Source: Jiangella endophytica
GTDB lineage: Bacteria; Actinomycetota; Actinomycetes; Jiangellales; Jiangellaceae
Assembly: GCF_003427025.1 (NCBI RefSeq)
Contig: NZ_QVAI01000009.1
Coordinates: forward strand, 1-64,000
Reading direction: 5' to 3'
Length of the DNA stretch: 64,000 nt
A program made the position numbers and the translations under genes. Shown piece by piece: positions 1 through 64,000 of this stretch. Below the pieces are notes generated by a model, which saw nothing but the letters and a program-made list of their open reading frames with translations, searched no databases and was not told the DNA's origin. Position 1 is the stretch's first letter. Every line of letters starts with the position of its first letter.

Positions 1-248
1 CTTCCGTCTGTGGTGCGCATGGTGACGACGTCCTTTCGTGGAGGGTGCCTGCGCGGCTTCCGATCGGCACCTGGCGTCGGACGCCGGCTGGCGAGCCTGA
101 GTCCACGTTAGGAGGTGCGCGTGGTGATGCCACTAGCGCAGGGCGCCGACCTACTTGCGATTCGCGCCACCTTCGGTTCGTCGTGATCGGCAAGTCCGGT
201 GGCGGCTGATGCAGGTGGGTCACGTAGGCGGACGACTACGATCGAGGC
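1..248. other. Left-edge region without a supported gene
   Basis: No reading frame here has both a plausible start and a protein that looks real; the short frames on both strands are Arg/Pro-rich shadows. The stretch ends just before the AraC-family gene and probably holds its promoter, but I cannot point to convincing -35 and -10 boxes. Confidence 0.4.
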
Positions 249-1253
249 ATGGCGGGCGAGCGTTTCGAGCTGGAACCGGCTGTCAAGGCCCTCCTCCACG
301 ACCTCGGCATATCGCCGGCTCGCGTCCTTCGCCGAGCCGCGTTGCCGGCCGACCTGTTCGCTCGCCGTCCCATCGAGTTGACCACCCCGGAGTACTACCG
401 GTTCTGGGTGGCGCTGGACGCCGAAGGCGATGTGGCCGGGCCTCGTGATCTCGCGGTCGACATCGGTGCGGCGATCTCGGCCGAGCTGTTCTCGCCGCCG
501 ATCTTCGCGGCACTCTGCAGCCCTGACCTCACCACGGCCGCGGAACGGCTGGCTACCTACAAGCCGCTGATCGGCCCACTTCGACTCGACATCGATGCCA
601 CGGACGGGTTACGGATCACCTGCGTCTGGCCGTCCGGCTCGACGCCGCCCGCGCTCCTCGGCATCACCGAGCTGATCTTCTGGGTCGCGCTGGCCCGCAT
701 CGCCACACGGGAGCGGGTTCGGCCGGCTCGGGTCACCGTGCCCGGAGCGACGGTCTCCTCGACGTCGGTCGACACCTATTTCGGCACGCGGGTCCGCGCG
801 GGCTCGGACTACTCGATCGCCTTCGCGTCCGCCGACGCCGGTCGGCCCTTCCTCACCGAGAACGCGCAGATGTGGCGCGTCTTCGCGCCGGACCTTCGCC
901 GGCGGCTGGCTGATCTCCAGGTGTCGGCCACGGTCGCGGACCGCGTGCGCGCTGCCCTCGTCGAGACACTGCCGGCCGGCGATGCCTCCATCGGCGCGGT
1001 GACCGGCCAACTCGCCACCAGCGCACGTACGCTGCAGCGGCGGCTCACCCAGGAGGGCACATCCTTCCAGGCCGTCCTGGCCGGCACGCGCGAGAGCCTC
1101 GCCCGGCACTACCTCGGCGCCGGCAACCTGCGCACGGCGGAGATCGCCTTCCTGCTCGGCTACGACGACACCAACTCGTTCTACCGAGCCTTCAAAGGAT
1201 GGACGGGCACCACTCCTGACGTCGTCCGCTCGGCTGCCGGGGGCAAGACGTGA
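249..1253 (+). CDS. AraC-family transcriptional regulator
   Basis: A 334-residue DNA-binding regulator. Residues about 1-190 resemble the all-helical ligand-binding half found in OruR/VirS-type AraC proteins (arabinose-binding-domain-like family PF12625). Residues about 230-330 carry the double helix-turn-helix: the first helix pair lies around SARTLQRRLTQEGTSFQAV, and the second is marked by the signature AEIAFLLGYDDTNSFYRAFK followed by WTGTTP. Such proteins usually control neighbouring catabolic genes in response to a small molecule. Here no enzyme gene lies directly beside it: the downstream neighbour is convergent. The ATG start has only a weak GAGG immediately upstream. The effector and targets are unknown. 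Confidence 0.9.
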   Translation: MAGERFELEPAVKALLHDLGISPARVLRRAALPADLFARRPIELTTPEYYRFWVALDAEGDVAGPRDLAVDIGAAISAELFSPPIFAALCSPDLTTAAERLATYKPLIGPLRLDIDATDGLRITCVWPSGSTPPALLGITELIFWVALARIATRERVRPARVTVPGATVSSTSVDTYFGTRVRAGSDYSIAFASADAGRPFLTENAQMWRVFAPDLRRRLADLQVSATVADRVRAALVETLPAGDASIGAVTGQLATSARTLQRRLTQEGTSFQAVLAGTRESLARHYLGAGNLRTAEIAFLLGYDDTNSFYRAFKGWTGTTPDVVRSAAGGKT

Positions 1254-1505
1254 CGGCGCCGGCACGCGGCCAGGGGTGAGGCCCGGTGAGGGTGAGTTGG
1301 CCGATGCGTCGTGGTCGGTCGGTCCTGGTCCAGGGCCGGGTGGGAACCACCGCGTGCATGCCGCCGGCTCGGGGCGGTCGCGCGGGTTCGTGTCCCGCCG
1401 GGCTACGGAGAAGCACCCCTCGCCCGTGGGAACGCAAGGTGATCCGCTTCCGTCTGTTCGGCCGTCCATAGTGGTCGCGGTCTGAGGGCGCCGCGCAGGC
1501 GCTGC

Positions 1506-2228
1506 TCAGGCGCCGAGGTGGTCCTCGATCCGGGCGAGGCGGTCGGTGAGGTCGGCCAGCGTGCCGCGGAGCCAGGTCTCCTCGACGTCTCGTTCGAGCT
1601 GGATGCGGCCGAAGGAGACGCCGTAGTAGAAGGCCGAGAGGGCGGCGGGCGTGACCGTCTCGGTGACGCCGGCGAGGCGCATGGCTTCGCCGGCCGGGCC
1701 GTCGTCCTGGATGAGGCCCAGCAGGAGGTGGCTGGCGGTGGTGGCGTCGGAGCCGTGTTCGGCGGCCTGGGCGGCGCCGACGGCGAGTGCGGCCCGGGTG
1801 CCGGCGGCGAGCGCGGGGGCCTCGACGGCGTCCGCTCCGGGCGCCGTCCGGTGCGAGCCGATCGCCTGCTTCAGCGCGCCGCGGATGGACGCGCGCGGGA
1901 AGCCGAGCAACTCGACGGCGTTGAGTGCCAGGCTCTCGCCCTCGTCCAGGAGGGCCTGCAGGATGTCGCCGGTGTCGACCTCGGCGGCACCGCGAGCCCG
2001 GGCGGCATCGTAGGCCTGGCGCAGCATCTGTGCCACGTGGTGGTTGGGCGGCGGCGTGAGTCCGGCCCACCCTGGCAGGCCGGGGTCGACGGGGGAGAAG
2101 CCGGCGACGTCGCCCGTGCTCTCGAGGGCCTGGGTGAGGGCGACCTGGCAGATCCGCGACACAGGCAGCCGGGCCTCGCGGACGCGGTCGGCGAGGGCGT
2201 CGGGCAGATAGACGTTGACCTTGGGCAC
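1506..2228 (-). CDS. Ribbon-helix-helix / Clp-N repeat hybrid protein
   Basis: A cytoplasmic protein of about 240 residues. It begins with a short ribbon-helix-helix-like segment (VPKVNVYLPDALADRVREA), as in CcdA/Arc-type DNA-binding proteins. Two Clp-N-like helical repeats follow at about residues 60-190 (TGDILQALLDEGESLA and TTASHLLLGLIQDDGPA), like the substrate-adaptor domain of ClpC/ClpA but with no ATPase module. I prefer the GTG at 2228 because AGGA lies 7 nt upstream; an in-frame ATG at 2249 has no ribosome site. The gene diverges from the leader-peptide promoter, and a palindrome sits about 60 nt upstream. Function is unknown; a regulator or an adaptor that reads protein damage are both possible. 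Confidence 0.75.
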   Translation of the reverse strand: MPKVNVYLPDALADRVREARLPVSRICQVALTQALESTGDVAGFSPVDPGLPGWAGLTPPPNHHVAQMLRQAYDAARARGAAEVDTGDILQALLDEGESLALNAVELLGFPRASIRGALKQAIGSHRTAPGADAVEAPALAAGTRAALAVGAAQAAEHGSDATTASHLLLGLIQDDGPAGEAMRLAGVTETVTPAALSAFYYGVSFGRIQLERDVEETWLRGTLADLTDRLARIEDHLGA

Positions 2229-2274
2229 GGGCGCATCCTGTCGCGGCATCGGGGACGAAAAGGGACGGTCGGGA

Positions 2275-2304
2275 TTGATATCACTCTAACCCCAGGGTTA
2301 TAGT
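2275..2304 (+). promoter_or_regulatory. Sigma-70-type promoter of the sulfur-uptake operon
   Basis: TTGATA at 2275-2280 and TATAGT at 2299-2304 are separated by 18 nt. The expected start of transcription, about 7 nt after the -10 box, falls on the ATG at 2311, so the transcript would begin with the start codon of the leader peptide (leaderless). The boxes are read directly from sequence; activity is inferred. Confidence 0.65.
2284..2303. promoter_or_regulatory. Palindromic operator candidate inside the promoter
   Basis: CTCTAACCCCAGGGTTATAG is a near-perfect inverted repeat (6-bp perfect core arms TAACCC/GGGTTA around CA, with further matches outside one mismatch). It fills the spacer between -35 and -10. 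A second small palindrome, TGATATCA, overlaps the -35 box at 2276-2283. A repressor bound here would block the promoter. The binding protein is unknown; the divergent ribbon-helix-helix protein is one candidate. Confidence 0.55.
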
Positions 2305-2310
2305 AGGAAT

Positions 2311-2385
2311 ATGCCCGCGCTTCTGACTCGCCGCCGCGCCGTCGACTACGGTCACGTGGCCAGCGCGCTCTGTCGCGGTCGCTGA
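2311..2385 (+). CDS. Cysteine leader peptide (24 codons), attenuator uORF
   Basis: This short frame encodes 24 residues beginning MPALLTRRRAVDY and ending HVASALCRGR. It matches the pattern (T-R-R-x-x-V-D, then V-A/S-S-A-L/I-C-R) of the small putative leader peptides found upstream of sulfur-acquisition operons in Streptomyces and relatives. The single Cys is codon 21, close to the stop, as expected if ribosome stalling at low cysteinyl-tRNA controls downstream expression. The start codon coincides with the predicted transcription start, so translation is probably leaderless. A possible stem (GGGAC/GTCCC, loop 11 nt) lies shortly before the aldolase gene in the 119-nt gap. The family match is from memory and the mechanism is inferred. 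Confidence 0.75.
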   Translation: MPALLTRRRAVDYGHVASALCRGR

Positions 2386-2504
2386 TCGACCTCATCGTTC
2401 TGATCTCTCCGGCCGCGATTCGGGCGGCGACCACGGGCACCCACCTCGAGCACGGGGACCGTCGTCGCGCGTCCCGAGGCCCTCATGACAAAGGCTGCGA
2501 TGCG

Positions 2505-3242
2505 ATGACCCGGCTTCACCCTGCCCTCGACGGAACCGTGCCGTTCGGCGCGGACGAGCTCGATGCCGCCCGGACCGACCTGACGACGGGGATCAACCGG
2601 CTGTTCGCCGCGTCGGTGATGTCGGCCAGCGGCCACGGGAACATCAGCGTTCGGCTGCCCGGGCACGACGACCTGCTCGCGGTCAACGCGGGCGAACTGC
2701 TCCGGCCATGGCCGGGCGGCGACCTGCGGGTCGGCGTCGCCGGGTTGCGCACCGTCAACGACGATGTGGTCGTGGTGCGCCTGGACGGCGAGGTGCTCTA
2801 CGGGACACCGTCGCCGTCGGTGGCCTCGATCCTCAAGATGCACATCGGCGTCTACCAGACCAAGCCCGACGTCACCGCCGTGATCCACACCCACTCGCCG
2901 TACGCCACCGCGTACGCGCTGGCCGGGGTGACGCTGCCGGCACGGTACGAGGCCCTGCTCATCCACGGCCAGCCGGTCGACGTGCCGGTGGTGCCCTGGG
3001 CGCCACGCGGCACCGCCGAGGCGGTCCAGGCCATCGCCGGCACCTACCGGGCGCATCCCGAGACGTACGGCGTGCTGCTGGGCAATCACGGCCTGCTCGT
3101 CGCCGGCGACACCGCTGTGCACGCCGCCGGCCTGGTCACCGCGATCGAGGAGGCCGCCGTGTCCGGCCTCGCCGCCGCGCCGCTGGGCGGTCCGGTCGCC
3201 TTCCCGGACTACGTGCGCGACCTGAACCTCCGCCTGTTCTGA
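2505..3242 (+). CDS. Class II aldolase/adducin-family protein
   Basis: A 245-residue cytosolic metalloenzyme of the FucA/AraD fold, which cleaves or epimerises sugar phosphates and related hydroxy compounds. The zinc ligands are visible: the HTHSPYATA motif with His128 and His130, and His195 in GNHGLLVAG. The substrate-loop region SASGHGNISVRL is also typical. First structural gene after the leader peptide, and separated from it by 119 nt. The ATG at 2505 overlaps the stop of a 7-codon frame starting at 2485 and has only a weak AAGG upstream, which would suit regulated translation. Its place ahead of a NitT/TauT transporter suggests it acts on the imported compound or a product of it. The substrate is not predictable from sequence. 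Confidence 0.85.
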   Translation: MTRLHPALDGTVPFGADELDAARTDLTTGINRLFAASVMSASGHGNISVRLPGHDDLLAVNAGELLRPWPGGDLRVGVAGLRTVNDDVVVVRLDGEVLYGTPSPSVASILKMHIGVYQTKPDVTAVIHTHSPYATAYALAGVTLPARYEALLIHGQPVDVPVVPWAPRGTAEAVQAIAGTYRAHPETYGVLLGNHGLLVAGDTAVHAAGLVTAIEEAAVSGLAAAPLGGPVAFPDYVRDLNLRLF

Positions 3243-3294
3243 CACCACGAGACCTCGAGGCCGAGGTCCGAGACCTCCGAAAGCGAGATCCGCC

Positions 3295-4305
3295 ATGTCT
3301 ATCTGGACCCGATCCCACCGCCGGTCGACAGCCGCGACGGCCGCCACCCTGCTGCTCGGTCTCGTGCTGGCCGCCTGCGGTGGCGGTGACGACGAGACGA
3401 CGACGGAGTCCGCGGCCGGCGCCACCGGCGACGGCGGCGAGCCGACCACCGTCACGCTCGCCTCCGCGCCGCTCGGCCACCTGGCGCCCGTCTACCTCGC
3501 GCAGGAGAACGGCATCTTCGCCGAGCACGGCCTGGAGGTCGAGGTCGACACGGAGACGTCGGACCTCACCTCGGTGCCGTCCGTGCTCGCGGGCAAGGTC
3601 GACTTCGCCACCGGAGACCTGACGACGCTCATCGTCGCGCGGTCGAAGGGCCTCGATGTCAAGGCGGTCGTGCCGGCGTCGGCGTCCACCGGCGTCGCGG
3701 GCGAGGACTACGGCGCGCTGGTCGTCGCCGGCGACTCGGGCATCACGAGCCCGAAGCAGCTCGAGGGCAGGACCGTCGCCGTCAACATCCTCACCAACAT
3801 CGCGGCCGCCGCGGCGCGCGAGGCGATCAGCGCGGACGGCGGCGACCCGGAGGCGATCGAGCTGGTGGAGCTGCCGTTCCCGCAGGTGCCGGCCGCCATC
3901 AGCTCCGGTCAGGTCGACGGCGCCTGGGTGGTCGAGCCGTTCCTGTCCGCGGCGAAGGCGGAGGGCGCGGTGCCCATCGGCTGGGGCTTCACCGACCTCG
4001 CGGAGGACCTGACGGTGTCGGCCTGGTACTCGTCCGGCGCCTTCGCGGCCGACAACGCGGAGACGGTCACGGCCTTCCGGGACGCGATCCGCGACGCGTA
4101 CGCCTATGCCCGCGAGCACGAGGACGAGGTCCGTGCGATCATCCCGACCTTCACCGAGATCCCGCCCGAGGTGGCCGATCGCATCACGATCACCGGCTGG
4201 CGCGACGAGGTCAGCCGCCAGGCCGCGGAGAAGCTGGTCGACTACGCGATCCGCGACGAACTGATCACCGAGGCGCCCGACCTCGACGCACTGATCCTCC
4301 CGTGA
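3295..4305 (+). CDS. NitT/TauT (SsuA-like) ABC substrate-binding lipoprotein
   Basis: A 336-residue extracellular binding protein. The N-terminus is a lipoprotein signal peptide with lipobox LAAC and Cys28 as the predicted lipidated residue. A two-lobe periplasmic-binding fold of the nitrate/taurine/sulfonate type follows (TVTLASAPLGHLAPVYLAQE, then ENGIFAEHGLEVEV; PSVLAGKVDFA; SSGQVDGAWVVEPF). Such proteins bind sulfonates, thiamine precursors, riboflavin or nitriles, so the family does not fix the ligand. The cysteine leader upstream favours an organosulfur compound. The stop overlaps the GTG of the first permease, which indicates translational coupling. Confidence 0.9.
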   Translation: MSIWTRSHRRSTAATAATLLLGLVLAACGGGDDETTTESAAGATGDGGEPTTVTLASAPLGHLAPVYLAQENGIFAEHGLEVEVDTETSDLTSVPSVLAGKVDFATGDLTTLIVARSKGLDVKAVVPASASTGVAGEDYGALVVAGDSGITSPKQLEGRTVAVNILTNIAAAAAREAISADGGDPEAIELVELPFPQVPAAISSGQVDGAWVVEPFLSAAKAEGAVPIGWGFTDLAEDLTVSAWYSSGAFAADNAETVTAFRDAIRDAYAYAREHEDEVRAIIPTFTEIPPEVADRITITGWRDEVSRQAAEKLVDYAIRDELITEAPDLDALILP

Positions 4306-5198
4306 GTCAGAGCAGCCCGGCGGCGACGGCGGCAGCCGCTGCCGCCGCCGCGGGCCTGGCGGGCGGCGCCCTGCCGATGGGTCACCCGGAGCCGCCGGCG
4401 CATCCGGGCCCGGAGCCGCAGCCGCAGCCGGCGCAGGGGTACGGCCGGGTCCTCGGGCTCCTCGGCCTGGTCGTCACCGCGGCCGGCTACGAGGTCGTGA
4501 CCAGGGCCTTCTTCTCGCCTCGGCACGTGCCCCCACTGGGCGACATCGTGCCGGAGGCCGGCGGGCTGCTCACCGACCCGGAGTTCTGGACGGCGACCGG
4601 CCGGACCCTCGCGGTGTCGGCGATCGGCCTGGTCATCGCCGCCGTCGCGGGAATCGCGATCGGCTTCGGCATCGGCTCCGTGCCGTGGCTGCTGAAGGTG
4701 ACGTCGTCGACGCTGGACTTCCTGCGGCCGGTGCCGTCGATCGTGCTGATCCCGGTGCTGGTGCTGGTCCTGGACGTCGCCGAGATCACGGTGCTGCTGG
4801 TCGCGGTGTCGTGCTTCTGGATCGTCCTCTTCCAGGTGCTGTACGGCCTGCGTGACGTCGACCCCGTCGCCGTCGAGACCGCCCGAAGCTTCCGCCTCGG
4901 CCGGGCGGCGCGCACGGTGCACGTCGTCTGGCCGACCGTCCTGCCGTACCTGGCGACCGCGTTCCGGCTGATGGTGTCGGTCGCGCTGGCACTGGCGCTG
5001 ACCGGCGGGCTGGTGATGGGCGCGGCCGGTCTCGGAGAGCTGATCTGGGCCAGCCAGGAGGCCGGCGAGGTGGCGGCCATGTACGCGCTGGTGCTGCTGA
5101 CCGGTGCCATCGGCATCGTGCTGGACACGCTGGCCCGGCTGGCCGAGCGGCGGCTGTTGCACTGGCACGTCGCGACCCGGCGGGAGCTGGTCCGATGA
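4302..5198 (+). CDS. ABC transporter permease, NitT/TauT type (1)
   Basis: A 298-residue membrane protein of the BPD-transport inner-membrane family, with about six predicted helices and the EAA-loop region (VDPVAVETARSFRLGRAART) that contacts the ATPase. The first 45 residues are an unusual Ala-rich and then Pro/His-rich extension (AAAAAAAAG, HPEPPAHPGPEPQPQP), likely disordered in the cytoplasm. The GTG start overlaps the upstream stop as GTGA, which supports this long form, although a later start near the first helix cannot be excluded. It pairs with the next permease to form a heterodimeric channel. Confidence 0.88.
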   Translation: MSQSSPAATAAAAAAAAGLAGGALPMGHPEPPAHPGPEPQPQPAQGYGRVLGLLGLVVTAAGYEVVTRAFFSPRHVPPLGDIVPEAGGLLTDPEFWTATGRTLAVSAIGLVIAAVAGIAIGFGIGSVPWLLKVTSSTLDFLRPVPSIVLIPVLVLVLDVAEITVLLVAVSCFWIVLFQVLYGLRDVDPVAVETARSFRLGRAARTVHVVWPTVLPYLATAFRLMVSVALALALTGGLVMGAAGLGELIWASQEAGEVAAMYALVLLTGAIGIVLDTLARLAERRLLHWHVATRRELVR

Positions 5199-5992
5199 CG
5201 GCGCGTCGCAGCCGCGCCCTCGCCGGGGCACGCGGCGTCGGGTACGCGCTCGGGCTGCCGGTGGTCCTGCTGGCCTTGTGGTGGGTGGCCGGCGACGGCA
5301 GTGCGAACATCTTCCTGCCCTCGCTGCGCGAGATCCTGGACGCGTTCGGCCGGGTCTGGTTCTCCGACGTGTTCGTCCACGACGTCGTGCCCAGCCTGTG
5401 GCGCCTGGCCGCCGGGTACGGCGCCGCGCTGCTGGCGGGCGTGGCCGCCGGGTACGTGATCGGGCGGTGGGCCGTCGTCCGCGCGCTGGCCAGCCCGGCG
5501 CTGGCGTACTTCCGGGTCCTCCCGGCGCCGGTGATCATCCCGGTCCTGCTGGTCGCCGTCGGCATCGGCGACACCACCAAGCTGATCGTGATCGCGTTCG
5601 GTGCGCTGTGGCCGATCCTGCTCAACACCGCCGACGGCGTCCGCGGTGTCGACGAGGTGACGCTGGAGACGGCGGCGGCGTACCGGCTCACCGGGTGGGC
5701 CCGGCACCGGCTGGTCCTGCGCGCGGCCAGCCCGCAGATCTTCGCCGGCGCCCGGCAGGCCCTCGGCGTCGCGATCATCCTCATGGTGGTCAGCGAGATG
5801 CTCATGAGCACCGACGGGCTCGGCTTCACCGTCATCCAGTTCCAGCGGACGTTCGCCTTCCCGGAGATGTGGAGCGGAGTCCTCCTCCTCGGCGTCCTCG
5901 GCTTCGTCCTCGCCAAGCTCTTCGAGCTGGTCGAACGGTACGCGCTGCGGTGGCACCGGGGACTCACCGGACGGCAGGAGGGATCATCGTGA
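5195..5992 (+). CDS. ABC transporter permease, NitT/TauT type (2)
   Basis: A 265-residue inner-membrane permease with about six hydrophobic segments and the EAA-loop sequence VDEVTLETAAAYRLTGWARH. The ATG overlaps the stop of the first permease (ATGA), and its own stop overlaps the GTG of the ATPase gene. Two different permeases side by side are less common in this family than a homodimer, and this suggests a dedicated heteromeric importer for the same ligand bound by the lipoprotein encoded at 3295. It lacks the Ala/Pro extension seen in its partner. Confidence 0.88.
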   Translation: MTARRSRALAGARGVGYALGLPVVLLALWWVAGDGSANIFLPSLREILDAFGRVWFSDVFVHDVVPSLWRLAAGYGAALLAGVAAGYVIGRWAVVRALASPALAYFRVLPAPVIIPVLLVAVGIGDTTKLIVIAFGALWPILLNTADGVRGVDEVTLETAAAYRLTGWARHRLVLRAASPQIFAGARQALGVAIILMVVSEMLMSTDGLGFTVIQFQRTFAFPEMWSGVLLLGVLGFVLAKLFELVERYALRWHRGLTGRQEGSS

Positions 5993-6837
5993 CGAGCGGA
6001 TCGGGTGACGGCGGCAGCGTGCTGTTGCGCGTCGACGGCGTCGGCAAGACCTACGTGTCGCGGGAACGGACGGTGCAGGCGCTGGCCGGCATCGACCTGG
6101 CCGTGCGCGACGGCGAGTTCGTCTCCGTCGTCGGGCCGTCGGGCGGCGGCAAGACGACGCTGCTGAAGATCGTGGCGGGGCTGCTGCCGGCGACGGCGGG
6201 AGAGGTCGTGCTGGGCGGGCGGCGGGTCACCGAGCCGCCGGCCGAGCTCGGGATCGTCTTCCAGGAGTACGGCCGCAGCCTGTTCGCCTGGAAGACCGTC
6301 CGTGAGAACGTCGAGCTGCCGCTGCGGCAGCGGCGTACGCCCAAGGCCGAGCGGCGGGCGCTGGTCGACGAGGCGCTGGAGGCGGTGGGGCTCGACGGTG
6401 TCGGCACGGCCTACCCATGGCAGCTGTCCGGCGGCATGCAGCAGCGGGTCGCGATCGCGCGGGCGATCGCCTACCGGCCTCGGCTGCTGCTCATGGACGA
6501 GCCGTTCTCCGCCGTCGACGCCCAGACCCGCGGCGACCTGGAGGATCTGCTGGCCCGGCTGTGGCGGCGCTACGCGATCACCGTCCTGTTCATCACCCAC
6601 GACATCGACGAGGCCGTCTACCTGAGCGAGCGCGTCGTCGTCCTCGGGTCCGCGCCGGCCGCCGTCCGGGCCGAGATCGCCGTCGACCTGCCGGCCGAGC
6701 GCGACCAGCTCAGCACCCGCTCCGACCCGCGCTTCGCCGAGCTGCGCGCGCAGGTCTACGCCCAGATCCGCCGCCCGCCCGCGGACGCCGGCCCCGTCGC
6801 CTCCGCATCCATCCGACAGGAGACCGTGACGACATGA
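5989..6837 (+). CDS. ABC transporter ATP-binding protein, NitT/TauT type
   Basis: A 282-residue ATPase that powers the importer. All core motifs are intact: Walker A GPSGGGKTT, Q-loop VFQEYG, ABC signature LSGGMQQR, Walker B LLLMDEPF, the D-loop and the switch His in FITHDIDEAV. The sequence SLFAWKTVRENV after the Q-loop is typical of SsuB/TauB-like subunits. The GTG start (5989) is chosen because it overlaps the permease stop as GTGA and has GGAGGG upstream; the open frame extends further left only as a shadow of the permease gene. The stop overlaps the next ATG. Confidence 0.93.
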   Translation: MTSGSGDGGSVLLRVDGVGKTYVSRERTVQALAGIDLAVRDGEFVSVVGPSGGGKTTLLKIVAGLLPATAGEVVLGGRRVTEPPAELGIVFQEYGRSLFAWKTVRENVELPLRQRRTPKAERRALVDEALEAVGLDGVGTAYPWQLSGGMQQRVAIARAIAYRPRLLLMDEPFSAVDAQTRGDLEDLLARLWRRYAITVLFITHDIDEAVYLSERVVVLGSAPAAVRAEIAVDLPAERDQLSTRSDPRFAELRAQVYAQIRRPPADAGPVASASIRQETVTT

Positions 6838-7766
6838 GCAGCCCCGATCCCGCTCCCCGCTGGGTCGACACCGGCGGCGGGGAGGGTCCGCTGTGGTCCT
6901 TCCGCGTCGGCGACGTCGAGGTGTTCCCGATCCGGGAGGTCGACTACCTCCCGGCGCCCACGGACTTCTTCCCGCAGCTGGAGACGGAGTCCTGGACCGA
7001 CGGCGCATTCTACACCCGCGAGCCGTTCACCCGCGACGGGCGCATCCTGCTCAACCAGGAGGCGCACCTGCTCAAGGTGGGGGACCGGCGCATCCTCGTC
7101 GACGCCGGCGGCGGCAACGGCAAGGCGCGGCGCGGCGGCAGTGTGTACGACCGCACCGACCGGCCGTTCCTCGAGCAGTTCCCGCGGGCCGGGGTGGCGC
7201 TGGAGGACATCGACACCGTCGTCTTCACCCACCTGCACGTCGACCACGTCGGCTTCGCCACCAGCGCCGACGGCGACGGCGGCTGGGTGCCGACGTTCCC
7301 GAACGCCCGCTACCTCGTGGTGCGGCCGGAGTTCGACTGGTGGACGAGCGCCGATGGCGCCCGTGCGCTGGAGCGGACCGGCGACTACATCGCCGACAGC
7401 ATCCTGCCGCTGCGCGACGCGGGGGTGCTCGACCTGGTCGCCGCCGACCACCGGGTCGCGCCGGGCGTCCGGCTGGTGCCGGCGTTCGGGCACACCCCGG
7501 GCAACGTCTACGTCGAGGTCGAGTCGGCCGGGAAGCGCGCGCTCTTCGCCGGCGACATGCTGCACCACGGCGTCCAGTTGGAGCGCCCGGAGTGGAGCAT
7601 CCGCTACTGCGTCCTGCCCGGTGACTCCGCCGACCAGCGTCGCAGGCTGCTGGAGCGGGTCGCCGACACCGGAGACCTGCTGATCCCGGCGCACTTCCCG
7701 TTCCCGGCCGCCGGGTACGTGAGCCGGGCCGAGCGCGGGTTCACCTACACCTTCATCGACGTGTGA
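6834..7766 (+). CDS. Metallo-beta-lactamase-fold hydrolase
   Basis: A 310-residue hydrolase with the metal-binding motif HLHVDHVG (His133, His135, Asp137, His138) and a further ligand region GHTPGNVYVE and FAGDMLHHG, as in AHL-lactonase-like and sulfatase/phosphodiesterase-like members of the superfamily. No signal peptide is evident, so it should act in the cytoplasm on an imported or processed compound. The ATG overlaps the ATPase stop, placing it firmly in the operon. Likely reactions are lactone, thioester or ester hydrolysis. It contains no persulfide-dioxygenase signature that I can recognise. Confidence 0.85.
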   Translation: MSSPDPAPRWVDTGGGEGPLWSFRVGDVEVFPIREVDYLPAPTDFFPQLETESWTDGAFYTREPFTRDGRILLNQEAHLLKVGDRRILVDAGGGNGKARRGGSVYDRTDRPFLEQFPRAGVALEDIDTVVFTHLHVDHVGFATSADGDGGWVPTFPNARYLVVRPEFDWWTSADGARALERTGDYIADSILPLRDAGVLDLVAADHRVAPGVRLVPAFGHTPGNVYVEVESAGKRALFAGDMLHHGVQLERPEWSIRYCVLPGDSADQRRRLLERVADTGDLLIPAHFPFPAAGYVSRAERGFTYTFIDV

Positions 7767-8689
7767 TGCCGCGCTACATCGCCGACTTCCACACCCATTA
7801 CGCCAACCCCGAGTACCCGGCGCTGCTGCCGCGGAACTCCGCGGCCGTGCTGGAGACCCGATGGGCCGGGCTGGCGCGGCGGATCGCCGACCTCGACGAC
7901 CTGCTCGGCGAGACCGGCCGCGACGACATCGACCTGCGGGTCCTCAGCGCGCCGCCGTCGCTGGTCACCCCGGCGGGCGAGCGGACCGCCCCCGACGACC
8001 AGCGCCGGATCAACGACCACCTCGCCGAGGCGGTGGCGTCCGTCCCGGAGCGGCTGGCCGGGCTCGCCACCGTCGACGCGTTCGGCGGCGAACCGGCCGC
8101 GGCCGAGGCGGTGCGGGCGGTCCGCGAGCTGGGGCTGTCCGGCATCGTGGTCGACTGCGCCACCGACGGCCGGCTGCTCAGCGACCCTTCGGCGCGGCCG
8201 GCGCTGACGGCGGCCGCCGAGCTGGGCGTGCCGGTGTTCGCCCACCCGATCAGCCCCGACGTGCTGACGACGGCGTTCGCCGGGCTCGGCCGGTACGGGA
8301 CGTCGTTGGCCCGCGGCACCATCAACGCGGCCGCCCTGCTGTCGCTGCTGGCCGACGGCGTCCTGGCGGAGCTGCCGGAGCTGCACGTCGTGTTCCCGAT
8401 GCTCGGCATCGCCGGATTGTCCCTCGCCGCCGCGGCCGACGACGGCGACGCGTTGCGGGCCCAGGTCTACGTCGACACGATGGGGTTCGTGCCGGCGGCG
8501 GTGCGGTTCGCGACGGAGCTGCTCGGCGCCGACCACGTGCTGGTCGGCAGCGACTGGCCGATCGGCGTCCGCGGGGCCAGCCGCGACCGCGTCGAGGCGG
8601 TGCTCGCGGCCGCCGGGCTCGCGCCGGACGAGGCCGACCTGGTCGCCGGCGGGACGGCGCTGCGACTCGTGAGGTCGTCGCCGCCCTGA
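7763..8689 (+). CDS. Amidohydrolase-2 family protein (ACMSD-like)
   Basis: A 308-residue TIM-barrel protein of the ACMSD/amidohydrolase-related group, which decarboxylates, hydrates or hydrolyses cyclic and aromatic acids. Visible metal-site pieces are DFHTH at residues 8-12, the beta-4 His in VFAHPISP, and the catalytic Asp in VGSDWPIG. The segment that normally reads AH-GGG in this family is instead HVVFPMLGIAG, so the usual beta-5/6 His seems replaced. Start is GTG 7763 or ATG 7766, overlapping the upstream stop. Last gene of the sulfur operon; its role there is inferred only from position. Confidence 0.82.
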   Translation: MMPRYIADFHTHYANPEYPALLPRNSAAVLETRWAGLARRIADLDDLLGETGRDDIDLRVLSAPPSLVTPAGERTAPDDQRRINDHLAEAVASVPERLAGLATVDAFGGEPAAAEAVRAVRELGLSGIVVDCATDGRLLSDPSARPALTAAAELGVPVFAHPISPDVLTTAFAGLGRYGTSLARGTINAAALLSLLADGVLAELPELHVVFPMLGIAGLSLAAAADDGDALRAQVYVDTMGFVPAAVRFATELLGADHVLVGSDWPIGVRGASRDRVEAVLAAAGLAPDEADLVAGGTALRLVRSSPP

Positions 8690-8732
8690 TCGCGACCGGC
8701 GGGGGCTCGGCCCGGCCGTGGTGTGCCTGACC

Positions 8733-8751
8733 GGCCGTGCCGGCAACGGCC
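8733..8751. terminator. Hairpin between convergent genes
   Basis: GGCCGT and ACGGCC form a perfect 6-bp stem around a 7-nt loop in the 86-nt space between the amidohydrolase end and the regulator end. No T-run follows on either strand, so it is only a candidate bidirectional terminator. Confidence 0.35.
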
Positions 8752-8775
8752 CGATCGTGGTCCGGACCCCAGTGG

Positions 8776-9747
8776 TCAGAGCCAGCCGCGGCGCTCGGCT
8801 TCGCGCCCTGCCTGGAAGCGGCTGGTGGCGCCGAGGCCGTCCATGATGCCGGAGATGCGGCGCCGAGCGGTGCGGATGCTCACCCCCAGCTGGCGCGCCA
8901 CCGCCGCGTCCTTCAGGCCCATGGCCAGCAGGGTGAGCAGGTCGGCGTCGTCAGGTGGGATGGGCGCGGCGTCGTGCGGCCGGTCGAGGACCGGAGCGGA
9001 CGACCACAGCGTCTCGAAGAGGGCCAGGAGCGCGTCGAGCAGTCCGGACTCGTGCACCAGCGCGACCGACTCGGACACCTCCTCGCGGGTCAGTGGCACG
9101 ACCGCGGTGTGCTGGTCGAAGATCGTCAGCTTGAGCGGGACCTTGGGCAGCACGCGGGCCTGCTCGCCGTGCGCGACGAGGGTGCGGACGTTGGCCAGCC
9201 GCAGCGGGTCCTGCAACGCCGTGGAGTCGTAGACGACCCGGATGTTCACGCCGCGTTCGAGGAACGGCAGTTCGCCCTCGACCTCGCCCGACAGGGCGTA
9301 GGCGTACGGCGGACGGTCGAAGATGAGGAACTCGCTCGCCGCCGCGGCGAGCGCGGCCGTTCTGTCGCGGATCTCGTCGCTGCCGACGATGACCTCCACG
9401 GCCTGGTGGTGGGCGTCGCCGAACGCGGCGAGCCGATGCTCGGCGGCCAGGGCCGGCAGGTGCGCGTTGACGTCCTCCAGTTGCTCGTGCCGGCGGCGCA
9501 GGAGCGCCGGGACGGCGATCTCGGGGTCGGCCGCGGTCGGCGGCCGGCCGGGAACGCCGGGCTGGATGAGGCCCTCCGCCCGCAGGTGCTGGATCGCCTT
9601 CTCGACACGGTGCCGGCTGATCTCGAGCGTGCGGGCGAGCTCGGCGAGCGAACCGGACCGGCGCCGCAGCACTGCGCGATAGACGCTCTCGTCGACGTCG
9701 GACAGGCCGAGACCCTGCAGCACGGTCGCAGGATAGCGGCGTCGCAT
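8776..9747 (-). CDS. TrmB-like / LuxR-type HTH transcriptional regulator
   Basis: About 323 residues. The N-terminus has a TrmB/MarR-like winged helix (SLAELARTLEISRHRVEKAIQHL). A middle region resembles a phospholipase-D-like or sensor fold (FDRPPYAYALSGEVEGELPF; NIRVVYDSTALQ), and the C-terminus is a LuxR-type helix-turn-helix (DADLLTLLAMGLKDAAVARQ, then LGVSIRTARRRI). This architecture recurs in actinomycetes, often near secreted enzymes or secondary-metabolite genes. The ATG at 9747 is preferred; an in-frame GTG at 9789 would overlap the preceding peptidase gene. It lies 26 nt downstream of the subtilase on the same strand and may be co-transcribed with it. The ligand is unknown. Confidence 0.82.
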   Translation of the reverse strand: MRRRYPATVLQGLGLSDVDESVYRAVLRRRSGSLAELARTLEISRHRVEKAIQHLRAEGLIQPGVPGRPPTAADPEIAVPALLRRRHEQLEDVNAHLPALAAEHRLAAFGDAHHQAVEVIVGSDEIRDRTAALAAAASEFLIFDRPPYAYALSGEVEGELPFLERGVNIRVVYDSTALQDPLRLANVRTLVAHGEQARVLPKVPLKLTIFDQHTAVVPLTREEVSESVALVHESGLLDALLALFETLWSSAPVLDRPHDAAPIPPDDADLLTLLAMGLKDAAVARQLGVSIRTARRRISGIMDGLGATSRFQAGREAERRGWL

Positions 9748-9773
9748 GACGTCGTGGTGACGGTCCCGGTCCG

Positions 9774-12700
9774 CTACCTCACCGAACACTGCCCGCCGGC
9801 CCGGCCGGCCGCCTCGTTGGGGTCACCGAGGTCGATGGGAGCGGGTGCGTTGCCCGTGCACGTCAGCGGTCCGTGGACGTCATTGCCCGAGACGGCCGCG
9901 GGCAGGTGAGGAGCGTTGTCCTGGATCGTGAGTGGCCCGGTGCGGCTGCCCACGATCGACAGCGCCCGCGTGGTGCCGGTCGCCGTGACCGGTCCCGAGA
10001 CGGACACGTCGTCGAGGCCGAGGACCGCGGCGCCGACGGCCCGGACCGATCCCGTGACCGATGCTCTCGTGGCCAGGAGCGCGGCGCCGGCCCCGACCGT
10101 GACCCCGCCGGTGACCCGGGCGCCGTCGTCGAGGCAGGTGGTCCCGGAGTCCACGCTCAGGGGACCGCGGTGCTGGCCGGTCAGCGTCCGGTCGCAGGCG
10201 ACCGCCATGACGTGCGAGCTCGAGGTGCCGACCCGCAGTTCGTGCGTCCCCGCCGCGATCGGGCCCAGGTCCCAGACGACGGTGGTGCTCTCGCCGGGGC
10301 CGAGCGCGACGTCGGTCGTCATGGCGGCGACGCCGTCGAGCACCAGCGTGGCCGCGTGCGAGCCGGTGGCCAGGCCCACGTTCGTGACCTCGGCGACGGT
10401 GTGCAGGGGGTCGCCGGCCGGGACGACCGGCGGGACCGCACGGACGGCGTGGCTGACGAACACCGGCGTCCGGGCGTTGCCGGCCGCGTCGTAGGCGATG
10501 GTCGCGAAGTCCGACGGCGCGACGAGTGGGTCGTCGCCGACGCCCAGGTCGCTGCCTCCGGTGACGAACACGCGCGCGCCGTCCGGGCTGACCGTGACCG
10601 CGGCCGCGTCGTCGTCATCGCCGGCGGGTCCGTCGTAGCGCGCGGCCCAGCGTTGCGTGCCGCCGGCGGCCTCGTAGGCGACGGTGGCGAAGTCGTCACC
10701 GCTGTCCTCGCCGGCGCTCGTCCCGGTGACGACGACCTGCGAGCCGTCGCGGCTCACGGCGACGGCAGCGGCGGCGTCGACGCCCCCGGCAGGGCCCGAG
10801 TAGCTGGAGACCCAGGAGGTCGCGCCGGTGGCGGCGGCGTACCGGACGGTCGCGTAGTCGGCGGAGGCGCTGGTCGAGCCCGCGGAGCTCTGCCCGGTGA
10901 CGTAGACGCCGCTGCCGTCCGGGCTCACGGCGACCGCGGCGGCCCGGTCGACGGAGCCGCCCGGTCCGTCGAAGGTCGCGGTCCAGACCCTGGTGCCGTC
11001 GTCCGTGCCGTAGGCGGCGGTCGCGTAGTCGGGCAGGCCCCGGTCCCCGCGCGTGGTGCCGGTGACGAAGAGCCGGTCACCGTCCGGGCTCACGGCGAGG
11101 GCGACGGCATCGTCGCTCCCACCGGCCGGCCCGTCGTAGCGCGCCGCCCAGACCTGCTCGCCCGTGGGGACGGAGTACGCGACCGTCGCGTGGTCCCAGC
11201 CCGAGGTGGCGCCGGGGCTGTGTCCCGTGACGAACACGACGTCGCCCCGCGGGCTCACGGCCAGGTCGTTCGCCGAGTCGAAACCGGTGGCCGGACCGTC
11301 ATAGAGGGCGACCCAGCGCTGGAGGCCGGTCGCGGCGTCGTACGCGACCGTCCCGTAGTCGGTGTGCGACGTGGCGCCTGTGCGCAGTTGCACCTGGCCG
11401 GTGACGAGCACGGTGCCGCCGTCCGGGCTGACACCCACCGCCCGGGCGTTGTCGAAGTCGTCGCCGGGACCGTTGTAGCGGGCGAGCCACAGCTCGTCGC
11501 CCGTGGAAGCGTCGTACGCGAGCGTCGCGTAGTCGCCGCCGGAGGCGCCCACTCCGCGGCCCACGCTCAGGCCGGTGACGTACACGCGGGTACCGTCCGG
11601 GCTCAACGCGATGTCGTTGGCTCCGTCCTGGCCGTGCGCCGGGCCGTCGTAGCGGGCCCGCCACAGCGTGCGGCCGGTCGCGGTGTCGTAGGCGACGGTG
11701 AGGTAGTCGACCTGGCTGCCCTCGCCGGAACTGGTGCCCGCGACGTACAACCGGCGGCCGTCCGCGCTGACCACCGCGGCGCCGGCGAAGTCCTGCCCGG
11801 CGGCCACCGGGCCGTGCTCGCGAACGACCCACAGCCCGGAGCACTCGCCACCACAGGTGAGGGCGAAGTCCACCGTGTTCGCGCTCCCGGCCGTGGTGGT
11901 CACGGTGACCGGTGCGGGTTCGGCGAACAGGTCGGGTCTTGCGACGACCCGGTGCGTGCCGCGGGGAACGTCGCCGATCGTGTAGCGACCGGCGGAGTCC
12001 GTGACGGCCGAGCGCGGACCGTCGGCGAGTTCGACGGTGACGCCGGGGACACCGGTTCCGCTCGCGGCGTACGAGACCACGCCGGTGATCGTGTCGGTGG
12101 GCAGCGGGGACAGGGCGAGGTCGCGCCGGGTGACCTCGTCGCCGGTGACGACCGTGCCGGGGCTGGAGAGATCGGAGAAGCCGAACCTGCTGGCGGTGAG
12201 CGTGTAGGTGCCGGGGGAAAGGTACAGACGGTAGCTGCCGTCGTCCGCGGTGGTGGTCGTGACGCCGGGCGCGCCGGCGTCACCGGCGCCGGTTGCGGTG
12301 ACGGCGGTGTTCGACGCGGGCCTGCCGTTCACGGCGTCCGTCACCTGTCCGGCCACGCCGCTCAGTGCGATGTCGGCCGACCGGACCGCGTCGGTCACCG
12401 TGAGGGCCCGCACGGTGGCGACGAGCCGGCCCTCCCAGGCCGCTTCGAGCGAGTACGTCCCAGAGGGAAGGCGGATATCGAAACGTCCGTCCGCCGACGT
12501 TCGCTGGGAGATCCCGAGACCTGTCACGCTGACGACGACGCCGGAGACCGGCGCCCGGGTGGCGGCGTCGACGACGGTGCCGGTCACGCCGGTGTGGAGG
12601 GCGACGTGGGCCACGGCCTGGCGGGCGTCGACGCGACCCTGGCCGTACCGGGTGTTGGGCCGCGCAAGGCCGTAGCGGTCGTCGAAGAACGACGTGGCGC

Positions 12701-14081
12701 GCAGTGTCTCGGCGATCTGCGCGACGGTCAGCGTCGGATCGGCCGACAGCATCAGAGCGGCCACGCCCGCGACATGCGGCGCGGCCATGGACGTGCCGCT
12801 GCTGCGCCCGTAGACGATGCCGCCGAAGCCGTTGGAGCTGGACGAGTGGATGTCGACGCCGGGCGCGGACACGTCGGGCACGACCCAGGAGTCCGGCCAG
12901 TCGGCGGGCGGCTGCTGGAACTCCGCCGTCGTCACGGTGGCGCCGCTGGAGAACGCGGCCACGTCGTCGGCGACGTCCGTGGCGCCGACGGTGAGCGCCT
13001 CCGGGATGTCACCGGGGCCGCCGTGGCACCCCTCGCCGCAGTTGCCCGCGGCGGCGACCGGCAGCACGCCGGCGGCGGCCATGTTCCTGAGGGGTTGGAC
13101 CATGGCGTCGATGACGCCGCCGGTCGCAGGGCTGAACGACATGTTGACCACGTCCGCGGGCTCGCCGGCCGGGTTCCCGGCCTGATCGTAGGGATCCATC
13201 GCCCATTGCATGCCGGCGATGATCTGCGGCGTGGTGCCCGAGCCGCTGGGCAGCACACGGCCGCTCATGAGCACAGCACCCGGCGCGACGCCGATGTGGG
13301 TACCGCCCGCAGCGCCGCCCAGCACCGTGCCGGAGACATGGGTGCCGTGTCCGTTGGTGTCGGCGGGGAGCGTGTGCCGCGGGACGCCGTTCGCGTCCCA
13401 CTCCATCCAGCCGCCGGGGTGATACGGGTCGCCGGGAACGTCGGTGGCCAGCCGGTCGGACAGCTCGGGGTGCCTGGCGTTGACGCCGGTGTCGAGGACC
13501 GCGACGCGCACGCCGGACCCGGTGACGCCGAACTCGTCCCAGACGTCGTCGGCGCCGATGCGATCGAGACCCCAGGTGACGTCGTCGGCGTCGGCGGGTA
13601 CCAGGTCCCGCGCCGGCTCCGGGATGGTCATCTCCTGGACGGCCAGAGCGCGGGAGACCGCGGGCTCGTTGCTGAGCGCGGCGAGCACCTCGGCGGTGGA
13701 CCGGACGAGGACGAGGTTGCCGATCCAGAAGGTGTTCAGGACCTCGGCGCCGCGGTCCTCGATCTCGTCGATGACCGCGGGCTGGCTCTCCTCGGCTGCC
13801 TTCCGGAGCGCGGCGACGACGGCGTCGTGGTCGTTCTCGATCGCGGCGAGGTCGGGGGCGGCGCGCAGCGAGAGCAGATAGTCGATCTCCTCACCCGGTG
13901 CGGTGCCGGCGACCTCGGCGCGCAGCTCCGGATCGACGACGGCCGTGCGAAGCGCGGCCGCCGGGCTGCTTGCGGTCGCCGGTGAGGTGACCACCGGCGC
14001 GAGCACCACGAGGACGCCGAGGGCACCGGCGGCCGCATGCGCGCGGGCGGATCGGCGGGTAAGGCGTGGACGACTACGCAT
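9774..14081 (-). CDS. Secreted subtilase (S8) with CarboxypepD-reg repeats and beta-propeller
   Basis: A 1435-residue secreted protease. After a signal peptide (about 1-38) and a propeptide-like region, the S8 domain shows Asp197 (AVLDTGVNARHPEL), His245 (NGHGTHVSG) and Ser431 (GTSMAAPHVAG). Three carboxypeptidase-regulatory-like beta-sandwich repeats follow (about 480-745; GTVVDAATRAPVSGVVVSV is the first). Next come about eight repeats of 65-70 residues with the pattern SPDG..V.VTG.S/DYATVAYDA.TG..W.ARYDGP, which should form a propeller. A CARDB-like domain and a right-handed-repeat-like C-terminus close the protein. GAGG lies 6 nt before the ATG. The stop is TAG at 9774. Extracellular protein breakdown is likely; the propeller could bind the substrate or the cell wall. 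Confidence 0.9.
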   Translation of the reverse strand: MRSRPRLTRRSARAHAAAGALGVLVVLAPVVTSPATASSPAAALRTAVVDPELRAEVAGTAPGEEIDYLLSLRAAPDLAAIENDHDAVVAALRKAAEESQPAVIDEIEDRGAEVLNTFWIGNLVLVRSTAEVLAALSNEPAVSRALAVQEMTIPEPARDLVPADADDVTWGLDRIGADDVWDEFGVTGSGVRVAVLDTGVNARHPELSDRLATDVPGDPYHPGGWMEWDANGVPRHTLPADTNGHGTHVSGTVLGGAAGGTHIGVAPGAVLMSGRVLPSGSGTTPQIIAGMQWAMDPYDQAGNPAGEPADVVNMSFSPATGGVIDAMVQPLRNMAAAGVLPVAAAGNCGEGCHGGPGDIPEALTVGATDVADDVAAFSSGATVTTAEFQQPPADWPDSWVVPDVSAPGVDIHSSSSNGFGGIVYGRSSGTSMAAPHVAGVAALMLSADPTLTVAQIAETLRATSFFDDRYGLARPNTRYGQGRVDARQAVAHVALHTGVTGTVVDAATRAPVSGVVVSVTGLGISQRTSADGRFDIRLPSGTYSLEAAWEGRLVATVRALTVTDAVRSADIALSGVAGQVTDAVNGRPASNTAVTATGAGDAGAPGVTTTTADDGSYRLYLSPGTYTLTASRFGFSDLSSPGTVVTGDEVTRRDLALSPLPTDTITGVVSYAASGTGVPGVTVELADGPRSAVTDSAGRYTIGDVPRGTHRVVARPDLFAEPAPVTVTTTAGSANTVDFALTCGGECSGLWVVREHGPVAAGQDFAGAAVVSADGRRLYVAGTSSGEGSQVDYLTVAYDTATGRTLWRARYDGPAHGQDGANDIALSPDGTRVYVTGLSVGRGVGASGGDYATLAYDASTGDELWLARYNGPGDDFDNARAVGVSPDGGTVLVTGQVQLRTGATSHTDYGTVAYDAATGLQRWVALYDGPATGFDSANDLAVSPRGDVVFVTGHSPGATSGWDHATVAYSVPTGEQVWAARYDGPAGGSDDAVALAVSPDGDRLFVTGTTRGDRGLPDYATAAYGTDDGTRVWTATFDGPGGSVDRAAAVAVSPDGSGVYVTGQSSAGSTSASADYATVRYAAATGATSWVSSYSGPAGGVDAAAAVAVSRDGSQVVVTGTSAGEDSGDDFATVAYEAAGGTQRWAARYDGPAGDDDDAAAVTVSPDGARVFVTGGSDLGVGDDPLVAPSDFATIAYDAAGNARTPVFVSHAVRAVPPVVPAGDPLHTVAEVTNVGLATGSHAATLVLDGVAAMTTDVALGPGESTTVVWDLGPIAAGTHELRVGTSSSHVMAVACDRTLTGQHRGPLSVDSGTTCLDDGARVTGGVTVGAGAALLATRASVTGSVRAVGAAVLGLDDVSVSGPVTATGTTRALSIVGSRTGPLTIQDNAPHLPAAVSGNDVHGPLTCTGNAPAPIDLGDPNEAAGRAGGQCSVR

Positions 14082-14134
14082 GGCTGACCTCACTGGTGAT
14101 GGGGACGGACCTGCCCGGGCGTCGTCGCCGGTGC

Positions 14135-17100
14135 TCAGTTCGGGAGCTTGATGCGGTGCACGCTGCCGCCGAACGTGCCGGCGTAGAGGTGGCGCCGGCC
14201 CTGGTCCAGCGCGAGGCTGGTCACGTTCGAGTTGCTCAGTCCGGCGCTCATCGACGTCCAGGAGGCGCCGCCGTCGCCGCTGACGAGCACGCCGCGGCCG
14301 GACTCGACGACACCGAACTCGTCGTAGAACGAGCCCGCCGACGCGAACACCCGCCGGCCGGGGCCCGGCTCGTACAGCAGGTCGGTGACCCACATGTCGA
14401 GGCCGGGGGTGTCCGCGGGCACGAGCGTCTCCCCGCCGTCGGCGCTGGTGTACAGCGTGCGGCCGCCGACGGTCAGGTGCCCGGGCTCGTCCGGGTCGGC
14501 CGCGATGGCCGTCACCGGCACGTCGGCCAGCCGCTCGAACGTCACTCCGCCGTCGTCGGATCGGTACAGGCCCTCGTGATCGCCGGCCCAGATGCGCTGC
14601 GGGTCGGCCGGGTCGCCGGCGAGCGCCCGGAACACCCGGCCCTGGTCCAGCTTGCGCCAGGTTCCGCCACCGTCCTCGCTGACCACCAGACCGGCACCGG
14701 TCAGGCTGGAGTAGCCCGCGTAGACGCGATCCGGGTCGGCGGGGTGCACCAGAAGCGAGTGGGGGAACTCCGACGGCTGCGAGACCCGCTCCCACGTCGC
14801 CCCGCCGTCCGAGCTGCGCTGGATGCTGAACGTCAGCACCGGGTCCTTGCTGACCTTGTAGACGACGGACGGATCCGTCGAAGACACCGCCACGTACTCC
14901 GCCGCGACGCCGAACAGGCCCTCGCCGCCGGACTCCCACTCCAGGTCGGCCGGACGGATCGAGTCGCCGCCGGTCAGCGGCGTGCGGAAGGTGTCGCGGT
15001 AGGTGCCGGCCACCAGGACCGGACCGGTCGCGTCCTGGGCGATCGCCAGGTCGTACACCCGTGCGGCCGGGATGCCGACCCGTTCGAACTCTCCCGGCGC
15101 GCCGGCTCGGTAGATGCCGGCGCCGGACGACGCCACGTACAGGTCGCCGCCGGTGCCGGGCCAGCCGCCGATGTCGAACTCGACCGACGGCGGCATGGGG
15201 TCGCCCCACTGCTCCCAGCGGGCGCCGCGGTCGCGGCCCACCCAGGTGCCGGTGCCGCTGATGCCGTAGAGCGTGTCGCCGACCAGGTCCAGCGCCTGGA
15301 AGCTGCTACCCGTGGACTGCAGCACCAGCTGGAACGTGGCACCGCCGTCGTGTGAGGCGTAGACCCAGGCGCTGGGGTAGGCGGTGACGAAGATGCTCTC
15401 GGTGTCGCCGGCGACCCGGCCGGCCCAGCCCAGCACGCCCGGCCGGTACACGACCTCCGACCTCGACGGCGCCGGTCCGAGAGCGTCGCGGATGACGACC
15501 AGGCCGCTGTTCGTGGCGGCGTACACGTCAGGGCCGATCCAGTGCAGGTCGCGGGGGTTCGCGCCGATGCTGGGCAGCTCCGCCCAGGTGGCGCCGTCGT
15601 CGTGGGTGATCCGCACCATGCCGCCGCCGCTGACGACCAGGGCCCGGCCGGTGGGGTCCAGTGCCAGTTCGTCGATGTGCCGGTCCCAGCCGGGCAGCAC
15701 CCGCCACGACCCGCCGCCGTCAGCGGTGTGCACGATTCTGCCCTCGTAGCTCGGGTCGGCCGCGCCACCGTTCATCGCGACGTACATGGCACCGCTGCCG
15801 CGCGGGTCGACCTCGACGTCGGCGGCGCTGCCGCCCGACATCGGCATGGTGCGCAGCTCGCGCCAGGTGCGCATCCGATCCTCGGTGACGAAGACGCTCG
15901 GCGAGCCGAGCGGGACGACGGCGGTGCGACGGCGGTCACGGCCGGCGTCGAAGGCGAGCCAGCCGGCCTCGGCGCTCGGCCCGATCTGCTGCCAGGTGGA
16001 GACGCCGGTACGGCCGGTCACCGGTGCGGCGACCTCGAACGCCGCGGCGCCGGTGAGGCCTGCCGCTCCGTACTCGGAGGTCGCGGTGCCGGTGACGGTG
16101 GCGTCGCACCGTCCGGCATCGGCGACCGTCATCGTGGCGTGCCAGGAGCCCGTGCCGTGGGGCGCCAGCTCCGGCCGCCGCGGCTCCAGCCCGGGGCAGG
16201 TGACCTCCAGCACGGGCGGACTCGCGAGTGGAGCCGGGCTGCTCACGTACAGGGAGGTCTGGGCGCCCACCGGCACGGGATCAGGGGTGACATGGACGGT
16301 CAGGTGCCGCGCCGAGAGCAGGAACGGCACGCGGCCGTGACCCTCGATCTCCACCCAGCCGGAGACATCGGTGTCGGCGGTGGTCCGGTCGGCGGTCAGC
16401 CGGACGGTGACGGCGCCGGTGCCGCCGGGTGTGAGGGAGAGCTCCGCGGGCTCGACGGTGACTGTGCCGGCGCCGTCCGTGACGGTCGCCGTCAGGCCGA
16501 GGGGCGTGGTCTGCGTTCCGAGGTTCTCGAGGGTGAGCCGGGCGGTCCCGGTGAGCTGCCGCTGCGCGGCCGCATCCAGGTCGGCCAGGCCGAATGACAG
16601 CGTCGTGGGCGTCGCCAGGACCTCGGCGTCGACAGCACGCGAGACGTCCAGCCGGCCGGCGCCCTGCGCGAGCGGGCCGGCGTCATCGCGCAGCGGACGA
16701 GCCGTGCCGGCCAGGGCGGCGCCGACCTGCGCCGGCGTCCAGTCCGGGTGCCGTTGGCGCACGAGCGCGGCCGCGCCCGCCACATGGGGGGCGGCCATGC
16801 TGGTGCCGCTCGCCCGGCCGTGCCGCTGCCCGGGCAGCGTCGACAGGATCTCGACCCCCGGCGCGACGAGGTCCGGCTTGGCGGTGAAGCGCGCTGTCGG
16901 GCCGCGGGAGCTGAAGTCGGCCAGCAGATCGGTCCCCTCGCCGCCGGTGATCTCGATCTCGACCTTCTCGCTCAGGTGCGACTGCAGCGTGGCTGCGCTG
17001 GCGCCGGGGATCCGCAGCGCCACCAGCGATCCGACCCTGCCGTCGTCGGTCATCCCGGTGGTGAACTCGTCACTGGGCGCCGGATCGGTCGTCGGTGCGC

Positions 17101-18355
17101 CTGCCACGGGTTCCGCGGCGGCTGGTCGCGGGCGCCAGAAGTCGGGCGTGTAGATCAGCGCCGCGGCCGCGCCACGTGCCTCGGCCGCGGCGGCCAGCCC
17201 GAACGCGTCACCGTCGTCGATCACCAGGACCGCCTTGTCGGTGACGTCGACGCCCTCGTAGTCCGCGGGCCGGCCCTCGCCGACGTCGACCACGGCCACC
17301 CGCAGCGGGTCGGCGGGCGCGGCCGCCGAGACCTCCGCACGCACGGCCCGCAGGTCCTGCTCGCCCGGTGCGACCATCCGTGCTCGCGGGACCCACACGC
17401 CGCTGGTGCTGGCGCCGACGGCCAGGGCACCGTCGGCGGCGGCCGGTGACTGCACCGAGTGCGCGCCCGGCCCGGCGTTACCGGCGGAGACCGTCACGAC
17501 GACTCCGGCCTCGACGGCGCTGCGGACGGCCGTCGAGAGCGGGTCCGTGCCGTCGCCGGGGCCGCTGAGGCTGAGGTTGACGACATCGGCGCGATGCGGG
17601 TTGTCCGGCGCGACGGCCGCGTCCAAGCCGGCGATGATGTCGGACAACTGGCCGTTGCCGCTGCTGTTCATCACCTTGTACGCGGTGAGCGTCGCACCCG
17701 GCGCCACCCCTCGGACGGCACCGTCGGCGGCCACGATGCCCGCGACGTGGGTGCCATGGCCGTTGTCGTCCATCGGGTCGGCATCGTCGTTCACCAGGTC
17801 GTAGCCGGCCACGACCTTGTGGTCCGGCCCGAAGCCGCCGCCGAGGTCCGGATGCGAGTAGTCGATGCCGCTGTCCAGGACCGCGACCGTGATGCCGGTC
17901 CCCGTGACAGCCCGGCCGTCGGGAGCGGTCGTGTCCCACGCCTCGGGTGCGCCGACCAGCGGCACGCTGTCCTCGAGCGCCAGCGCGTAGGACGCGTCCG
18001 GGTGCACGGCGCGGACGCCGTCGAGGCCGGCCAGCTCCTGGACCTGGTCCGCCGGCACGTCCACCACGAGGCCGCTGTATGCCGCGGTGAGCCGGTGGAC
18101 GACGTCCACGTCCAGGCCGGTCTCGTCGGCCTGACCGAGCACGGCATCCTGGGCCCGCAGCACCGTGACGCCGTACTCGCGGGCGCGATCGCGGGACCCG
18201 TCGGCGCGGACCACGGCCAGAGCCGGCGGAGCGGTCAGCTCCACGATCACCCGGGCGTTGCCGGTCGTCTGCTCGGGCGTCGCGGTGATCGGAACCGCCA
18301 GCGCCGCGACCAGCACGACAGCCGCTGCGAGGCTCGTTCGGGTCCACCGATTCAT
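14135..18355 (-). CDS. Secreted subtilase (S8) with PA domain and BNR/sortilin-like repeats
   Basis: A 1406-residue secreted protease. The signal peptide covers about residues 1-27. The S8 triad is Asp161 (AVLDSGIDYSHPDL), His200 (NGHGTHVAG) and Ser519 (GTSMAAPHVAG). A PA-domain insert lies between His and Ser (about 320-450, ALIYTPDFW region). A Fn3-like domain follows at about 560-690. The C-terminal half consists of repeated DGG.TW motifs (SSDGGATWERV, SEDGGGTWRKLDQG, SGDGGASWTSM), the BNR/VPS10-like pattern of a propeller. The start is the ATG with GGGAG 6 nt upstream; a longer frame has no ribosome site. Only 53 nt separate it from the next subtilase, so the two probably form one operon. 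Confidence 0.9.
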   Translation of the reverse strand: MNRWTRTSLAAAVVLVAALAVPITATPEQTTGNARVIVELTAPPALAVVRADGSRDRAREYGVTVLRAQDAVLGQADETGLDVDVVHRLTAAYSGLVVDVPADQVQELAGLDGVRAVHPDASYALALEDSVPLVGAPEAWDTTAPDGRAVTGTGITVAVLDSGIDYSHPDLGGGFGPDHKVVAGYDLVNDDADPMDDNGHGTHVAGIVAADGAVRGVAPGATLTAYKVMNSSGNGQLSDIIAGLDAAVAPDNPHRADVVNLSLSGPGDGTDPLSTAVRSAVEAGVVVTVSAGNAGPGAHSVQSPAAADGALAVGASTSGVWVPRARMVAPGEQDLRAVRAEVSAAAPADPLRVAVVDVGEGRPADYEGVDVTDKAVLVIDDGDAFGLAAAAEARGAAAALIYTPDFWRPRPAAAEPVAGAPTTDPAPSDEFTTGMTDDGRVGSLVALRIPGASAATLQSHLSEKVEIEITGGEGTDLLADFSSRGPTARFTAKPDLVAPGVEILSTLPGQRHGRASGTSMAAPHVAGAAALVRQRHPDWTPAQVGAALAGTARPLRDDAGPLAQGAGRLDVSRAVDAEVLATPTTLSFGLADLDAAAQRQLTGTARLTLENLGTQTTPLGLTATVTDGAGTVTVEPAELSLTPGGTGAVTVRLTADRTTADTDVSGWVEIEGHGRVPFLLSARHLTVHVTPDPVPVGAQTSLYVSSPAPLASPPVLEVTCPGLEPRRPELAPHGTGSWHATMTVADAGRCDATVTGTATSEYGAAGLTGAAAFEVAAPVTGRTGVSTWQQIGPSAEAGWLAFDAGRDRRRTAVVPLGSPSVFVTEDRMRTWRELRTMPMSGGSAADVEVDPRGSGAMYVAMNGGAADPSYEGRIVHTADGGGSWRVLPGWDRHIDELALDPTGRALVVSGGGMVRITHDDGATWAELPSIGANPRDLHWIGPDVYAATNSGLVVIRDALGPAPSRSEVVYRPGVLGWAGRVAGDTESIFVTAYPSAWVYASHDGGATFQLVLQSTGSSFQALDLVGDTLYGISGTGTWVGRDRGARWEQWGDPMPPSVEFDIGGWPGTGGDLYVASSGAGIYRAGAPGEFERVGIPAARVYDLAIAQDATGPVLVAGTYRDTFRTPLTGGDSIRPADLEWESGGEGLFGVAAEYVAVSSTDPSVVYKVSKDPVLTFSIQRSSDGGATWERVSQPSEFPHSLLVHPADPDRVYAGYSSLTGAGLVVSEDGGGTWRKLDQGRVFRALAGDPADPQRIWAGDHEGLYRSDDGGVTFERLADVPVTAIAADPDEPGHLTVGGRTLYTSADGGETLVPADTPGLDMWVTDLLYEPGPGRRVFASAGSFYDEFGVVESGRGVLVSGDGGASWTSMSAGLSNSNVTSLALDQGRRHLYAGTFGGSVHRIKLPN

Positions 18356-18526
18356 GTCTGCTCCCGAGGTGGTGACCATCGATCGCCCACGACAGGCTGG
18401 GGGCGGCGGCCACGAGACTATGGCGCGCGACGGCCGGTGGCGTGGCCGGAGAATGCCAATGACACGAAGTGGTCATCGCGCCCGCCCGGGGCCGGTGCCT
18501 GGCTGTGCCGGGCCCAGGGCGGCGAT

Positions 18527-18555
18527 TTGCACGGCGCCCAGACCTGACGTAGGTT
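18527..18555 (+). promoter_or_regulatory. Candidate promoter of the lacI-type gene
   Basis: TTGCAC at 18527-18532 and TAGGTT at 18550-18555 are 17 nt apart. The predicted transcription start (about 18562) would place the LacI operator right at the beginning of the transcript, consistent with autorepression. The -10 box is weak. Confidence 0.4.
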
Positions 18556-18565
18556 CGGCGGCTAC

Positions 18566-18582
18566 CGAAGCGAAACGCTTCG
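18566..18582. promoter_or_regulatory. LacI-family operator upstream of the regulator gene
   Basis: A perfect inverted repeat with 7-bp arms, CGAAGCG-AAA-CGCTTCG. It contains the 12-mer CGAAACGCTTCG, which recurs before the beta-galactosidase gene at 19695-19706. LacI-family proteins typically bind such CG-centred GAAACG/CGCTTC half-sites. Identical cores before both genes make a specific regulator site very likely. Confidence 0.75.
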
Positions 18583-18618
18583 ATAGTGTGCGCCGAACGT
18601 TCGACGACGGAGTCCGAC

Positions 18619-19650
18619 ATGGCATCGATCCACGACGTGGCCCAGGCGGCCGGCGTGTCGATCAGTACCGTGTCCTACGCGCTGAGCGGCAAGCGCCCGG
18701 TCGCCGAGGCGACCCGGTCGCGCATCGCGGCGATCGCCGACGAGCTCGGATACCAGCCGAACGCCGGCGCTCGGATGCTCGCCGGACGGCGGACCCAGCT
18801 GCTCGCCCTCACCGCGCCGCTGCACGCGGAGACCTCGACGCCGGCGCACATGGCGTTCGTCCTCGCCGTCGTCACGGCCGCGCGCCGCTACGACTACGAC
18901 GTCGTCCTGCTCACCGAGGAGGAGGCCACCGGTGGCCTCAGGCGGGTCACGTCGACGAAGCTGGTCGACGGCATCATCGTGCTCGACGTCGCCGTCGACG
19001 ACCGCCGGGTGGGGCTCGTGCGCGACCTCAGCATCCCGGCCGTCCTGGTCGGCGTTCCGGGTGACACCGACGGTCTCGTCTGTGTCGACCTCGACTTCGA
19101 GGCCGCGGCGCGGCTCGCCGTCGACAGCCTCGCCGACGAGGGCCACACGTCGATCGCGCTGATCGGCGATCCGCATGGCATCTACGAGCGTGGCTCCAAC
19201 TTCCCGCGCCGCTTCCGCGACGCTTTCGCGGCGCGAGCCGCCGAACGCGGGATCACCTCGACCTTCGCGGAGTCGTCGCGCAACCTGGTCGAGCTGCGTG
19301 CTGTCGTCGACGCCGCCCTCGCCGCCGTGCCGCGCCCGACCGGCCTGGTCATGCAGTGCGCCGAGACCATCCAGCTGGCGGTCATGGAGCACCTGGCCGG
19401 GACCGGCCTGAGCATCCCTGCCGACCTCTCGGTCATCTCGGCCGCCTCGACCTTCGACACGTCGAAGTTCTCGCCCCCGCTCGACGTCATCCCGCTGGTG
19501 CCGGCCGAGTCCTGCGACCGTGCCGTCGACCTGATGATGCGCGCCCTGGACCACCCGCTCGATCCGGCCGTGGAACTCCTCGAGCCGGCCTACCACTCCC
19601 ACGGCTCCGTCGGCCGGCCGCAGATCGCGGCCGCGCCCGCGGCACCGTAG
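18619..19650 (+). CDS. LacI-family transcriptional repressor
   Basis: A 343-residue repressor. The N-terminal LacI helix-turn-helix is clear (ASIHDVAQAAGVSISTVSYA), with the hinge helix AGARMLAGRRTQ following. Residues about 60-340 form the sugar-binding periplasmic-type domain (VDGIIVLDVAVDDRR; DFEAAARLAVDSLADEGHTS; LSVISAASTFD). GGAG lies 6 nt before the ATG; a longer frame from GTG 18586 lacks a ribosome site and would overlap the operator region. It should repress itself and the glycoside-hydrolase/ABC genes downstream until an imported sugar binds. Confidence 0.92.
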   Translation: MASIHDVAQAAGVSISTVSYALSGKRPVAEATRSRIAAIADELGYQPNAGARMLAGRRTQLLALTAPLHAETSTPAHMAFVLAVVTAARRYDYDVVLLTEEEATGGLRRVTSTKLVDGIIVLDVAVDDRRVGLVRDLSIPAVLVGVPGDTDGLVCVDLDFEAAARLAVDSLADEGHTSIALIGDPHGIYERGSNFPRRFRDAFAARAAERGITSTFAESSRNLVELRAVVDAALAAVPRPTGLVMQCAETIQLAVMEHLAGTGLSIPADLSVISAASTFDTSKFSPPLDVIPLVPAESCDRAVDLMMRALDHPLDPAVELLEPAYHSHGSVGRPQIAAAPAAP

Positions 19651-19694
19651 AACCCTCGCCCGCCCACCCCCGCAGAGAGACGCAGCGCCATGAT

Positions 19695-19706
19695 CGAAAC
19701 GCTTCG
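19695..19706. promoter_or_regulatory. LacI-family operator upstream of the GH42 gene
   Basis: CGAAACGCTTCG, identical to the core of the site at 18566-18582, lies in the 79-nt gap between the repressor gene and the beta-galactosidase gene. It implies a second, separately controlled promoter for the sugar operon or a roadblock within it. Confidence 0.7.
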
Positions 19707-19729
19707 ACGTACCTCGGCCCCGGAGGTCC

Positions 19730-21781
19730 ATGGTGCCCGATGAGCTGAGCGCGCGCCGGCTGGCCCGCTGGACCGGCCGCCTCGCCTACGGCGGCGACTA
19801 CAACCCGGAACAGTGGCCGGAGGAGGTCTGGCACGAGGACGTGGCGCTGATGCGCACGGCCGGCGTCGACACCGCCACCATCGGCGTCTTCTCCTGGTCG
19901 ATGCTCGAGCCGGAGGAGGGCGTCCACGAGTTCGGCTGGCTCGACCGGGTGATGGACCTGCTGCACGACAACGACATCAAGGCCGTCCTCGCCACCCCGA
20001 CCGCCGCTCCGCCGCCGTGGTTCACGCTGGCGCACCCCGAGGCGCTGCCCATCACCCCGACCGGCGTCCGGCTCATCCACGGCAGCCGCGACACCTACAA
20101 CCCCGCCGCGCCCGCCTACCGCGCAGCCGCCCGGCGCATCACCCGCGCGCTCGCCGAACGCTACGCCGACCACCCCGCGCTGGCCCTGTGGCACGTCCAC
20201 AACGAGTACGGGACCGTCTCCTACGGGCCGGTGACCGACGAGGCGTTCCGGGCCTGGCTCACGCGGCGCTACGGCGACCTCGGCGCCTTGAACCGGACGT
20301 GGAACACGGCGTTCTGGTCGCAGCGCTACGGCCGGTGGGAGGAGATCTTCGCGCCGCAGGCCACGCAGTACCTGCCGAACCCGGCGCACGTGCTCGACTT
20401 CAAGCGGTTCAGCGCCGACCTGCTGACCGGCTGCCTCGACGACCAGCTCGCGATCCTGCGCGAGGTGACGCCGGGCGTTCCCGTCACCACCAACTTCATG
20501 CTGCCCACCTGGAACCACTACGACCAGTGGGCGTTCGCCCGGCGCGTCGACCAGGTCTCGATCGATCACTACCTCGACGACCGCGGGCCGGCGGGGGAGA
20601 CCCACGTCGCGTTCGGCGCCGACCTCGCCCGCAGCTTCAACGCCGGCCGGCCGTGGTTGCTCATGGAGCAGGCCACCACCCTGGTCTACGACTACGCCGG
20701 CGGCCGCATGCATCCGAAGGAGCCGGGCCGCATGCGCCGCAACACCCTGCAGTACCTGGCCCGCGGCGCCACCGGCTCGCTGTTCTTCCAATGGCGTTCC
20801 CCGCAGGTCGGTGCGGAGTTCTTCCACTCCGCGATGGTGCCGCACGCCGGCCCCGACACCCGGATCTTCCGGGAGGTCACCGAGCTGGGCGCGGACCTGC
20901 TCCGGCTGGCCGAGCTGGCCGAGCCGCCGGACATCGGGCCCGTCAACGACCACCGGGTCGCCATCGTGTGGCAACCCGACGCCTGGTGGGCCGCCGACAC
21001 CCGGGCGATGCCCTCGTCCGACATCGGCTTCCTCGACGCCGTCCGGCGCGCGCACACGGCGCTGTGGAACCTCGGCGTCAACACCGACGTCGTCGACCCC
21101 GACGGCGACCTCGCCCGCTACGACCTCGTGCTCGTGCCGAGCATGCTGGCGGTCAGCGACGATCAGGCCGGTGCGTTCGACGCGTACGTCCGCGCCGGCG
21201 GGCACCTCGTCGTCTGGCACTTCGCCGGCAGCACCGACGAGCACCTGCGGGTCCGCCCCGGCGGTTACTCCGGCGCCTTCGCGCCCACCCTGGGCGTGCG
21301 GGTCGAGGAGCACGTCCCGCTCGCGCCGGACGACACGGTCGCCCTCGACGACGGCAGCACCGCCGGAGCCTGGACCGAACTCGTCCATCTCGCCGGTGCG
21401 CAGAGCGTCGCCGGCTACGGCGCCGGCACGCATCTGGTGATCCCGCCGGGAGCGCCGGCGATCACCCGGCACCGCCGCGGCGCCGGCGTCGCGCACTACC
21501 TGTCGACCCGGCTGGCCCCGGACGCACTCGAACGCCACCTCGACCGGATCCGGTCCGAGGCCGGGGTGTCCCGCGCCCACGAGGCGGCCGGGCACGGCCT
21601 CGAGGTGGTCCGCCGCCGCGCCGCGGACCGCGACTACCTCTTCGTCCTCAACCACACGTCCGAGACGCGCACGCTCGTCCTCACCGGGACGGACCTGCTG
21701 ACCGGACGCGAGTTCGACGGCCCGGTCGAGCTGGCGGCCGGTGCCGCCGTCGTCGTCCGCGAGACCGGCAGCACCCCCTGA
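19730..21781 (+). CDS. GH42 beta-galactosidase
   Basis: A 683-residue glycoside hydrolase of family 42 that releases terminal beta-galactose. The TIM barrel starts with GGDYNPEQWPEEVW, the family hallmark. The acid/base is Glu159 in WHVHNEYG, and the probable nucleophile is Glu313 in LLMEQATT. A trimerisation/Rossmann-like domain (about 400-610) and a small beta domain follow, giving the normal family length. There is no signal peptide, so it is cytosolic. GGAGG sits upstream; GTG 19733 has better spacing than ATG 19730, so the first residue is uncertain. Preceded by a LacI operator and followed by the importer genes. Confidence 0.93.
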   Translation: MVPDELSARRLARWTGRLAYGGDYNPEQWPEEVWHEDVALMRTAGVDTATIGVFSWSMLEPEEGVHEFGWLDRVMDLLHDNDIKAVLATPTAAPPPWFTLAHPEALPITPTGVRLIHGSRDTYNPAAPAYRAAARRITRALAERYADHPALALWHVHNEYGTVSYGPVTDEAFRAWLTRRYGDLGALNRTWNTAFWSQRYGRWEEIFAPQATQYLPNPAHVLDFKRFSADLLTGCLDDQLAILREVTPGVPVTTNFMLPTWNHYDQWAFARRVDQVSIDHYLDDRGPAGETHVAFGADLARSFNAGRPWLLMEQATTLVYDYAGGRMHPKEPGRMRRNTLQYLARGATGSLFFQWRSPQVGAEFFHSAMVPHAGPDTRIFREVTELGADLLRLAELAEPPDIGPVNDHRVAIVWQPDAWWAADTRAMPSSDIGFLDAVRRAHTALWNLGVNTDVVDPDGDLARYDLVLVPSMLAVSDDQAGAFDAYVRAGGHLVVWHFAGSTDEHLRVRPGGYSGAFAPTLGVRVEEHVPLAPDDTVALDDGSTAGAWTELVHLAGAQSVAGYGAGTHLVIPPGAPAITRHRRGAGVAHYLSTRLAPDALERHLDRIRSEAGVSRAHEAAGHGLEVVRRRAADRDYLFVLNHTSETRTLVLTGTDLLTGREFDGPVELAAGAAVVVRETGSTP

Positions 21782-21846
21782 CCGAGCGGGCGACCGCCCC
21801 GCCGAGCGCCACCCCCCGGGTGGAGCACCAGAAAGGAGTGCCGACG

Positions 21847-23148
21847 ATGGCACGGAAGTTGAAGAGCAGGCTCACGACCGCGCTCGCCTTGGCAACCGGC
21901 CCGGTGCTGTTCCTGGCCGCCTGTGGCGGCGGGGACGACGACTCCGGCGCGGCGGCGAACGAGGGTCCGGTCACCATCGAGTTCTGGGGCTGGGTCCCCG
22001 GCCTGGAGGAGGCCGTGGCCCAGTGGAACGAGGAGAACCCGGACGTCCAGGTCGAGTTCTTCCGGATGACCGGTGACGACGGCGACAAGATCCCGGCCGC
22101 GATCGACGCCGGCACCGCCCCCGACGTCGTGCAGATGTCGGTGCACTCCATCCCGGGTCACATCGTCAACAACCGGCTCACCGAGCTGACGGACATCGCC
22201 GGCGACTGGGAGGACCGCTTCACGCCGAGCTCCTGGGGCTCCGTGGTGTTCGACGGCGCGCTGTACGCGATCCCGCAGGACTCCGGGCCGACCGGGCTGA
22301 TGTACCGCACGGACATCTTCGCCCAGCACGGCGTCGAGGTTCCCACGACCTGGACGGAGTTCGTCGAGGCCGGCCGGGCGCTCAAGGCCGCCGACCCCGC
22401 CCTCACGATCGCGCAGTTCTCACCCAACGAGACCGGCTTCTGGATCCAGAGCGTCTGGCAGAACGGCGGCAGCTGGAACGGCATCGACGGTGACGCGTGG
22501 ACGGTGAACGTCGCCGACGAGCACAGCCTCGAGGTGGCCGAGGTGTGGCAGACCCTGCTCGACGAGGAACTGGTCACCACCGTCGAGATGTGGACGCCCG
22601 AGTACTGGGCGGCGATCAACGCCGGCACCATCGCCACGGTCAACTACGCCGCGTGGTTCCCGGTCCTGCTGGAGGAGAGCGCCGGCGCCACGGCCGGCAA
22701 CTGGGCGGTCGCACCGAGCCCGACGTTCGACGGCGAGGAGTCGGCCGGCGACACCGGCGGCAGCGTCAACGTCATCCCGGCCGGCACCGAGCACGTCGAG
22801 CAGGCCGCGGCCTTCGTCGAGTGGCTCAACACCAGCGACGAAGGGCTGGAGCACCTGATCAACGGTGGCATCTTCCCGTCCGCGGTGGCCGGTCTGGAGC
22901 ACGAGGCGCTGATGGTCGAGGAGCCGTTCTTCGGCGGCCAGGTCATCAACGAGGTCTTCGCCGACGCCGCCCTCCAGGTGCCGGCCACCTGGGTCGACGG
23001 CCCGACGTTCGAGCTCACCCAGAACGCCCTCAAGGACGAGTTCGCCCAGGTGGCGAACGGCCGCAAGACGTTCGCCCAGGCGCTGGCCGACCTGGAGAGC
23101 CGGACCGTGGCCGACCTCACCGGCATGGGCCTGAGCGTCAGCGAATGA
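21847..23148 (+). CDS. Sugar ABC transporter substrate-binding lipoprotein
   Basis: A 433-residue extracellular binding protein of the carbohydrate-uptake (family 1, MalE-like) type. The signal peptide ends in lipobox LAAC with Cys26. The mature part starts with VTIEFWGWVPGLEEAVAQW and contains the typical AAIDAGTAPDVVQM and GLMYRTDIFAQHG segments. AAGGAG is 8 nt before the ATG. It is followed directly by two permease genes (ATGA overlap). Given the neighbouring enzymes it probably binds a branched plant oligosaccharide. No ATPase gene is present; the general multiple-sugar ATPase MsiK would supply energy, as is usual in actinomycetes. Confidence 0.92.
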   Translation: MARKLKSRLTTALALATGPVLFLAACGGGDDDSGAAANEGPVTIEFWGWVPGLEEAVAQWNEENPDVQVEFFRMTGDDGDKIPAAIDAGTAPDVVQMSVHSIPGHIVNNRLTELTDIAGDWEDRFTPSSWGSVVFDGALYAIPQDSGPTGLMYRTDIFAQHGVEVPTTWTEFVEAGRALKAADPALTIAQFSPNETGFWIQSVWQNGGSWNGIDGDAWTVNVADEHSLEVAEVWQTLLDEELVTTVEMWTPEYWAAINAGTIATVNYAAWFPVLLEESAGATAGNWAVAPSPTFDGEESAGDTGGSVNVIPAGTEHVEQAAAFVEWLNTSDEGLEHLINGGIFPSAVAGLEHEALMVEEPFFGGQVINEVFADAALQVPATWVDGPTFELTQNALKDEFAQVANGRKTFAQALADLESRTVADLTGMGLSVSE

Positions 23149-24086
23149 GCACCGGCACCTCCGTTCGACCGGCCGGATCCCGCCGCGCCCTGCGCAGCGG
23201 CGGGATCCGCTGGGCGCCGTACGTCTTCCTCACGCCGTTCGTCCTGCTGTTCCTGGTCTTCCTCGTCGCGCCGATCGTGACCGCGCTGTACACCAGCTTC
23301 TTCGCGGTCGAGCGCAGCGGACTGGGGTTCGGCAACGCGAACGAGAGCGTCTTCGTCGGGTTCGACAACTACGTCCGGGCGCTGTCCGACAGCGGGTTCG
23401 TCTCCAGCTTCGGGCGGGTGCTGCTCTTCGGTGTCGTGCAGGTGCCGGTGATGCTGGCGCTGTCGATCGCGCTCGCGCTGGTCTTCGACTCCGCGGTCGT
23501 GCGGTGGAAGCGCTTCTTCCAGCTCAGCGTCTTCATCCCGTACGCCGTCCCGGCGGTCGTGGCCACGCTGCTCTGGGGGTTCCTGTACCAGCCGCGGGTG
23601 AGCCCGATCGTCGAACTGCTGGAGTCCCTCGGGGTGAGCGCGAACTTCCTCGCGCCGGGCACGGTGCTGTGGTCGATCGCCAACGTGACGATCTGGTCGG
23701 TCACCGGCGTCAACATGATCATCATCTTCGCCGCGCTGCAGACCGTTCCCCGCGACATGTACGAGGCGGCCCGGCTCGACGGCGCCGGTGAGCTGCGGAT
23801 GGCGCTGCAGATCAAGCTGCCGATGGTACTCCCGGCGATCTTCCTGACGACGCTCTTCTCGATCATCGGGACGCTGCAGCTGTTCAACGAGCCGATGACG
23901 CTGCGCTCGATCACCTCCAACGTGACCGGCGACTACACGCCGAACATGTCGGTCTTCACGGCCACGACGCTGGGCGGCAACATCAACCTCGGCTCGGCGA
24001 TGGCGATCATCCTCGGCCTGGTGACGTTCGGGTTGTCGATCCTCGTCTCGGTCGTGTCCAACCGCAGGAGAGGGGCGACCCGATGA
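23145..24086 (+). CDS. Sugar ABC transporter permease (MalF-like)
   Basis: A 313-residue inner-membrane permease with about six transmembrane segments, starting with an Arg-rich cytoplasmic tail and the helix YVFLTPFVLLFLVFLVAPIV. The EAA loop, YEAARLDGAGELRMALQIKLP, lies at about residues 205-225 and docks with the shared ATPase. The ATG overlaps the stop of the binding-protein gene and the stop overlaps the next permease start, so the three genes are translated together. Confidence 0.92.
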   Translation: MSTGTSVRPAGSRRALRSGGIRWAPYVFLTPFVLLFLVFLVAPIVTALYTSFFAVERSGLGFGNANESVFVGFDNYVRALSDSGFVSSFGRVLLFGVVQVPVMLALSIALALVFDSAVVRWKRFFQLSVFIPYAVPAVVATLLWGFLYQPRVSPIVELLESLGVSANFLAPGTVLWSIANVTIWSVTGVNMIIIFAALQTVPRDMYEAARLDGAGELRMALQIKLPMVLPAIFLTTLFSIIGTLQLFNEPMTLRSITSNVTGDYTPNMSVFTATTLGGNINLGSAMAIILGLVTFGLSILVSVVSNRRRGATR

Positions 24087-24928
24087 CCGGGCCGAGCCGC
24101 CGCGCCCGCCTGCTCGGCTGGCTGTTCATGATCGCCGTCGGGCTCTACTTCCTGGCGCCGGTGTACTGGCTGATCGTGGCTTCGACGAAGTCGACCAGCG
24201 ACCTGTTCTCCACGCCGGGGTTCTGGTTCGCCGACTTCAACCTCTGGCAGAACCTCGTCGACCTGAGCCAGCGGGACGGCGGCATCTTCTGGCGGTGGAT
24301 GCTCAACTCGGTGATCTACTCCGGCCTCGGCAGCGTGCTGATGACGTTCATCAGCGTGATCTCCGGCTACGCGCTCGCGATGTACGAGTTCCGTGGCCGC
24401 CGGATCGTGCTGGCCGCCGTCATCGGCAGCATGCTCGTGCCGCAGACGGTGCTGGCCCAGCCGACCTACACCCTGCTGGTCGAGATCGGCCTGAGCAACA
24501 CCATGCTGGGGGTCCTGCTGCCCAGCCTGGTCTACCCGTTCGGGGTGATGCTGGGTTTCGTCTACGCCAGGTCCAGCGTGCCGCCGGAGCTGCTGGAGGC
24601 GGCTCGGATGGACGGCGCCAGCGAATGGCGGGCGTTCTTCTCCATCGCCCTCAAGCTGCTCAGCCCCGGCTCGGTGACGATCCTGCTGTTCGCGTTCATC
24701 GGCAGCTGGAACAACTTCATGCTGCCGCTGCTGGTGCTCAGCGATCCGCGGCTGCAGCCGGTGACCGTGGGGCTGTCCGGCTGGAGCCAGGCCGCCATCA
24801 CCATCCCCGGCCTGCAGACCCTGGTGATCGTCGGCGCACTGGTCTCGATCGTGCCGATCGTCGTCGTCTTCGTGTCGCTGCAGCGCTACTGGCGCTCGGG
24901 ACTGGCCGCCGGCGGATTGAAGCTCTGA
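24083..24928 (+). CDS. Sugar ABC transporter permease (MalG-like)
   Basis: A 281-residue inner-membrane permease, the partner of the protein encoded just upstream. It has about six hydrophobic helices and an EAA loop (LLEAARMDGASEWRAFFSI). The conserved C-terminal VSLQRYWRSGLAAGGLK matches the carbohydrate CUT1 group. ATGA overlap with the preceding gene and GGAG upstream support the start. Only 5 nt separate it from the GH95 gene. Confidence 0.92.
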   Translation: MTGPSRRARLLGWLFMIAVGLYFLAPVYWLIVASTKSTSDLFSTPGFWFADFNLWQNLVDLSQRDGGIFWRWMLNSVIYSGLGSVLMTFISVISGYALAMYEFRGRRIVLAAVIGSMLVPQTVLAQPTYTLLVEIGLSNTMLGVLLPSLVYPFGVMLGFVYARSSVPPELLEAARMDGASEWRAFFSIALKLLSPGSVTILLFAFIGSWNNFMLPLLVLSDPRLQPVTVGLSGWSQAAITIPGLQTLVIVGALVSIVPIVVVFVSLQRYWRSGLAAGGLKL

Positions 24929-24933
24929 CCCGC

Positions 24934-27282
24934 ATGCGCGCGCTCCACTACCGCCGGCCGTCGAGAGACTGGCTGGACGGCTTGCCGCTCGGCGACGGCC
25001 GGACCGGTGCCATGGTCCTGGCCGCCGCCGACGGCGTCCGCCTGCAGCTCAACGACGGCACCGCGTGGTCCGGTTCGCCGGCCAGCGAGCACCGGCGCGG
25101 ACGGGTCGACGCGGCCACCGCCGCGGCGGCCCGCATCGAGGCCCGCCGGTCGCTGGCCGCCGGCCGGGCGGTCGCGGCGGAGCGGGCGCTGCAGGCGTTG
25201 CAGGCCCGCTACGCCCAGGCGTATCTGCCGTTCGCCGACGTCGAGGTGCGCCATGTGCCGGCCGGCGACGTCGAGCGGACGCTGGATCTCGCCGACGCGG
25301 TGCACGTCGCGTCGGCCGGCCGGATCCGGCACGAGACGTTCGTCAGCGCCGCCGACCGGGTTCTGGTGCACCAGCTCACCGCCGCGGAACCGGTCGACCT
25401 GACCATCGCCGTCACGACGCCGCTGCGCGAACTCGGCCGGGAGGTGGCCGCCGGCCGAGTCCGGCTGCGGCTGGCGCTGCCCGCCGACGTGGCACCGGGC
25501 CACGAACCGGGCGAGCCGCCGCTGCGGTGGCACCTCGAGGGCGTCGACCCGGTGCAGGGCGCGGCGGTCGTGGGGATCGTCCACGACGGCTCGCCCGGCG
25601 ACGAAGGGCTCGGTGTCCGGGGCGTCCGGTCCCTGCGTCTCGTCGTGGCGACCGCGACGACGTTCACCGCCGCCGGCCGCCCGCCGGACGGCACCGCCGA
25701 CGACGCGGCCCGTGCCGCCGAGGACCGGGTGGCCGCGGCGCTGTCGCACGACCTCGAGGAGCTGCGCTCGCGCCACGTGGTGGCGCACCGCGAGTTGTAC
25801 GACCGGACCGCCCTGCATCTGGACGTGCCCGGCGACCCGGCCGGTGCCGTCGCCGGAGTCCTCACCGACCCGGACCGCCGGGTGGCCGAGCTGGGTCCTG
25901 ACGCCACCGCCGATCCGGCGCTGCTGGAGGCGCTGTTCGACTACGGGCGGTACCTGCTGGTCAGCTCGTCGCGCCCGGGCGGGCTGCCGGCGACGCTGCA
26001 GGGCCTGTGGAACGAGCAGCTGCAGCCACCGTGGTCGTCGGCGTACACGCTGAACATCAACACCGAGATGAACTACTGGGCAGCCGGTCCGCTCGGCCTG
26101 CCCGAGACCGAGCAGCCGCTGCTGGACCTGGTCGAGGCGCTCGCCGAGCGAGGCGCGGAGACCGCGGCCCGGCTGTACGGTGCCGGCGGCTGGACGACCC
26201 ACCACAACACCGATGCCTGGGCGTTCACCGCGCCCACCTCGGGAGACGCGTCGTGGTCGCAGTGGCCGACGGGCGGCGCGTGGATGGTGTGCCAACTGGA
26301 CCGGCGGCGCCGGTTCGGCGCCGCCGACCGGGCCTGGCTGGAGCGGTTCTGGCCGCTCGCCGCCGGTGCCGCCGAATTCGTGCTCGACCTGCTCGAACCG
26401 GGCGACGACGGCCACCTCGCGACCTTCCCGTCCACGTCCCCGGAGAACCGCTACGCGACCCCCGACGGCCCGGCCGCCCTGACCACCGGCAGCGGCATGG
26501 ACCGCGCGCTCGCCGCCGAACTGTTCTCGCTCGTCGGCGACGTCGCCGCCGAGCTCGGCCGCACCGACCACCCCGTCGTCGCCCGGGCCGCGGCCGCCGG
26601 GAGGCGGCTACGGCCGCCGGTGGTGAGCGCCGGCGGCACGGTCCAGGAGTGGCACCCGGGTGCGGCGGACGTGGAACCGCATCACCGCCACCTCTCCCAC
26701 CTGGTGTTCGCCTATCCCGGCGGCACCGAACTCGACGACGAGCTCGCGGCCGCCGTCGCCCGCACCCTCGACGCGCGCGGAGACGACTCGACCGGCTGGT
26801 CGCTGGCCTGGAAGCTCGCGCTGCGCGCCCGGCTGCACGACGGCGAACGCTTCGGCGCCCTGCTGCGATACCTGGTGCGTCCGGCCACCGACGGCGCCGC
26901 GCACGCCGGCGGGCTCTACGCCAACCTGTTCGCCGCCCATCCTCCGTTCCAGATCGACGGCAACCTCGGGTACACCGCCGCCGTGTGCGAGGCCCTCGTG
27001 CAGGGTCACCGGGGCGTCATCGACCTGCTGCCCGGGTGGCCGGCGGCGCTCGGCGCCGGATCGGTGCGCGGGCTCGTCGCCGAGCCGGGCATCAGTGTCG
27101 ACCTGGCGTGGCACGACGGCGTCCCGGTGACCGTCACCCTGCATGCCCTCGGCCCGCGACAGGCCGGGCCACGGCTGGTGCGCCACGGCGCCACCAGCCG
27201 GCTCGTCGACGTCGCCGCCGACCACCCGGTCACCGTCGACTGGGACCGTTCACCCGGCACCACCCCGACTCAGGAGCAGTAG
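24934..27282 (+). CDS. GH95-family alpha-L-fucosidase / galactosidase
   Basis: A 782-residue glycoside hydrolase resembling family 95. The N-terminal beta-sandwich carries LPLGDGRTGAMV and LQLNDGTAWSGSP. The (alpha/alpha)6 barrel contains the signature LNINTEMNYWAAGPLGLPE, with Asn374 and Asn376 in the positions that activate water, and Glu504 in FPSTSPENRY as the probable acid. A conserved Asp lies near DDSTGWSLAWK (617-618). Known family activities are alpha-1,2-L-fucosidase and alpha-L-galactosidase. No signal peptide is present, so it works on imported oligosaccharides. The ribosome site is weak, suggesting translation coupled to the permease. Confidence 0.88.
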   Translation: MRALHYRRPSRDWLDGLPLGDGRTGAMVLAAADGVRLQLNDGTAWSGSPASEHRRGRVDAATAAAARIEARRSLAAGRAVAAERALQALQARYAQAYLPFADVEVRHVPAGDVERTLDLADAVHVASAGRIRHETFVSAADRVLVHQLTAAEPVDLTIAVTTPLRELGREVAAGRVRLRLALPADVAPGHEPGEPPLRWHLEGVDPVQGAAVVGIVHDGSPGDEGLGVRGVRSLRLVVATATTFTAAGRPPDGTADDAARAAEDRVAAALSHDLEELRSRHVVAHRELYDRTALHLDVPGDPAGAVAGVLTDPDRRVAELGPDATADPALLEALFDYGRYLLVSSSRPGGLPATLQGLWNEQLQPPWSSAYTLNINTEMNYWAAGPLGLPETEQPLLDLVEALAERGAETAARLYGAGGWTTHHNTDAWAFTAPTSGDASWSQWPTGGAWMVCQLDRRRRFGAADRAWLERFWPLAAGAAEFVLDLLEPGDDGHLATFPSTSPENRYATPDGPAALTTGSGMDRALAAELFSLVGDVAAELGRTDHPVVARAAAAGRRLRPPVVSAGGTVQEWHPGAADVEPHHRHLSHLVFAYPGGTELDDELAAAVARTLDARGDDSTGWSLAWKLALRARLHDGERFGALLRYLVRPATDGAAHAGGLYANLFAAHPPFQIDGNLGYTAAVCEALVQGHRGVIDLLPGWPAALGAGSVRGLVAEPGISVDLAWHDGVPVTVTLHALGPRQAGPRLVRHGATSRLVDVAADHPVTVDWDRSPGTTPTQEQ

Positions 27283-29628
27283 TTGAAGTTCACCGACGGA
27301 TTCTGGACCCTGCGCCCGGGAGTCGACGCGCTGTACGCCCAGGAGGCGTACGACATCGAACGCCGCGACGACAGCATCGTCGTCTCGGCGCCGACGAAGG
27401 TCATCACGCGACGCGGTGACACCCTGAACCGCCCCCTGCTCACCGTCACCCTGTCCAGCCCGTTGGAGGGCGTCGTCCGGGTGCGCGTCGAGCGGCACAC
27501 CGGCGCGCCCGCCGACCCCGGCTTCGACCTGGTCGGCGCGGTCGAGGGCGCGGGCACCGCCACCGTCGACGAGACCGGCGGGGTGCTGCGCTCCGGCCCG
27601 TTGGAGGCCCGGATCGCCCCGGGCGCGCCGTGGGACCTCAGCTTCGCCGCCGACGGGCGGCCGCTGACGCACAGCGGCCCGAAGTCGCTCGGCTTCGTCC
27701 GGCTCGCGCCCGGCGCCGCCGTCCCCGCGGAGCCGACCGGCCTCACCGGAGTCACCGGCACCGGGCTGGCGGCGTCGCCGACCTACCTGCACGGCCAGCT
27801 CTCCCTCGGCGTCGGCGAACTCGTCTACGGCCTGGGCGAACGGTTCGGCCCTCTGGTCAAGAACGGCCAGACGGTGGACATCTGGAACTCCGACGGCGGC
27901 ACGTCCAGCGACCAGTCGTACAAGAACGTCCCGTTCTACCTGACCAATCGCGGCTACGGCGTCCTGGTCAACCACCGCGACCACGTCTCGTTCGAGGTCG
28001 GGTCCGAGGCGGTCGAGCAGGTGCAGTTCTCCGTCGCCGGTGAGAGCCTGGAGTTCATGGTCGTGTACGGGCCGACGCCGGAGCGCGTCCTGGAGCGCTA
28101 CACCGCGCTCACCGGCCGCCCCGCCGCCGTCCCGGCGTGGTCCTACGGGCTGTGGCTGTCGACCAGCTTCACCACCGACTACGACGAGGTGACGGTGACG
28201 TCGTTCGTCGACGGCATGCGCGAGCGCGACATCCCGCTGAGCGTCTTCCACTTCGACTGCTTCTGGATGCGCGAGTTCAACTGGACCGACTTCGAGTGGG
28301 ACCCGCGGGTCTTCCCCGACCCCGAGGGCACGCTCAGCCGGCTGCACCAGCGCGGCCTTCGGGTGAGCGCGTGGATCAACCCCTACATCGCCCAGCGCTC
28401 GGCCCTGTTCGCCGAGGCCCGCGACCGCGGCTATCTGGTGCGCCGCGCCGACGGCTCGGTCTGGCAGTGGGACATGTGGCAGGCCGGCATGGGCCTGGTC
28501 GACTTCACCCACCCGGAGGCGACCCGGTGGTACCAGGAGAAGCTGCGCGGCCTGCTGCGCCAGGGCGTCGACGCGATCAAGACCGACTTCGGCGAGCGTG
28601 TCCCCACCGACGTCGTGTGGCACGACGGCTCGCGCCCCGGCGACATGCACAACTGGTACGCCCAGCTGTACAACCGGGCGGTCTTCGACGTCCTCGAGAA
28701 GGAACGTGGCGCCGGTGAGGCCGTGGTCTTCGCCCGGGCGGCCACCGCCGGCGGGCAGCGGATGCCGGTGCACTGGGGCGGCGACAACTCCTCGACCTAC
28801 GAGTCGATGGCCGAGACGCTGCGCGCCGGGCTGTCCTTGGCGCTGAGCGGGTTCGCGCACTGGAGCCACGACGTCGGCGGCTTCGAGGGGATGCCGGACC
28901 CGGCGGTGTTCAAGCGGTGGACGGTGTTCGGCCTGCTCTCCAGCCACACGCGGCTGCACGCCTCGACCACCTACCGGGTGCCGTGGCTGTTCGACGAGGC
29001 CGAGGGCCGCGACGAGGCGGATCCGCAGAGCGCGGTGTCGGTGATGCGCCGCTTCACCCGGCTCAAGATCGCGCTGATGCCGTACCTGTTCCAGGCCGGC
29101 CTGGACGCGACCCGGACCGGGCTGCCGGTGCTGCGGCCGATGCAGCTGGCCTTCCCCGGCGACCCCGCGGTGGAGCATCTGGACCGGCAGTACCTGCTGG
29201 GTCCGGACCTGCTGGTCGCGCCGGTCTTCAGCACCGACGGCGCCGTCGACTTCTACCTGCCGCCGGGCCGGTGGACCCACCTGCTGACGGGTGAGTCCGT
29301 CGAGGGCGGCGGCTGGCAGCGCGAGGTGCACGCGTTCGACAGCCTTCCGCTCTACGTCCGGCCGGGAGCGGTGATCCCGTTCGGGCCGAGCGAGGAACGT
29401 CCCGACGTGGAGTACACCGACGGGCTGACGCTGCGGGTCTTCCCCGGCCCGGACGGCGACAGCGAGCTGCACGTCACCACGCCCACCGGCCGGGAGGCGC
29501 GCTTCCTCGTCGCCCGCCGCGGCGGGACCGTCCGGATCGCCTCGTCCGACCTGGCAGAGTTCACCGCACGGACCCCCGGCGGTACCACCGTGTCGACCAG
29601 CACCGGAGAACTGGAGATCGCCGCATGA
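27283..29628 (+). CDS. yicI: GH31 alpha-xylosidase (YicI-like)
   Basis: A 781-residue family-31 glycosidase. Its N-terminus ([18 protein letters not shown]) closely follows that of E. coli YicI, the alpha-xylosidase that removes alpha-1,6-xylose from isoprimeverose-type units. The nucleophile is Asp435 in [13 protein letters not shown], and the acid/base is Asp501 in [13 protein letters not shown]. The start is an unusual TTG supported by AGGAG 6 nt upstream and placed immediately after the preceding stop. The stop overlaps the GH1 start. Cytosolic. In this locus it would strip xylosyl branches from imported xyloglucan fragments. Confidence 0.92.
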
Positions 29629-31067
29629 GCACCGACGCCGCCGACTACCGCGACTCCGGGCTCGTCTTCCCGGACGGCTTCGTCTTCGGCTCCGCGACCG
29701 CGTCGTACCAGGTGGAGGGCGCGGCCGAGGAGGACGGCCGCGGACCGTCGATCTGGGACACGTTCAGCAGGATCCCCGGCAAGGTGTGGAACGGCGACAC
29801 CGGCGACGTGGCCGTGGACCACTACCACCGTCTCGACGCCGACCTCGACCTCATGCGCGGCCTCGGGCTGCAGGCGTACCGGTTCTCCGTCGCCTGGCCG
29901 CGCATCCAGCCGGGTGGGTCCGGTCCGGTAAACCCGAAGGGCCTGGACTTCTACTCCCGGCTCGTCGACGGGCTGCTGGAGCGGGGAATCGCGCCCGTCG
30001 TCACGCTCTACCACTGGGATCTGCCGCAGCCACTGGAGGACGCCGGCGGCTGGCCGGCTCGTGACACCGCGTACCGCTTCGCCGAGTACGCCGCTCACGT
30101 CGGCGCCGCCCTCGGCGACCGCGTCGACACCTGGACGACCCTCAACGAGCCGTGGTGCTCGGCCTACCTCGGGTACGGCTCCGGAGCGCACGCACCGGGC
30201 CGCACCGACGGCGCCGACGCCCTGCGCGCGGTGCATCACCTCAACCTGGGCCACGGCCTGGCGCTGCGGGAGCTGCGCGAGGTCGTGACCAAGGACGACG
30301 CCCGGTTCTCCGTCACCCTCAACTTCCACGTGCTGCGTGGCGTCGACGGGACCGCGCACGAGGCGAAGCGCCGCATCGACGCGCTGGCCAATCGTGCCTT
30401 CACCGGCCCGATGCTGCGGGGGGCCTACCCGGCCGACCTCGTCACGGACACCGCGTCCGTCACCGACTGGTCGTTCGTCCAGGACGACGACCTGGCCGCG
30501 GTGCACCAGCCGATCGACCTGCTCGGGGTGAACTACTACTCCACCGCGACGGTGCGGGTCTGGGACGGCACCGGCCCACGGCAGACCAACGACGGACACA
30601 AGGACATGGGCGGCTCGCCCTGGCCTGGCGCCGACGACATCGAGTTCCTCGAACAGCCCGGGCCGTACACGGCGATGGGCTGGAACATCGCCCCCGAGGG
30701 TCTCGAGGAGCTGCTGGTCTCGCTGTCCGAGCAGTTCCCCGGCCTGCCGCTGATGGTCACCGAGAACGGCGCCGCGTTCGACGACGTCGTCGTGGACGGC
30801 CGGATCCACGACGTCGACCGCACCGACTACCTGCGCCGGCACTTCGCCGCCGCGCACCGGGCCCTGCACCGCGGCGTCGACCTGCGCGGTTACCAGGTGT
30901 GGTCGCTGTTCGACAACTTCGAGTGGGGCTACGGGTACTCGAAGCGGTTCGGCATCGTCCGGGTCGACTACGACACCCTGGAGCGGCTGCCCAAGGACAG
31001 CGCGTACTGGTACGCCGAACTGGTCCGCACCCGGACCATACCGCCGGTCCCGGGTCTGGCCATCTGA
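29625..31067 (+). CDS. GH1 beta-glucosidase
   Basis: A 480-residue family-1 beta-glucosidase of normal length. It begins with [20 protein letters not shown], the family N-terminal signature. The acid/base is Glu175 in [11 protein letters not shown] and the nucleophile is Glu380 in MVTENGAAF; the C-terminal [20 protein letters not shown] aglycone region is intact. No export signal is seen. As the last gene of the sugar operon (ATGA overlap with GH31) it would hydrolyse the cello-oligosaccharide backbone left after side-chain removal. Confidence 0.95.
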
Positions 31068-31100
31068 CGCCGGGCCCTTTCCGCAGGTCGCGGCGAGGGA

Positions 31101-32699
31101 TCACCACTCACGGATCTCCCTGCCGCCGCACAGCGGGGCGGGCAGGTGCGTCCGGTCGAGGCCGCGGCGGAGCCAGATCGGATGGCCACAGACGGTCGCG
31201 AACCTGATGTAGTCCGTGGCGAGGGCCTCTGCAACGTGGTGGCGGGCGTCCAGTCCCCATATCTGCAGGTCGTCCCACCCGACGACCCAGGTCGGGGCGC
31301 GCTTCGGATCGGTCAGTGTCGCGGCGAGCAGATCGAGCCGAGGATCGAGCGTCCGGATCGGGAGGCTCCATGCGTACGGATAGCCGGGGCGAAGTCCCGA
31401 GGCGTCGATGAGGTTCGCGTGGGTGTAGAGGACCACCAGGGAGTCTCCCGGCTCCGAGGACCGCGCCAGCCATTCGCCGGTGGCCCGCACGGCGTTCTCC
31501 TTGGTCACCTGAACGGCGGCGGCGGGAGAGACGCCCAGGGTCACGATGACGGGCGCGATGACGAACAGCCGCACCAGCCACCGGCCGCTGCCCGGCTGGA
31601 CCGCGAGCACCCCGGCCGCCAGCGTCAGCATGGGGGCGAGGCCGATGAGGTAGTGAGGCGAGTAGTTGCCGCCGAGGATCACGCCCGCGATCTCGACGAG
31701 TCCGGCGGCCATGCACGCCAGGAACAGGGGCGAGCGCCGGCTGATGTATCGGCCCCCTGCGACGACAAGGGCGATCGCGAGGGTCGCGATGCCGCTCAGC
31801 AGCGCGATCCCCAGCAGCCCGCGCATGCGGCCGTCCGGCGCGAACTGTGACCAGCGGGCGATCACGCCCGAGGCGTCCACCCTGAATCCGTACATGGCGT
31901 AGACGAGGTCGCCGAGACCGGTGTGGGCGTACGCCCAACCGGCGGCGACCAGCGCCGGCAGCGCGAATCCGGCCGCCGCGCAGCCTCCGAGCGCCAGGAG
32001 CCGGCGGCGGCGCTCGCGAACGATCAGGCCCTCGGCGAGTCCGAGCACGAGGAGGAACACGGCCGCGTCCACGAAGTTCTGCTTCGTCAGCACGGCCATG
32101 GAGGCGGCTGCCCCGGCGAGCACACCGAGGCGCAGGGCGGCCGCGCGGGAGGGCCGGCGGCGAACCGCGTGGATCCACGCGGCCACGCTGATCATGGTCC
32201 AGGTCGCCGCCACCAGTTCGCCGTTCAGCGCGAAGGTCTGCGTCACCGGGGTGTTCATCAGGAAGAACGCCGTCCCGGCCGACCACGCCGCGGCACGCGT
32301 ACCGCGGGCGGCCCACCCGGCCCAGCCCGCGGCCAGAACGAATCCCGTCGCCATGAGGCCCGCGACGATGCGAACTCCGTGGGGGCCCAGGAGGTTCGCG
32401 ACCCAGAAGACGGCGATCAGGCCCGGCGGCCGGTCGACCCACTGCGGACCGTAGAGGTGATCGCCGCCGCTGCCCCACCAGCGCGCCACCATCGCGAAGC
32501 CGCCCTCGTCGGACAGCAGCGGGCCGTTCACGTAGAGGAGGTGCAGGGCGAGAGTGAGCAGCGCGAGCGCGATCGTCGGGCCGGCCGGGTGCCTGAGGCC
32601 GGCGACCCGCCCCGACAGGATCCGGCCGGCGGCCCTGAGTGCGACACCCGGTGTCGTCGTGGACGAGCCGGCGGCACGATCAGTGAACACGATCGGCAC
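31101..32699 (-). CDS. Polytopic membrane glycosyltransferase-like protein
   Basis: A 532-residue integral membrane protein with about 10-12 predicted helices. The first extracytoplasmic loop contains SDEGGFAMVARWWGSG and a PQWVDRPPG segment, resembling the DE.. and D-R-P-P motifs of GT39/GT83-like (PMT/ArnT-fold) glycosyltransferases that use polyprenyl-phosphate sugars. A soluble C-terminal part of about 120 residues follows. GTG start, no obvious ribosome site. It is convergent with the GH1 gene and downstream of the XRE regulator, but 68 nt away and probably separately expressed. Acceptor and sugar are unknown; cell-envelope glycosylation is the general expectation. Confidence 0.72.
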   Translation of the reverse strand: MPIVFTDRAAGSSTTTPGVALRAAGRILSGRVAGLRHPAGPTIALALLTLALHLLYVNGPLLSDEGGFAMVARWWGSGGDHLYGPQWVDRPPGLIAVFWVANLLGPHGVRIVAGLMATGFVLAAGWAGWAARGTRAAAWSAGTAFFLMNTPVTQTFALNGELVAATWTMISVAAWIHAVRRRPSRAAALRLGVLAGAAASMAVLTKQNFVDAAVFLLVLGLAEGLIVRERRRRLLALGGCAAAGFALPALVAAGWAYAHTGLGDLVYAMYGFRVDASGVIARWSQFAPDGRMRGLLGIALLSGIATLAIALVVAGGRYISRRSPLFLACMAAGLVEIAGVILGGNYSPHYLIGLAPMLTLAAGVLAVQPGSGRWLVRLFVIAPVIVTLGVSPAAAVQVTKENAVRATGEWLARSSEPGDSLVVLYTHANLIDASGLRPGYPYAWSLPIRTLDPRLDLLAATLTDPKRAPTWVVGWDDLQIWGLDARHHVAEALATDYIRFATVCGHPIWLRRGLDRTHLPAPLCGGREIREW

Positions 32700-32767
32700 G
32701 AGTCGACGATAAGCAGGAACACGCCCGCTGAGACGGCTGGAGGACCTCCGATCTTCGTTGTTCTCTG

Positions 32768-33385
32768 TCAGGCCGTGCTGCCGCCCGTGGCGCTCTGGGC
32801 GATGGCGAGGAACCGGATCGGGGTCTCCAGCAGCTCCTGCGGGCCGTGGGGTCCTTCGCCGTCGATGAGCAGAGAGTCGCCGGGGGAGAGGGTGTACTCG
32901 TACGGCCCGTGGCTGTAGATCATGCGGCCTTCGAGCATGTACAGGAACTCGCTGCCGGGGTGCTGGAAGAGCGGGAACGTGTCGGACTTGCGGGTGAGCG
33001 TGACCAGGGTCGGCTCGAGCGCCCCCGGGACCCGGCGCAGGGCGCCGAGAAGCTGGTACTCGTGGCCGAGCCGGGTGCCGCTGCGGACGGTGGCGGCGCC
33101 CTGGCCGGCCCGGGTGAAGACCGCCTCGCGCTCGCTGTCGGCGCCGCGGAACAGCGACGTGACGGGGATGGCCAGGCCCTCCGCGAGCCGCTGCAGCGAG
33201 GTGAGGCTGGCCGACGTCTGCGCGGCCTCGATCTTGGAGATCATCGCCTTCGACAGGCCGGTCCGCGCCGCCAGTTCGCTGGTGGTCAGGCCGGCGGCCT
33301 GCCGGTAGTGGCGCAGCTGGACGGCGATGACGTCCTCGAGCCGGCGGGTGCCGGGCTCGGCCGCGCCGGACGGGGTGGTGGTCAC
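32768..33385 (-). CDS. XRE-family regulator with C-terminal cupin
   Basis: A 205-residue regulator of the PuuR/SinR-like type. The N-terminal helix-turn-helix covers LRHYRQAAGLTTSELAARTG and LSKAMISKIEAAQTSASLTS, and the C-terminal cupin is at about residues 120-195 (FQHPGSEFLYMLEGRMIYSH, then LSPGDSLLIDGEGPHG). The GTG start forms a GTGA overlap with the stop of the flavoprotein gene, so it is the last gene of the N-methylglutamate-like operon. Cupins in this family sense small amine or acid ligands; autoregulation of this operon is likely. Direct repeats upstream of the first gene (38798-38824) are candidate binding sites. Confidence 0.87.
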   Translation of the reverse strand: MTTTPSGAAEPGTRRLEDVIAVQLRHYRQAAGLTTSELAARTGLSKAMISKIEAAQTSASLTSLQRLAEGLAIPVTSLFRGADSEREAVFTRAGQGAATVRSGTRLGHEYQLLGALRRVPGALEPTLVTLTRKSDTFPLFQHPGSEFLYMLEGRMIYSHGPYEYTLSPGDSLLIDGEGPHGPQELLETPIRFLAIAQSATGGSTA

Positions 33386-34509
33386 GGCGGCGAGCCTAAC
33401 CGGCGGAACCGGCGCGGGGTGTCGCGTCCGGCGGCGAGGTCGGCCGCGAGCTCGCCGACGAGCGGCGCGAACTTGGCCCCGTGACCCGAGCAGGCCGACA
33501 CCATGACGACGTCGCCGACGCGGTCGAGGACGAAGTCCGCATCGGGCGTGGACGTGTAGAGGCAGGTGGTGGCGGCGTAGGGCTCGGGTGGGACCCCGGG
33601 GAGGAAGCGCCGGACGTAGTCGACGAGGCGCCGCCGCGCCGCAGGGTCGACGACGCCGTCGCGGGTGGTCGCGGTGACCGGTCGTCCGGCGTCGTGCTCG
33701 GCGATCTTGAAGCCGTGATGGCCGGCGTCGCGGCCACCGGGCAGCGCGTAGACGTCGAGCTCGTCCTTGTGCACCCACACCGGCCAGTCCGCGGGTGCGT
33801 CGCCGGGGAACGGGAAGTGGACGACGCTCTGTTGGGTGACGCGCAGGTCGGGCAGGGCGGCGCGCACCGGGGCCAGCTCGGCCGCACGGACCAGCTCCGG
33901 CAGCCACGGCCCGGCGCACAGGACCAGCAGCTCGCACTCGACCGGCTCGCCGCCGTCCCGCGGGGTGAGCCGCCAGCCAGCACCGCCGCCGCGTCGCTCG
34001 AGGCCCGCCAGCCGCCAGCCGGTGCGCACCTGGGCCCCGGCGGCGCCCGCGAGCGAGACCATCGCCGTGACCGCCGCCGCGGCGTCGACCACGCCGGCGC
34101 CGGGCTGGTAGAGGACGTCGGTGCCGAAGGCCAGCTGCGGCCAGCGCTCGCCGGCCGCGGCCGCGGGCAGCAGCTCGTACTCCAGGCCGGCGGTGTCCAG
34201 CGCCGCCGCGATCGCGGGCAGGTCGCGGCCGGCGCCGGTGTCGAGGCCCCCGGTGGTCCGCAACAGGCCGGCGCCCGCGGCCGCCGACAGCTCCCGCCAG
34301 CCGGCCAGCGCCCGCACCGTGAGCGCGACGTACTCGGGGTCGGGGTAGGCGTGCCGGAAGATGCGGGCACTGCCGTGCGAGCTGCCGCCGTCGTGCGCGG
34401 GCGTGCGGGCCTCCAGCAGGACGGTCTCGACCCCGCTCGCGGCCAGCCGCCAGGTGGCCGAGGCGCCGGCCAGACCGGCGCCGACCACCGCGCAGCGGGC
34501 GGAGATCAC
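33382..34509 (-). CDS. Monomeric sarcosine-oxidase/SolA-like FAD oxidoreductase
   Basis: A 375-residue flavoprotein of the monomeric sarcosine oxidase / N-methyltryptophan oxidase family. The dinucleotide-binding motif is VVGAGLAGASATWRLAASG. Near the C-terminus, TCLYTSTPDADFVLDR places Cys316 exactly where these oxidases attach FAD covalently, and GHGAKFAPLVGELAADL follows as expected. Family members oxidise N-methyl amino acids to the free amino acid and formaldehyde. Overlapping starts and stops on both sides (GTGA) tie it to the GlxD gene and the XRE regulator. In this operon N-methylglutamate is the natural candidate substrate; this is inference. Confidence 0.87.
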   Translation of the reverse strand: MISARCAVVGAGLAGASATWRLAASGVETVLLEARTPAHDGGSSHGSARIFRHAYPDPEYVALTVRALAGWRELSAAAGAGLLRTTGGLDTGAGRDLPAIAAALDTAGLEYELLPAAAAGERWPQLAFGTDVLYQPGAGVVDAAAAVTAMVSLAGAAGAQVRTGWRLAGLERRGGGAGWRLTPRDGGEPVECELLVLCAGPWLPELVRAAELAPVRAALPDLRVTQQSVVHFPFPGDAPADWPVWVHKDELDVYALPGGRDAGHHGFKIAEHDAGRPVTATTRDGVVDPAARRRLVDYVRRFLPGVPPEPYAATTCLYTSTPDADFVLDRVGDVVMVSACSGHGAKFAPLVGELAADLAAGRDTPRRFRRLGSPP

Positions 34510-35813
34510 GGCGCTCCCGGGATCCAGCCGGTGCCGGCCAGCGGGACCCGTGCCATGGCCGCCGCCTCCATCGTCAGCGCCACCAGGTCCTCCGGCTCCA
34601 GGTGGTGCAGGTGCGACTTCCCGCAGGCCCGGGCGATCGTCTGCGCCTCCATCGTCAGCACCCGCAGGTAATTGGCGACCCGCCGGCCGCCCTCGACCGG
34701 GTCCAGCCGGGCGGTCAGCTCCGGATCCTGGGTGCTGATGCCGGCCGGGTCGCGGCCGTCCTGGAAGTCGTCGTAGTAGCCGGGCGCCGAGCCGAGCTGC
34801 TCGTAGTCGGCCGCGTACCGCGGGTGGTTGTCGCCCAGCGCGATGAGCGCGGCGGTTCCGACGGAGACCGCGTCGGCGCCCAGGGCGATGGCCTTCGCGA
34901 CGTCGGCGCCGGTCCGGATGCCGCCCGACACGACGAGCTGGACCTCGCGGTGCACCCCCAGCTCGTCGAGGGCGTCGACGGCGGGCCGGATCGCGGCGAG
35001 CGTCGGGATGCCGACGTGCTCGATGAACACCTCCTGCGTCGCGGCGGTGCCGCCCTGCATGCCGTCGAGGACGACGGCGTCGGCGCCGGCCTTCACCGCC
35101 AGCGCGGTGTCGTAGTACGGGCGGGAGGCGCCGATCTTGACGAGGACCGGGATCCGCCGGTCGGTCACCTCGCGCAGCTCCTCGATCTTGATCGCGAGGT
35201 CGTCCGGGCCGGTCCAGTCCGGGTGCCGCGACGGCGAGCGCTGGTCGATGCCGGCCGGCAGCGTGCGCATCGTCGCGACCCGTTCGCTGATCTTCCGCCC
35301 GAGCAGCATCCCGCCGCCGCCCGGCTTCGCGCCCTGCCCGAGGACCACCTCGATGGCGTCGGCGCGGCGCAGGTCGTCCGGGTTCATGCCGTAGCGCGAC
35401 GGCAGGTACTGGTAGATCAGCGAGTCCGAGTGCTCGCGCTCCTCCGGTGTCATGCCGCCGTCGCCGGTCGTGGTGCTGGTTCCGACGGCGCTGGCGCCCC
35501 GGCCGAGTGCCTCCTTCGCCGGCGCCGACAGCGCGCCGAAGCTCATGCCGGCGATGGTGACGGGGACGTCCAGCCGCAGCGGCGTCGCACCGTGCCGGCC
35601 GCCGAGCGTGACGTCGGTGCCGCACCGCTCGCGATAGCCCTCCAACGGGTAGCGGGACATGCTCGCGCCCAGGAACAGCAGGTCGTCGAAGTGCGGCAGG
35701 GGCCGCTTGGCGCCCCAGCCGCGGATCCGGTAGGCGCCGGTGTCGGCGGCGCGCTGGATCGCGGCGATCGCGTGCCGGTCGAACGTCGCGGACTCGCGCA
35801 GCTGCATGGTCAC
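34506..35813 (-). CDS. GlxD/MgsC-like FMN glutamate-synthase domain protein
   Basis: A 435-residue protein corresponding to the FMN-binding central domain of glutamate synthase as a free-standing subunit (GlxD, MgsC). Typical stretches are VTIAGMSFGALSAPAKEALG, STTTGDGGMTPEER, QGAKPGGGGML and DAVVLDGMQGGTAATQE; VVSGGIRTGADVAKAIALGA binds FMN phosphate. With the GlxB- and GlxC-like proteins it would form a three-subunit enzyme that transfers the glutamine-type amide nitrogen (or methylamine) onto 2-oxoglutarate. The start is GTG 35813 or ATG 35807; both are close to the GlxC stop. Confidence 0.88.
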   Translation of the reverse strand: MTMQLRESATFDRHAIAAIQRAADTGAYRIRGWGAKRPLPHFDDLLFLGASMSRYPLEGYRERCGTDVTLGGRHGATPLRLDVPVTIAGMSFGALSAPAKEALGRGASAVGTSTTTGDGGMTPEEREHSDSLIYQYLPSRYGMNPDDLRRADAIEVVLGQGAKPGGGGMLLGRKISERVATMRTLPAGIDQRSPSRHPDWTGPDDLAIKIEELREVTDRRIPVLVKIGASRPYYDTALAVKAGADAVVLDGMQGGTAATQEVFIEHVGIPTLAAIRPAVDALDELGVHREVQLVVSGGIRTGADVAKAIALGADAVSVGTAALIALGDNHPRYAADYEQLGSAPGYYDDFQDGRDPAGISTQDPELTARLDPVEGGRRVANYLRVLTMEAQTIARACGKSHLHHLEPEDLVALTMEAAAMARVPLAGTGWIPGAP

Positions 35814-35820
35814 CCGTTTC

Positions 35821-36525
35821 TCAGTAGGCCGCGTGGTTCGCGGAGTCGAAGTGGTAGAGCCGCCGAGCCGAGCCGTACCGGCGGAACAGCGCGGGGTCGT
35901 CGTCGCGACCGGCTCGCGCGAGCAGACCGGCCAGCTCGGCCCGGTGCTCGTCGCGCATCGGCTTCTCGACGCAGTCGGTGCCCAGCGAGGCGACCGCGCC
36001 GCGGACGTAGAGGCGCGCCTCGTAGATCGAGTCGCCCAGCGAGTGGCCGGCGTCGCCGCACACGACGATGCGGCCGCTCTGCGCCATGAACGCGCTCATG
36101 TGCCCCACACTCCCGCCCACCACGACGTCGGCGCCGCGCAGCGCGATGCCGCAGCGGGCGCCGGTGTCGCCGTCGACCACCACCAGGCCGCCGCAGCCGG
36201 AGGCCGCGACGGACTGCGACGCCGACCCCGTGACGCGGACCGACCCGGACATGACGTTCTCCGCCAGCCCGGTGCCGGCGTTGCCGCGTACGAGCACGTC
36301 GGCCTGCTGGTTCATGCCGGCGCAGTAGTAGCCGACCGGCCCGTCGATCTGCACCGCCACGGGCGCGTCGATGCCGACGGCGACGTTGTGCGCACCGGCC
36401 GGGTGCGTCACCCGCCACCGTGGCGCCGGGGCCGGCGCGTGCAGTGCGGCGTTCAGCTCGCGGACGGGCGTGGCGGCCAGGTCGACGGTCACGGCGGTCA
36501 TAGCGGTCGTGGTCAGGACGTCCAC
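35821..36525 (-). CDS. GlxC/MgsB-like GXGXG-domain protein
   Basis: A 234-residue protein corresponding to the C-terminal beta-helix (GXGXG) domain of glutamate synthase, in stand-alone form. Repeated glycine-rich turns are visible (GPVGYYCAGMNQQADVLVRG; GGLVVVDGDTGARCGIALRG; GSVGHMSAFMAQSGRIVVCG). It is expected to be a structural subunit between the amidotransferase and the FMN subunit. GTG 36525 is preferred because GGGAGGG lies about 7 nt upstream, giving a 13-nt overlap with the amidotransferase gene; ATG 36501 is an alternative without a ribosome site. Confidence 0.86.
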   Translation of the reverse strand: MDVLTTTAMTAVTVDLAATPVRELNAALHAPAPAPRWRVTHPAGAHNVAVGIDAPVAVQIDGPVGYYCAGMNQQADVLVRGNAGTGLAENVMSGSVRVTGSASQSVAASGCGGLVVVDGDTGARCGIALRGADVVVGGSVGHMSAFMAQSGRIVVCGDAGHSLGDSIYEARLYVRGAVASLGTDCVEKPMRDEHRAELAGLLARAGRDDDPALFRRYGSARRLYHFDSANHAAY

Positions 36526-37403
36526 GTGTAGACCCTCCCGGGCTCGGGCTCGAAGATGCGCGCCGTCTCGACCGAGGGCAGCTCGGCGAGCGCGCGGTAC
36601 TCCGACGCGACCGCCACCCAGGCGGGGGTCTCGGCGACGATGGCCGGTTTGCAGGCGATCGGGTCGCGCAGCACGGCCAGGGTGTCCGCGGTGGTCACGA
36701 CCAGCGTGTAGAAACCGTCGAAGACGGCGACGACCCGATCCAGCGCCTCGGTGAGCGTGTCACCGGCCGTCATCCGGTGCCCGATGAACCGTGCGGCCAC
36801 CTCGGAGTCGTTCTCGCTGTCGAAATCGACGCCCTGCCGGCGCAGCGTCCGGCGCACGCTGGCGTGGTTGGAGAACGAGCCGTTGTGCACCAGGCAGAGG
36901 TCGTCGTCGACGGAGAACGGGTGCGAGCCGGACGCCACCACCGCGGACTCCGTCGCCATGCGCGTGTGCGCGATGGCCTGCGTGCCGCCCATCGCGCCGA
37001 TGCCGAACGCCTCGGTGAGCTCCTCGGCCAGGCCGACCCCCTTGAGGGTGACGGCGTGCGCGCCGCGGCCGATCCTGGTCAGCTCGGGCGCGGCGGACCG
37101 GACGGCGCCGGCGAGTGCCGCCGTCGTGGCGCGGGCCCGCAGCACCGCCGTCGGGCCGAACAGCCGGACGTCCACCTCGCTGCCCAGCGCCGCCGACACC
37201 GAGTCCCGCCAGCCGGCCTCGCCGGGATCCAGCACACTCACGGCGCTCCAGCCCGCGGGCAGCAGCTCCGGTGCGTCGTAGACGGCGATGCCGGCCGCAT
37301 CCGGGCCACGGTCGACCAGCCGGCAGGTCATCTCCGCCATCAGCGCGCCCAGCCGGGGCCGCAGGGCCGGATCGCGCACCTGCAACGCGGCAATGCCACA
37401 CAT
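36513..37403 (-). CDS. GlxB/MgsA-like class II glutamine amidotransferase
   Basis: A 296-residue Ntn-type amidotransferase subunit. The mature nucleophile is Cys2 (MCGIAAL), and the substrate-binding region includes AIAHTRMATES and LVHNGSFSNHASVRR. It would release ammonia or methylamine from glutamine or gamma-glutamylmethylamide and channel it to the GlxD-like FMN subunit. The start at 37403 is fixed by AAGGAG 7 nt upstream and by the need for Cys at position 2; the longer open frame is a shadow of the synthetase gene. Only 19 nt separate it from the upstream ligase gene. Confidence 0.9.
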   Translation of the reverse strand: MCGIAALQVRDPALRPRLGALMAEMTCRLVDRGPDAAGIAVYDAPELLPAGWSAVSVLDPGEAGWRDSVSAALGSEVDVRLFGPTAVLRARATTAALAGAVRSAAPELTRIGRGAHAVTLKGVGLAEELTEAFGIGAMGGTQAIAHTRMATESAVVASGSHPFSVDDDLCLVHNGSFSNHASVRRTLRRQGVDFDSENDSEVAARFIGHRMTAGDTLTEALDRVVAVFDGFYTLVVTTADTLAVLRDPIACKPAIVAETPAWVAVASEYRALAELPSVETARIFEPEPGRVYTWTS

Positions 37404-37422
37404 CGGCTCGCTCCTTCGTTCG

Positions 37423-38775
37423 TCAGTGGGCGGTGAGGTAGTGGTCGATCTCCCAGGGCGTGACGGTCTGGTGCCACTCCAGGAACTCGGTCTCCTTGAC
37501 GTCGGCGTAGTAGGCCCCGACCTCGGCGCCGAACGCCGCGTACAGCAGCGGGTCCGATCGCAGCGCCTCGACCGCGTGCAGCAGGGTCGGCGGCAGCGCG
37601 ACGGCGTCCTCGGGCACCGCGCCCGGCCCGCACGGGGCACCCGGGTCGGCGCCTCGCCGCACCCCGTCCAGCCCCGCCACGAGCGCCGCCGCGATGGCGA
37701 GGTACGGGTTGGCCGACCCGTCGCCGCCGCGCAGCTCGACCCGGTCGCCGTCGGGCACTCGGACGAAGTGGGTGCGGTCGTTGCCGCCGTAGCCGGCCAC
37801 CCGCGGCGACCACGTGGCGCCTGACGCGCTCGACGTCGCGCCGCGGCGCTTGTAGGAGTTCACCGTCGGCGCCAGGAACGCCGTCAGCGCCGGAGCGTGC
37901 TCCAGCACCCCGCCGACGAACCCGTAGGCGACGGGGGAGAGGCCCAGACCGCGGTCGTCGGCGGCCGCGGGGAACAGCGGCTCGTCGCCGCGCCAGAGCG
38001 ACAGGTGCAGGTGCAGCCCGTTGCCGGTGCGGTCGGCGAACGGCTTGGCCATGAACGTGGCCGTCATGTCCGCCCGCTCGGCCAGCATGTGCACCAGATA
38101 GCGCAGCGTGATGACGCGGTCGGCCGTGGTCAGCGGGTCGGCGTAGGTGAAGTTCTGCTCGAACTGCCCCGCGGCGTCCTCGTGGTCGTTGGCGTAGTTG
38201 CCCCACCCCAGCCGGTTCATCGCCCGCGACGTCGCGGTCAGGTGGTCGTACATCCGGGTGACGCCTCTGGCGTCGTAGCACGGCCGAGCCGCCGTGTCGC
38301 GGACGTCGGCCGTCCGCAGCGAGCCGTCCGCGGCGCGGTCGACCAGGAAGTACTCGACCTCCGCGCCGACCTTCGCGTCGTAGCCGGCGGCCGCGAGCCG
38401 CTCCAGCGCCCGCCGCAGGATCACCCGGGGCGCGTACGGCCACGGCTCACCGGCGACGTACGGGTCGCAGTGCACCATCGCCAGACCCGGCCGCAGGAAC
38501 GTCAGTGGCGTGTACGACGCCGGGTCCGGCCGCACCAGCAGGTCCGGGTCGTGCGCCCGCTGCCCGATCGGCCCGGCCGCGAACCCGGCGAACCCCAGAG
38601 CGCCCGCCTCCAGTTCGCCGACCGCTTCGACCGGCACCAGCTTGGCGCACGGTTTGCCGTTCAGGTCCACGAACGTGGCCAGCAGGAACTCGACCCCGTC
38701 CGTCTCGGCCGACTCTGCCAACGACGGCGCCGCGGGCGCGATCACGTCCGTGTCGCGCTCGGCCACGTCAGTCAT
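37423..38775 (-). CDS. glnT: Glutamine synthetase type III-like ligase (GlnT/GmaS)
   Basis: A 450-residue member of the glutamine-synthetase superfamily, closest in pattern to the GlnT/gamma-glutamylmethylamide synthetase group. Visible features are the beta-grasp segment FLLATFVDLNGKPCAKLVPV, GALGFAGFA, the metal Glu region VGAEVEYFLV, the ATP/glutamate loop FADRTGNGLHLHLSLW, and NSYKRRG with RVELRGGDGSANPYL. It joins ammonia or methylamine to glutamate using ATP. The ATG at 38775 has GGAGGG just upstream; a TTG 12 nt earlier is less likely. First gene of the six-gene operon with GlxB/C/D subunits, which argues for methylamine (GmaS) rather than ammonia. Confidence 0.87.
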   Translation of the reverse strand: MTDVAERDTDVIAPAAPSLAESAETDGVEFLLATFVDLNGKPCAKLVPVEAVGELEAGALGFAGFAAGPIGQRAHDPDLLVRPDPASYTPLTFLRPGLAMVHCDPYVAGEPWPYAPRVILRRALERLAAAGYDAKVGAEVEYFLVDRAADGSLRTADVRDTAARPCYDARGVTRMYDHLTATSRAMNRLGWGNYANDHEDAAGQFEQNFTYADPLTTADRVITLRYLVHMLAERADMTATFMAKPFADRTGNGLHLHLSLWRGDEPLFPAAADDRGLGLSPVAYGFVGGVLEHAPALTAFLAPTVNSYKRRGATSSASGATWSPRVAGYGGNDRTHFVRVPDGDRVELRGGDGSANPYLAIAAALVAGLDGVRRGADPGAPCGPGAVPEDAVALPPTLLHAVEALRSDPLLYAAFGAEVGAYYADVKETEFLEWHQTVTPWEIDHYLTAH

Positions 38776-38797
38776 CAGGCCCTCCAATGTGGAACCA

Positions 38798-38824
38798 CAG
38801 TAGACGACGTTTCATGGCAGTAGA
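38798..38824. promoter_or_regulatory. CAGTAGA direct repeat upstream of the GlnT-like operon
   Basis: CAGTAGA occurs at 38798-38804 and again at 38818-38824, exactly 20 nt apart (about two helical turns), 23-49 nt upstream of the ligase start. This spacing suits a regulator dimer, possibly the operon's own XRE-cupin protein. A promoter could not be assigned with confidence. Confidence 0.35.
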
Positions 38825-38919
38825 TTGCCGGGAGCGCGATGGCCATAGGTGACACCGAGGTAAATCTCTGTTGCCGGCCGGGAACGCCGGGTGGCTGGGT
38901 CCGAGGCCTTGATGTCCGC

Positions 38920-38937
38920 ATACTTGTATGCAAGTAT
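38920..38937. promoter_or_regulatory. GntR-type operator
   Basis: A perfect inverted repeat, ATACTTG-TATG-CAAGTAT, 7 nt upstream of the GntR start codon. Its core CTTGTATGCAAG is close to the TTGTATACAA-type sites bound by FCD-class GntR regulators. It probably mediates autoregulation of the kinase/enolase-like operon, and it may also touch the divergent ligase operon. Confidence 0.7.
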
Positions 38938-38944
38938 TCAACGC

Positions 38945-39679
38945 ATGGATGGGCGAGTCGGCGAGCCTGGTGCCGCGGAGCATCGGGAGCGGGCCGCCGT
39001 GCTGTCGCTGATCGAGCGCTCGGGACGCGGCGGCCGTACGTCGGACAAGGTGTTCGAGCAGCTGCTGGAGGCGGTTCGAAGCCTGCGGCTGCTGCCGGGA
39101 CAGCCGATCAGCGAGACCGAACTCGCCCGGGAGCTCGGAGTGAGCCGGACCCCGGTGCGGGAGGCGATCACGCGCCTCGCCGAGGCCGGCCTCGTCGACG
39201 TCGTGCCGCAGGTGGGCACGACCGTGTCGGTCATCAGCCTGGCCGAGGTGGAGGAGGCGCGGTTCGTCCGCGAGAGCCTCGAGGTCGCCGCCGTCAAGGA
39301 GCTGGTGCCGCTGGCGCCCGGCGACGCGGCCGATCTGCGGCAGGTGATCGCCGGGCAGCGGCAGGCTCTCGACGCCGGCGACCCCGAGGGCTTCTTCGAG
39401 CTGGACGAGACGCTGCACGCGCGGATCTTCGCGCTGAGCGGCTATCCGGGCGCCTGGACGACGGTGAAGCGGTCGAAGGTCCACCTCGATCGGATGCGAC
39501 GGCTCGTACTCCCCGACCGCCCGTTCGTCGACGGTGTCCTGACCGAACACGTGGGCATCGTGGACGCGCTCGAGTCCGGCGACCTCGTGGCCGCCGAGGA
39601 GCGGGTCCGCGCCCACGCCCGTCGCGTCCCGCTCCTGAAGGCCGAGCTGAAGCGCGAGTTCCCGGGCTACTTCGCATGA
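38945..39679 (+). CDS. GntR-family (FCD/FadR-type) regulator
   Basis: A 244-residue regulator. The winged helix-turn-helix is at about residues 35-100 (SDKVFEQLLEAVRSLRLLPG; SETELARELGVSRTPVREAI), and the helical FCD ligand domain fills the rest (RFVRESLEVAAVKELV; FFELDETLHARIFALSGYPG; LTEHVGIVDALESGD), with the His and Asp positions that bind metal or carboxylate ligands. The ATG at 38945 is used because an upstream in-frame GTG would put the operator inside the gene. FCD regulators usually sense sugar acids or other carboxylates. Its stop overlaps the kinase start, so regulator and enzymes are one operon. Confidence 0.88.
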   Translation: MDGRVGEPGAAEHRERAAVLSLIERSGRGGRTSDKVFEQLLEAVRSLRLLPGQPISETELARELGVSRTPVREAITRLAEAGLVDVVPQVGTTVSVISLAEVEEARFVRESLEVAAVKELVPLAPGDAADLRQVIAGQRQALDAGDPEGFFELDETLHARIFALSGYPGAWTTVKRSKVHLDRMRRLVLPDRPFVDGVLTEHVGIVDALESGDLVAAEERVRAHARRVPLLKAELKREFPGYFA

Positions 39680-40701
39680 CCGGCCCGGCGACCGGCGCCG
39701 GCCAGGGCGCCGCACCGCTCCTGACACCCGGCACCGTCTTGGGCTTCCTGCGCGAACGGGGAGTGATCGACGGATCGGCCGGCACGGTGAGCGAGCTGAG
39801 CGGAGGGGTCTCGTGCGTCGTGCTGCGCGTCGACACGGCCGGACGCTCGGTCGTGGTCAAGCAGGCGCTGCCCCGGCTGCGAGTGCGGGCGGAGTGGACG
39901 GCCGAGCGGCGGCGGACGCTCAGCGAAGCGGCGGCGCTGGTGGCGTATCGCGACATCACGCCCGATCGGGTGCCCGAGGTCGTCGAGGTCGACGAGACCC
40001 TGATGGCGTTCGTGATGGAGGCCGCGCCGCCCGACGTCGCGAACTGGAAGTCCCTGCTGCTGGCCGACCCGCACGCATCGGCGGGCGACCTCCCCGAGAT
40101 CCTCGGCCGGACGCTCGGCCGGTGGCACCGCCACACGCGCGGCCACGCGCGGTTGCTGAGCCGGTTCCAGGACGACGAGGCGTTCACCCAGCTGCGGCTG
40201 ACGCCGTTCCACCACGAGGTGCGGCGGCTCCACCCCGCGGCGGGCGGCGCCCTCGACGCGTGCGTCGACGACCTGACCGGGACGCGCGAATGCCTCGTCC
40301 ACGGTGACTTCTCACCCAAGAACGTCCTGGTCGGCGACGACCTCTGCTGGGTCGTCGACGCCGAGGTGGCCAAGGCGGGAGCGCCGGTGCTCGACGTGGC
40401 GTTCATGATCGCGCACCTGATGCTGAAGTCGGTTCACGCGTCCGCCGCGACCGAGCTCCGTGCGGCGACGCAGCGGTTCGGCGACGCCTATCGCGCGGCA
40501 GCCGGCGCGACGACACCGTTGCCGCGGCCGGGCTGGCATGTCGCCGCGCTGTTGCTGGCGCGGGTGGACGGCCGGTCGCCGGTCGACTATCTGTCCGCGG
40601 CCGGGCTCGACCAGGTCCGGAGGGCCGCGTTGCGGCTGCTGCAGGGCACGGACGTCTCGATCGCGGACGTCTGGGACGCACTCGTCAGGGAGGGGCGATG
40701 A
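39676..40701 (+). CDS. Aminoglycoside-phosphotransferase-fold small-molecule kinase
   Basis: A 341-residue kinase of the APH/ChoK/MTR-kinase fold. The catalytic loop is LVHGDFSPKNVLV (Asp211 is the base), and the metal-binding segment is WVVDAEVAKAGAPVLDVAF (Asp228), a form closer to methylthioribose kinase than to antibiotic-resistance enzymes. The nucleotide lobe includes SVVVKQALPRL. It is flanked by ATGA overlaps with the GntR gene and the enolase-like gene, so it most likely phosphorylates the catabolic substrate of this operon, for example a sugar acid, rather than a drug. Confidence 0.85.
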   Translation: MTGPATGAGQGAAPLLTPGTVLGFLRERGVIDGSAGTVSELSGGVSCVVLRVDTAGRSVVVKQALPRLRVRAEWTAERRRTLSEAAALVAYRDITPDRVPEVVEVDETLMAFVMEAAPPDVANWKSLLLADPHASAGDLPEILGRTLGRWHRHTRGHARLLSRFQDDEAFTQLRLTPFHHEVRRLHPAAGGALDACVDDLTGTRECLVHGDFSPKNVLVGDDLCWVVDAEVAKAGAPVLDVAFMIAHLMLKSVHASAATELRAATQRFGDAYRAAAGATTPLPRPGWHVAALLLARVDGRSPVDYLSAAGLDQVRRAALRLLQGTDVSIADVWDALVREGR

Positions 40702-41969
40702 CCCGTATCGATCGAGTGGTGGCCTGGGAGGCGCTGGATTCGCGAGCCCGGCCGACCGTGGCCTGCCGGGTGTCGCTGTCGGACGGCTCGTCCGGCCGGG
40801 CGGTGGTCCCGTCGGGTGCGTCGACGGGGTCGTACGAGGCGTTCGAGTTGCGCGACGGTGGCGACCGCTATTTCGGTATGGGGGTGCGCCGCGCGGTGGA
40901 GCACGTGAACACCACCCTGGCCGACGCGGTGACCGGGGTCGACGCGGCCGAGCCGGACGCCGTCGACCTCGTCCTCGAGGAGCTCGACGGCGACAGCCGT
41001 TACGCCCGCCTCGGTGGCAACGCGGTGCTGGCGGTGTCGGTGGCCGCCGGCCGCGCAGCCGCGGCGGCCGCGGGCGTGTCGCTGGCGCGCCGGCTGCACG
41101 GCCCCGGGGCGCTGCCACTGCCGATGCCGATGATCAACATCATCTCCGGCGGGGCGCACGCGGGGCGGGCCATCGACATCCAGGACCTCCTCGTCGTCCC
41201 AGTCGGTGCGGACTCCTTCGCGCAAGCGCTGGAATGGTGCGCCCGGGTCCGGGAGGAGGCGCGACGCCTGGCCCTGGCCGACGGCCACGCCGCCGCGGTG
41301 CTGGTCGCCGACGAGGGCGGCCTCGGCGTGCCCGTCGGCGGCAACGCCGACGCACTGGAACTGCTCACCCGTGCCATCGAGGCCGCCGGTCTCACGCCGG
41401 GAGCGCAGCTGGCGGTGGCGATCGACGTCGCGGCCAACCAGCTGTGGACCGGTGACGGCTACGAGCTGGCCGCCGAGGGGCGCGCCCTGACCGCCGGCGA
41501 GTTGGTCGACGAGATCGCCGGCTGGGTCGCGCGCCACCCGGTCGTGTCGGTCGAGGACGTGCTGCGCGAGGACGACTGGGAGGGCTGGGCGATGGCGACC
41601 GAGCGGCTGGCGGGCGTCCAGGTGGTCGGTGACGACCTGTTCGCGACCGATCACTCCCGGCTGGCCGAGGGCACGCGACGGCAGGCGGCCAACGCCGTCC
41701 TGGTCAAGGTGAACCAGAACGGCACGCTGCGGGGCGCCCGCGGGGTGCTCGAGTCGGCGCGGCGCGCCGGGTGGGCGACCGTGGTCTCGGCCAGGTCCGG
41801 CGACACCGAGGACGACTGGCTGGCCGATCTCGCCGTCGGCTGGGGAGCCGGCCAGATCAAGGTGGGGTCCCTGCACCGGTCCGAGCGCTGTGCCAAGTGG
41901 AACCGGCTGCTGGAGCTGGAGGCCACCGCCGACACCGTGTTCCGCAATCCCTGGCGAGAGGTGACGTGA
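40698..41969 (+). CDS. Enolase paralogue with altered active site
   Basis: A 423-residue full-length enolase homologue. Many enolase residues persist: PSGASTGSYE, the His loop SGGAHAGRA, Glu206 (VADEGG), metal ligands in VAIDVAA, VSVEDVLRE and VGDDLF, Lys337 (LVKVNQNG) and Lys388 (GQIKVGS). Two near-invariant positions differ: Asp163 replaces the Glu of IQEFM, and Ala365 replaces the His of SHRSGETED (here SARSGDTED). A housekeeping enolase would not be expected to carry these changes or to sit in a GntR operon. I expect a dehydratase acting on a different phosphorylated hydroxy acid made by the kinase. Enolase paralogues with other substrates are known in phosphinothricin biosynthesis. ATGA start, TGATG overlap at the end. 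Confidence 0.88.
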   Translation: MTRIDRVVAWEALDSRARPTVACRVSLSDGSSGRAVVPSGASTGSYEAFELRDGGDRYFGMGVRRAVEHVNTTLADAVTGVDAAEPDAVDLVLEELDGDSRYARLGGNAVLAVSVAAGRAAAAAAGVSLARRLHGPGALPLPMPMINIISGGAHAGRAIDIQDLLVVPVGADSFAQALEWCARVREEARRLALADGHAAAVLVADEGGLGVPVGGNADALELLTRAIEAAGLTPGAQLAVAIDVAANQLWTGDGYELAAEGRALTAGELVDEIAGWVARHPVVSVEDVLREDDWEGWAMATERLAGVQVVGDDLFATDHSRLAEGTRRQAANAVLVKVNQNGTLRGARGVLESARRAGWATVVSARSGDTEDDWLADLAVGWGAGQIKVGSLHRSERCAKWNRLLELEATADTVFRNPWREVT

Positions 41970-42703
41970 TGAGCAGGTTCGCCGGCCGAACGGTCGTGGT
42001 CACCGGCGCGGCGTCCGGTATCGGGTTCGAGATGGCTCGCCTGTTCGTCGCGGAGGGCGCCGTGGTCTTCGCGGCGGACCGCACGAGCGACGCCCGGCCC
42101 GAGGGGACGCACCCGGTCCAGCTCGACGTGACGGACGAGGCCGCGGTGCGTGACCTCATGGACACGGTGGTCGCCGGCACCGGCCGTCTCGACGTGCTGT
42201 GTAACAACGCCGGCATCGGATCGACCGCCGACCCGGTCTCGTGCACGGCCGACGAGTGGCGCCGCGTGTTCGACGTCAACGCTCTCGGGGTGTTCCTGTG
42301 CACCAAGTACGCGTTGCCGCCGATGCTGGCCGCCGGCCGCGGGTCGATCGTCAACACCGCCTCGGCCGCGGCGTCGGCCGGGCTGAAGGACCGCGCCGCC
42401 TACTGCGCGAGCAAGGGCGCCGTCGTCTCGTTCACCCGTGCCGTCGCCGTGCAGTACGCCGGCACCGGGGTGCGCTGCAACTCCGTGTCGCCGGGGACGG
42501 TGGACTCGCCCTGGGTGGCGCGGCTGCTCGCACAGGCGCCCGACGCTGCCGCGGCGCACGCGCAGCTGACGGCGCGGCAGCCGATGGGCCGGCTCGGGCA
42601 GCCGGCCGAGGTCGCCAGGGCGGCGCTCTATCTGGCGTCGGACGACGCCGACTACGTCACCGGCACCGACCTCGTGATCGACGGCGGTCTGCTCGCCGGC
42701 TGA
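41969..42703 (+). CDS. SDR-family NAD(P)-dependent dehydrogenase (1)
   Basis: A 244-residue classical short-chain dehydrogenase. The cofactor motif is VTGAASGIG, with NNAG following, and the catalytic Tyr-Lys pair is in AAYCASKGA with Ser in the preceding TASAAAS segment. An acidic Asp after beta-2 (AADRT) suggests NAD preference. Its closest functional relatives by pattern are sugar-acid and 2-keto-3-deoxy-acid dehydrogenases, but this is only suggestive. It overlaps the enolase-like gene by one nucleotide (TGATG) and is 19 nt before the lactonase gene. Confidence 0.9.
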   Translation: MSRFAGRTVVVTGAASGIGFEMARLFVAEGAVVFAADRTSDARPEGTHPVQLDVTDEAAVRDLMDTVVAGTGRLDVLCNNAGIGSTADPVSCTADEWRRVFDVNALGVFLCTKYALPPMLAAGRGSIVNTASAAASAGLKDRAAYCASKGAVVSFTRAVAVQYAGTGVRCNSVSPGTVDSPWVARLLAQAPDAAAAHAQLTARQPMGRLGQPAEVARAALYLASDDADYVTGTDLVIDGGLLAG

Positions 42704-42722
42704 CGCCGGCAGCGGTGATGAC

Positions 42723-43769
42723 ATGACCGAGCTGGTGTGTGTCGGGACGTTCACCCCGGCGGCGGGTGGCGAGGGCACGGGCGTGCACGTGTTCACGCGC
42801 GACGCCCGGACCGGGGGACTGACCGGCGTCGGACGTCCGGCGGCGGCGGACGCGCCGACCTTCCTCGCCGCCGGGCCGGGCGGGCGGGTGCTCTACGCGC
42901 TCGACGGCTGGGCGGACGGGGGTGTCCGGGCCTTCGCGGTCGCACGCTCGGGCGCGCTGCGTGATCTCGGTGTGCGGCCGGCCGGCGGCGCCGTCCCGTG
43001 CCACCTCACGGTCACTCCGGACGGACGGTACGTGCTCGTGGCCCACTACGGATCGGGCTCGGTCAGCGTCCACCGGCTGAGTCCTCAGGGTCAGGTGGGG
43101 GAGCGCACCGACCTGGTCTCCTTCGAGGGATCGGGTCCCGACGCCGATCGTCAGGACCGCGCGCACGTCCACCAGGTCTCGGCAGGGCCGGGCGGCACGG
43201 TACGGGTGACGGACCTCGGTGCCGACGCCATCCGGGTATTCAGGCTGCACCGGGGCCGGCTCCTGCCGGGGCCGGTGGCCGCGGCCCGGCCGGGCAGCGG
43301 ACCGCGGCACCTCGCCGTCCACCGCGACGGGCGGCTGCTGGTCACCAACGAGCTGGACTCCACGGTCAGCGTCTTCGCCGAGGACGCGACCGGCGAGCTG
43401 CGCGAGCGGGCCACGCTGCCGTCGACGCTCTCGCCGCCCCGGGAACGCAACTATCCGAGCGAGATCACCATCGCGCCGGACGGCCGGTTCGCCTACGTCG
43501 CGAACCGCGGCGCGAACACCGTGACGACGTTCGGCATCGGCGCCACGACGGTCGAGCCGGTGGCGGAAACGCCGGTGGAGGGGGAGTGGCCACGCCACCT
43601 CACTCGCATCGGTGATCACCTCTACGTCGCCAACGAGCGCTCGCATGCGGTCACGATCTTCGCCGTCGACTCTCGAACCGGTGTTCCGCAGTTCACCGGC
43701 CGCGCGGCCGGCGTGGCGAGCCCGGCCTGCGTCGTCCCCGTCAGCCGGCGCCGAACACCGTCGAGGTGA
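42723..43769 (+). CDS. Lactonase-family beta-propeller (6-phosphogluconolactonase YbhE type)
   Basis: A 348-residue seven-bladed propeller protein of the YbhE/Pgl lactonase family (PF10282). Diagnostic stretches are CVGTFTPAAGGEGTGVHVF at the start, CHLTVTPDGRYVLVAHYGSG, HVHQVSAGPGG, GPRHLAVHRDGRLLVTNELD and YPSEITIAPDGRFAYVANRG. The conserved His, Arg and Glu residues of the active-site face are present. No signal peptide. It would open a sugar lactone to the free acid, feeding the kinase and enolase-like steps. Its last 29 nt overlap the convergent SDR gene, so the two transcripts run into each other. Confidence 0.88.
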   Translation: MTELVCVGTFTPAAGGEGTGVHVFTRDARTGGLTGVGRPAAADAPTFLAAGPGGRVLYALDGWADGGVRAFAVARSGALRDLGVRPAGGAVPCHLTVTPDGRYVLVAHYGSGSVSVHRLSPQGQVGERTDLVSFEGSGPDADRQDRAHVHQVSAGPGGTVRVTDLGADAIRVFRLHRGRLLPGPVAAARPGSGPRHLAVHRDGRLLVTNELDSTVSVFAEDATGELRERATLPSTLSPPRERNYPSEITIAPDGRFAYVANRGANTVTTFGIGATTVEPVAETPVEGEWPRHLTRIGDHLYVANERSHAVTIFAVDSRTGVPQFTGRAAGVASPACVVPVSRRRTPSR

Positions 43770-44526
43770 ACGACGGGTTCGCGATCAGCAGCCCGCCGTC
43801 GAGGACGATCGAGGAGCCCGTCATCCAGGCGGCCTCGCCGGAGACCAGGAACGCGACGACGCCGGCGATCTCCTCGGGCCGGCCCAGGCGACCCAGCGGG
43901 AAGGAGGCGCGAAGCTTCTCGAACACGTCGGGGTCGCGGTCGATGCGTTCCTGCCACGCGGGCGTCGCCACCGTCCCGAGCACCAGCGCGTTCGCCCGGA
44001 TGCCGTCGCGGCCGTGCCGGGCGGCCACCGACCGGACGAGTGACTCCAGGCCCGCCTTGGCCGCGGAGTACGCGGGGTTCCCGAAGTCCGCGTGCGCGTT
44101 GACGGACGAGATCGCGACGATCGCTCCCGAGCCCCCGGTCCGCATCGCGGCGACGGCGGCGCCGAGGAGGCCAACGTTGGCGGTCAGGTTGACCTCGATG
44201 TCGTCGCTCCAGAGTTCCTCGTCACCCTGATCGAGGTCGCCGTCGGTCGCCTTGCCGGCGTTGGCCACGACGATGTCCAGTCGCCCGTATCGCTCTACGG
44301 CGGTCTCGACGAGCCGCCGCCCGGCGCCGCGTTCGCGCAGGTCGAGCGGCACCCGGGTGACGCGGGCGGCGTCGTCTTCCGCGGCCGGGAAGGCCCGGTC
44401 CGTCGCCACCACGGCGGCGCCCTCGTCGAGCAGACGGCGCACGATGGCCGATCCGATGTGGCCGGCCGCGCCGGTGACGACCGCGACGCTGCTCGTCAGC
44501 CGCGGGTCGGTTCGCGTCGTGCTCAC
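43741..44526 (-). CDS. SDR-family oxidoreductase (2)
   Basis: A 261-residue short-chain dehydrogenase with VTGAAGHIGSAIVRR as cofactor motif, VANAG, the catalytic Ser in ISSVNAH and Tyr/Lys in PAYSAAKAG. The C-terminal end is a typical SDR SSIVLDGG plus a short tail. GTG start with GAGAGG 7 nt upstream. It lies 20 nt downstream of the RraA-like gene on the same strand and is probably co-transcribed with it. The 3' end overlaps the convergent lactonase gene by 29 nt. The substrate is unknown; oxidation of a hydroxy acid is plausible. Confidence 0.9.
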   Translation of the reverse strand: MSTTRTDPRLTSSVAVVTGAAGHIGSAIVRRLLDEGAAVVATDRAFPAAEDDAARVTRVPLDLRERGAGRRLVETAVERYGRLDIVVANAGKATDGDLDQGDEELWSDDIEVNLTANVGLLGAAVAAMRTGGSGAIVAISSVNAHADFGNPAYSAAKAGLESLVRSVAARHGRDGIRANALVLGTVATPAWQERIDRDPDVFEKLRASFPLGRLGRPEEIAGVVAFLVSGEAAWMTGSSIVLDGGLLIANPSFTSTVFGAG

Positions 44527-44546
44527 GGTGGGACCTCTCCCGGTGC

Positions 44547-45212
44547 TCAGAGCACGCCGTACGTGTCGAGGGCCTCGACCACCGGCATGCCGTTCTCGAT
44601 CGCCTTGCGGACGACGTTCTCCGTGCTCGCCTTCTCCAGCGCCCGCTCGATCACCTCGGCCTCGACGTCGGCGGGGACGACCACGACGCCGTCGATGTCG
44701 CCGACCACGATGTCGCCCGGCGCGATCGCCACGCCGCCGATCTCGACCGGCACGCGGTAGTCGATCGCCGCGAGGCGGACCGCGGAGTCCTGGGCGAACG
44801 CGCCGCGGCTGAATACGGGCCAGCGCTGGTCGAGGACCTTCGTGGTGTCGCGGTGGTAGCCGTCGACGACGGCGCCGGCCGCGCCCCGGGTGCGGGCGGC
44901 GGCCGTGAGCAGCTCGCCCCAGTAGGCGCACCTCATGGTGCCGCCGCAGGCCAGGTACACCTCGTCCGGCTCGAGCTGGTCCAGCGACTCGGCGAGCAGG
45001 CCGAACGGTGGCCGCTGCGGACCGTGGACGTCGGCGTTCAGCACGGGCATCGCCCGGCCGGCGAGCTTCGCGCCCGGCTCCAGCGGACGTATCCCCGGGG
45101 GCAGCACCTGGTGGACGCGTCCGAGCGCGTCCAGGACGTCGCCGACGACCGAGGTGTTGAGCCGTTCCCGGACCAGAGCCAGGACGTCGGCGTCCAATGC
45201 CGTGGAACCCAT
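44547..45212 (-). CDS. RraA-family protein (HMG/CHA aldolase-like)
   Basis: A 221-residue protein of the RraA fold, which includes regulators of RNase E and the divalent-metal aldolase for 4-hydroxy-4-methyl-2-oxoglutarate and oxaloacetate. The aldolase motif is readable: GELLTAAARTRGAAGAVVDG followed by YHRD, keeping the Arg-Asp pair needed for pyruvate binding and the metal. Actinomycetes with catabolic RraA genes normally use them as aldolases or decarboxylases, which fits this setting. ATG start with GAGAGG 7 nt upstream. Divergent from the GntR gene across a palindromic operator. Confidence 0.85.
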   Translation of the reverse strand: MGSTALDADVLALVRERLNTSVVGDVLDALGRVHQVLPPGIRPLEPGAKLAGRAMPVLNADVHGPQRPPFGLLAESLDQLEPDEVYLACGGTMRCAYWGELLTAAARTRGAAGAVVDGYHRDTTKVLDQRWPVFSRGAFAQDSAVRLAAIDYRVPVEIGGVAIAPGDIVVGDIDGVVVVPADVEAEVIERALEKASTENVVRKAIENGMPVVEALDTYGVL

Positions 45213-45232
45213 CGCGTTGCCTCTCGCCGTAG

Positions 45233-45255
45233 TCCCATTCATCCTATAAATGGGA
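45233..45255. promoter_or_regulatory. Palindromic operator between RraA-like and GntR genes
   Basis: Perfect 7-bp arms TCCCATT and AATGGGA are separated by 9 nt that themselves contain AT-CCT-AT symmetry, giving a 23-nt dyad. It lies 20 nt before the RraA-like gene and overlaps a possible -10 box (TATAGG on the minus strand). It is a strong candidate site for the GntR regulator encoded next door. Confidence 0.65.
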
Positions 45256-45335
45256 TCGTAGGGCGGATTCTGAGATATCGTCAAGGCACTCGCGTGCGCC
45301 GACCGTCGCGAGCCGCACAGCTGGAGGTGCCCGCC

Positions 45336-46049
45336 GTGGCCGAACGACTCAGCAAGTCCGTCGCGGACGACCTTCTCGCTCGGATCGCGCGTGCTGAGTA
45401 CGTCGCGGGTGACACCCTGCCCTCCGAGCAGCAGCTGGGAGCGATGTACGGCGTCGGGCGCAACACGGTCCGGGAGGCCATGCAGACGCTGCGCGTCCTC
45501 GGCATCGTCGAGGTGCGTCCGCGCCTCGGCGCTCGCGTCATCGACTCGGCTGCGCCCAACGCCCTGGCGACGGCCGCGATCTCGCACCTGTTGCGCGGTG
45601 AGACCGTCGACCAGCTCTACGACGTCCGGCTGATCCTGGAGCCGGCGGCGGCGGCGAAGGCGGCGAAGCACCGCACGGACGACGACCTCCTGGCCATCAG
45701 GCGAGCGCTGGGCCACTTCAGGGTCGCGTTCGAGCTCGGCGAGAACATCTGGGAGCAGGACATCGCGTTCCACGACGCCGTCGCCCAGGCCAGCGGCAAT
45801 CCGGTCCTGGCACGCCTGCTCGCACCGATGTCGGACCTCCTGGGCCACGCGAGGAAGGCCACCGGCACGTTGCGCGAGGCGGCCGAGCGGGCCCTGCACG
45901 AGCACGAGCAGATCGCCGTCGCCATCGAGGAGCGATCGGCTCGCCGCGCCCGCAGTGCCATGGAGCAGCACATCCGTTCCGCCATCTGGGCGCTCGAGAC
46001 GGCCAGGAAGCGCGGTCAGTCCGCACCCGACGAACAGGAGATCCCATGA
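45336..46049 (+). CDS. GntR-family (FCD/FadR-type) regulator
   Basis: A 237-residue regulator. The winged helix-turn-helix spans residues about 5-70 (DDLLARIARAEYVAGDTLPS; YGVGRNTVREAMQTLRVLG), with the FCD domain behind it (LYDVRLILEPAAAAKAAKHR; DIAFHDAVAQASGNPVLARL; ALHEHEQIAVAIEERSARRA). GTG 45336 is chosen because GGAGG lies 8 nt upstream. The stop overlaps the RidA start (ATGA). It probably controls both its own operon and the divergent RraA/SDR pair through the palindrome between them. Confidence 0.88.
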   Translation: MAERLSKSVADDLLARIARAEYVAGDTLPSEQQLGAMYGVGRNTVREAMQTLRVLGIVEVRPRLGARVIDSAAPNALATAAISHLLRGETVDQLYDVRLILEPAAAAKAAKHRTDDDLLAIRRALGHFRVAFELGENIWEQDIAFHDAVAQASGNPVLARLLAPMSDLLGHARKATGTLREAAERALHEHEQIAVAIEERSARRARSAMEQHIRSAIWALETARKRGQSAPDEQEIP

Positions 46050-46432
46050 CGAGCAGGATCCGTTTCAGCACCGACGAAGCGCCGGCGCCAGGAGGGTCCT
46101 ACTCCCAGGCCATCGGCACCGACACCCTCGTCTGGACCGCGGGGATCGGCCCGCACGACCCGGTGACGGGCGAGATCGTCGGCGCCGACGTGGCGGAACA
46201 GACCGAGCAGGTGCTGCGCAACCTGGCAGCGGTCCTGGCCGCCGCGGGGAGCGGGCTGGCCGACGTCATGAAGACCACGACCCACCTCGCCCACCTCGAG
46301 CGCGACTTCCACGCCTACGACGCCGTGTACAAGCGGGCGTTCAGCGCCCCGTTCCCGGCGCGTACCACCGTGGGCTCTCAGCTGTTCGGGATCCTCGTCG
46401 AGATCGACGTCGTCGCGGTCCGGCACCCGTGA
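46046..46432 (+). CDS. RidA-family enamine/imine deaminase
   Basis: A 128-residue member of the RidA/YjgF family. The conserved Arg that binds the substrate carboxylate is in PARTTVGSQLFG, and GGSYSQAIGTDTLVWTAG plus the C-terminal VEIDVVAV match the family. RidA proteins hydrolyse reactive 2-aminoacrylate or 2-aminocrotonate released by PLP dehydratases. Here it is translationally coupled to the GntR gene and to a fold-III PLP enzyme downstream, which strongly suggests that the PLP enzyme releases an enamine. Length is typical. Confidence 0.9.
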   Translation: MTSRIRFSTDEAPAPGGSYSQAIGTDTLVWTAGIGPHDPVTGEIVGADVAEQTEQVLRNLAAVLAAAGSGLADVMKTTTHLAHLERDFHAYDAVYKRAFSAPFPARTTVGSQLFGILVEIDVVAVRHP

Positions 46433-47616
46433 CACTGCCGCCGCCGCACCTGCCGCGCCTCGTGCTCGACGACGCGGCGCTGCGGCACAACATCGCGACC
46501 GTGGCGGCGTTCGCGGAGCGCACCGGGACCCTGCTCGCGCCGCACATCAAGACGCACCTGTCCGGCGAGCTCACCCGACGGCAGCTGGACGCCGGCGCGT
46601 GGGGCGTGACGGTCGCCACCGCCGACCAAGCGCGCTGGGCCGTCGATTTCGGAGCGCCGCGGGTCCTGGTCGCCAACGAGGTCCTGGAGCCGTCCGGACT
46701 GGGCTACCTCGCCCAGCTCGACGAGCAGGGGGTCTGGGCCGCCTGCCTCGTCGACTCGGTCGACGGGGTCGAGCACCTGGACCAGGTGCTCGACCGGCCC
46801 CTTCGCGTGCTCGTGGAGCTCGGAGCGCCGGGGGCGCGCTGCGGCGCGCGAACCGTCACCGAGGCGATCGCCGTCGCCGCAGCCGTCAGGGCGTCCCGGC
46901 AGTTGCGGCTGGCAGGCGTCGAAGGATACGAGGGCGTGGTCGCCGGATCGGGGCCGGACCGGCTCGCCCGGGTCGACGACTTCCTCCGGCTGCTGGCCGG
47001 CCTCGCGACCGAGCTCGATCGGGCCGGCGCCTTCGCCGAGCGGCCGGTGCTCTCCGCGGGCGGGAGCGCCTACCTCGACCGGGTCGCGGCGATCCTGGGC
47101 GAGATCGAACTCTCGCAGGCGCCGCTCGTCGTGCTCCGTCCCGGGGCGTACGTCACGCACGACCACATCGCGTACCAGGAGCTGTCACCGTTCGGCGACC
47201 GCGTGCGCGACGTCGCGAGCCTCCGGCCGGCGGCCGAGCTCTGGGCGCGGGTGCTGTCGAGGCCCGAACCCGGGCTGGCCCTGCTCGGCGCCGGCAAACG
47301 CGAATGCCCGTACGACCTGCACCTGCCGATGGTGCTCCGGGCGGCCGGCCCCGGCGGGGAGCGACGGTCGATCGCCGGGGCCGTGGTCACGGACATGAAC
47401 GATCACCACTCGTACCTCGCTGTCCCCGAGGACGCGGAGCTGCGGCCGGGTGATGCCGTCGCCCTCGGCATGTCGCATCCGTGCACGATCTTCGACAAGT
47501 GGGATCAGATCCCGGTCCTCGACGGTGCCGGCGAGACCGTCGAGGTGGTGCACCCGCTCGTCACCCGCGCCCATCGCGCCGGTCTGCTGGATCAGATCGC
47601 GTCGACCAGCCGGTAG
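46429..47616 (+). CDS. Fold-III PLP enzyme, D-threonine aldolase / D-serine dehydratase-like
   Basis: A 395-residue alanine-racemase-fold enzyme. Lys41 in LLAPHIKTHLSG is the PLP lysine. The C-terminal metal-binding motif SHPCTIFDKW (His350, Cys352) is the hallmark of the D-serine-dehydratase/D-threonine-aldolase group, which cleaves or dehydrates D-hydroxy amino acids with PLP plus a divalent metal. The GTG start overlaps the RidA stop (GTGA). Pairing with RidA favours dehydration over aldol cleavage. The last 25 nt overlap the convergent regulator gene. Confidence 0.88.
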   Translation: MTLPPPHLPRLVLDDAALRHNIATVAAFAERTGTLLAPHIKTHLSGELTRRQLDAGAWGVTVATADQARWAVDFGAPRVLVANEVLEPSGLGYLAQLDEQGVWAACLVDSVDGVEHLDQVLDRPLRVLVELGAPGARCGARTVTEAIAVAAAVRASRQLRLAGVEGYEGVVAGSGPDRLARVDDFLRLLAGLATELDRAGAFAERPVLSAGGSAYLDRVAAILGEIELSQAPLVVLRPGAYVTHDHIAYQELSPFGDRVRDVASLRPAAELWARVLSRPEPGLALLGAGKRECPYDLHLPMVLRAAGPGGERRSIAGAVVTDMNDHHSYLAVPEDAELRPGDAVALGMSHPCTIFDKWDQIPVLDGAGETVEVVHPLVTRAHRAGLLDQIASTSR

Positions 47617-48890
47617 GTCTGCCGTGGCCGGCCCGGCGTCACCACGTCGACCGGGGGCGGCACCGGCCAGGCGAGCCCCACCCGCGCGAGGTCCTGGAGG
47701 ACCCGCCGTGCGGTCCGGGCGCTGACGCCGAGTACCTGCGCCGCGGACTCGGCGTCGACCGTGGCGGCGCCCGAGATGCCGCCGCGCAGCGTCTGGAACG
47801 TCTCCAGGTGTTTGGTCTCGACCAGCCTCGGGCTGGCGTCGGCGCCGTCGTCGGCGAGCGACAGGGTCGATCCGTCACCGAACTTGATCACCGTGCTGCC
47901 CTGGGACTCGGCCAGCGCCTGCTCCGCGTGGCGCTCGGCGGCCGCGGCGGTCTCGCCGACGCCGAAGCCGACCAGTGGGGTGACTCCGGTCCTCTTCTGC
48001 ACCGCGCCGACGAAGGCGGCGCGGCTGAACTGGTCGGTGAGGTGCCCGAGGGACGCGACCGTGGCCATGAGGATGATGCTGCGGTCGTCGCGGGGCAGGA
48101 CGCTGATGCTGGCGCGGTCGGCCTCCGGCCGAAGCGCGTTGACCGCCTCGAGGCGGAGCTGCTGCAGACGCCATGGCTGGCGCGCATCGCCGGGAGCGCC
48201 CTTGGGGAGGTCGGGGATCTCGACGACGCCCACGGCGACGCCGGCGGACTCGAGCAGGCTGCCCGCGCCGAGGAACGCCGCCGTGCGCAGCGACGTCCGC
48301 AGGGTGGAGCTGGTCGCCCGGATGCGGACGACCGGGACGCCGCGGGCCCGGAGATGGTCGGTCACCTCGCCGACCGTGGTGAGGGCGCCCGTGGTCTGAC
48401 CGCTGGCGTAGAGGCGCTCGTGGAACTCGGCGAAGTGGGCGGCGCTGTCGACCGCCTCGTAGGCCATGGAACTGACCCGCCGCCGCGAGAGCTGGCACTC
48501 CTCGTAGGCCTCGGCCACGGCGTCGGCCGGCAGTGAGTCGATGCTGACGCGCTCGACGTCGATCACGCCCTCGCGCATCGCGCGGATCATGGCGCCGTAG
48601 AGCGAGGACCCGGTCAGCTCGACATGGGTGGCCGGGCGCGTGAGCACGCCCTCCGCGAGCGCGATGTCGTGGGGGAGCGGGCCGGCGAACAGGACGGCGT
48701 CGACGCGGTCCAGCATGCCGCGGACGCGTGCCGCGATCTGAGACTGCTTCGTGTAGCTGGCCGCGACCACGCTGATCGCCGGAACGTCGCGGCCCACCAT
48801 CGCCTGTCCGACGTCGACGATGCGCTGCACGGAGTCGGAGGGGCCGACGACACCGACGCGGACGGCGCCCGGTCGCCGCGGCGGGGTCAT
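47592..48890 (-). CDS. Transcriptional regulator with GGDEF-like domain and winged helix
   Basis: A 432-residue regulator I cannot name precisely. The N-terminal 120 residues look like a Rossmann-type sensor (VGVVGPSDSVQRIVDVGQAM; AVLFAGPLPHDIALAEG), reminiscent of receptor domains seen in PrpR-like proteins. The middle (about 245-340) resembles a degenerate GGDEF/GTP-cyclohydrolase-like fold (VGFGVGETAAAAERHAEQAL). The C-terminus is a winged helix (AESAAQVLGVSARTARRVLQ). AGGAGGG is 5 nt before the ATG, a strong ribosome site. It is downstream of the aminotransferase gene (74 nt) on the same strand and may control it. Its end is antisense to the PLP-enzyme gene. Confidence 0.7.
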   Translation of the reverse strand: MTPPRRPGAVRVGVVGPSDSVQRIVDVGQAMVGRDVPAISVVAASYTKQSQIAARVRGMLDRVDAVLFAGPLPHDIALAEGVLTRPATHVELTGSSLYGAMIRAMREGVIDVERVSIDSLPADAVAEAYEECQLSRRRVSSMAYEAVDSAAHFAEFHERLYASGQTTGALTTVGEVTDHLRARGVPVVRIRATSSTLRTSLRTAAFLGAGSLLESAGVAVGVVEIPDLPKGAPGDARQPWRLQQLRLEAVNALRPEADRASISVLPRDDRSIILMATVASLGHLTDQFSRAAFVGAVQKRTGVTPLVGFGVGETAAAAERHAEQALAESQGSTVIKFGDGSTLSLADDGADASPRLVETKHLETFQTLRGGISGAATVDAESAAQVLGVSARTARRVLQDLARVGLAWPVPPPVDVVTPGRPRQTYRLVDAI

Positions 48891-48964
48891 TCCGGCCCTC
48901 CTGGAGTCGAAGAGGCGTGCGCGAAATGCGAATTATGCACGACCAAAACTACCATGGTGCGACT

Positions 48965-50278
48965 CTAGCGACCAGTGCCGAGAGCACGCAGCGCGTCGGC
49001 GGCGGCCGCCACCGTCTCGTGCACGTCCGCCTCCGTATGCGCCGTCGACAGGAACCACAGGCCGCGCGGAACGATGTTGACGCCGCGATCCATCAGCAAC
49101 CCGTGCAGCCGTGCCGACGCCGCCAGATCGGTGGCGGCGAAATCGCGGTAGTCGCGCACGTCGTCGGACTCGGTCACGTAGGTCTGGATCATCGGCCCGG
49201 GGCCGGTCACGACGAGCGGCACGCCCGCCTGCCGGGCGGCCTCGCGCAGGCCGTCGGCCAGGAGGGCGCCCAGGCGGAACACCCGCGGGTAAAGGTCGTC
49301 GCGGTCGCGTTCGAGGACCTCGAGCGTGGCCCGGGCCGCGGCGACGGCCACCGGATGGGCGTTGAACGTGCCGGCATGCGCGACCTGGCCCGACGAGATG
49401 CGGTCCATGATCTCGGCCCGTCCGGTGAACGCCGAGAGCTGCATGCCGCCGGCGATCGCCTTCCCGAAGACCGCGAGGTCCGGTGTCACGCCGAGGTACT
49501 CCTGTGCGCCGCCGAGGGCCAGCCGGAAGCCGGTGATCACCTCGTCGAAGACCAGCAGCGCTCCCGTCCGGCGGCACAGGTCCCGGACTGCCCGGAGGTA
49601 GCCCTCGACCGGCATGATCACGCCGGTGTTGCACAGCACGGGCTCCATGATGACGGCGGCGACGTCGTCGCCGTGCCGCTCCATCAGCTCCGTGAGCGCC
49701 TCGATGTCGTTCCACGGCGCGAGGAGCACGTCGGCGGCCGAGCTGAGCTGCTGGCCGCCGGTGCCCGGGACCAGCTGGGGCCGGCGGGCCGGGCCGGCCG
49801 CGTCGACCGGCGGATGCACGCTGTAGAGCACGGGGTCGAGCCAGCCGTGATAGTGCCCTTCGAACTTGACGACCTTGCCGCGGCCCGTGTGCCCGCGGGC
49901 GAGCCGCAGCGCGCCATGGACCGCCTCGGAGCCCACCGAGTTGAACCGCACCTTCTCGGCGCTCGGCACCACTCGCGCCAGCGCTTCGGCGAGCTCGACC
50001 TCGTCGCGGTGCTGGGCGGAGTAGCTGATGCCCCGGCCGGCCTGCGCCGCCACGGCTTCGACCACGGGGCCGGCGGCGTGGCCGAGCAGCGCCGGTCCCT
50101 GACCGAGGACGTAGTCGATGTAGCGGTTGCCGTCGACGTCGTAGAGGTACGCGCCTCGGGCATGGTCGACGAAGAGCGTGCCGTTGGGCAGTCGCCTGGC
50201 GTCGCTGGACACGCCGCCGGCGAGCACGCGCTCGGCCCGCTTCCTCAGCAACTCGCTGGCACCCTGGGCCCGGTTCAC
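48965..50278 (-). CDS. Class III aminotransferase (glutamate-1-semialdehyde-aminomutase-like)
   Basis: A 437-residue PLP enzyme of fold type I. The PLP lysine is Lys273 in AVFGKAIAGGM, and the preceding Asp is in LLVFDEVITGFR; GHYHGWLDPV is typical of the GSA-aminomutase subgroup. Free-standing copies away from haem genes usually act as transaminases or aminomutases on beta-amino or hydroxy-amino acids. Start is GTG 50278 with only a weak GGTGATG upstream, so the first residues are uncertain. It diverges from the FAH-family gene across a 198-nt control region that contains a 7-bp inverted repeat (GCACGGC/GCCGTGC, 50326-50352). Confidence 0.88.
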   Translation of the reverse strand: MNRAQGASELLRKRAERVLAGGVSSDARRLPNGTLFVDHARGAYLYDVDGNRYIDYVLGQGPALLGHAAGPVVEAVAAQAGRGISYSAQHRDEVELAEALARVVPSAEKVRFNSVGSEAVHGALRLARGHTGRGKVVKFEGHYHGWLDPVLYSVHPPVDAAGPARRPQLVPGTGGQQLSSAADVLLAPWNDIEALTELMERHGDDVAAVIMEPVLCNTGVIMPVEGYLRAVRDLCRRTGALLVFDEVITGFRLALGGAQEYLGVTPDLAVFGKAIAGGMQLSAFTGRAEIMDRISSGQVAHAGTFNAHPVAVAAARATLEVLERDRDDLYPRVFRLGALLADGLREAARQAGVPLVVTGPGPMIQTYVTESDDVRDYRDFAATDLAASARLHGLLMDRGVNIVPRGLWFLSTAHTEADVHETVAAAADALRALGTGR

Positions 50279-50476
50279 GACTGCATCACCACGCGCGACC
50301 TCCGATGTCGTCTCGTCACCTTGCGGCACGGCCCACACCACCGCAGCCGTGCGGAGGGGGTCAACAGATCGCACAAGCCGACGTACGCGGCCGCAACAAC
50401 TGGTCCTACCGGCGCGGCACGGGCGCGGCAAGACTTGTCCGGCAGACGCACCAACCATCGATTCGGAGGCAGAGCC

Positions 50477-51328
50477 TTGCGACTTGCGCGGATCCGGAGG
50501 GCACCCGAGGGGCCCGTCGAGCTGGCGGCGGCGCTCGACGACCAGACCCTGGTGTCGCTGCGGGAGGTCGACGCCGAGGGCGACCCACTGGCGGCACTGG
50601 ACCGGCTCGGCCTGGACGGGCTGCGAGCCGCGGCCGCGCGCCTCGCCGTGGGCGGCGAGCGGCTGGCCGTGAGCGAGGTGATCTTCGAGACGCCGGTGGC
50701 CGCCTGCTCCAAGGTGTGCTGTCTGGCGCTGAACTACCGCGCGCACGCCGACGAGAGCAGCCTGGACGTGCCGCCCGTGCCGGTGCTCTTCTTCAAGCCG
50801 CCGAGCGCGCTGGTCGGGCACGGTGCGACGGTGCGGCCGCCGGAACGCACCGCTCACGTCGAGCACGAGGTCGAGCTGGCGGTCGTGATCGGCCGCCGGT
50901 GCCGCGACGTTGCGGAGCGCGACTGGGCCGAGGTGGTGGCCGGCTACACCATCGTCAACGACATGACGGCTCGCGACCTGCAGCTCGAGAGCATGCGGCG
51001 GCAGGAGCCGTGGGACCACTCGAAGGCGTTCGACACGTTCGCGCCGCTGGGGCCGTTCCTGGTGACGCCCGACGAGGTGCCCGACCCGCACGCGCTGACC
51101 ATGACCCTGACCGTCGACGGGGAGGTGCGCCAGCACGCCCACACCGGCGACATGGTGCACCGGATCCCGAGACTGATCGCCGACCTCACCGACGGGATGA
51201 CGCTGCTGCCGGGCGACGTGATCGCGACGGGCACCACGGCGGGGATCGCTCCCGTCCAGGACGGCGACGTCATGCACGCCAGCATCGACGGCCTGGGGAC
51301 GCTGGTGAGCCCGGTGCAGTGGAAGTAA
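50477..51328 (+). CDS. Fumarylacetoacetate-hydrolase-family protein
   Basis: A 283-residue metal-dependent hydrolase/decarboxylase of the FAH superfamily. Conserved blocks are CLALNYRAHADE, PVLFFKPPSALVGHG, the metal Glu ligands in VEHEVELAVVIGRRCRDV, YTIVNDMTARDLQ, and the C-terminal LLPGDVIATGTTAGIAPVQDGD. Family members hydrolyse acylpyruvates, decarboxylate oxaloacetate or hydrate 2-keto acids. The start is TTG 50477 with GGAGG 7 nt upstream. Fits a keto-acid step in the same amino- or hydroxy-acid pathway as the divergent aminotransferase; the exact reaction is unknown. Confidence 0.88.
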   Translation: MRLARIRRAPEGPVELAAALDDQTLVSLREVDAEGDPLAALDRLGLDGLRAAAARLAVGGERLAVSEVIFETPVAACSKVCCLALNYRAHADESSLDVPPVPVLFFKPPSALVGHGATVRPPERTAHVEHEVELAVVIGRRCRDVAERDWAEVVAGYTIVNDMTARDLQLESMRRQEPWDHSKAFDTFAPLGPFLVTPDEVPDPHALTMTLTVDGEVRQHAHTGDMVHRIPRLIADLTDGMTLLPGDVIATGTTAGIAPVQDGDVMHASIDGLGTLVSPVQWK

Positions 51329-51337
51329 TTAAGGCCT

Positions 51338-51365
51338 TCCGTAATACGGGTTTTATCGCGTACTA
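51338..51365 (+). promoter_or_regulatory. Promoter and dyad of the AraC/GGDEF-like regulator
   Basis: TACTAT at 51360-51365 is a good -10 box placed so that transcription would start about at the GTG start codon (51374), suggesting a leaderless message. CCGTA-A-TACGG at 51338-51348 lies where a -35 box or operator would be. The short dyad followed by GTTTT could instead end the FAH-family transcript. Confidence 0.4.
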
Positions 51366-51373
51366 TTAGCTGG

Positions 51374-52555
51374 GTGTCCCGCTGTGTCGTCGCGCTGTGC
51401 GTAGACCTCGACGACTACCTCGTGCAGGCGCAGCGCCGGGGGCCGGACTGGGCCGAGCAGGCCCGCGCGGAGGCCGAGCGCGTCGTCGCCGCTGCTTGCG
51501 CCGATCACGGAGCGAGCCGCGTCGGCACGGTACCGCCCGACTCCTGGATGGTCACGCTCACCGGAGCGGCGCCCGACGGCCTGCACGACGAGGCCCGGGA
51601 GCTCGCGAGTCGCATCCGGCGCCGGATCGCCGCGTCGACGTCGGCGACGGCGTCGGTTGCCCTCAGCGCGGTCGCCGACGGTCACGGAGCGGAGGCGCGG
51701 GCGGCTCGGCAGGCACGGGAGACGCTGGCGGGCAAGGTGCTCGGGGGCGGCGGCCAGATCCTCACGGCGTGGACGGGCGGCGAGCCCGTCGAGCCGCCCG
51801 ACATCACCGGCCCCGTCCTGGCGATGTTGCGCCGCGGCGAGACCGCGCACGCGGTCGCGCACGTGGAGCTGTGGGTCGAGACGCTGCTGCGCCACGGCGC
51901 CTCCGCGCGTGACGTCTTCGTCCGCTGGCTGCCCGGCCTGGTCATGGACGTCGCGGCCGCCGTCGACCCACGTCGCGCCGCCGACGGCTCCGCACGCTGG
52001 CGCAGCACGCTCGGCCTGCTCCCGCTGGCCGACCTGGTCGCGCTCAGCGAGTTGCACGAGCGCAGTCAGGTCCACGAATGGCTGCTGGACCGGTTCGAGG
52101 CCCTGACGGGTCTCGTCGGCCCCGCCGGTCGCCCGGGTCTGGCGGGGCGCGCCCACGAGCTGCTGGGCCGGCGGTTCACCGACGATCGGCTCACCCTCTC
52201 CCGGGCCGCAGCCGAACTCGGTGTCAGCCCGTTCCACCTGGCCCACACGCTGCGACAGGACTCCGCCACGACGTTCCGGCGCCTCGTCACCGGGCTGCGC
52301 GTCCGGAAGGCGCTCGGGCTGCTCGGCGGCGGCGACCTGCCGGTCGCGGAGGTCGGCCGTCGCTGCGGGTTCGCGACGACGCGGCAGTTCCGGGCGACGA
52401 TGCTGCGCGAGGTCGGCCTGAGCCCGAGCGAACTACGCTCCCGCGGGCGCGCCGGGCACCTCGGCCAGGGCGGGGACGAGCCGGGCGGCTGTGCCGCCGA
52501 GGACCATGGCCAGATCGGCGTCGCCCAGCCCTGCGAAGATCACGCGGCCCAGTGA
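51374..52555 (+). CDS. AraC-type regulator with GGDEF-like N-terminal domain
   Basis: A 393-residue regulator. The first 130 residues (VALCVDLDDYLVQAQRRGPD; VGTVPPDSWMVTL; ETLAGKVLGGGGQILTAW) resemble the degenerate GGDEF-like domain of PucR/CdaR-type regulators. A helical middle follows, and the AraC double helix-turn-helix spans about 260-360 (LSRAAAELGVSPFHLAHTLR; VAEVGRRCGFATTRQFRATM; VGLSPSELRSR). The GTG start appears leaderless. Beyond the HTH, about 35 low-complexity residues are read from the opposite strand of the convergent amidohydrolase gene (123-nt antisense overlap); this tail is probably a read-through extension. It may regulate the FAH-family gene or the convergent operon. 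Confidence 0.8.
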   Translation: MSRCVVALCVDLDDYLVQAQRRGPDWAEQARAEAERVVAAACADHGASRVGTVPPDSWMVTLTGAAPDGLHDEARELASRIRRRIAASTSATASVALSAVADGHGAEARAARQARETLAGKVLGGGGQILTAWTGGEPVEPPDITGPVLAMLRRGETAHAVAHVELWVETLLRHGASARDVFVRWLPGLVMDVAAAVDPRRAADGSARWRSTLGLLPLADLVALSELHERSQVHEWLLDRFEALTGLVGPAGRPGLAGRAHELLGRRFTDDRLTLSRAAAELGVSPFHLAHTLRQDSATTFRRLVTGLRVRKALGLLGGGDLPVAEVGRRCGFATTRQFRATMLREVGLSPSELRSRGRAGHLGQGGDEPGGCAAEDHGQIGVAQPCEDHAAQ

Positions 52556-53269
52556 CGTGCGCATGTCGATGAACGGGAAGTCCGACCCGTAGATCACCCG
52601 GTCGGCGCCCACCTCGCCGACCATCCGGGCGAGCAGCGCACCGTGGCCGCGTGACCCGCAGATCTCCAGGAAGACATTGGGGTGATCCCGGGCCAGCGCG
52701 ATGACCCGGTCGATGCCTTCCCGGCGCACGCCGGCGTGGCCCGCGACGATCCGGACCCCCGGGCGCCGCTCGGCGACGCGGGCGACATGGGCGAGGTCGT
52801 CGTACTCGCTGCCGAGCCAGGTGTGCGTCAGCACGGGCTGACCGGTCGCCTCGGCGTAGTCCCAGACCGGCGCGTAGCGGGGTCCGTCGAGGGCGTAGTG
52901 GTGCAGGTCGGGGTGCACCTTGATCCCGGCGATTCGGCTGTCGCCGTGCCAGCGCTCCAGCTCGGCGACGGGGTCGCGCCACGGGTTGACGACGGCGTAG
53001 CCGAGCAGCCGGCCCGGGTGCCGCCGGACCATGGCCGCGGTCGCGTCGTTCCCGCTGGCCGCGTCGAGCTGGATGGCGCGGTTGCTCGAGATCAGCGCGG
53101 TCGCCACGCCGCACCGGTCCATGACGGCGATCATGCCCTCCGGCGAGCTGCGGGGGATGAAGAACAGCGAGTACGGCCCCGCGTGAGCGTGCGCGTCGAC
53201 GATGCGGACCGCGGTCTGTGGACGCCGCTCCCACAACGCTCGGGTGAGTTCCTCTCCTCGGCCGTTCAT
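52433..53269 (-). CDS. Amidohydrolase-family protein (metal site intact)
   Basis: A 278-residue TIM-barrel amidohydrolase-2 protein. The metal site is complete: IVDAHAHAGP at the N-terminus, Lys/His in GIKVHPDLHHY, PVLTHTWLGS, IVAGHAGVRREG and the catalytic Asp in IYGSDFPFID. Such enzymes act as lactonases (for example sugar-acid or pyrone-dicarboxylate lactones) or decarboxylases. The ATG overlaps the stop of the next, degenerate amidohydrolase, and this is the last gene of the six-gene minus-strand operon that begins with the ABC permease at 58685. A sugar-acid lactone is the best guess for its substrate. Confidence 0.87.
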   Translation of the reverse strand: MNGRGEELTRALWERRPQTAVRIVDAHAHAGPYSLFFIPRSSPEGMIAVMDRCGVATALISSNRAIQLDAASGNDATAAMVRRHPGRLLGYAVVNPWRDPVAELERWHGDSRIAGIKVHPDLHHYALDGPRYAPVWDYAEATGQPVLTHTWLGSEYDDLAHVARVAERRPGVRIVAGHAGVRREGIDRVIALARDHPNVFLEICGSRGHGALLARMVGEVGADRVIYGSDFPFIDMRTSLGRVIFAGLGDADLAMVLGGTAARLVPALAEVPGAPAGA

Positions 53270-54027
53270 CGCGGCGCCTCGGGGAGCAGCGCCTCGAGGT
53301 TGCCGGCGGCCACCTGCGCGACGTCGTAGTCGTCGAGCTCGGACCACAGCAGCCTCGTCACCGCCTCCGCCGGGTCGCGCAGGGGCGCGCCCGTGCCGAA
53401 CACGACCCGGTGCGACCCGAACGTCGCGCACACCCATTCGAATCCCTCGTGTGTGGAGAGGTCCGACAGGTCGAGCCGGACGTTGACGTGCCGGTCGAGC
53501 AGGCCCGCCGCCTGACGCATCCCTCGATAGCCGGTGCCGCACACGACGACCACGAGGTCGGGGTGCGCGAACAGCAGCCGGTCGACGGCCTCCCACGACG
53601 TGGACTCGACGTCGACGATGAGCGGCAGCCCCGCCTCGCCGAGGGCGTCGGCGTGCGCGGCGAAGTCGGGGCCGTCGAGGGCGAACCCGTGGTCGCCCGG
53701 ATAGACCCGGACCGCCCCCACGCCCGCTTGGAGCGCCTGCTCGGCGAACTCCTTGGCCGGTGGCACCTCCGCGCACGTGCTGGGGACGCCGACCCAGCAC
53801 GGCCGCAGCCGCGGGTGTCCGGCGAGCTCGCGCACCGCCAGGTCGTTGCCGGTCGCCGGGTCGTGCCGCCACGAGACGGTGTGGCTGACCAGGCTCCGTT
53901 CGATGCCGAACCGGTCCATGCGGCGCTCCAGGGCGTCGACGTCCAGGTCGCCCGGCAACCCCCACGGCGTCGGGCCGATCAGGCAGTTGGCGTCATACAG
54001 CCGCATCCGCGGGCCCGCCGCCGTCAT
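53266..54027 (-). CDS. Amidohydrolase-like protein lacking metal ligands
   Basis: A 253-residue homologue of the preceding protein (same order of secondary elements, similar length), but the metal positions are lost: the H-x-H motif is replaced in LYDANCLIGP, the central His segment reads PLIVDVESTSWE, and the GSD motif reads VVFGTGAPLRD. It is therefore probably not a hydrolase by itself. Because it is translationally coupled to the intact paralogue (ATGA), it may be a structural or regulatory partner in a heteromer. The ATG overlaps the heparinase-like gene stop. Confidence 0.8.
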   Translation of the reverse strand: MTAAGPRMRLYDANCLIGPTPWGLPGDLDVDALERRMDRFGIERSLVSHTVSWRHDPATGNDLAVRELAGHPRLRPCWVGVPSTCAEVPPAKEFAEQALQAGVGAVRVYPGDHGFALDGPDFAAHADALGEAGLPLIVDVESTSWEAVDRLLFAHPDLVVVVCGTGYRGMRQAAGLLDRHVNVRLDLSDLSTHEGFEWVCATFGSHRVVFGTGAPLRDPAEAVTRLLWSELDDYDVAQVAAGNLEALLPEAPR

Positions 54028-55853
54028 GCGCGCCACCGCGCCGACCCGAGCAGCCGGCCCGACGACGTACGCCGCTCCCAGAGGCCGTCGGTGAGCCGGT
54101 CGGCGACGAGGCCGTTCTCGACGAGCCAGCCGCCCCCGGCGCGCCGTAGCGACCAGGCCGGTTCGCCGGCCTCCCGGCCCGGGGCGAGCAGCACGTCGAA
54201 ACGGCCGGTCGCCGAGCGCAGTCGCAGCGCGGTCAGCTCCTGGTACGACGCCGCGCCCGCGCCGGGCACCTGCCCCGGTCCCGTCTCGGTGACCACCTGG
54301 CCGGGCGGGTCGGCAGGTACGACGGACAGGAACGGCGCGCCCTCGCTGCGGAAGCCTCCGGCGTGCGCCAGCCACGGCCGCGGCGCCAGGATCGACCACG
54401 TGGCCGGCGCCTCGCCGTCGACCCGATCCGAGAACAGCCAGTAGCCGGGCTCGGCCGACACGAAGAGGACGCGCCGGGTGACGCGCAGCGGATACCCGTC
54501 GTGCTGCGCCACCACCACCTGGACCGGGCCGTCGAGGTCGGCCACCACCACGGCGGCGTCGCGGTCCTCGGACATCTCGTGGCCGTCGAGGGTCACCGTG
54601 TTATGCGACCACGGCGACCGGTACCAGTCCTGGTAACGGGGGTCGTCGTAGGTCGCCGGCCCGCCCGCCTCCAGCGCGAGCGGAGCCCTCCAGGCCGACA
54701 GTACGACGTCGGTCGCGGCCAGGTGGCTGTGCGACTCCAGTTCGTGCGCGACGTACGGTCCGGCGTTGAGCGCGAGGAACGGCGACGACGGCCCGTCGCC
54801 GCGCAGCACCACGTACCCGCTGTCCGCCAGGTGGACGCTCCGCCTCGCGGGCTCGTCCACGCCGCTCCCGGGCAGGATGCCGGCGGCTCGCTCGAGCGCC
54901 TCCCCGGGCCAGACGGTCCCGCTGTCCTGCCAGGGCGGCACCCAGCCCGCCGGTGTGGCCATCTCGGCCAGCCAGCGGTGCGCGGCGCGGAACGTGGGGT
55001 GCACGGCGAGGTCGAATCCGTGGTCGCGGCGGGCGACCACGGCCGCCCGCTGGAGTGCCTCCAGGCACAACGCGTGGTACCCGGGGGAGCGCTCGAGGTG
55101 CCCGCCGTCGGCGTAGAAGTCGCGATCGAGGTGCTCGACCAGCCTGGCCCGCCCGACGTCGACCCAGTGCGGCGCCTCCGGCGCCTCGTGGAGCAGCCCG
55201 GCGACGTGCAGCAGTTCCCCGGCGCAGACCAGCTGCCAGTTGCCCGGGCGGAAGGCTTCGTGCTCCTCGGCCGCCCAGCGGGCTCCGCCGAGCAGCGTCG
55301 CCAACGCCGCCGCCATGGTGTCGTCGGGCATCGCGTCGGTCTCGGCGAACGCGGAGACGGCCGGCGCCACGACGGTGGCGCGTGCCCACACGCCCAGCGA
55401 ATACCAGACGACGTCGAGGCCGGGCCACTCGCCGACGACGTCATCGCGGCTGGCGTACCAGTCGTCGAAGTGGCGAGCGAACCCGGCGGCGTACCGGTCG
55501 TCGCCGGTCGCCAGGTATGCCGTCACCAGCGGCCGCAGCCAGCCGAGGTAGTGCAGGCCGTAGAGGCCGGAGCGTCCCGCCTGCGGGGAGAGGAAGTCGG
55601 TGTGCCGCTCCAGCAGCTCGTCGGCGGCGGCGATCTCCTCGGCGAGGGCGTCGTCGTCGAGCTCGTCGGCCCGCCGCCGCGGATCCCACACCGGCGGGTG
55701 CGCGGCGACCCGCCGGGCGAGCCGGTGCCTTACCTCCGGGAGGTCGGCGTCCGCGGCCCCGATCCCGGCCAGCAGGTCCGTCCGGGAGATGTGCCGCATG
55801 CGGGCGGCGTCGACGTGGTCGGCCCGCTCGACCGGTGTGGCGCGCATCGTCAC
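54024..55853 (-). CDS. Heparinase II/III-like protein (cytosolic)
   Basis: A 609-residue protein with an (alpha/alpha)-toroid N-terminal half (LYGLHYLGWLRPLVTAYLAT; RPGNWQLVCAGELLHVAGLL; DGGHLERSPGYHALCLEALQ) and a beta-sandwich C-terminal half (ADSGYVVLRGDG; HSHLAATDVVLSAW; WYRSPWSHNTVTLDGHEMSE). This layout and the Asn, Tyr and His stretches match heparinase II/III-type polysaccharide lyases (PL12/15/17/21 clan). There is no signal peptide, so it would act on imported oligosaccharides. GTG 55853 overlaps the upstream stop (GTGA). It probably cleaves a uronate-containing oligosaccharide by beta-elimination; the polymer cannot be named. Confidence 0.84.
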   Translation of the reverse strand: MTMRATPVERADHVDAARMRHISRTDLLAGIGAADADLPEVRHRLARRVAAHPPVWDPRRRADELDDDALAEEIAAADELLERHTDFLSPQAGRSGLYGLHYLGWLRPLVTAYLATGDDRYAAGFARHFDDWYASRDDVVGEWPGLDVVWYSLGVWARATVVAPAVSAFAETDAMPDDTMAAALATLLGGARWAAEEHEAFRPGNWQLVCAGELLHVAGLLHEAPEAPHWVDVGRARLVEHLDRDFYADGGHLERSPGYHALCLEALQRAAVVARRDHGFDLAVHPTFRAAHRWLAEMATPAGWVPPWQDSGTVWPGEALERAAGILPGSGVDEPARRSVHLADSGYVVLRGDGPSSPFLALNAGPYVAHELESHSHLAATDVVLSAWRAPLALEAGGPATYDDPRYQDWYRSPWSHNTVTLDGHEMSEDRDAAVVVADLDGPVQVVVAQHDGYPLRVTRRVLFVSAEPGYWLFSDRVDGEAPATWSILAPRPWLAHAGGFRSEGAPFLSVVPADPPGQVVTETGPGQVPGAGAASYQELTALRLRSATGRFDVLLAPGREAGEPAWSLRRAGGGWLVENGLVADRLTDGLWERRTSSGRLLGSARWRA

Positions 55854-56905
55854 ACCACCGCCGATGGGACCCGCACCGGCCCGCCGGTCCGCAGCGACTC
55901 GTGCGCGGCGGCCAGCACGGCGGTGACGTGGCGAGAGCTCTCGAGGGTGACGAGCGGCGGCGCCCCGGTCTGGACGCAGTCGAGGAAATGGCCGATCGCG
56001 TCGTGGTAGGCGCCGGAGGGGCGCCCGTGCAGCGAGCGGAGCAGGACGTTGCGCGGATGGCGGTACGCCGAGTGGTCGGCGACGGTGATGTTCTCGGCCA
56101 GCCGGTCGAGCTGGATGACCCCGCCCTCGTACACCACCTCGACGAAGCTGTCGGTCATGGTGGGGAAGGTGTCCGGGTAGACCCAGCACGACTCGAACGT
56201 CGCCACGGCGCCGCCGTCGAAGCGGCACTGGATCTGCACGGCGTCGGGGGTGTCGATGCCCCGGCCGCGCAGGACGCCGCTGCGCGCCGAGGCGACCACC
56301 TCGGCGACGTCGTCGTCGAACAGCCAGGTGACGAGGTCGATGTCGTGGCTGGAGAGGAACCACGCGCACGTGGTGTCCCCGGCCCAACTCAGCATCTCGG
56401 TGGGCACGTGCAGGGTGTCGTTCTTGCGTGCGTACGCCAGCACCGGGGCGCCGAGGCCGGCCGCGACCTCCTTGGCCTGTGCGTAGGCCGGCACCCACCG
56501 GTGGTTGAACAGGCACATGCCCAGCGTGCCGGCCCGCCGGACGGCGTCCAGCGCACGGTCGGCGTCATCGACCCGCGTGGTGAACGGCTTCTCGACCAGG
56601 ACGTGCACACCGGCCTCGGCCGCGGCGACGACGGCGTCCGCGTGCTGGTCGTCCGGCGTGGCGACGATGAGGGCGTCGACCAGCCCCGCGGCGAGCAGGT
56701 CGTCCAGTCGCGTGAAGACCTCCGGCCGGTCGTGTCCGTCGTCGACCAGGGCGTCGGCCAGGCTGTCGGCGCTCGGCCGGGTGCGGTTGGCGAGGGCGGT
56801 GACGGTGGCGCCGGGGTGGGCGCCGGCCGCGATCGCGGCGGCCCGTCCCATCAGCCCCGTCCCGATGACGCCGAGCCGTGGGTGGTCGGTTGGCAGCATG
56901 CTCAT
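55850..56905 (-). CDS. Gfo/Idh/MocA-family NAD(P)-dependent oxidoreductase
   Basis: A 351-residue sugar or sugar-acid dehydrogenase. The Rossmann motif is LGVIGTGLMGRAAA, VATPDDQHADAVVAAAEAGV follows, and the catalytic EKP motif is VLVEKPFTTRVDDA; the second domain contains SHDIDLVTWLF with the usual Asp/His. It likely oxidises or epimerises a sugar released after uptake. The start ATG overlaps the permease stop by one base (TGATG), and its stop overlaps the lyase-like gene, placing it in the middle of the operon. Confidence 0.9.
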   Translation of the reverse strand: MSMLPTDHPRLGVIGTGLMGRAAAIAAGAHPGATVTALANRTRPSADSLADALVDDGHDRPEVFTRLDDLLAAGLVDALIVATPDDQHADAVVAAAEAGVHVLVEKPFTTRVDDADRALDAVRRAGTLGMCLFNHRWVPAYAQAKEVAAGLGAPVLAYARKNDTLHVPTEMLSWAGDTTCAWFLSSHDIDLVTWLFDDDVAEVVASARSGVLRGRGIDTPDAVQIQCRFDGGAVATFESCWVYPDTFPTMTDSFVEVVYEGGVIQLDRLAENITVADHSAYRHPRNVLLRSLHGRPSGAYHDAIGHFLDCVQTGAPPLVTLESSRHVTAVLAAAHESLRTGGPVRVPSAVV

Positions 56906-57729
56906 CAGCCCTTCATCGATCCCTGCATGCCCTCGATGAAATGCCGCTGCATTACGAGGAAGAAGATGACGACGGGCGCCAGCGCGATCACCGCTCCGGC
57001 GGCCACGGTCCTGGCGTCCGCCCCCAGGGTGCTGTCCAGGTAGGCCAGGCCCAGCGCGATCGGGTACTTGTCCGAGTCCTTGAGGACGACCATCGGCCAG
57101 ACGAAGTTGTTCCACACCGAGACGAAACCGAAGATCCCGAGCACCGCGAGGGTCGGCCGCACCTGCGGCAGCATGACGTTCCAGAAGATCCTGAACTCGT
57201 TCGCGCCGTCCACCCGTGCGCTGTCGGGCAGCTCCGCCGGGATGGCGGCGAACGCCTGGCGCAGCAGGAAGACGCCGCTCGCGGAGAGCCCGCTCGGCAG
57301 GATCACGCCCAGGAACGTGTCCGTGAGGCCGAGCTCGGAGACCACCAGGAAGCGCGGGATCAGCATGACCTCCGGCGACAGGAAGAGGATCGAGAGGATC
57401 AGGTAGAAGCACAGCTGCCGGCCGCGGAAGACGTAGCGGGCCAGCGGATAGGCCGTCAGTGCGGAGATCGTGATGTACAGCGGGATCGTCGCGGCGACGT
57501 AGATCAGCGAGTTGAGCAGGTAGCGGCCGAACGGGATGGCGTGCCACGCCTCGACCAGGTGGTCGATCGCCGGCGGCCAGGGCACGAGCGCGGGCGGGAA
57601 GCTGAACACCGCCTGGCCGGCCGGTTTGAAGGCGGTGGTGATCAGGATGAGGAACGGGCCGACGAACAGCAGCGCCACGATCGCCATCGCGGCGTAGCGC
57701 ACGGGCATCGCCCAGGAGCGGGGATTCAT
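56905..57729 (-). CDS. Sugar ABC transporter permease (MalG-like)
   Basis: A 274-residue CUT1 inner-membrane permease with about six helices (AAMAIVALLFVGPFLILITT first). The EAA loop is ELPDSARVDGANEFRIFWNV and the C-terminal end QRHFIEGMQGSMKG is the family hallmark. Its ATG overlaps the stop of the MalF-like permease. No ATPase gene is present in the operon, again implying a shared MsiK-type ATPase. Confidence 0.92.
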   Translation of the reverse strand: MNPRSWAMPVRYAAMAIVALLFVGPFLILITTAFKPAGQAVFSFPPALVPWPPAIDHLVEAWHAIPFGRYLLNSLIYVAATIPLYITISALTAYPLARYVFRGRQLCFYLILSILFLSPEVMLIPRFLVVSELGLTDTFLGVILPSGLSASGVFLLRQAFAAIPAELPDSARVDGANEFRIFWNVMLPQVRPTLAVLGIFGFVSVWNNFVWPMVVLKDSDKYPIALGLAYLDSTLGADARTVAAGAVIALAPVVIFFLVMQRHFIEGMQGSMKG

Positions 57730-58685
57730 TCCGCCTCACCTCGCGAGAGACGGTGGCTGACGGCGGCGAAGGTGAGCAGGAGCGCCCACAGGATCAGGCC
57801 GACCGCACTCGCGTAGCCGAAGTTGAACCGCTGGAACGCCTCGGTCCAGATGTAGAAGCCGAGCGTGCTGCTCGCGCCCTGCGGGCCGCCTCCGGTCAGG
57901 ACGTAGATCGAGGCGAACGCCTGCATGGAGAAGACGCCGCCCAGGACGAGACACACGGCGAGGTACGGGCGGATCAGCGGCATCGTGATGCTGGTCAGCT
58001 GCCGCCACCAGCCGGCACCGTCGAGGGACGCCGCCGAGTACAGGTCCTGGGGGATCGCCTGCAGCCCGGCCAGGTAGATCACCATGAAGTACCCGAGCCC
58101 GTGCCAGGCCTCCACGGCGACCACCGCCGGGAGCGACCACGTGGGGTCGAGCAGGAACTGGATCGGCTCGTCGATCACGCCCAGCTCCAGCAGGGCCCAG
58201 TTCAACCCTCCGCGCGGATGGAACACGTAGCTCCAGGCGATGGCGATCGCCACCATCGGCGTCACGACCGGCAGGTAGTAGAGGAGCCGGAACGACGACA
58301 CCGCGCGGATCTTCGAGTTGACGAGCACCGCGAGCAGCAGTGGCAGGAAGACCACCAGCGGCAGGTACATCACCAGGAAGAGGACGGAGTTGGTCAGCGC
58401 CTGCCAGAAGTCGGAGCTGGAGAAGGCGGTCGAGAAGTTGTCCAGCCCGACGTACACCGGTGGCGTGACGACGTCGTAGCGGTAGAAGGCCAGCTGGATC
58501 GCCGTCCAGGCCGGCCAGAGGAAGAAGACGCCCAGGAACGCGAGACCCGGGATCAGGAAGGCGTAGGGGATCCAGCGCGCCTGACCCACCGCGTTGCCCC
58601 GCCCCGCCCCCTTGCGGGGGGTGTCACCTCCGCCCGGAGGGCCCGTCGACGTCGCCTTGGGTGCGGCCGAGGCGATGGTCGTCAT
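57726..58685 (-). CDS. Sugar ABC transporter permease (MalF-like)
   Basis: A 319-residue CUT1 permease, first gene of the minus-strand operon. A Gly/Pro-rich N-terminal tail of about 35 residues precedes six helices (YAFLIPGLAFLGVFFLWPAW; LLYYLPVVTPMVAIAIAWSY). The EAA loop is LYSAASLDGAGWWRQLTSIT. The matching binding protein is encoded divergently at 58848, so the transporter is split across two transcripts that share one 162-nt control region. Confidence 0.92.
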   Translation of the reverse strand: MTTIASAAPKATSTGPPGGGDTPRKGAGRGNAVGQARWIPYAFLIPGLAFLGVFFLWPAWTAIQLAFYRYDVVTPPVYVGLDNFSTAFSSSDFWQALTNSVLFLVMYLPLVVFLPLLLAVLVNSKIRAVSSFRLLYYLPVVTPMVAIAIAWSYVFHPRGGLNWALLELGVIDEPIQFLLDPTWSLPAVVAVEAWHGLGYFMVIYLAGLQAIPQDLYSAASLDGAGWWRQLTSITMPLIRPYLAVCLVLGGVFSMQAFASIYVLTGGGPQGASSTLGFYIWTEAFQRFNFGYASAVGLILWALLLTFAAVSHRLSRGEAE

Positions 58686-58703
58686 GAGGGCCTCCGTAGG
58701 GGG

Positions 58704-58738
58704 TTGACATTTGTCTTCGTGGCGCTAATCTTGCGCAA
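58704..58738 (+). promoter_or_regulatory. Promoter with TTGCGCAA dyad for the binding-protein gene
   Basis: TTGACA (58704-58709) and TAATCT (58726-58731) are 16 nt apart, a good match to a housekeeping promoter. A perfect 8-bp palindrome, TTGCGCAA (58731-58738), overlaps the expected transcription start and is a likely repressor site. No matching regulator gene lies immediately next to it. Confidence 0.6.
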
Positions 58739-58847
58739 ATCGCAGTTACGGACATCCGGATCGGGAGATTACGGTGGCCATAAACTGCTGTCAAGGATCT
58801 CGGCTCGTCGGTGGCCACTGGGGTCGCCCCTTCCATGGAGGTGTCGG

Positions 58848-60137
58848 ATGCGCAGTCCCAAGACCCCTGCGGTGCTCGCCACGGCGCTGCTGTCGATCGG
58901 CGCCCTGAGCGGGTGCATCGCGGGGTCGGCCGACAACACGTCGGATGACCAGCAGACGTCGGGCACGGTGGAGTTCTGGACGATCAACCTGAAGGGAAAC
59001 TACGGGGACTACATCCAAGGCCTCATCGACGACTACGAGTCCGCCAACGACGGCGTGGAGATCGAGTGGGTCGACGTCCCGGGCGGCGAGATCAACCAGA
59101 AGCTCCTCGCGGCGCTGGCCTCCGGCGACGTTCCCGACGTCGTGCAGCTGGTCGACTCCGACCTCGGCTCGTTCGGCAACGCGCTGTCCGACCTCACGCC
59201 CTTCTACTCCGACGACGACCTGAGCGCCTACATCCCCGCCCTGGTCGATGCCGTGCGGCTGCAGGACGAACTCGTGGCGGTCCCATGGATCCACGGGGGA
59301 GCGCCCGCGGGCTGGTACAACACCCAGCTGCTCGACCAGGCCGGCATCGCGCCCGCGGACCTGCCGACGACGTGGGACGAGGCCTTCGAGTTCGGCCGGC
59401 AGGTCAAGGCGGCCACCGGCGCATGCGGGTTCGCCGAGCTGCCCAGGGTCGCGGTGCTCCAGAGCGAGGGGATCACCGTGCTGAACGACGACCGGACACA
59501 GGCGACGCTCAACACGCCGGAGGCCGCCGCGGTGCTCGACAAATGGCGGGAGGCCTACCGTGCGGGCGCGGTCTGTCCCGGCGCGGTCTCCGAGGACATC
59601 CGCAACCTGCCCGAGACGCTCGACAACGGCCTCGCCGCGGGCGTCGTCGGCGGGGTGTACGGGCTCCCCGCCAACCTGATCAACACCGAGAACAACGCCC
59701 CGGACGTCTACCAGAACCTCGTGGTGACCCCGGGAGTGCAGGGGGCTGCGGGCAACTACGTGATCCCCGGCATCAACACGTTCGTCGTGCCGGAGCGAAG
59801 CGACATCAAGGAGGTGGCCGCGGACTTCATCCTGCACGTCACCGGTCCCGACGCGCAGCTCGAGTTCTGCGAGCTGGCGCCGCTCTTCCCGTCGACGTCG
59901 CAGACCCTGGAGGGCGGCGCGTTCACCGACCTCGACGAGAGCGATCCGCAGGACGCGGCGCGGATGCGTGTTCTCGACGAGCTGCCGCTGGTGATCACCC
60001 AGCAGATCTCCACCCAGCTCGAGGACGCCTACCTGAAGGAGATCCGCGCGTTCCTGACCGGTGACGGCGCGGCGACGGACGCGCTGGCGAAGGTCGAGGA
60101 CGCCTGGAACACGCTGCTGGCCGAGCAGGCCGGCTGA
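58848..60137 (+). CDS. Sugar ABC transporter substrate-binding lipoprotein
   Basis: A 429-residue extracellular binding protein of the carbohydrate family-1 type. The signal peptide ends with lipobox LSGC (Cys23). The mature part begins with VEFWTINLKGNYGDYIQGLI and shows LAALASGDVPDVVQL and a Tyr/Trp-containing sugar-contact segment (VPWIHGGAPAGWYNTQLL). GGAGG lies 6 nt before the ATG. It serves the two permeases encoded divergently. The AGE-family gene follows after only 4 nt, linking uptake to epimerisation of the imported sugar. Confidence 0.92.
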   Translation: MRSPKTPAVLATALLSIGALSGCIAGSADNTSDDQQTSGTVEFWTINLKGNYGDYIQGLIDDYESANDGVEIEWVDVPGGEINQKLLAALASGDVPDVVQLVDSDLGSFGNALSDLTPFYSDDDLSAYIPALVDAVRLQDELVAVPWIHGGAPAGWYNTQLLDQAGIAPADLPTTWDEAFEFGRQVKAATGACGFAELPRVAVLQSEGITVLNDDRTQATLNTPEAAAVLDKWREAYRAGAVCPGAVSEDIRNLPETLDNGLAAGVVGGVYGLPANLINTENNAPDVYQNLVVTPGVQGAAGNYVIPGINTFVVPERSDIKEVAADFILHVTGPDAQLEFCELAPLFPSTSQTLEGGAFTDLDESDPQDAARMRVLDELPLVITQQISTQLEDAYLKEIRAFLTGDGAATDALAKVEDAWNTLLAEQAG

Positions 60138-60141
60138 GCCC

Positions 60142-61356
60142 GTGGTGTCGTTCGAGGACCTCGACGCGATCCGCCGGCTGCGCGACCGGTACCGCCAGGA
60201 CCTGTTCGACGGGTTCCTCCCGTTCCTCGACGAGTTCGTCGTGGACCACCGGGAGGGGGGATTCATGTGCCACGTCGACCCGTCCGGCCTGCGCGTCGAC
60301 GAGACGAAGCGGACCTGGTTCGACGGGCGCGGCGTCTGGGTCTACTCGTTCCTCTACAACAACCTGGCGAAGGACCAGGAGTACCTGGACGTCGCTCGGC
60401 GCACGGTCGGCTTCCTCCGGCGCACCCAGCCGGCCGGCGACGAGCCGTGGCCGTCGGAGGTGAGTCGCGACGGTGTCCCGCTGGCGGGCAGCGGCGGCGC
60501 CGTCTACGGCGACCTGTTCGTCGCCGAGGGACTGGCGGAGTTCTCCAAGGCCACCGACGACGCCCGGCTCTGGAACGAGGCCAAGGAGCTGGTGCTGCGG
60601 AGCCTGCGGCGATACGACGAGCCGGACTTCCAGCCCACGATCGGGCAGACGTATCTCGGGCCGGACGCGCGCCCCTACCCGGGCGCGCGGGTCCTGGGCA
60701 TCTGGATGGTGCTGCTGCGCGCCTCGACGCAGCTGCTCGAGATGCGCGAGGACGCCGAGATGGAGGGCGTGGCCGCGCGGTGCGTCGAGGCGATCGTCGC
60801 GCACCACCACAACCCGCGGTTCGATCTGCTCAACGAGCTCGTCGACCACGACCTCGGCCGGCCGGACGACGAGTACGAACAGCTCGTCTACACCGGCCAC
60901 GCCGTCGAGGCGCTGTGGATGGTGCTGGCCGAGGCCACGAGGCTGCGCGACGACGCACTCTTCGACACCGCCGCCACCCGGTTGCGGCGGCACGTCGAGG
61001 TCGCCTGGGACGACGTCTACGGCGGCGTGTTCCGCAACCTCCAGCACGTCGACCGCAACCTCTGGTCCACCGACAAGCAGCTCTGGGTGCAGGAGGAGGT
61101 GCTCATCGGGGCATTGCTCGTCATCGAGCGGACGGGCGCCCGCTGGGCGAAGGACCTGTTCGAGCGCACCTACGCGTACGTGCGGAACACGTTTCCGCTC
61201 CACGGGCACGGATCACCGACGTGGAGGCACGCCACCGATCGTCAGGGCAGTCACGAGTCGTTCGCGGCGATGCCGGCACGGATCGAGAACTACCACCACC
61301 CGCGGCACCTGATGCTGGCCATCACGTGCCTGAACAGAATGCTGGAGGCCCGATGA
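60142..61356 (+). CDS. AGE-family epimerase/isomerase (N-acylglucosamine 2-epimerase-like)
   Basis: A 404-residue (alpha/alpha)6-barrel protein of the AGE superfamily, which covers N-acylglucosamine 2-epimerase, cellobiose 2-epimerase and aldose-ketose isomerases. Typical pieces are TWFDGRGVWVYSFLYNNLAK, GSGGAVYGDLFVAEGLAEFS, the catalytic His in LVYTGHAVEALWMVLAEA, and WSTDKQLWVQEEVLIGALLV; a C-terminal His region near ENYHHPRHLMLA is also conserved. Start is GTG 60142 or GTG 60145, 4-7 nt after the binding-protein stop. Cytosolic. It probably converts the imported sugar before the Gfo/Idh-type dehydrogenase acts. Confidence 0.86.
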   Translation: MVSFEDLDAIRRLRDRYRQDLFDGFLPFLDEFVVDHREGGFMCHVDPSGLRVDETKRTWFDGRGVWVYSFLYNNLAKDQEYLDVARRTVGFLRRTQPAGDEPWPSEVSRDGVPLAGSGGAVYGDLFVAEGLAEFSKATDDARLWNEAKELVLRSLRRYDEPDFQPTIGQTYLGPDARPYPGARVLGIWMVLLRASTQLLEMREDAEMEGVAARCVEAIVAHHHNPRFDLLNELVDHDLGRPDDEYEQLVYTGHAVEALWMVLAEATRLRDDALFDTAATRLRRHVEVAWDDVYGGVFRNLQHVDRNLWSTDKQLWVQEEVLIGALLVIERTGARWAKDLFERTYAYVRNTFPLHGHGSPTWRHATDRQGSHESFAAMPARIENYHHPRHLMLAITCLNRMLEAR

Positions 61357-62411
61357 GACCCATCCGTCCCCGCAGAACGCTCGGCACGCTCGCCGTCTGG
61401 GCGGCGGTCACGGCGCTGCTCGGCACGAACGCGCTGAGCGCGCAGGCGATCGGCAACGACCCGATCTCCACGCCGCCGACACCCCAGTTCGTCATCAACG
61501 CCACGACCAACAGCAACCCCGTCGACCTGCCCGGCGGCGCCGGCGTCCTCACGATGAGCCTGACCCAAGGGGAGGGGGTCTGGCTCTACACCCGCGACCT
61601 GGAGGCCAGCACCAACCGGACGGAGCCGCGCCCCGACCCCGGCGTGGCCTTCATCGTGCAGTGCTACGGGCCCGGCATCGCCAGCGTGGGCACCGGGTGG
61701 TACGCCGCGCGGAACCTCGACCCGCCGAACAACATCTACACGTTCCGGCCGCAGATCCGCGCCATGTTCCGGGCACCGTCCACCGGCACGTACACCTGCA
61801 AGCTCCGGGTGGCCGCCTACCAGCCCAACAGCGGCACCATCCCGGTGACCTTCCATGCAGGCGCGACCCTGAACGCCACGCCGGTCAAGCCGACCAGCAG
61901 CGTCGGCGTGACGGCGGGATACGGCTGGACGGTCCCGGACACTGGCACCGGCCCGCAGCCCTACATCAACGCGGCGACCCCGTTCCGGCGGCACAACTAC
62001 GGCAACTACACCTTCCAGAGCGCGGCCAGCCCGAAGGTCACCATCGCCATGGACCAGAACGTGACCTCGTGCGCCCCGGGCGACACGTTCGCCGGATGCG
62101 TCAATCCGGAATCCGACGGCACCACCGTGAAGGTCGACGTCGTCGTGCAGCCCCAGTACCTCGACGGAACGGCCTGCGGGGTGTCCAGTCCGATCACGGT
62201 CTTCTCCCACACCCTGCCGGTCTCGACCGCCTACCACCACTATCCGTTGAGCACCCAGGCGGTCCTCGACAAGGACGACGACCTGTTCGGCTGTCCCCGG
62301 GTGAACATCGCGATGGACCTCACCTGGGTCTCCGGTCAGCCCATGGTCATCCACACCCAGCGCCCGAACGATCAGCGGCCCGGCTGGGGCGGGATCTACG
62401 AGCACTCCTGA
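61353..62411 (+). CDS. Secreted protein of unknown function
   Basis: A 352-residue protein I do not recognise. A signal peptide is clear (Arg-rich start, hydrophobic core LAVWAAVTALLGTNALSA, cleavage after AQA near residue 32). The mature part is Thr/Asn/Pro-rich and probably all-beta, with at least six Cys residues that could pair (VQCYGPG, YTCKLRV, VTSCAPGDTFAGCVNPE, GTACGVSS, LFGCPRV). No transmembrane anchor, LPXTG or catalytic motif is visible. Its ATG overlaps the stop of the AGE epimerase gene, which is odd for an exported protein and argues that it belongs to the same sugar system, perhaps as a surface glycan-binding protein. Function is not assigned. Confidence 0.75.
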   Translation: MRPIRPRRTLGTLAVWAAVTALLGTNALSAQAIGNDPISTPPTPQFVINATTNSNPVDLPGGAGVLTMSLTQGEGVWLYTRDLEASTNRTEPRPDPGVAFIVQCYGPGIASVGTGWYAARNLDPPNNIYTFRPQIRAMFRAPSTGTYTCKLRVAAYQPNSGTIPVTFHAGATLNATPVKPTSSVGVTAGYGWTVPDTGTGPQPYINAATPFRRHNYGNYTFQSAASPKVTIAMDQNVTSCAPGDTFAGCVNPESDGTTVKVDVVVQPQYLDGTACGVSSPITVFSHTLPVSTAYHHYPLSTQAVLDKDDDLFGCPRVNIAMDLTWVSGQPMVIHTQRPNDQRPGWGGIYEHS

Positions 62412-62428
62412 CGGACGGCGTCGGCGCG

Positions 62429-62455
62429 GCGGGCGCGCAACGCTACGGCGCCCGC
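62429..62455. terminator. Strong hairpin at a convergent gene junction
   Basis: GCGGGCGC and GCGCCCGC form a perfect 8-bp GC stem with an 11-nt loop. It starts 18 nt after the stop of the secreted protein and overlaps the last codons of the convergent sigma-factor gene. No T-run follows, as is common in actinomycetes. A bidirectional terminator is likely. Confidence 0.5.
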
Positions 62456-63330
62456 TCCGCGTCGGCCGTCGGCTCGAACTGCCGCATCTTCTCCGGGTTG
62501 ACGACGAAGAAGACCCGCTCGACGCCGCGTTCGGTGACGTCCAGCGCGAGGACGGCCTGCGGTGTGCCGGCGTCGTCGGTGACCAGCAGGCCGCCCCCGC
62601 CGTTGACCTCGACGACGCTGAGCGTGAAGTCGTGCCAGTACTTGCGCAGGATGTTGTCGATGAACAGCACCACCCGCGCCACCCCGGCCAGCTCGACCCG
62701 CGACGCGCGCACCTTGCCGCCGCCGTCGGCCCGGGCGACGACGTCGTCGGTGAACAGCTTCTCGAGCGCCTCGAGATCGCCGTCGCGGGCCGCGGCGACG
62801 AACGTCTCGAGCAGCTGCCGGCGGACCGCGGGCGCGGCCGGCGCCGACCGGCCGGACTCCAGGGCGAGCCGGGCGCGGCGGGCCAGCTGCCTGGCATGCG
62901 GCTCGGAGATCTCCAGGATCTCGCCGATGCGCCGGTAGGGGTAGTCGAAGGCCTCGTGCAGGACGTACACGGCCCGCTCGGCCGGCCCGAGCTTCTCGAG
63001 GAGCAGCAGGACCGCGAGGTCGAGCGCCTCGGCCCGTTCCGCGCCGAGCGCGGGATCGTCGCTGGTGTCGACCGGCTCGGGCAGCCACGGGCCGGGATAG
63101 GTCTCGCGGCGCACGCGGGCCGACGTCGCCGCCGTCAGGGCCAGCCGGGTCGCGGTGGTCGTGAGGAAGGCGGCCGGGTTCTCGACCTCGCCGCGGTCGG
63201 TGCGCTGCCAGCGGATCCAGGCGTCCTGCACGATGTCCTCGGCCTCGGCGACGCTGCCCAGCATGCGGTAGGCGATGCCGAACAGCTGCGGCCGAACGTC
63301 GAGGAACTCGGCGACGCCGTCCGTGGTCAC
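62443..63330 (-). CDS. ECF41-type RNA polymerase sigma factor (SigJ-like)
   Basis: A 295-residue sigma factor longer than ordinary ECF proteins. Sigma region 2 is at about residues 8-75 (FGIAYRMLGSVAEAEDIVQD; AWIRWQRTD) and region 4 at about 115-165 (LGPAERAVYVLHEAFDYPYR; IGEILEISEPHARQLARRAR). The extra 110-residue C-terminal part is SnoaL/NTF2-like (LETFVAAARDGDLEALEKLF), the domain that controls activity in the ECF41 group in place of an anti-sigma factor. GTG 63330 is taken as start, removing a Pro/Arg-rich shadow extension. The next gene upstream encodes an NAD(P)-binding protein, the usual ECF41 partner. Confidence 0.9.
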   Translation of the reverse strand: MTTDGVAEFLDVRPQLFGIAYRMLGSVAEAEDIVQDAWIRWQRTDRGEVENPAAFLTTTATRLALTAATSARVRRETYPGPWLPEPVDTSDDPALGAERAEALDLAVLLLLEKLGPAERAVYVLHEAFDYPYRRIGEILEISEPHARQLARRARLALESGRSAPAAPAVRRQLLETFVAAARDGDLEALEKLFTDDVVARADGGGKVRASRVELAGVARVVLFIDNILRKYWHDFTLSVVEVNGGGGLLVTDDAGTPQAVLALDVTERGVERVFFVVNPEKMRQFEPTADAERAP

Positions 63331-63389
63331 AGGATCACGATATCGGGGCGGCCCCGCCCCGGGCACGCCCGTGGCGGGGCCGGGTGCAC

Positions 63390-64000
63390 CTACGCCTGGG
63401 AGGCCCGCCAGCCGGCCAGGGTGGTCGCGCCCTGCCGGGCCTCGGCTGCGGGGACCAGCGTGTCCTCGCCGAGGGCGGCGCCGAAGTAGCGCGCCCCGGG
63501 GTCGGTGCGGACCTCGCGCGGGTCCTGCCGCGCGGCGAGCGTCGTGCGGACCAGTTCGTCGAGCCGGAACCGCTCCGGCCCGGCGACCTCGACGATCCCG
63601 TTCAGAGGGCTGCCGACGGCCACTTCGGCGACGGCGGCGGACACGTCCTGGGCGGCCATCGGCTGGATGAACACCGGCGCCAGACTGACGACGCCCTCGT
63701 GGGTGGCGTCGTCGGTGATGCCCTTGAGGAACTCGAAGAACTGCGTCGCGTGGACGGTCGAGTAGGGCACCGGGGACGCGGCGATCAGCTTCTCCTGGGC
63801 GATCTTGGCCCGGAAGTAGCCGCTCTCGGCCAGCCGGTCGGTCCCGACGACCGAGAGCGCGACGTGGTGCCCGACGCCGGCCTCGTCCTCCGCGGCGAGC
63901 AGGTTGCCGGTGGACGTCTCGAAGAACTCGAGCGCGGCCGCGGCCTCGAACGACGGCGAGTTCGAGACGTCGACGACGACGTCCGCGCCGTCGAGCGCCT
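63390..64000 (-). CDS. NmrA-like NAD(P)-binding oxidoreductase, 5' end outside window
   Basis: The frame is open to the window edge (203 codons seen), so the gene is partial; its TAG stop is at 63390. The readable protein contains DVVVDVSNSPSF, a HHVALSVVGTDRLAESGYF segment, FRAKIAQEKLIAAS with the Lys of atypical SDRs, YSTVHATQFFEFL, and VEVAGPERFRLDELV near the end. This is an NmrA/atypical SDR-type protein of the kind regularly found beside ECF41 sigma factors. It lies 59 nt upstream of the sigma gene on the same strand and is probably part of the same regulon. The Rossmann GxxGxxG motif lies beyond the window. Confidence 0.82.
   Translation of the reverse strand, partial: ALDGADVVVDVSNSPSFEAAAALEFFETSTGNLLAAEDEAGVGHHVALSVVGTDRLAESGYFRAKIAQEKLIAASPVPYSTVHATQFFEFLKGITDDATHEGVVSLAPVFIQPMAAQDVSAAVAEVAVGSPLNGIVEVAGPERFRLDELVRTTLAARQDPREVRTDPGARYFGAALGEDTLVPAAEARQGATTLAGWRASQA

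Follow-up and report, generated by a model that had tools for sequence, protein, structure and literature searches.

The window analysed here, a stretch of 64,000 nucleotides from Jiangella endophytica (contig NZ_QVAI01000009.1), contains a seven-gene operon at 2505–8689 that is preceded by a short leader open-reading frame, a promoter-like site and a divergently transcribed gene. The features of the locus are as follows.

1506–2249, minus strand: divergent Clp_N-domain protein, a candidate local regulator, with an N-terminus that looks ribbon-helix-helix-like by eye
2275–2280, plus strand: −35 hexamer TTGATA, from a promoter scan
2286–2303, plus strand: imperfect palindrome CTAACCCCAGGGTTATAG, seen by eye, a possible operator overlapping the promoter spacer and the −10 hexamer
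2299–2304, plus strand: −10 hexamer TATAGT, from the promoter scan, its first base 12 nt upstream of the ATG
2311–2385, plus strand: leader peptide MPALLTRRRAVDYGHVASALCRGR and stop, from open-reading frame, profile match and ortholog alignment
2323–2373, plus strand: conserved 17-codon core LTRRRAVDYGHVASALC, holding R8 and D12, the invariant residues of the set of related leaders
2371–2374, plus strand: UGUY element, the UGU of Cys21 and the next base C, from codon comparison of leaders
2386–2504, plus strand: spacer of 119 nt without a terminator-like site
2487–2494, plus strand: GACAAAGG, probable Shine-Dalgarno region of the aldolase gene, its GACA complementary to UGUC
2505–3242, plus strand: class II aldolase (Aldolase_II)
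3295–4305, plus strand: NMT1/SsuA-like substrate-binding lipoprotein
4302–5198, plus strand: ABC permease
5195–5992, plus strand: ABC permease
5998–6837, plus strand: ABC ATPase, start codon provisional
6834–7766, plus strand: metallo-beta-lactamase-fold hydrolase
7763–8689, plus strand: Amidohydro_2 hydrolase

A gene for a TrmB-like regulator (8776–9789, minus strand) is convergent with the end of the operon. The divergent Clp_N protein may act as a local repressor on the palindrome at 2286–2303. A candidate shared operator, CCTA..TAGG, was seen ahead of 9 of 181 leaders, compared to 2.0 in shuffled sequence, and ahead of 3 of 12 in the J. endophytica genome.

The 24-codon reading frame that an earlier note had described was recovered at 2311–2385, with the C-terminus ALCRGR, no run of cysteines and a single cysteine at codon 21 (TGT, 2371–2373). 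In a scan of 2200–2560 the sole promoter-like site was TTGATA-18-TATAGT (2275–2304; shuffles gave a mean of 0.1), which matches 10 of 12 positions and whose −10 hexamer, ending 6 nt before the ATG at 2311, would set the transcription start on that ATG, so that a leaderless start fits by sequence. Upstream of 182 unique related leaders, TANNNT hexamers peak at −13 (32 cases) and −12 (19 cases) from the nearest ATG, and such a hexamer lies 11–14 nt ahead of the in-frame start in 87 of the 182, compared to 18 of 182 for pseudo-starts (three per leader, a control that is not exactly matched); the other 95 have no −10-like hexamer at leaderless spacing. Four of the seven orthologous leaders discussed below (L028, L031, L032 and L033) carry TANNNT at the leaderless place, and in the remaining three (L029, L030 and L034) CATACT was seen there by eye. 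The agreement between the promoter spacing of the window and the peak before related leaders bears out, at the level of sequence, the leaderless architecture of the earlier note, and a leaderless start at 2311 appears well supported by sequence.

Scanning both strands of the window with the family motif gave a score of 13 at the leader and 10 at the next three places, and three shuffled windows peaked at 9, 10 and 9, confirming the leader peptide at 2311–2385 as a real feature. MPALLTRRRAVDYGHVASALCRGR matched the NCBIfam model leader_Ms5788A (NF042933) over residues 1–22 of 24 with an E value of 4.5e-6 and 26.2 bits, below the curated cut-off of 45; that family is named Cys-rich while the window peptide has one Cys, and the downstream operon differs. 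With the model cis_reg_atten (NF042934) the peptide has the core motif in common, and its score of 17.7 bits falls under the curated cut-off of 27. The core LTRRRAVDYGHVASALC follows the consensus of the leaders collected in this analysis, LTxRRxVDLxRVxSxLC, save for Y in place of L and H in place of R, and H at that R position is also found in 10 of 28 leaders upstream of sulfite reductase genes, for example LVARLHVDLGHVSSAVC.

A search of the J. endophytica genome with cis_reg_atten yielded at least 11 other leaders, picked by eye from those read of 26 matches at E ≤10, a list that did not include the window peptide itself; two further matches, L011 and L012, were rejected by eye. At E 10 the model also matched 10 of 14 control genomes, none above the cut-off. 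With the threshold tightened to E 0.001, 50 of 60 sampled genomes of the class gave a match, J. endophytica among them, compared to 0 of 14 controls. At E 0.0001 at least 105 of 158 class genomes were matched, in a draw that overlaps the 60-genome sample. Two of the leaders in the J. endophytica genome, L002 and L006 (contig C89, 243385–243657), stand back to back in opposite directions with their cores ~160 bp apart. From the matches of the 60-genome sample, 90 loci or stretches were taken, which is part of the match list. For every leader collected, coding bias in the next 700 nt served to select one downstream gene, which in some cases is not the first. Of the 165 reference genes made in this way, 100 were hand-chosen against redundancy for a Pfam scan. 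The 100 contained 24 rhodanese, 17 nitrite/sulfite reductase, 6 PAPS reductase, 5 PLP enzymes (cysteine-synthase models), 6 luciferase-like monooxygenases, 2 cysteine dioxygenases, 1 APS kinase, 1 sulfatase, 1 TauD and several binding proteins. Without the monooxygenases and binding proteins, up to 57 of the 100 are sulfur-linked, a count that assumes each protein was counted once and that the reductases act on sulfite. The earlier suggestion that the peptide resembles actinomycete leaders located before sulfur genes is supported by both the breadth of this family and the genes that follow it.

A scan with the aldolase protein alone found eight orthologous loci, in Streptomyces sp. NBRC 109706, Phytohabitans suffuscus and six Micromonospora. 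In seven of these loci all seven genes of the operon keep the same order, indicating that the operon proposed at 2505–8689 is real. Conservation of the peptide upstream of orthologous operons had been set as a test beforehand, and a peptide of the pattern LTxRRAxDxGxxxSALC was present directly upstream of the operon in 7 of the 8 loci, the core DNA of one leader (L033) being identical to that of another (L032). The most distant ortholog, L035 from Micromonospora rosaria (57% identity), showed no such leader peptide in the 500 nt upstream, and its metallo-hydrolase was unmatched. A divergent Clp_N protein was matched beside the operon in 6 of the 8 loci. The aldolase was not found in the 21 other genomes of the order at E 1e-40 or in the 392 other genomes of the class sample at E 1e-60, with at most seven candidates scored per genome. 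The operon is patchy in its distribution and probably mobile together with its leader.

The codons of the related leaders were compared in a discovery set of 107 oriented entries from the J. endophytica genome, the class sample and the seven aldolase-operon orthologs, reduced to the 17-codon cores of 99 unique leaders. The Cys codon that ends the core was TGT in 99 of 99, and in a second set of 87 leaders, from genomes nearly all new, it was TGT in 86 and TGC in 1, so that UGU stands in 181 of the 182 unique leaders of the two sets combined. By comparison, UGU makes up 9 of 220 Cys codons (4%) in the downstream genes; within the 99 discovery leaders themselves it accounts for 8 of 64 Cys codons ahead of the core-ending one and 12 of 32 after it. 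The protein model is blind to codons, and this codon choice is therefore no effect of the search. Five leaders stand outside the 182: L071, L072 and L074, which are off pattern and, read separately, have UGU in 3 of 3; L126, which has UGC at the core-ending Cys; and L114, a reverse-strand copy near base 300 with a stop at the Cys position (SAI*), perhaps a natural loss. Of these five, L126 and L114 were also kept out of the 107 entries. As a check, 30 loci were fetched via a sulfite-reductase protein, two of them without the anchor motif. In the other 28 the leader was present in every case and its last Cys codon was UGU in 28 of 28; this codon was left out of the scoring. Some of the 28 had already been present in the two earlier sets.

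The bias extends beyond the codon itself. UGU is followed by a pyrimidine (C or T) in 174 of 182 leaders, compared to 85 of 220 for ordinary Cys codons, while the residue after the core-ending Cys varies, with R (80) and P (38) favoured. The leaders are related to one another, and P-values are for that reason optimistic and are not taken as probabilities. Such near-fixation of UGU looks like a rule with a function. Of 66 Ser residues at core position 13, 56 are encoded by AGC, compared to 18.8 expected, a second synonymous bias near the UGU.

The earlier note had proposed ribosome-mediated attenuation at the Cys codon. The kind of control that it named appears right, but a single Cys codon is too little to describe the leader, which combines a near-invariant UGU with conserved Arg and Asp residues and is followed by no intrinsic terminator. 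We consider it reasonably probable that a leaderless, cis-acting leader peptide places the operon under the control of cysteine supply. A 70S ribosome would start at the 5′ AUG and translate to codon 21, and where Cys-tRNA(Cys) is short it would pause on the UGU. The pause would keep the UGU region (2365–2391) from folding onto the ribosome-binding region of the aldolase gene, allowing the operon to be translated, while with ample cysteine the ribosome would depart and the mRNA would close. If the operon is under cysteine supply in this way, a sulfur source, or else a compound linked to cysteine, would be its probable substrate.

Codon hunger alone would not predict the fixation of UGU, the pyrimidine that follows it and the conservation of R8 and D12, and a plain hunger codon would have no need of these two residues. 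R8 and D12 are kept as residues in 182 of 182 leaders, encoded by five Arg codons and both Asp codons, and R at core position 10 (H15 in the window peptide) in 180 of 182, though the leader search itself favoured all three positions. Both residues are also present in the leaders reached through the aldolase (7) or the sulfite reductase (28), with R, D and R positions scored when the leader places of the latter were chosen. In the seven aldolase-operon leaders, pN is 0.16 and pS 0.31 in frame, an excess that the shifted frames do not have (pN/pS 0.21/0.20 and 0.24/0.18). These residues point to a different stop, and one that has a genuine if smaller chance of being correct: arrest by the nascent chain, with R8 and D12 (and R/H15) acting in the exit tunnel and UGU in the A site as the ribosome stops, and with cysteine, a sulfur metabolite or Cys-tRNA relieving or imposing the stop. 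Such a mechanism likens the leader to TnaC and Erm leaders rather than to trpL. The key residues of TnaC are found 12 and 8 positions ahead of the residue in the P site. If UGU is in the A site, R8 and D12, which precede Leu20 by 12 and 8, would be placed in the same way, a match that may be due to chance.

The reading of the operon as a client of cysteine supply was also weighed against its gene content. Two things only would link it to sulfur, namely the leader and the weak likeness of the binding protein to SsuA; the binding protein is SsuA-like/NMT1, and the remaining genes are neutral as to sulfur. It is thus somewhat unlikely, but not negligible, that the operon has no relation to sulfur and that its leader is a chance capture or governs something different. 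In favour of this, nothing in the aldolase, the metallo-hydrolase or the amidohydrolase bears a sulfur signature, the SsuA model scores the binding protein at 79.2 bits, far under its cut-off of 163.5, and no leader is visible before the operon of L035, the divergent eighth ortholog. That 7 of 8 orthologs, from three named genera, keep the leader, and that the leader group is biased towards sulfur genes, argues in the opposite direction.

Less probable again is that the UGU is kept for a pure RNA reason, as a UGUY element to which a partner RNA or protein binds, with the peptide incidental. The pyrimidine after UGU and the AGC preference at Ser are what such an element would have in its favour, against which stand the conservation at the level of residues, the reading-frame bias and the lack of a universal complementary partner in the spacer. 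A riboswitch or leader identity from Rfam was rejected, with no covariance-model match up to E 1 in 1500–9000 and none at gathering score at 9 related loci. An unusually stable leader RNA was likewise rejected (window RNA, z −0.42).

For the cysteine-supply reading, the predicted closure of the mRNA was examined by comparing how leader segments pair with the ribosome-binding region of their own locus and with permuted partners. Loci with a leader-to-gene distance above 260 nt were left out, which, together with the removal of seven hand-named doubtful gene calls, took the discovery loci from 99 to 69; the new set went from 83 to 58 (57 usable), or 51 after a GC3 rule. In the discovery loci (n = 69), the strongest of eight segments tried was −3..+18 around the UGU, at z −3.8; it was picked after these data, and the segments before and after it gave z −0.9 to +1.5; thinning to 26 downstream protein families left z −3.2 in two sliding windows. 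The segment was fixed beforehand for the new loci, where it did not replicate (z 0.00, 57 usable of 58) and, without 7 doubtful gene calls (n = 51), reached z −1.24. A wider segment, −6..+21, gave z −1.64 and −2.14 in the new loci, and some far segments deviated in the opposite direction, up to z +2.75. Pooling 120 loci resulted in z −3.6 and −4.3 for the UGU region and +2.9 at +45..+66, and thinning the pool to 31 families in z −2.4 and −2.7, with −1.65 at +24..+45. For the leader of the window, pairing has an energy of −19.9 kcal/mol (P 0.028–0.03 by shuffling), and within the aldolase-operon family 2 of 7 pairings have P < 0.05, the window and L034 (0.046), the others ranging from 0.14 to 0.82.

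Complementarity of the UGU stretch to the ribosome-binding window did not exceed its complementarity to the windows on either side. AGGAC occurs in 33 of 120 ribosome-binding regions after leaders compared to 8 of 179 control genes, while GACA and ACA showed no clear enrichment there (P 0.07 and 0.32). UGU as a simple anti-Shine-Dalgarno element is only partly supported, the enriched spacer words being mainly Shine-Dalgarno-like and no ACA partner being universal. The in-silico cost of a U-to-C change was 0.43 kcal/mol at the UGU compared to 0.18 at other U (P 0.01), a small effect; ensemble folding of 111 loci gave a weak signal of consistent geometry, and a profile of 69 loci a mild peak just past the UGU, at +6 to +15.

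Translational control via sequestration nevertheless appears the likeliest output, as judged from the sequences. With no intrinsic terminator in the spacer, translational (or Rho-dependent) attenuation, if any, is likelier than a classical terminator of the kind that follows the leader in a trp-type attenuator. Classical transcription attenuation through an intrinsic or Rho-dependent terminator in the spacer, known from other leaders and for which 119 nt would give room, is quite improbable, since the scan of 2200–2560 found no terminator-like site and such sites occur in 2 of 120 related spacers compared to 1.3 in shuffled ones.

Leaders of this kind have precedents. In mycobacteria, leaderless Cys-rich uORFs lie ahead of cysA2, Rv0485 and nirA (Shell 2015, PMC4633059), and cysteine-responsive attenuation by polycysteine uORFs is attributed to Canestrari 2020 (doi 10.1111/mmi.14498) in PMC9031893, PMC9094748 and PMC13236596. 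The window leader has the leaderless start in common with these uORFs, judged by sequence, but they have a Cys run and a reported cysteine response, whereas the window leader has no Cys run and precedes an aldolase/ABC/hydrolase operon. In Rhodobacterales, ribosome-mediated cysteine attenuation has been proposed for the uORFC-8-2 motif ahead of cysS (PMC8632094), which has mostly UGC and an intrinsic terminator in its model, in contrast to the near-fixed UGU of the present leaders and the absence of a visible terminator. A reannotation of Streptomyces lividans lists, in its Table 4, eight leader peptides ahead of amino-acid genes, none of them with the present motif (PMC8079986). A fixed UGU codon or an Arg/Asp motif in such leaders goes unmentioned in the titles, abstract beginnings and text passages searched, Canestrari 2020 apart. 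The peptide group is already named in NCBIfam and the cysteine uORF as a kind is already known in mycobacteria; beyond these, it is the near-fixed UGU and the conserved residues that would be of specialist interest.

More speculatively, and with less confidence than either form of ribosome stalling above, the actinobacterial sulfur leaders might constitute one family of codon-locked arrest peptides, in which a tunnel Arg/Asp motif and an obligatory A-site UGU, read via wobble by a tRNA-Cys(GCA), would make the pause hypersensitive to Cys-tRNA, a synonymous UGC would abolish or blunt sensing, and the aldolase operon would be a far-travelled client spread between genera with its leader. A synonymous change of UGU to UGC would bear on whether these leaders, present in 50 of 60 sampled class genomes, sense through the identity of the codon and not through its amino acid. 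It would also help to assign transporters of unclear substrate, the present one included, to the sulfur regulon.

A divergent subgroup of leaders has the form LWRRVHMDLxRYAGCVC (L071, L072, L074, L156, L159–L161 and L164). Five of them (L156, L159–L161 and L164) precede a gene with a PTQA(E/D)LL motif, which is perhaps, at a guess, cysteine dioxygenase-like; CDO_I was the Pfam model found in 2 of the 100 scanned downstream genes.
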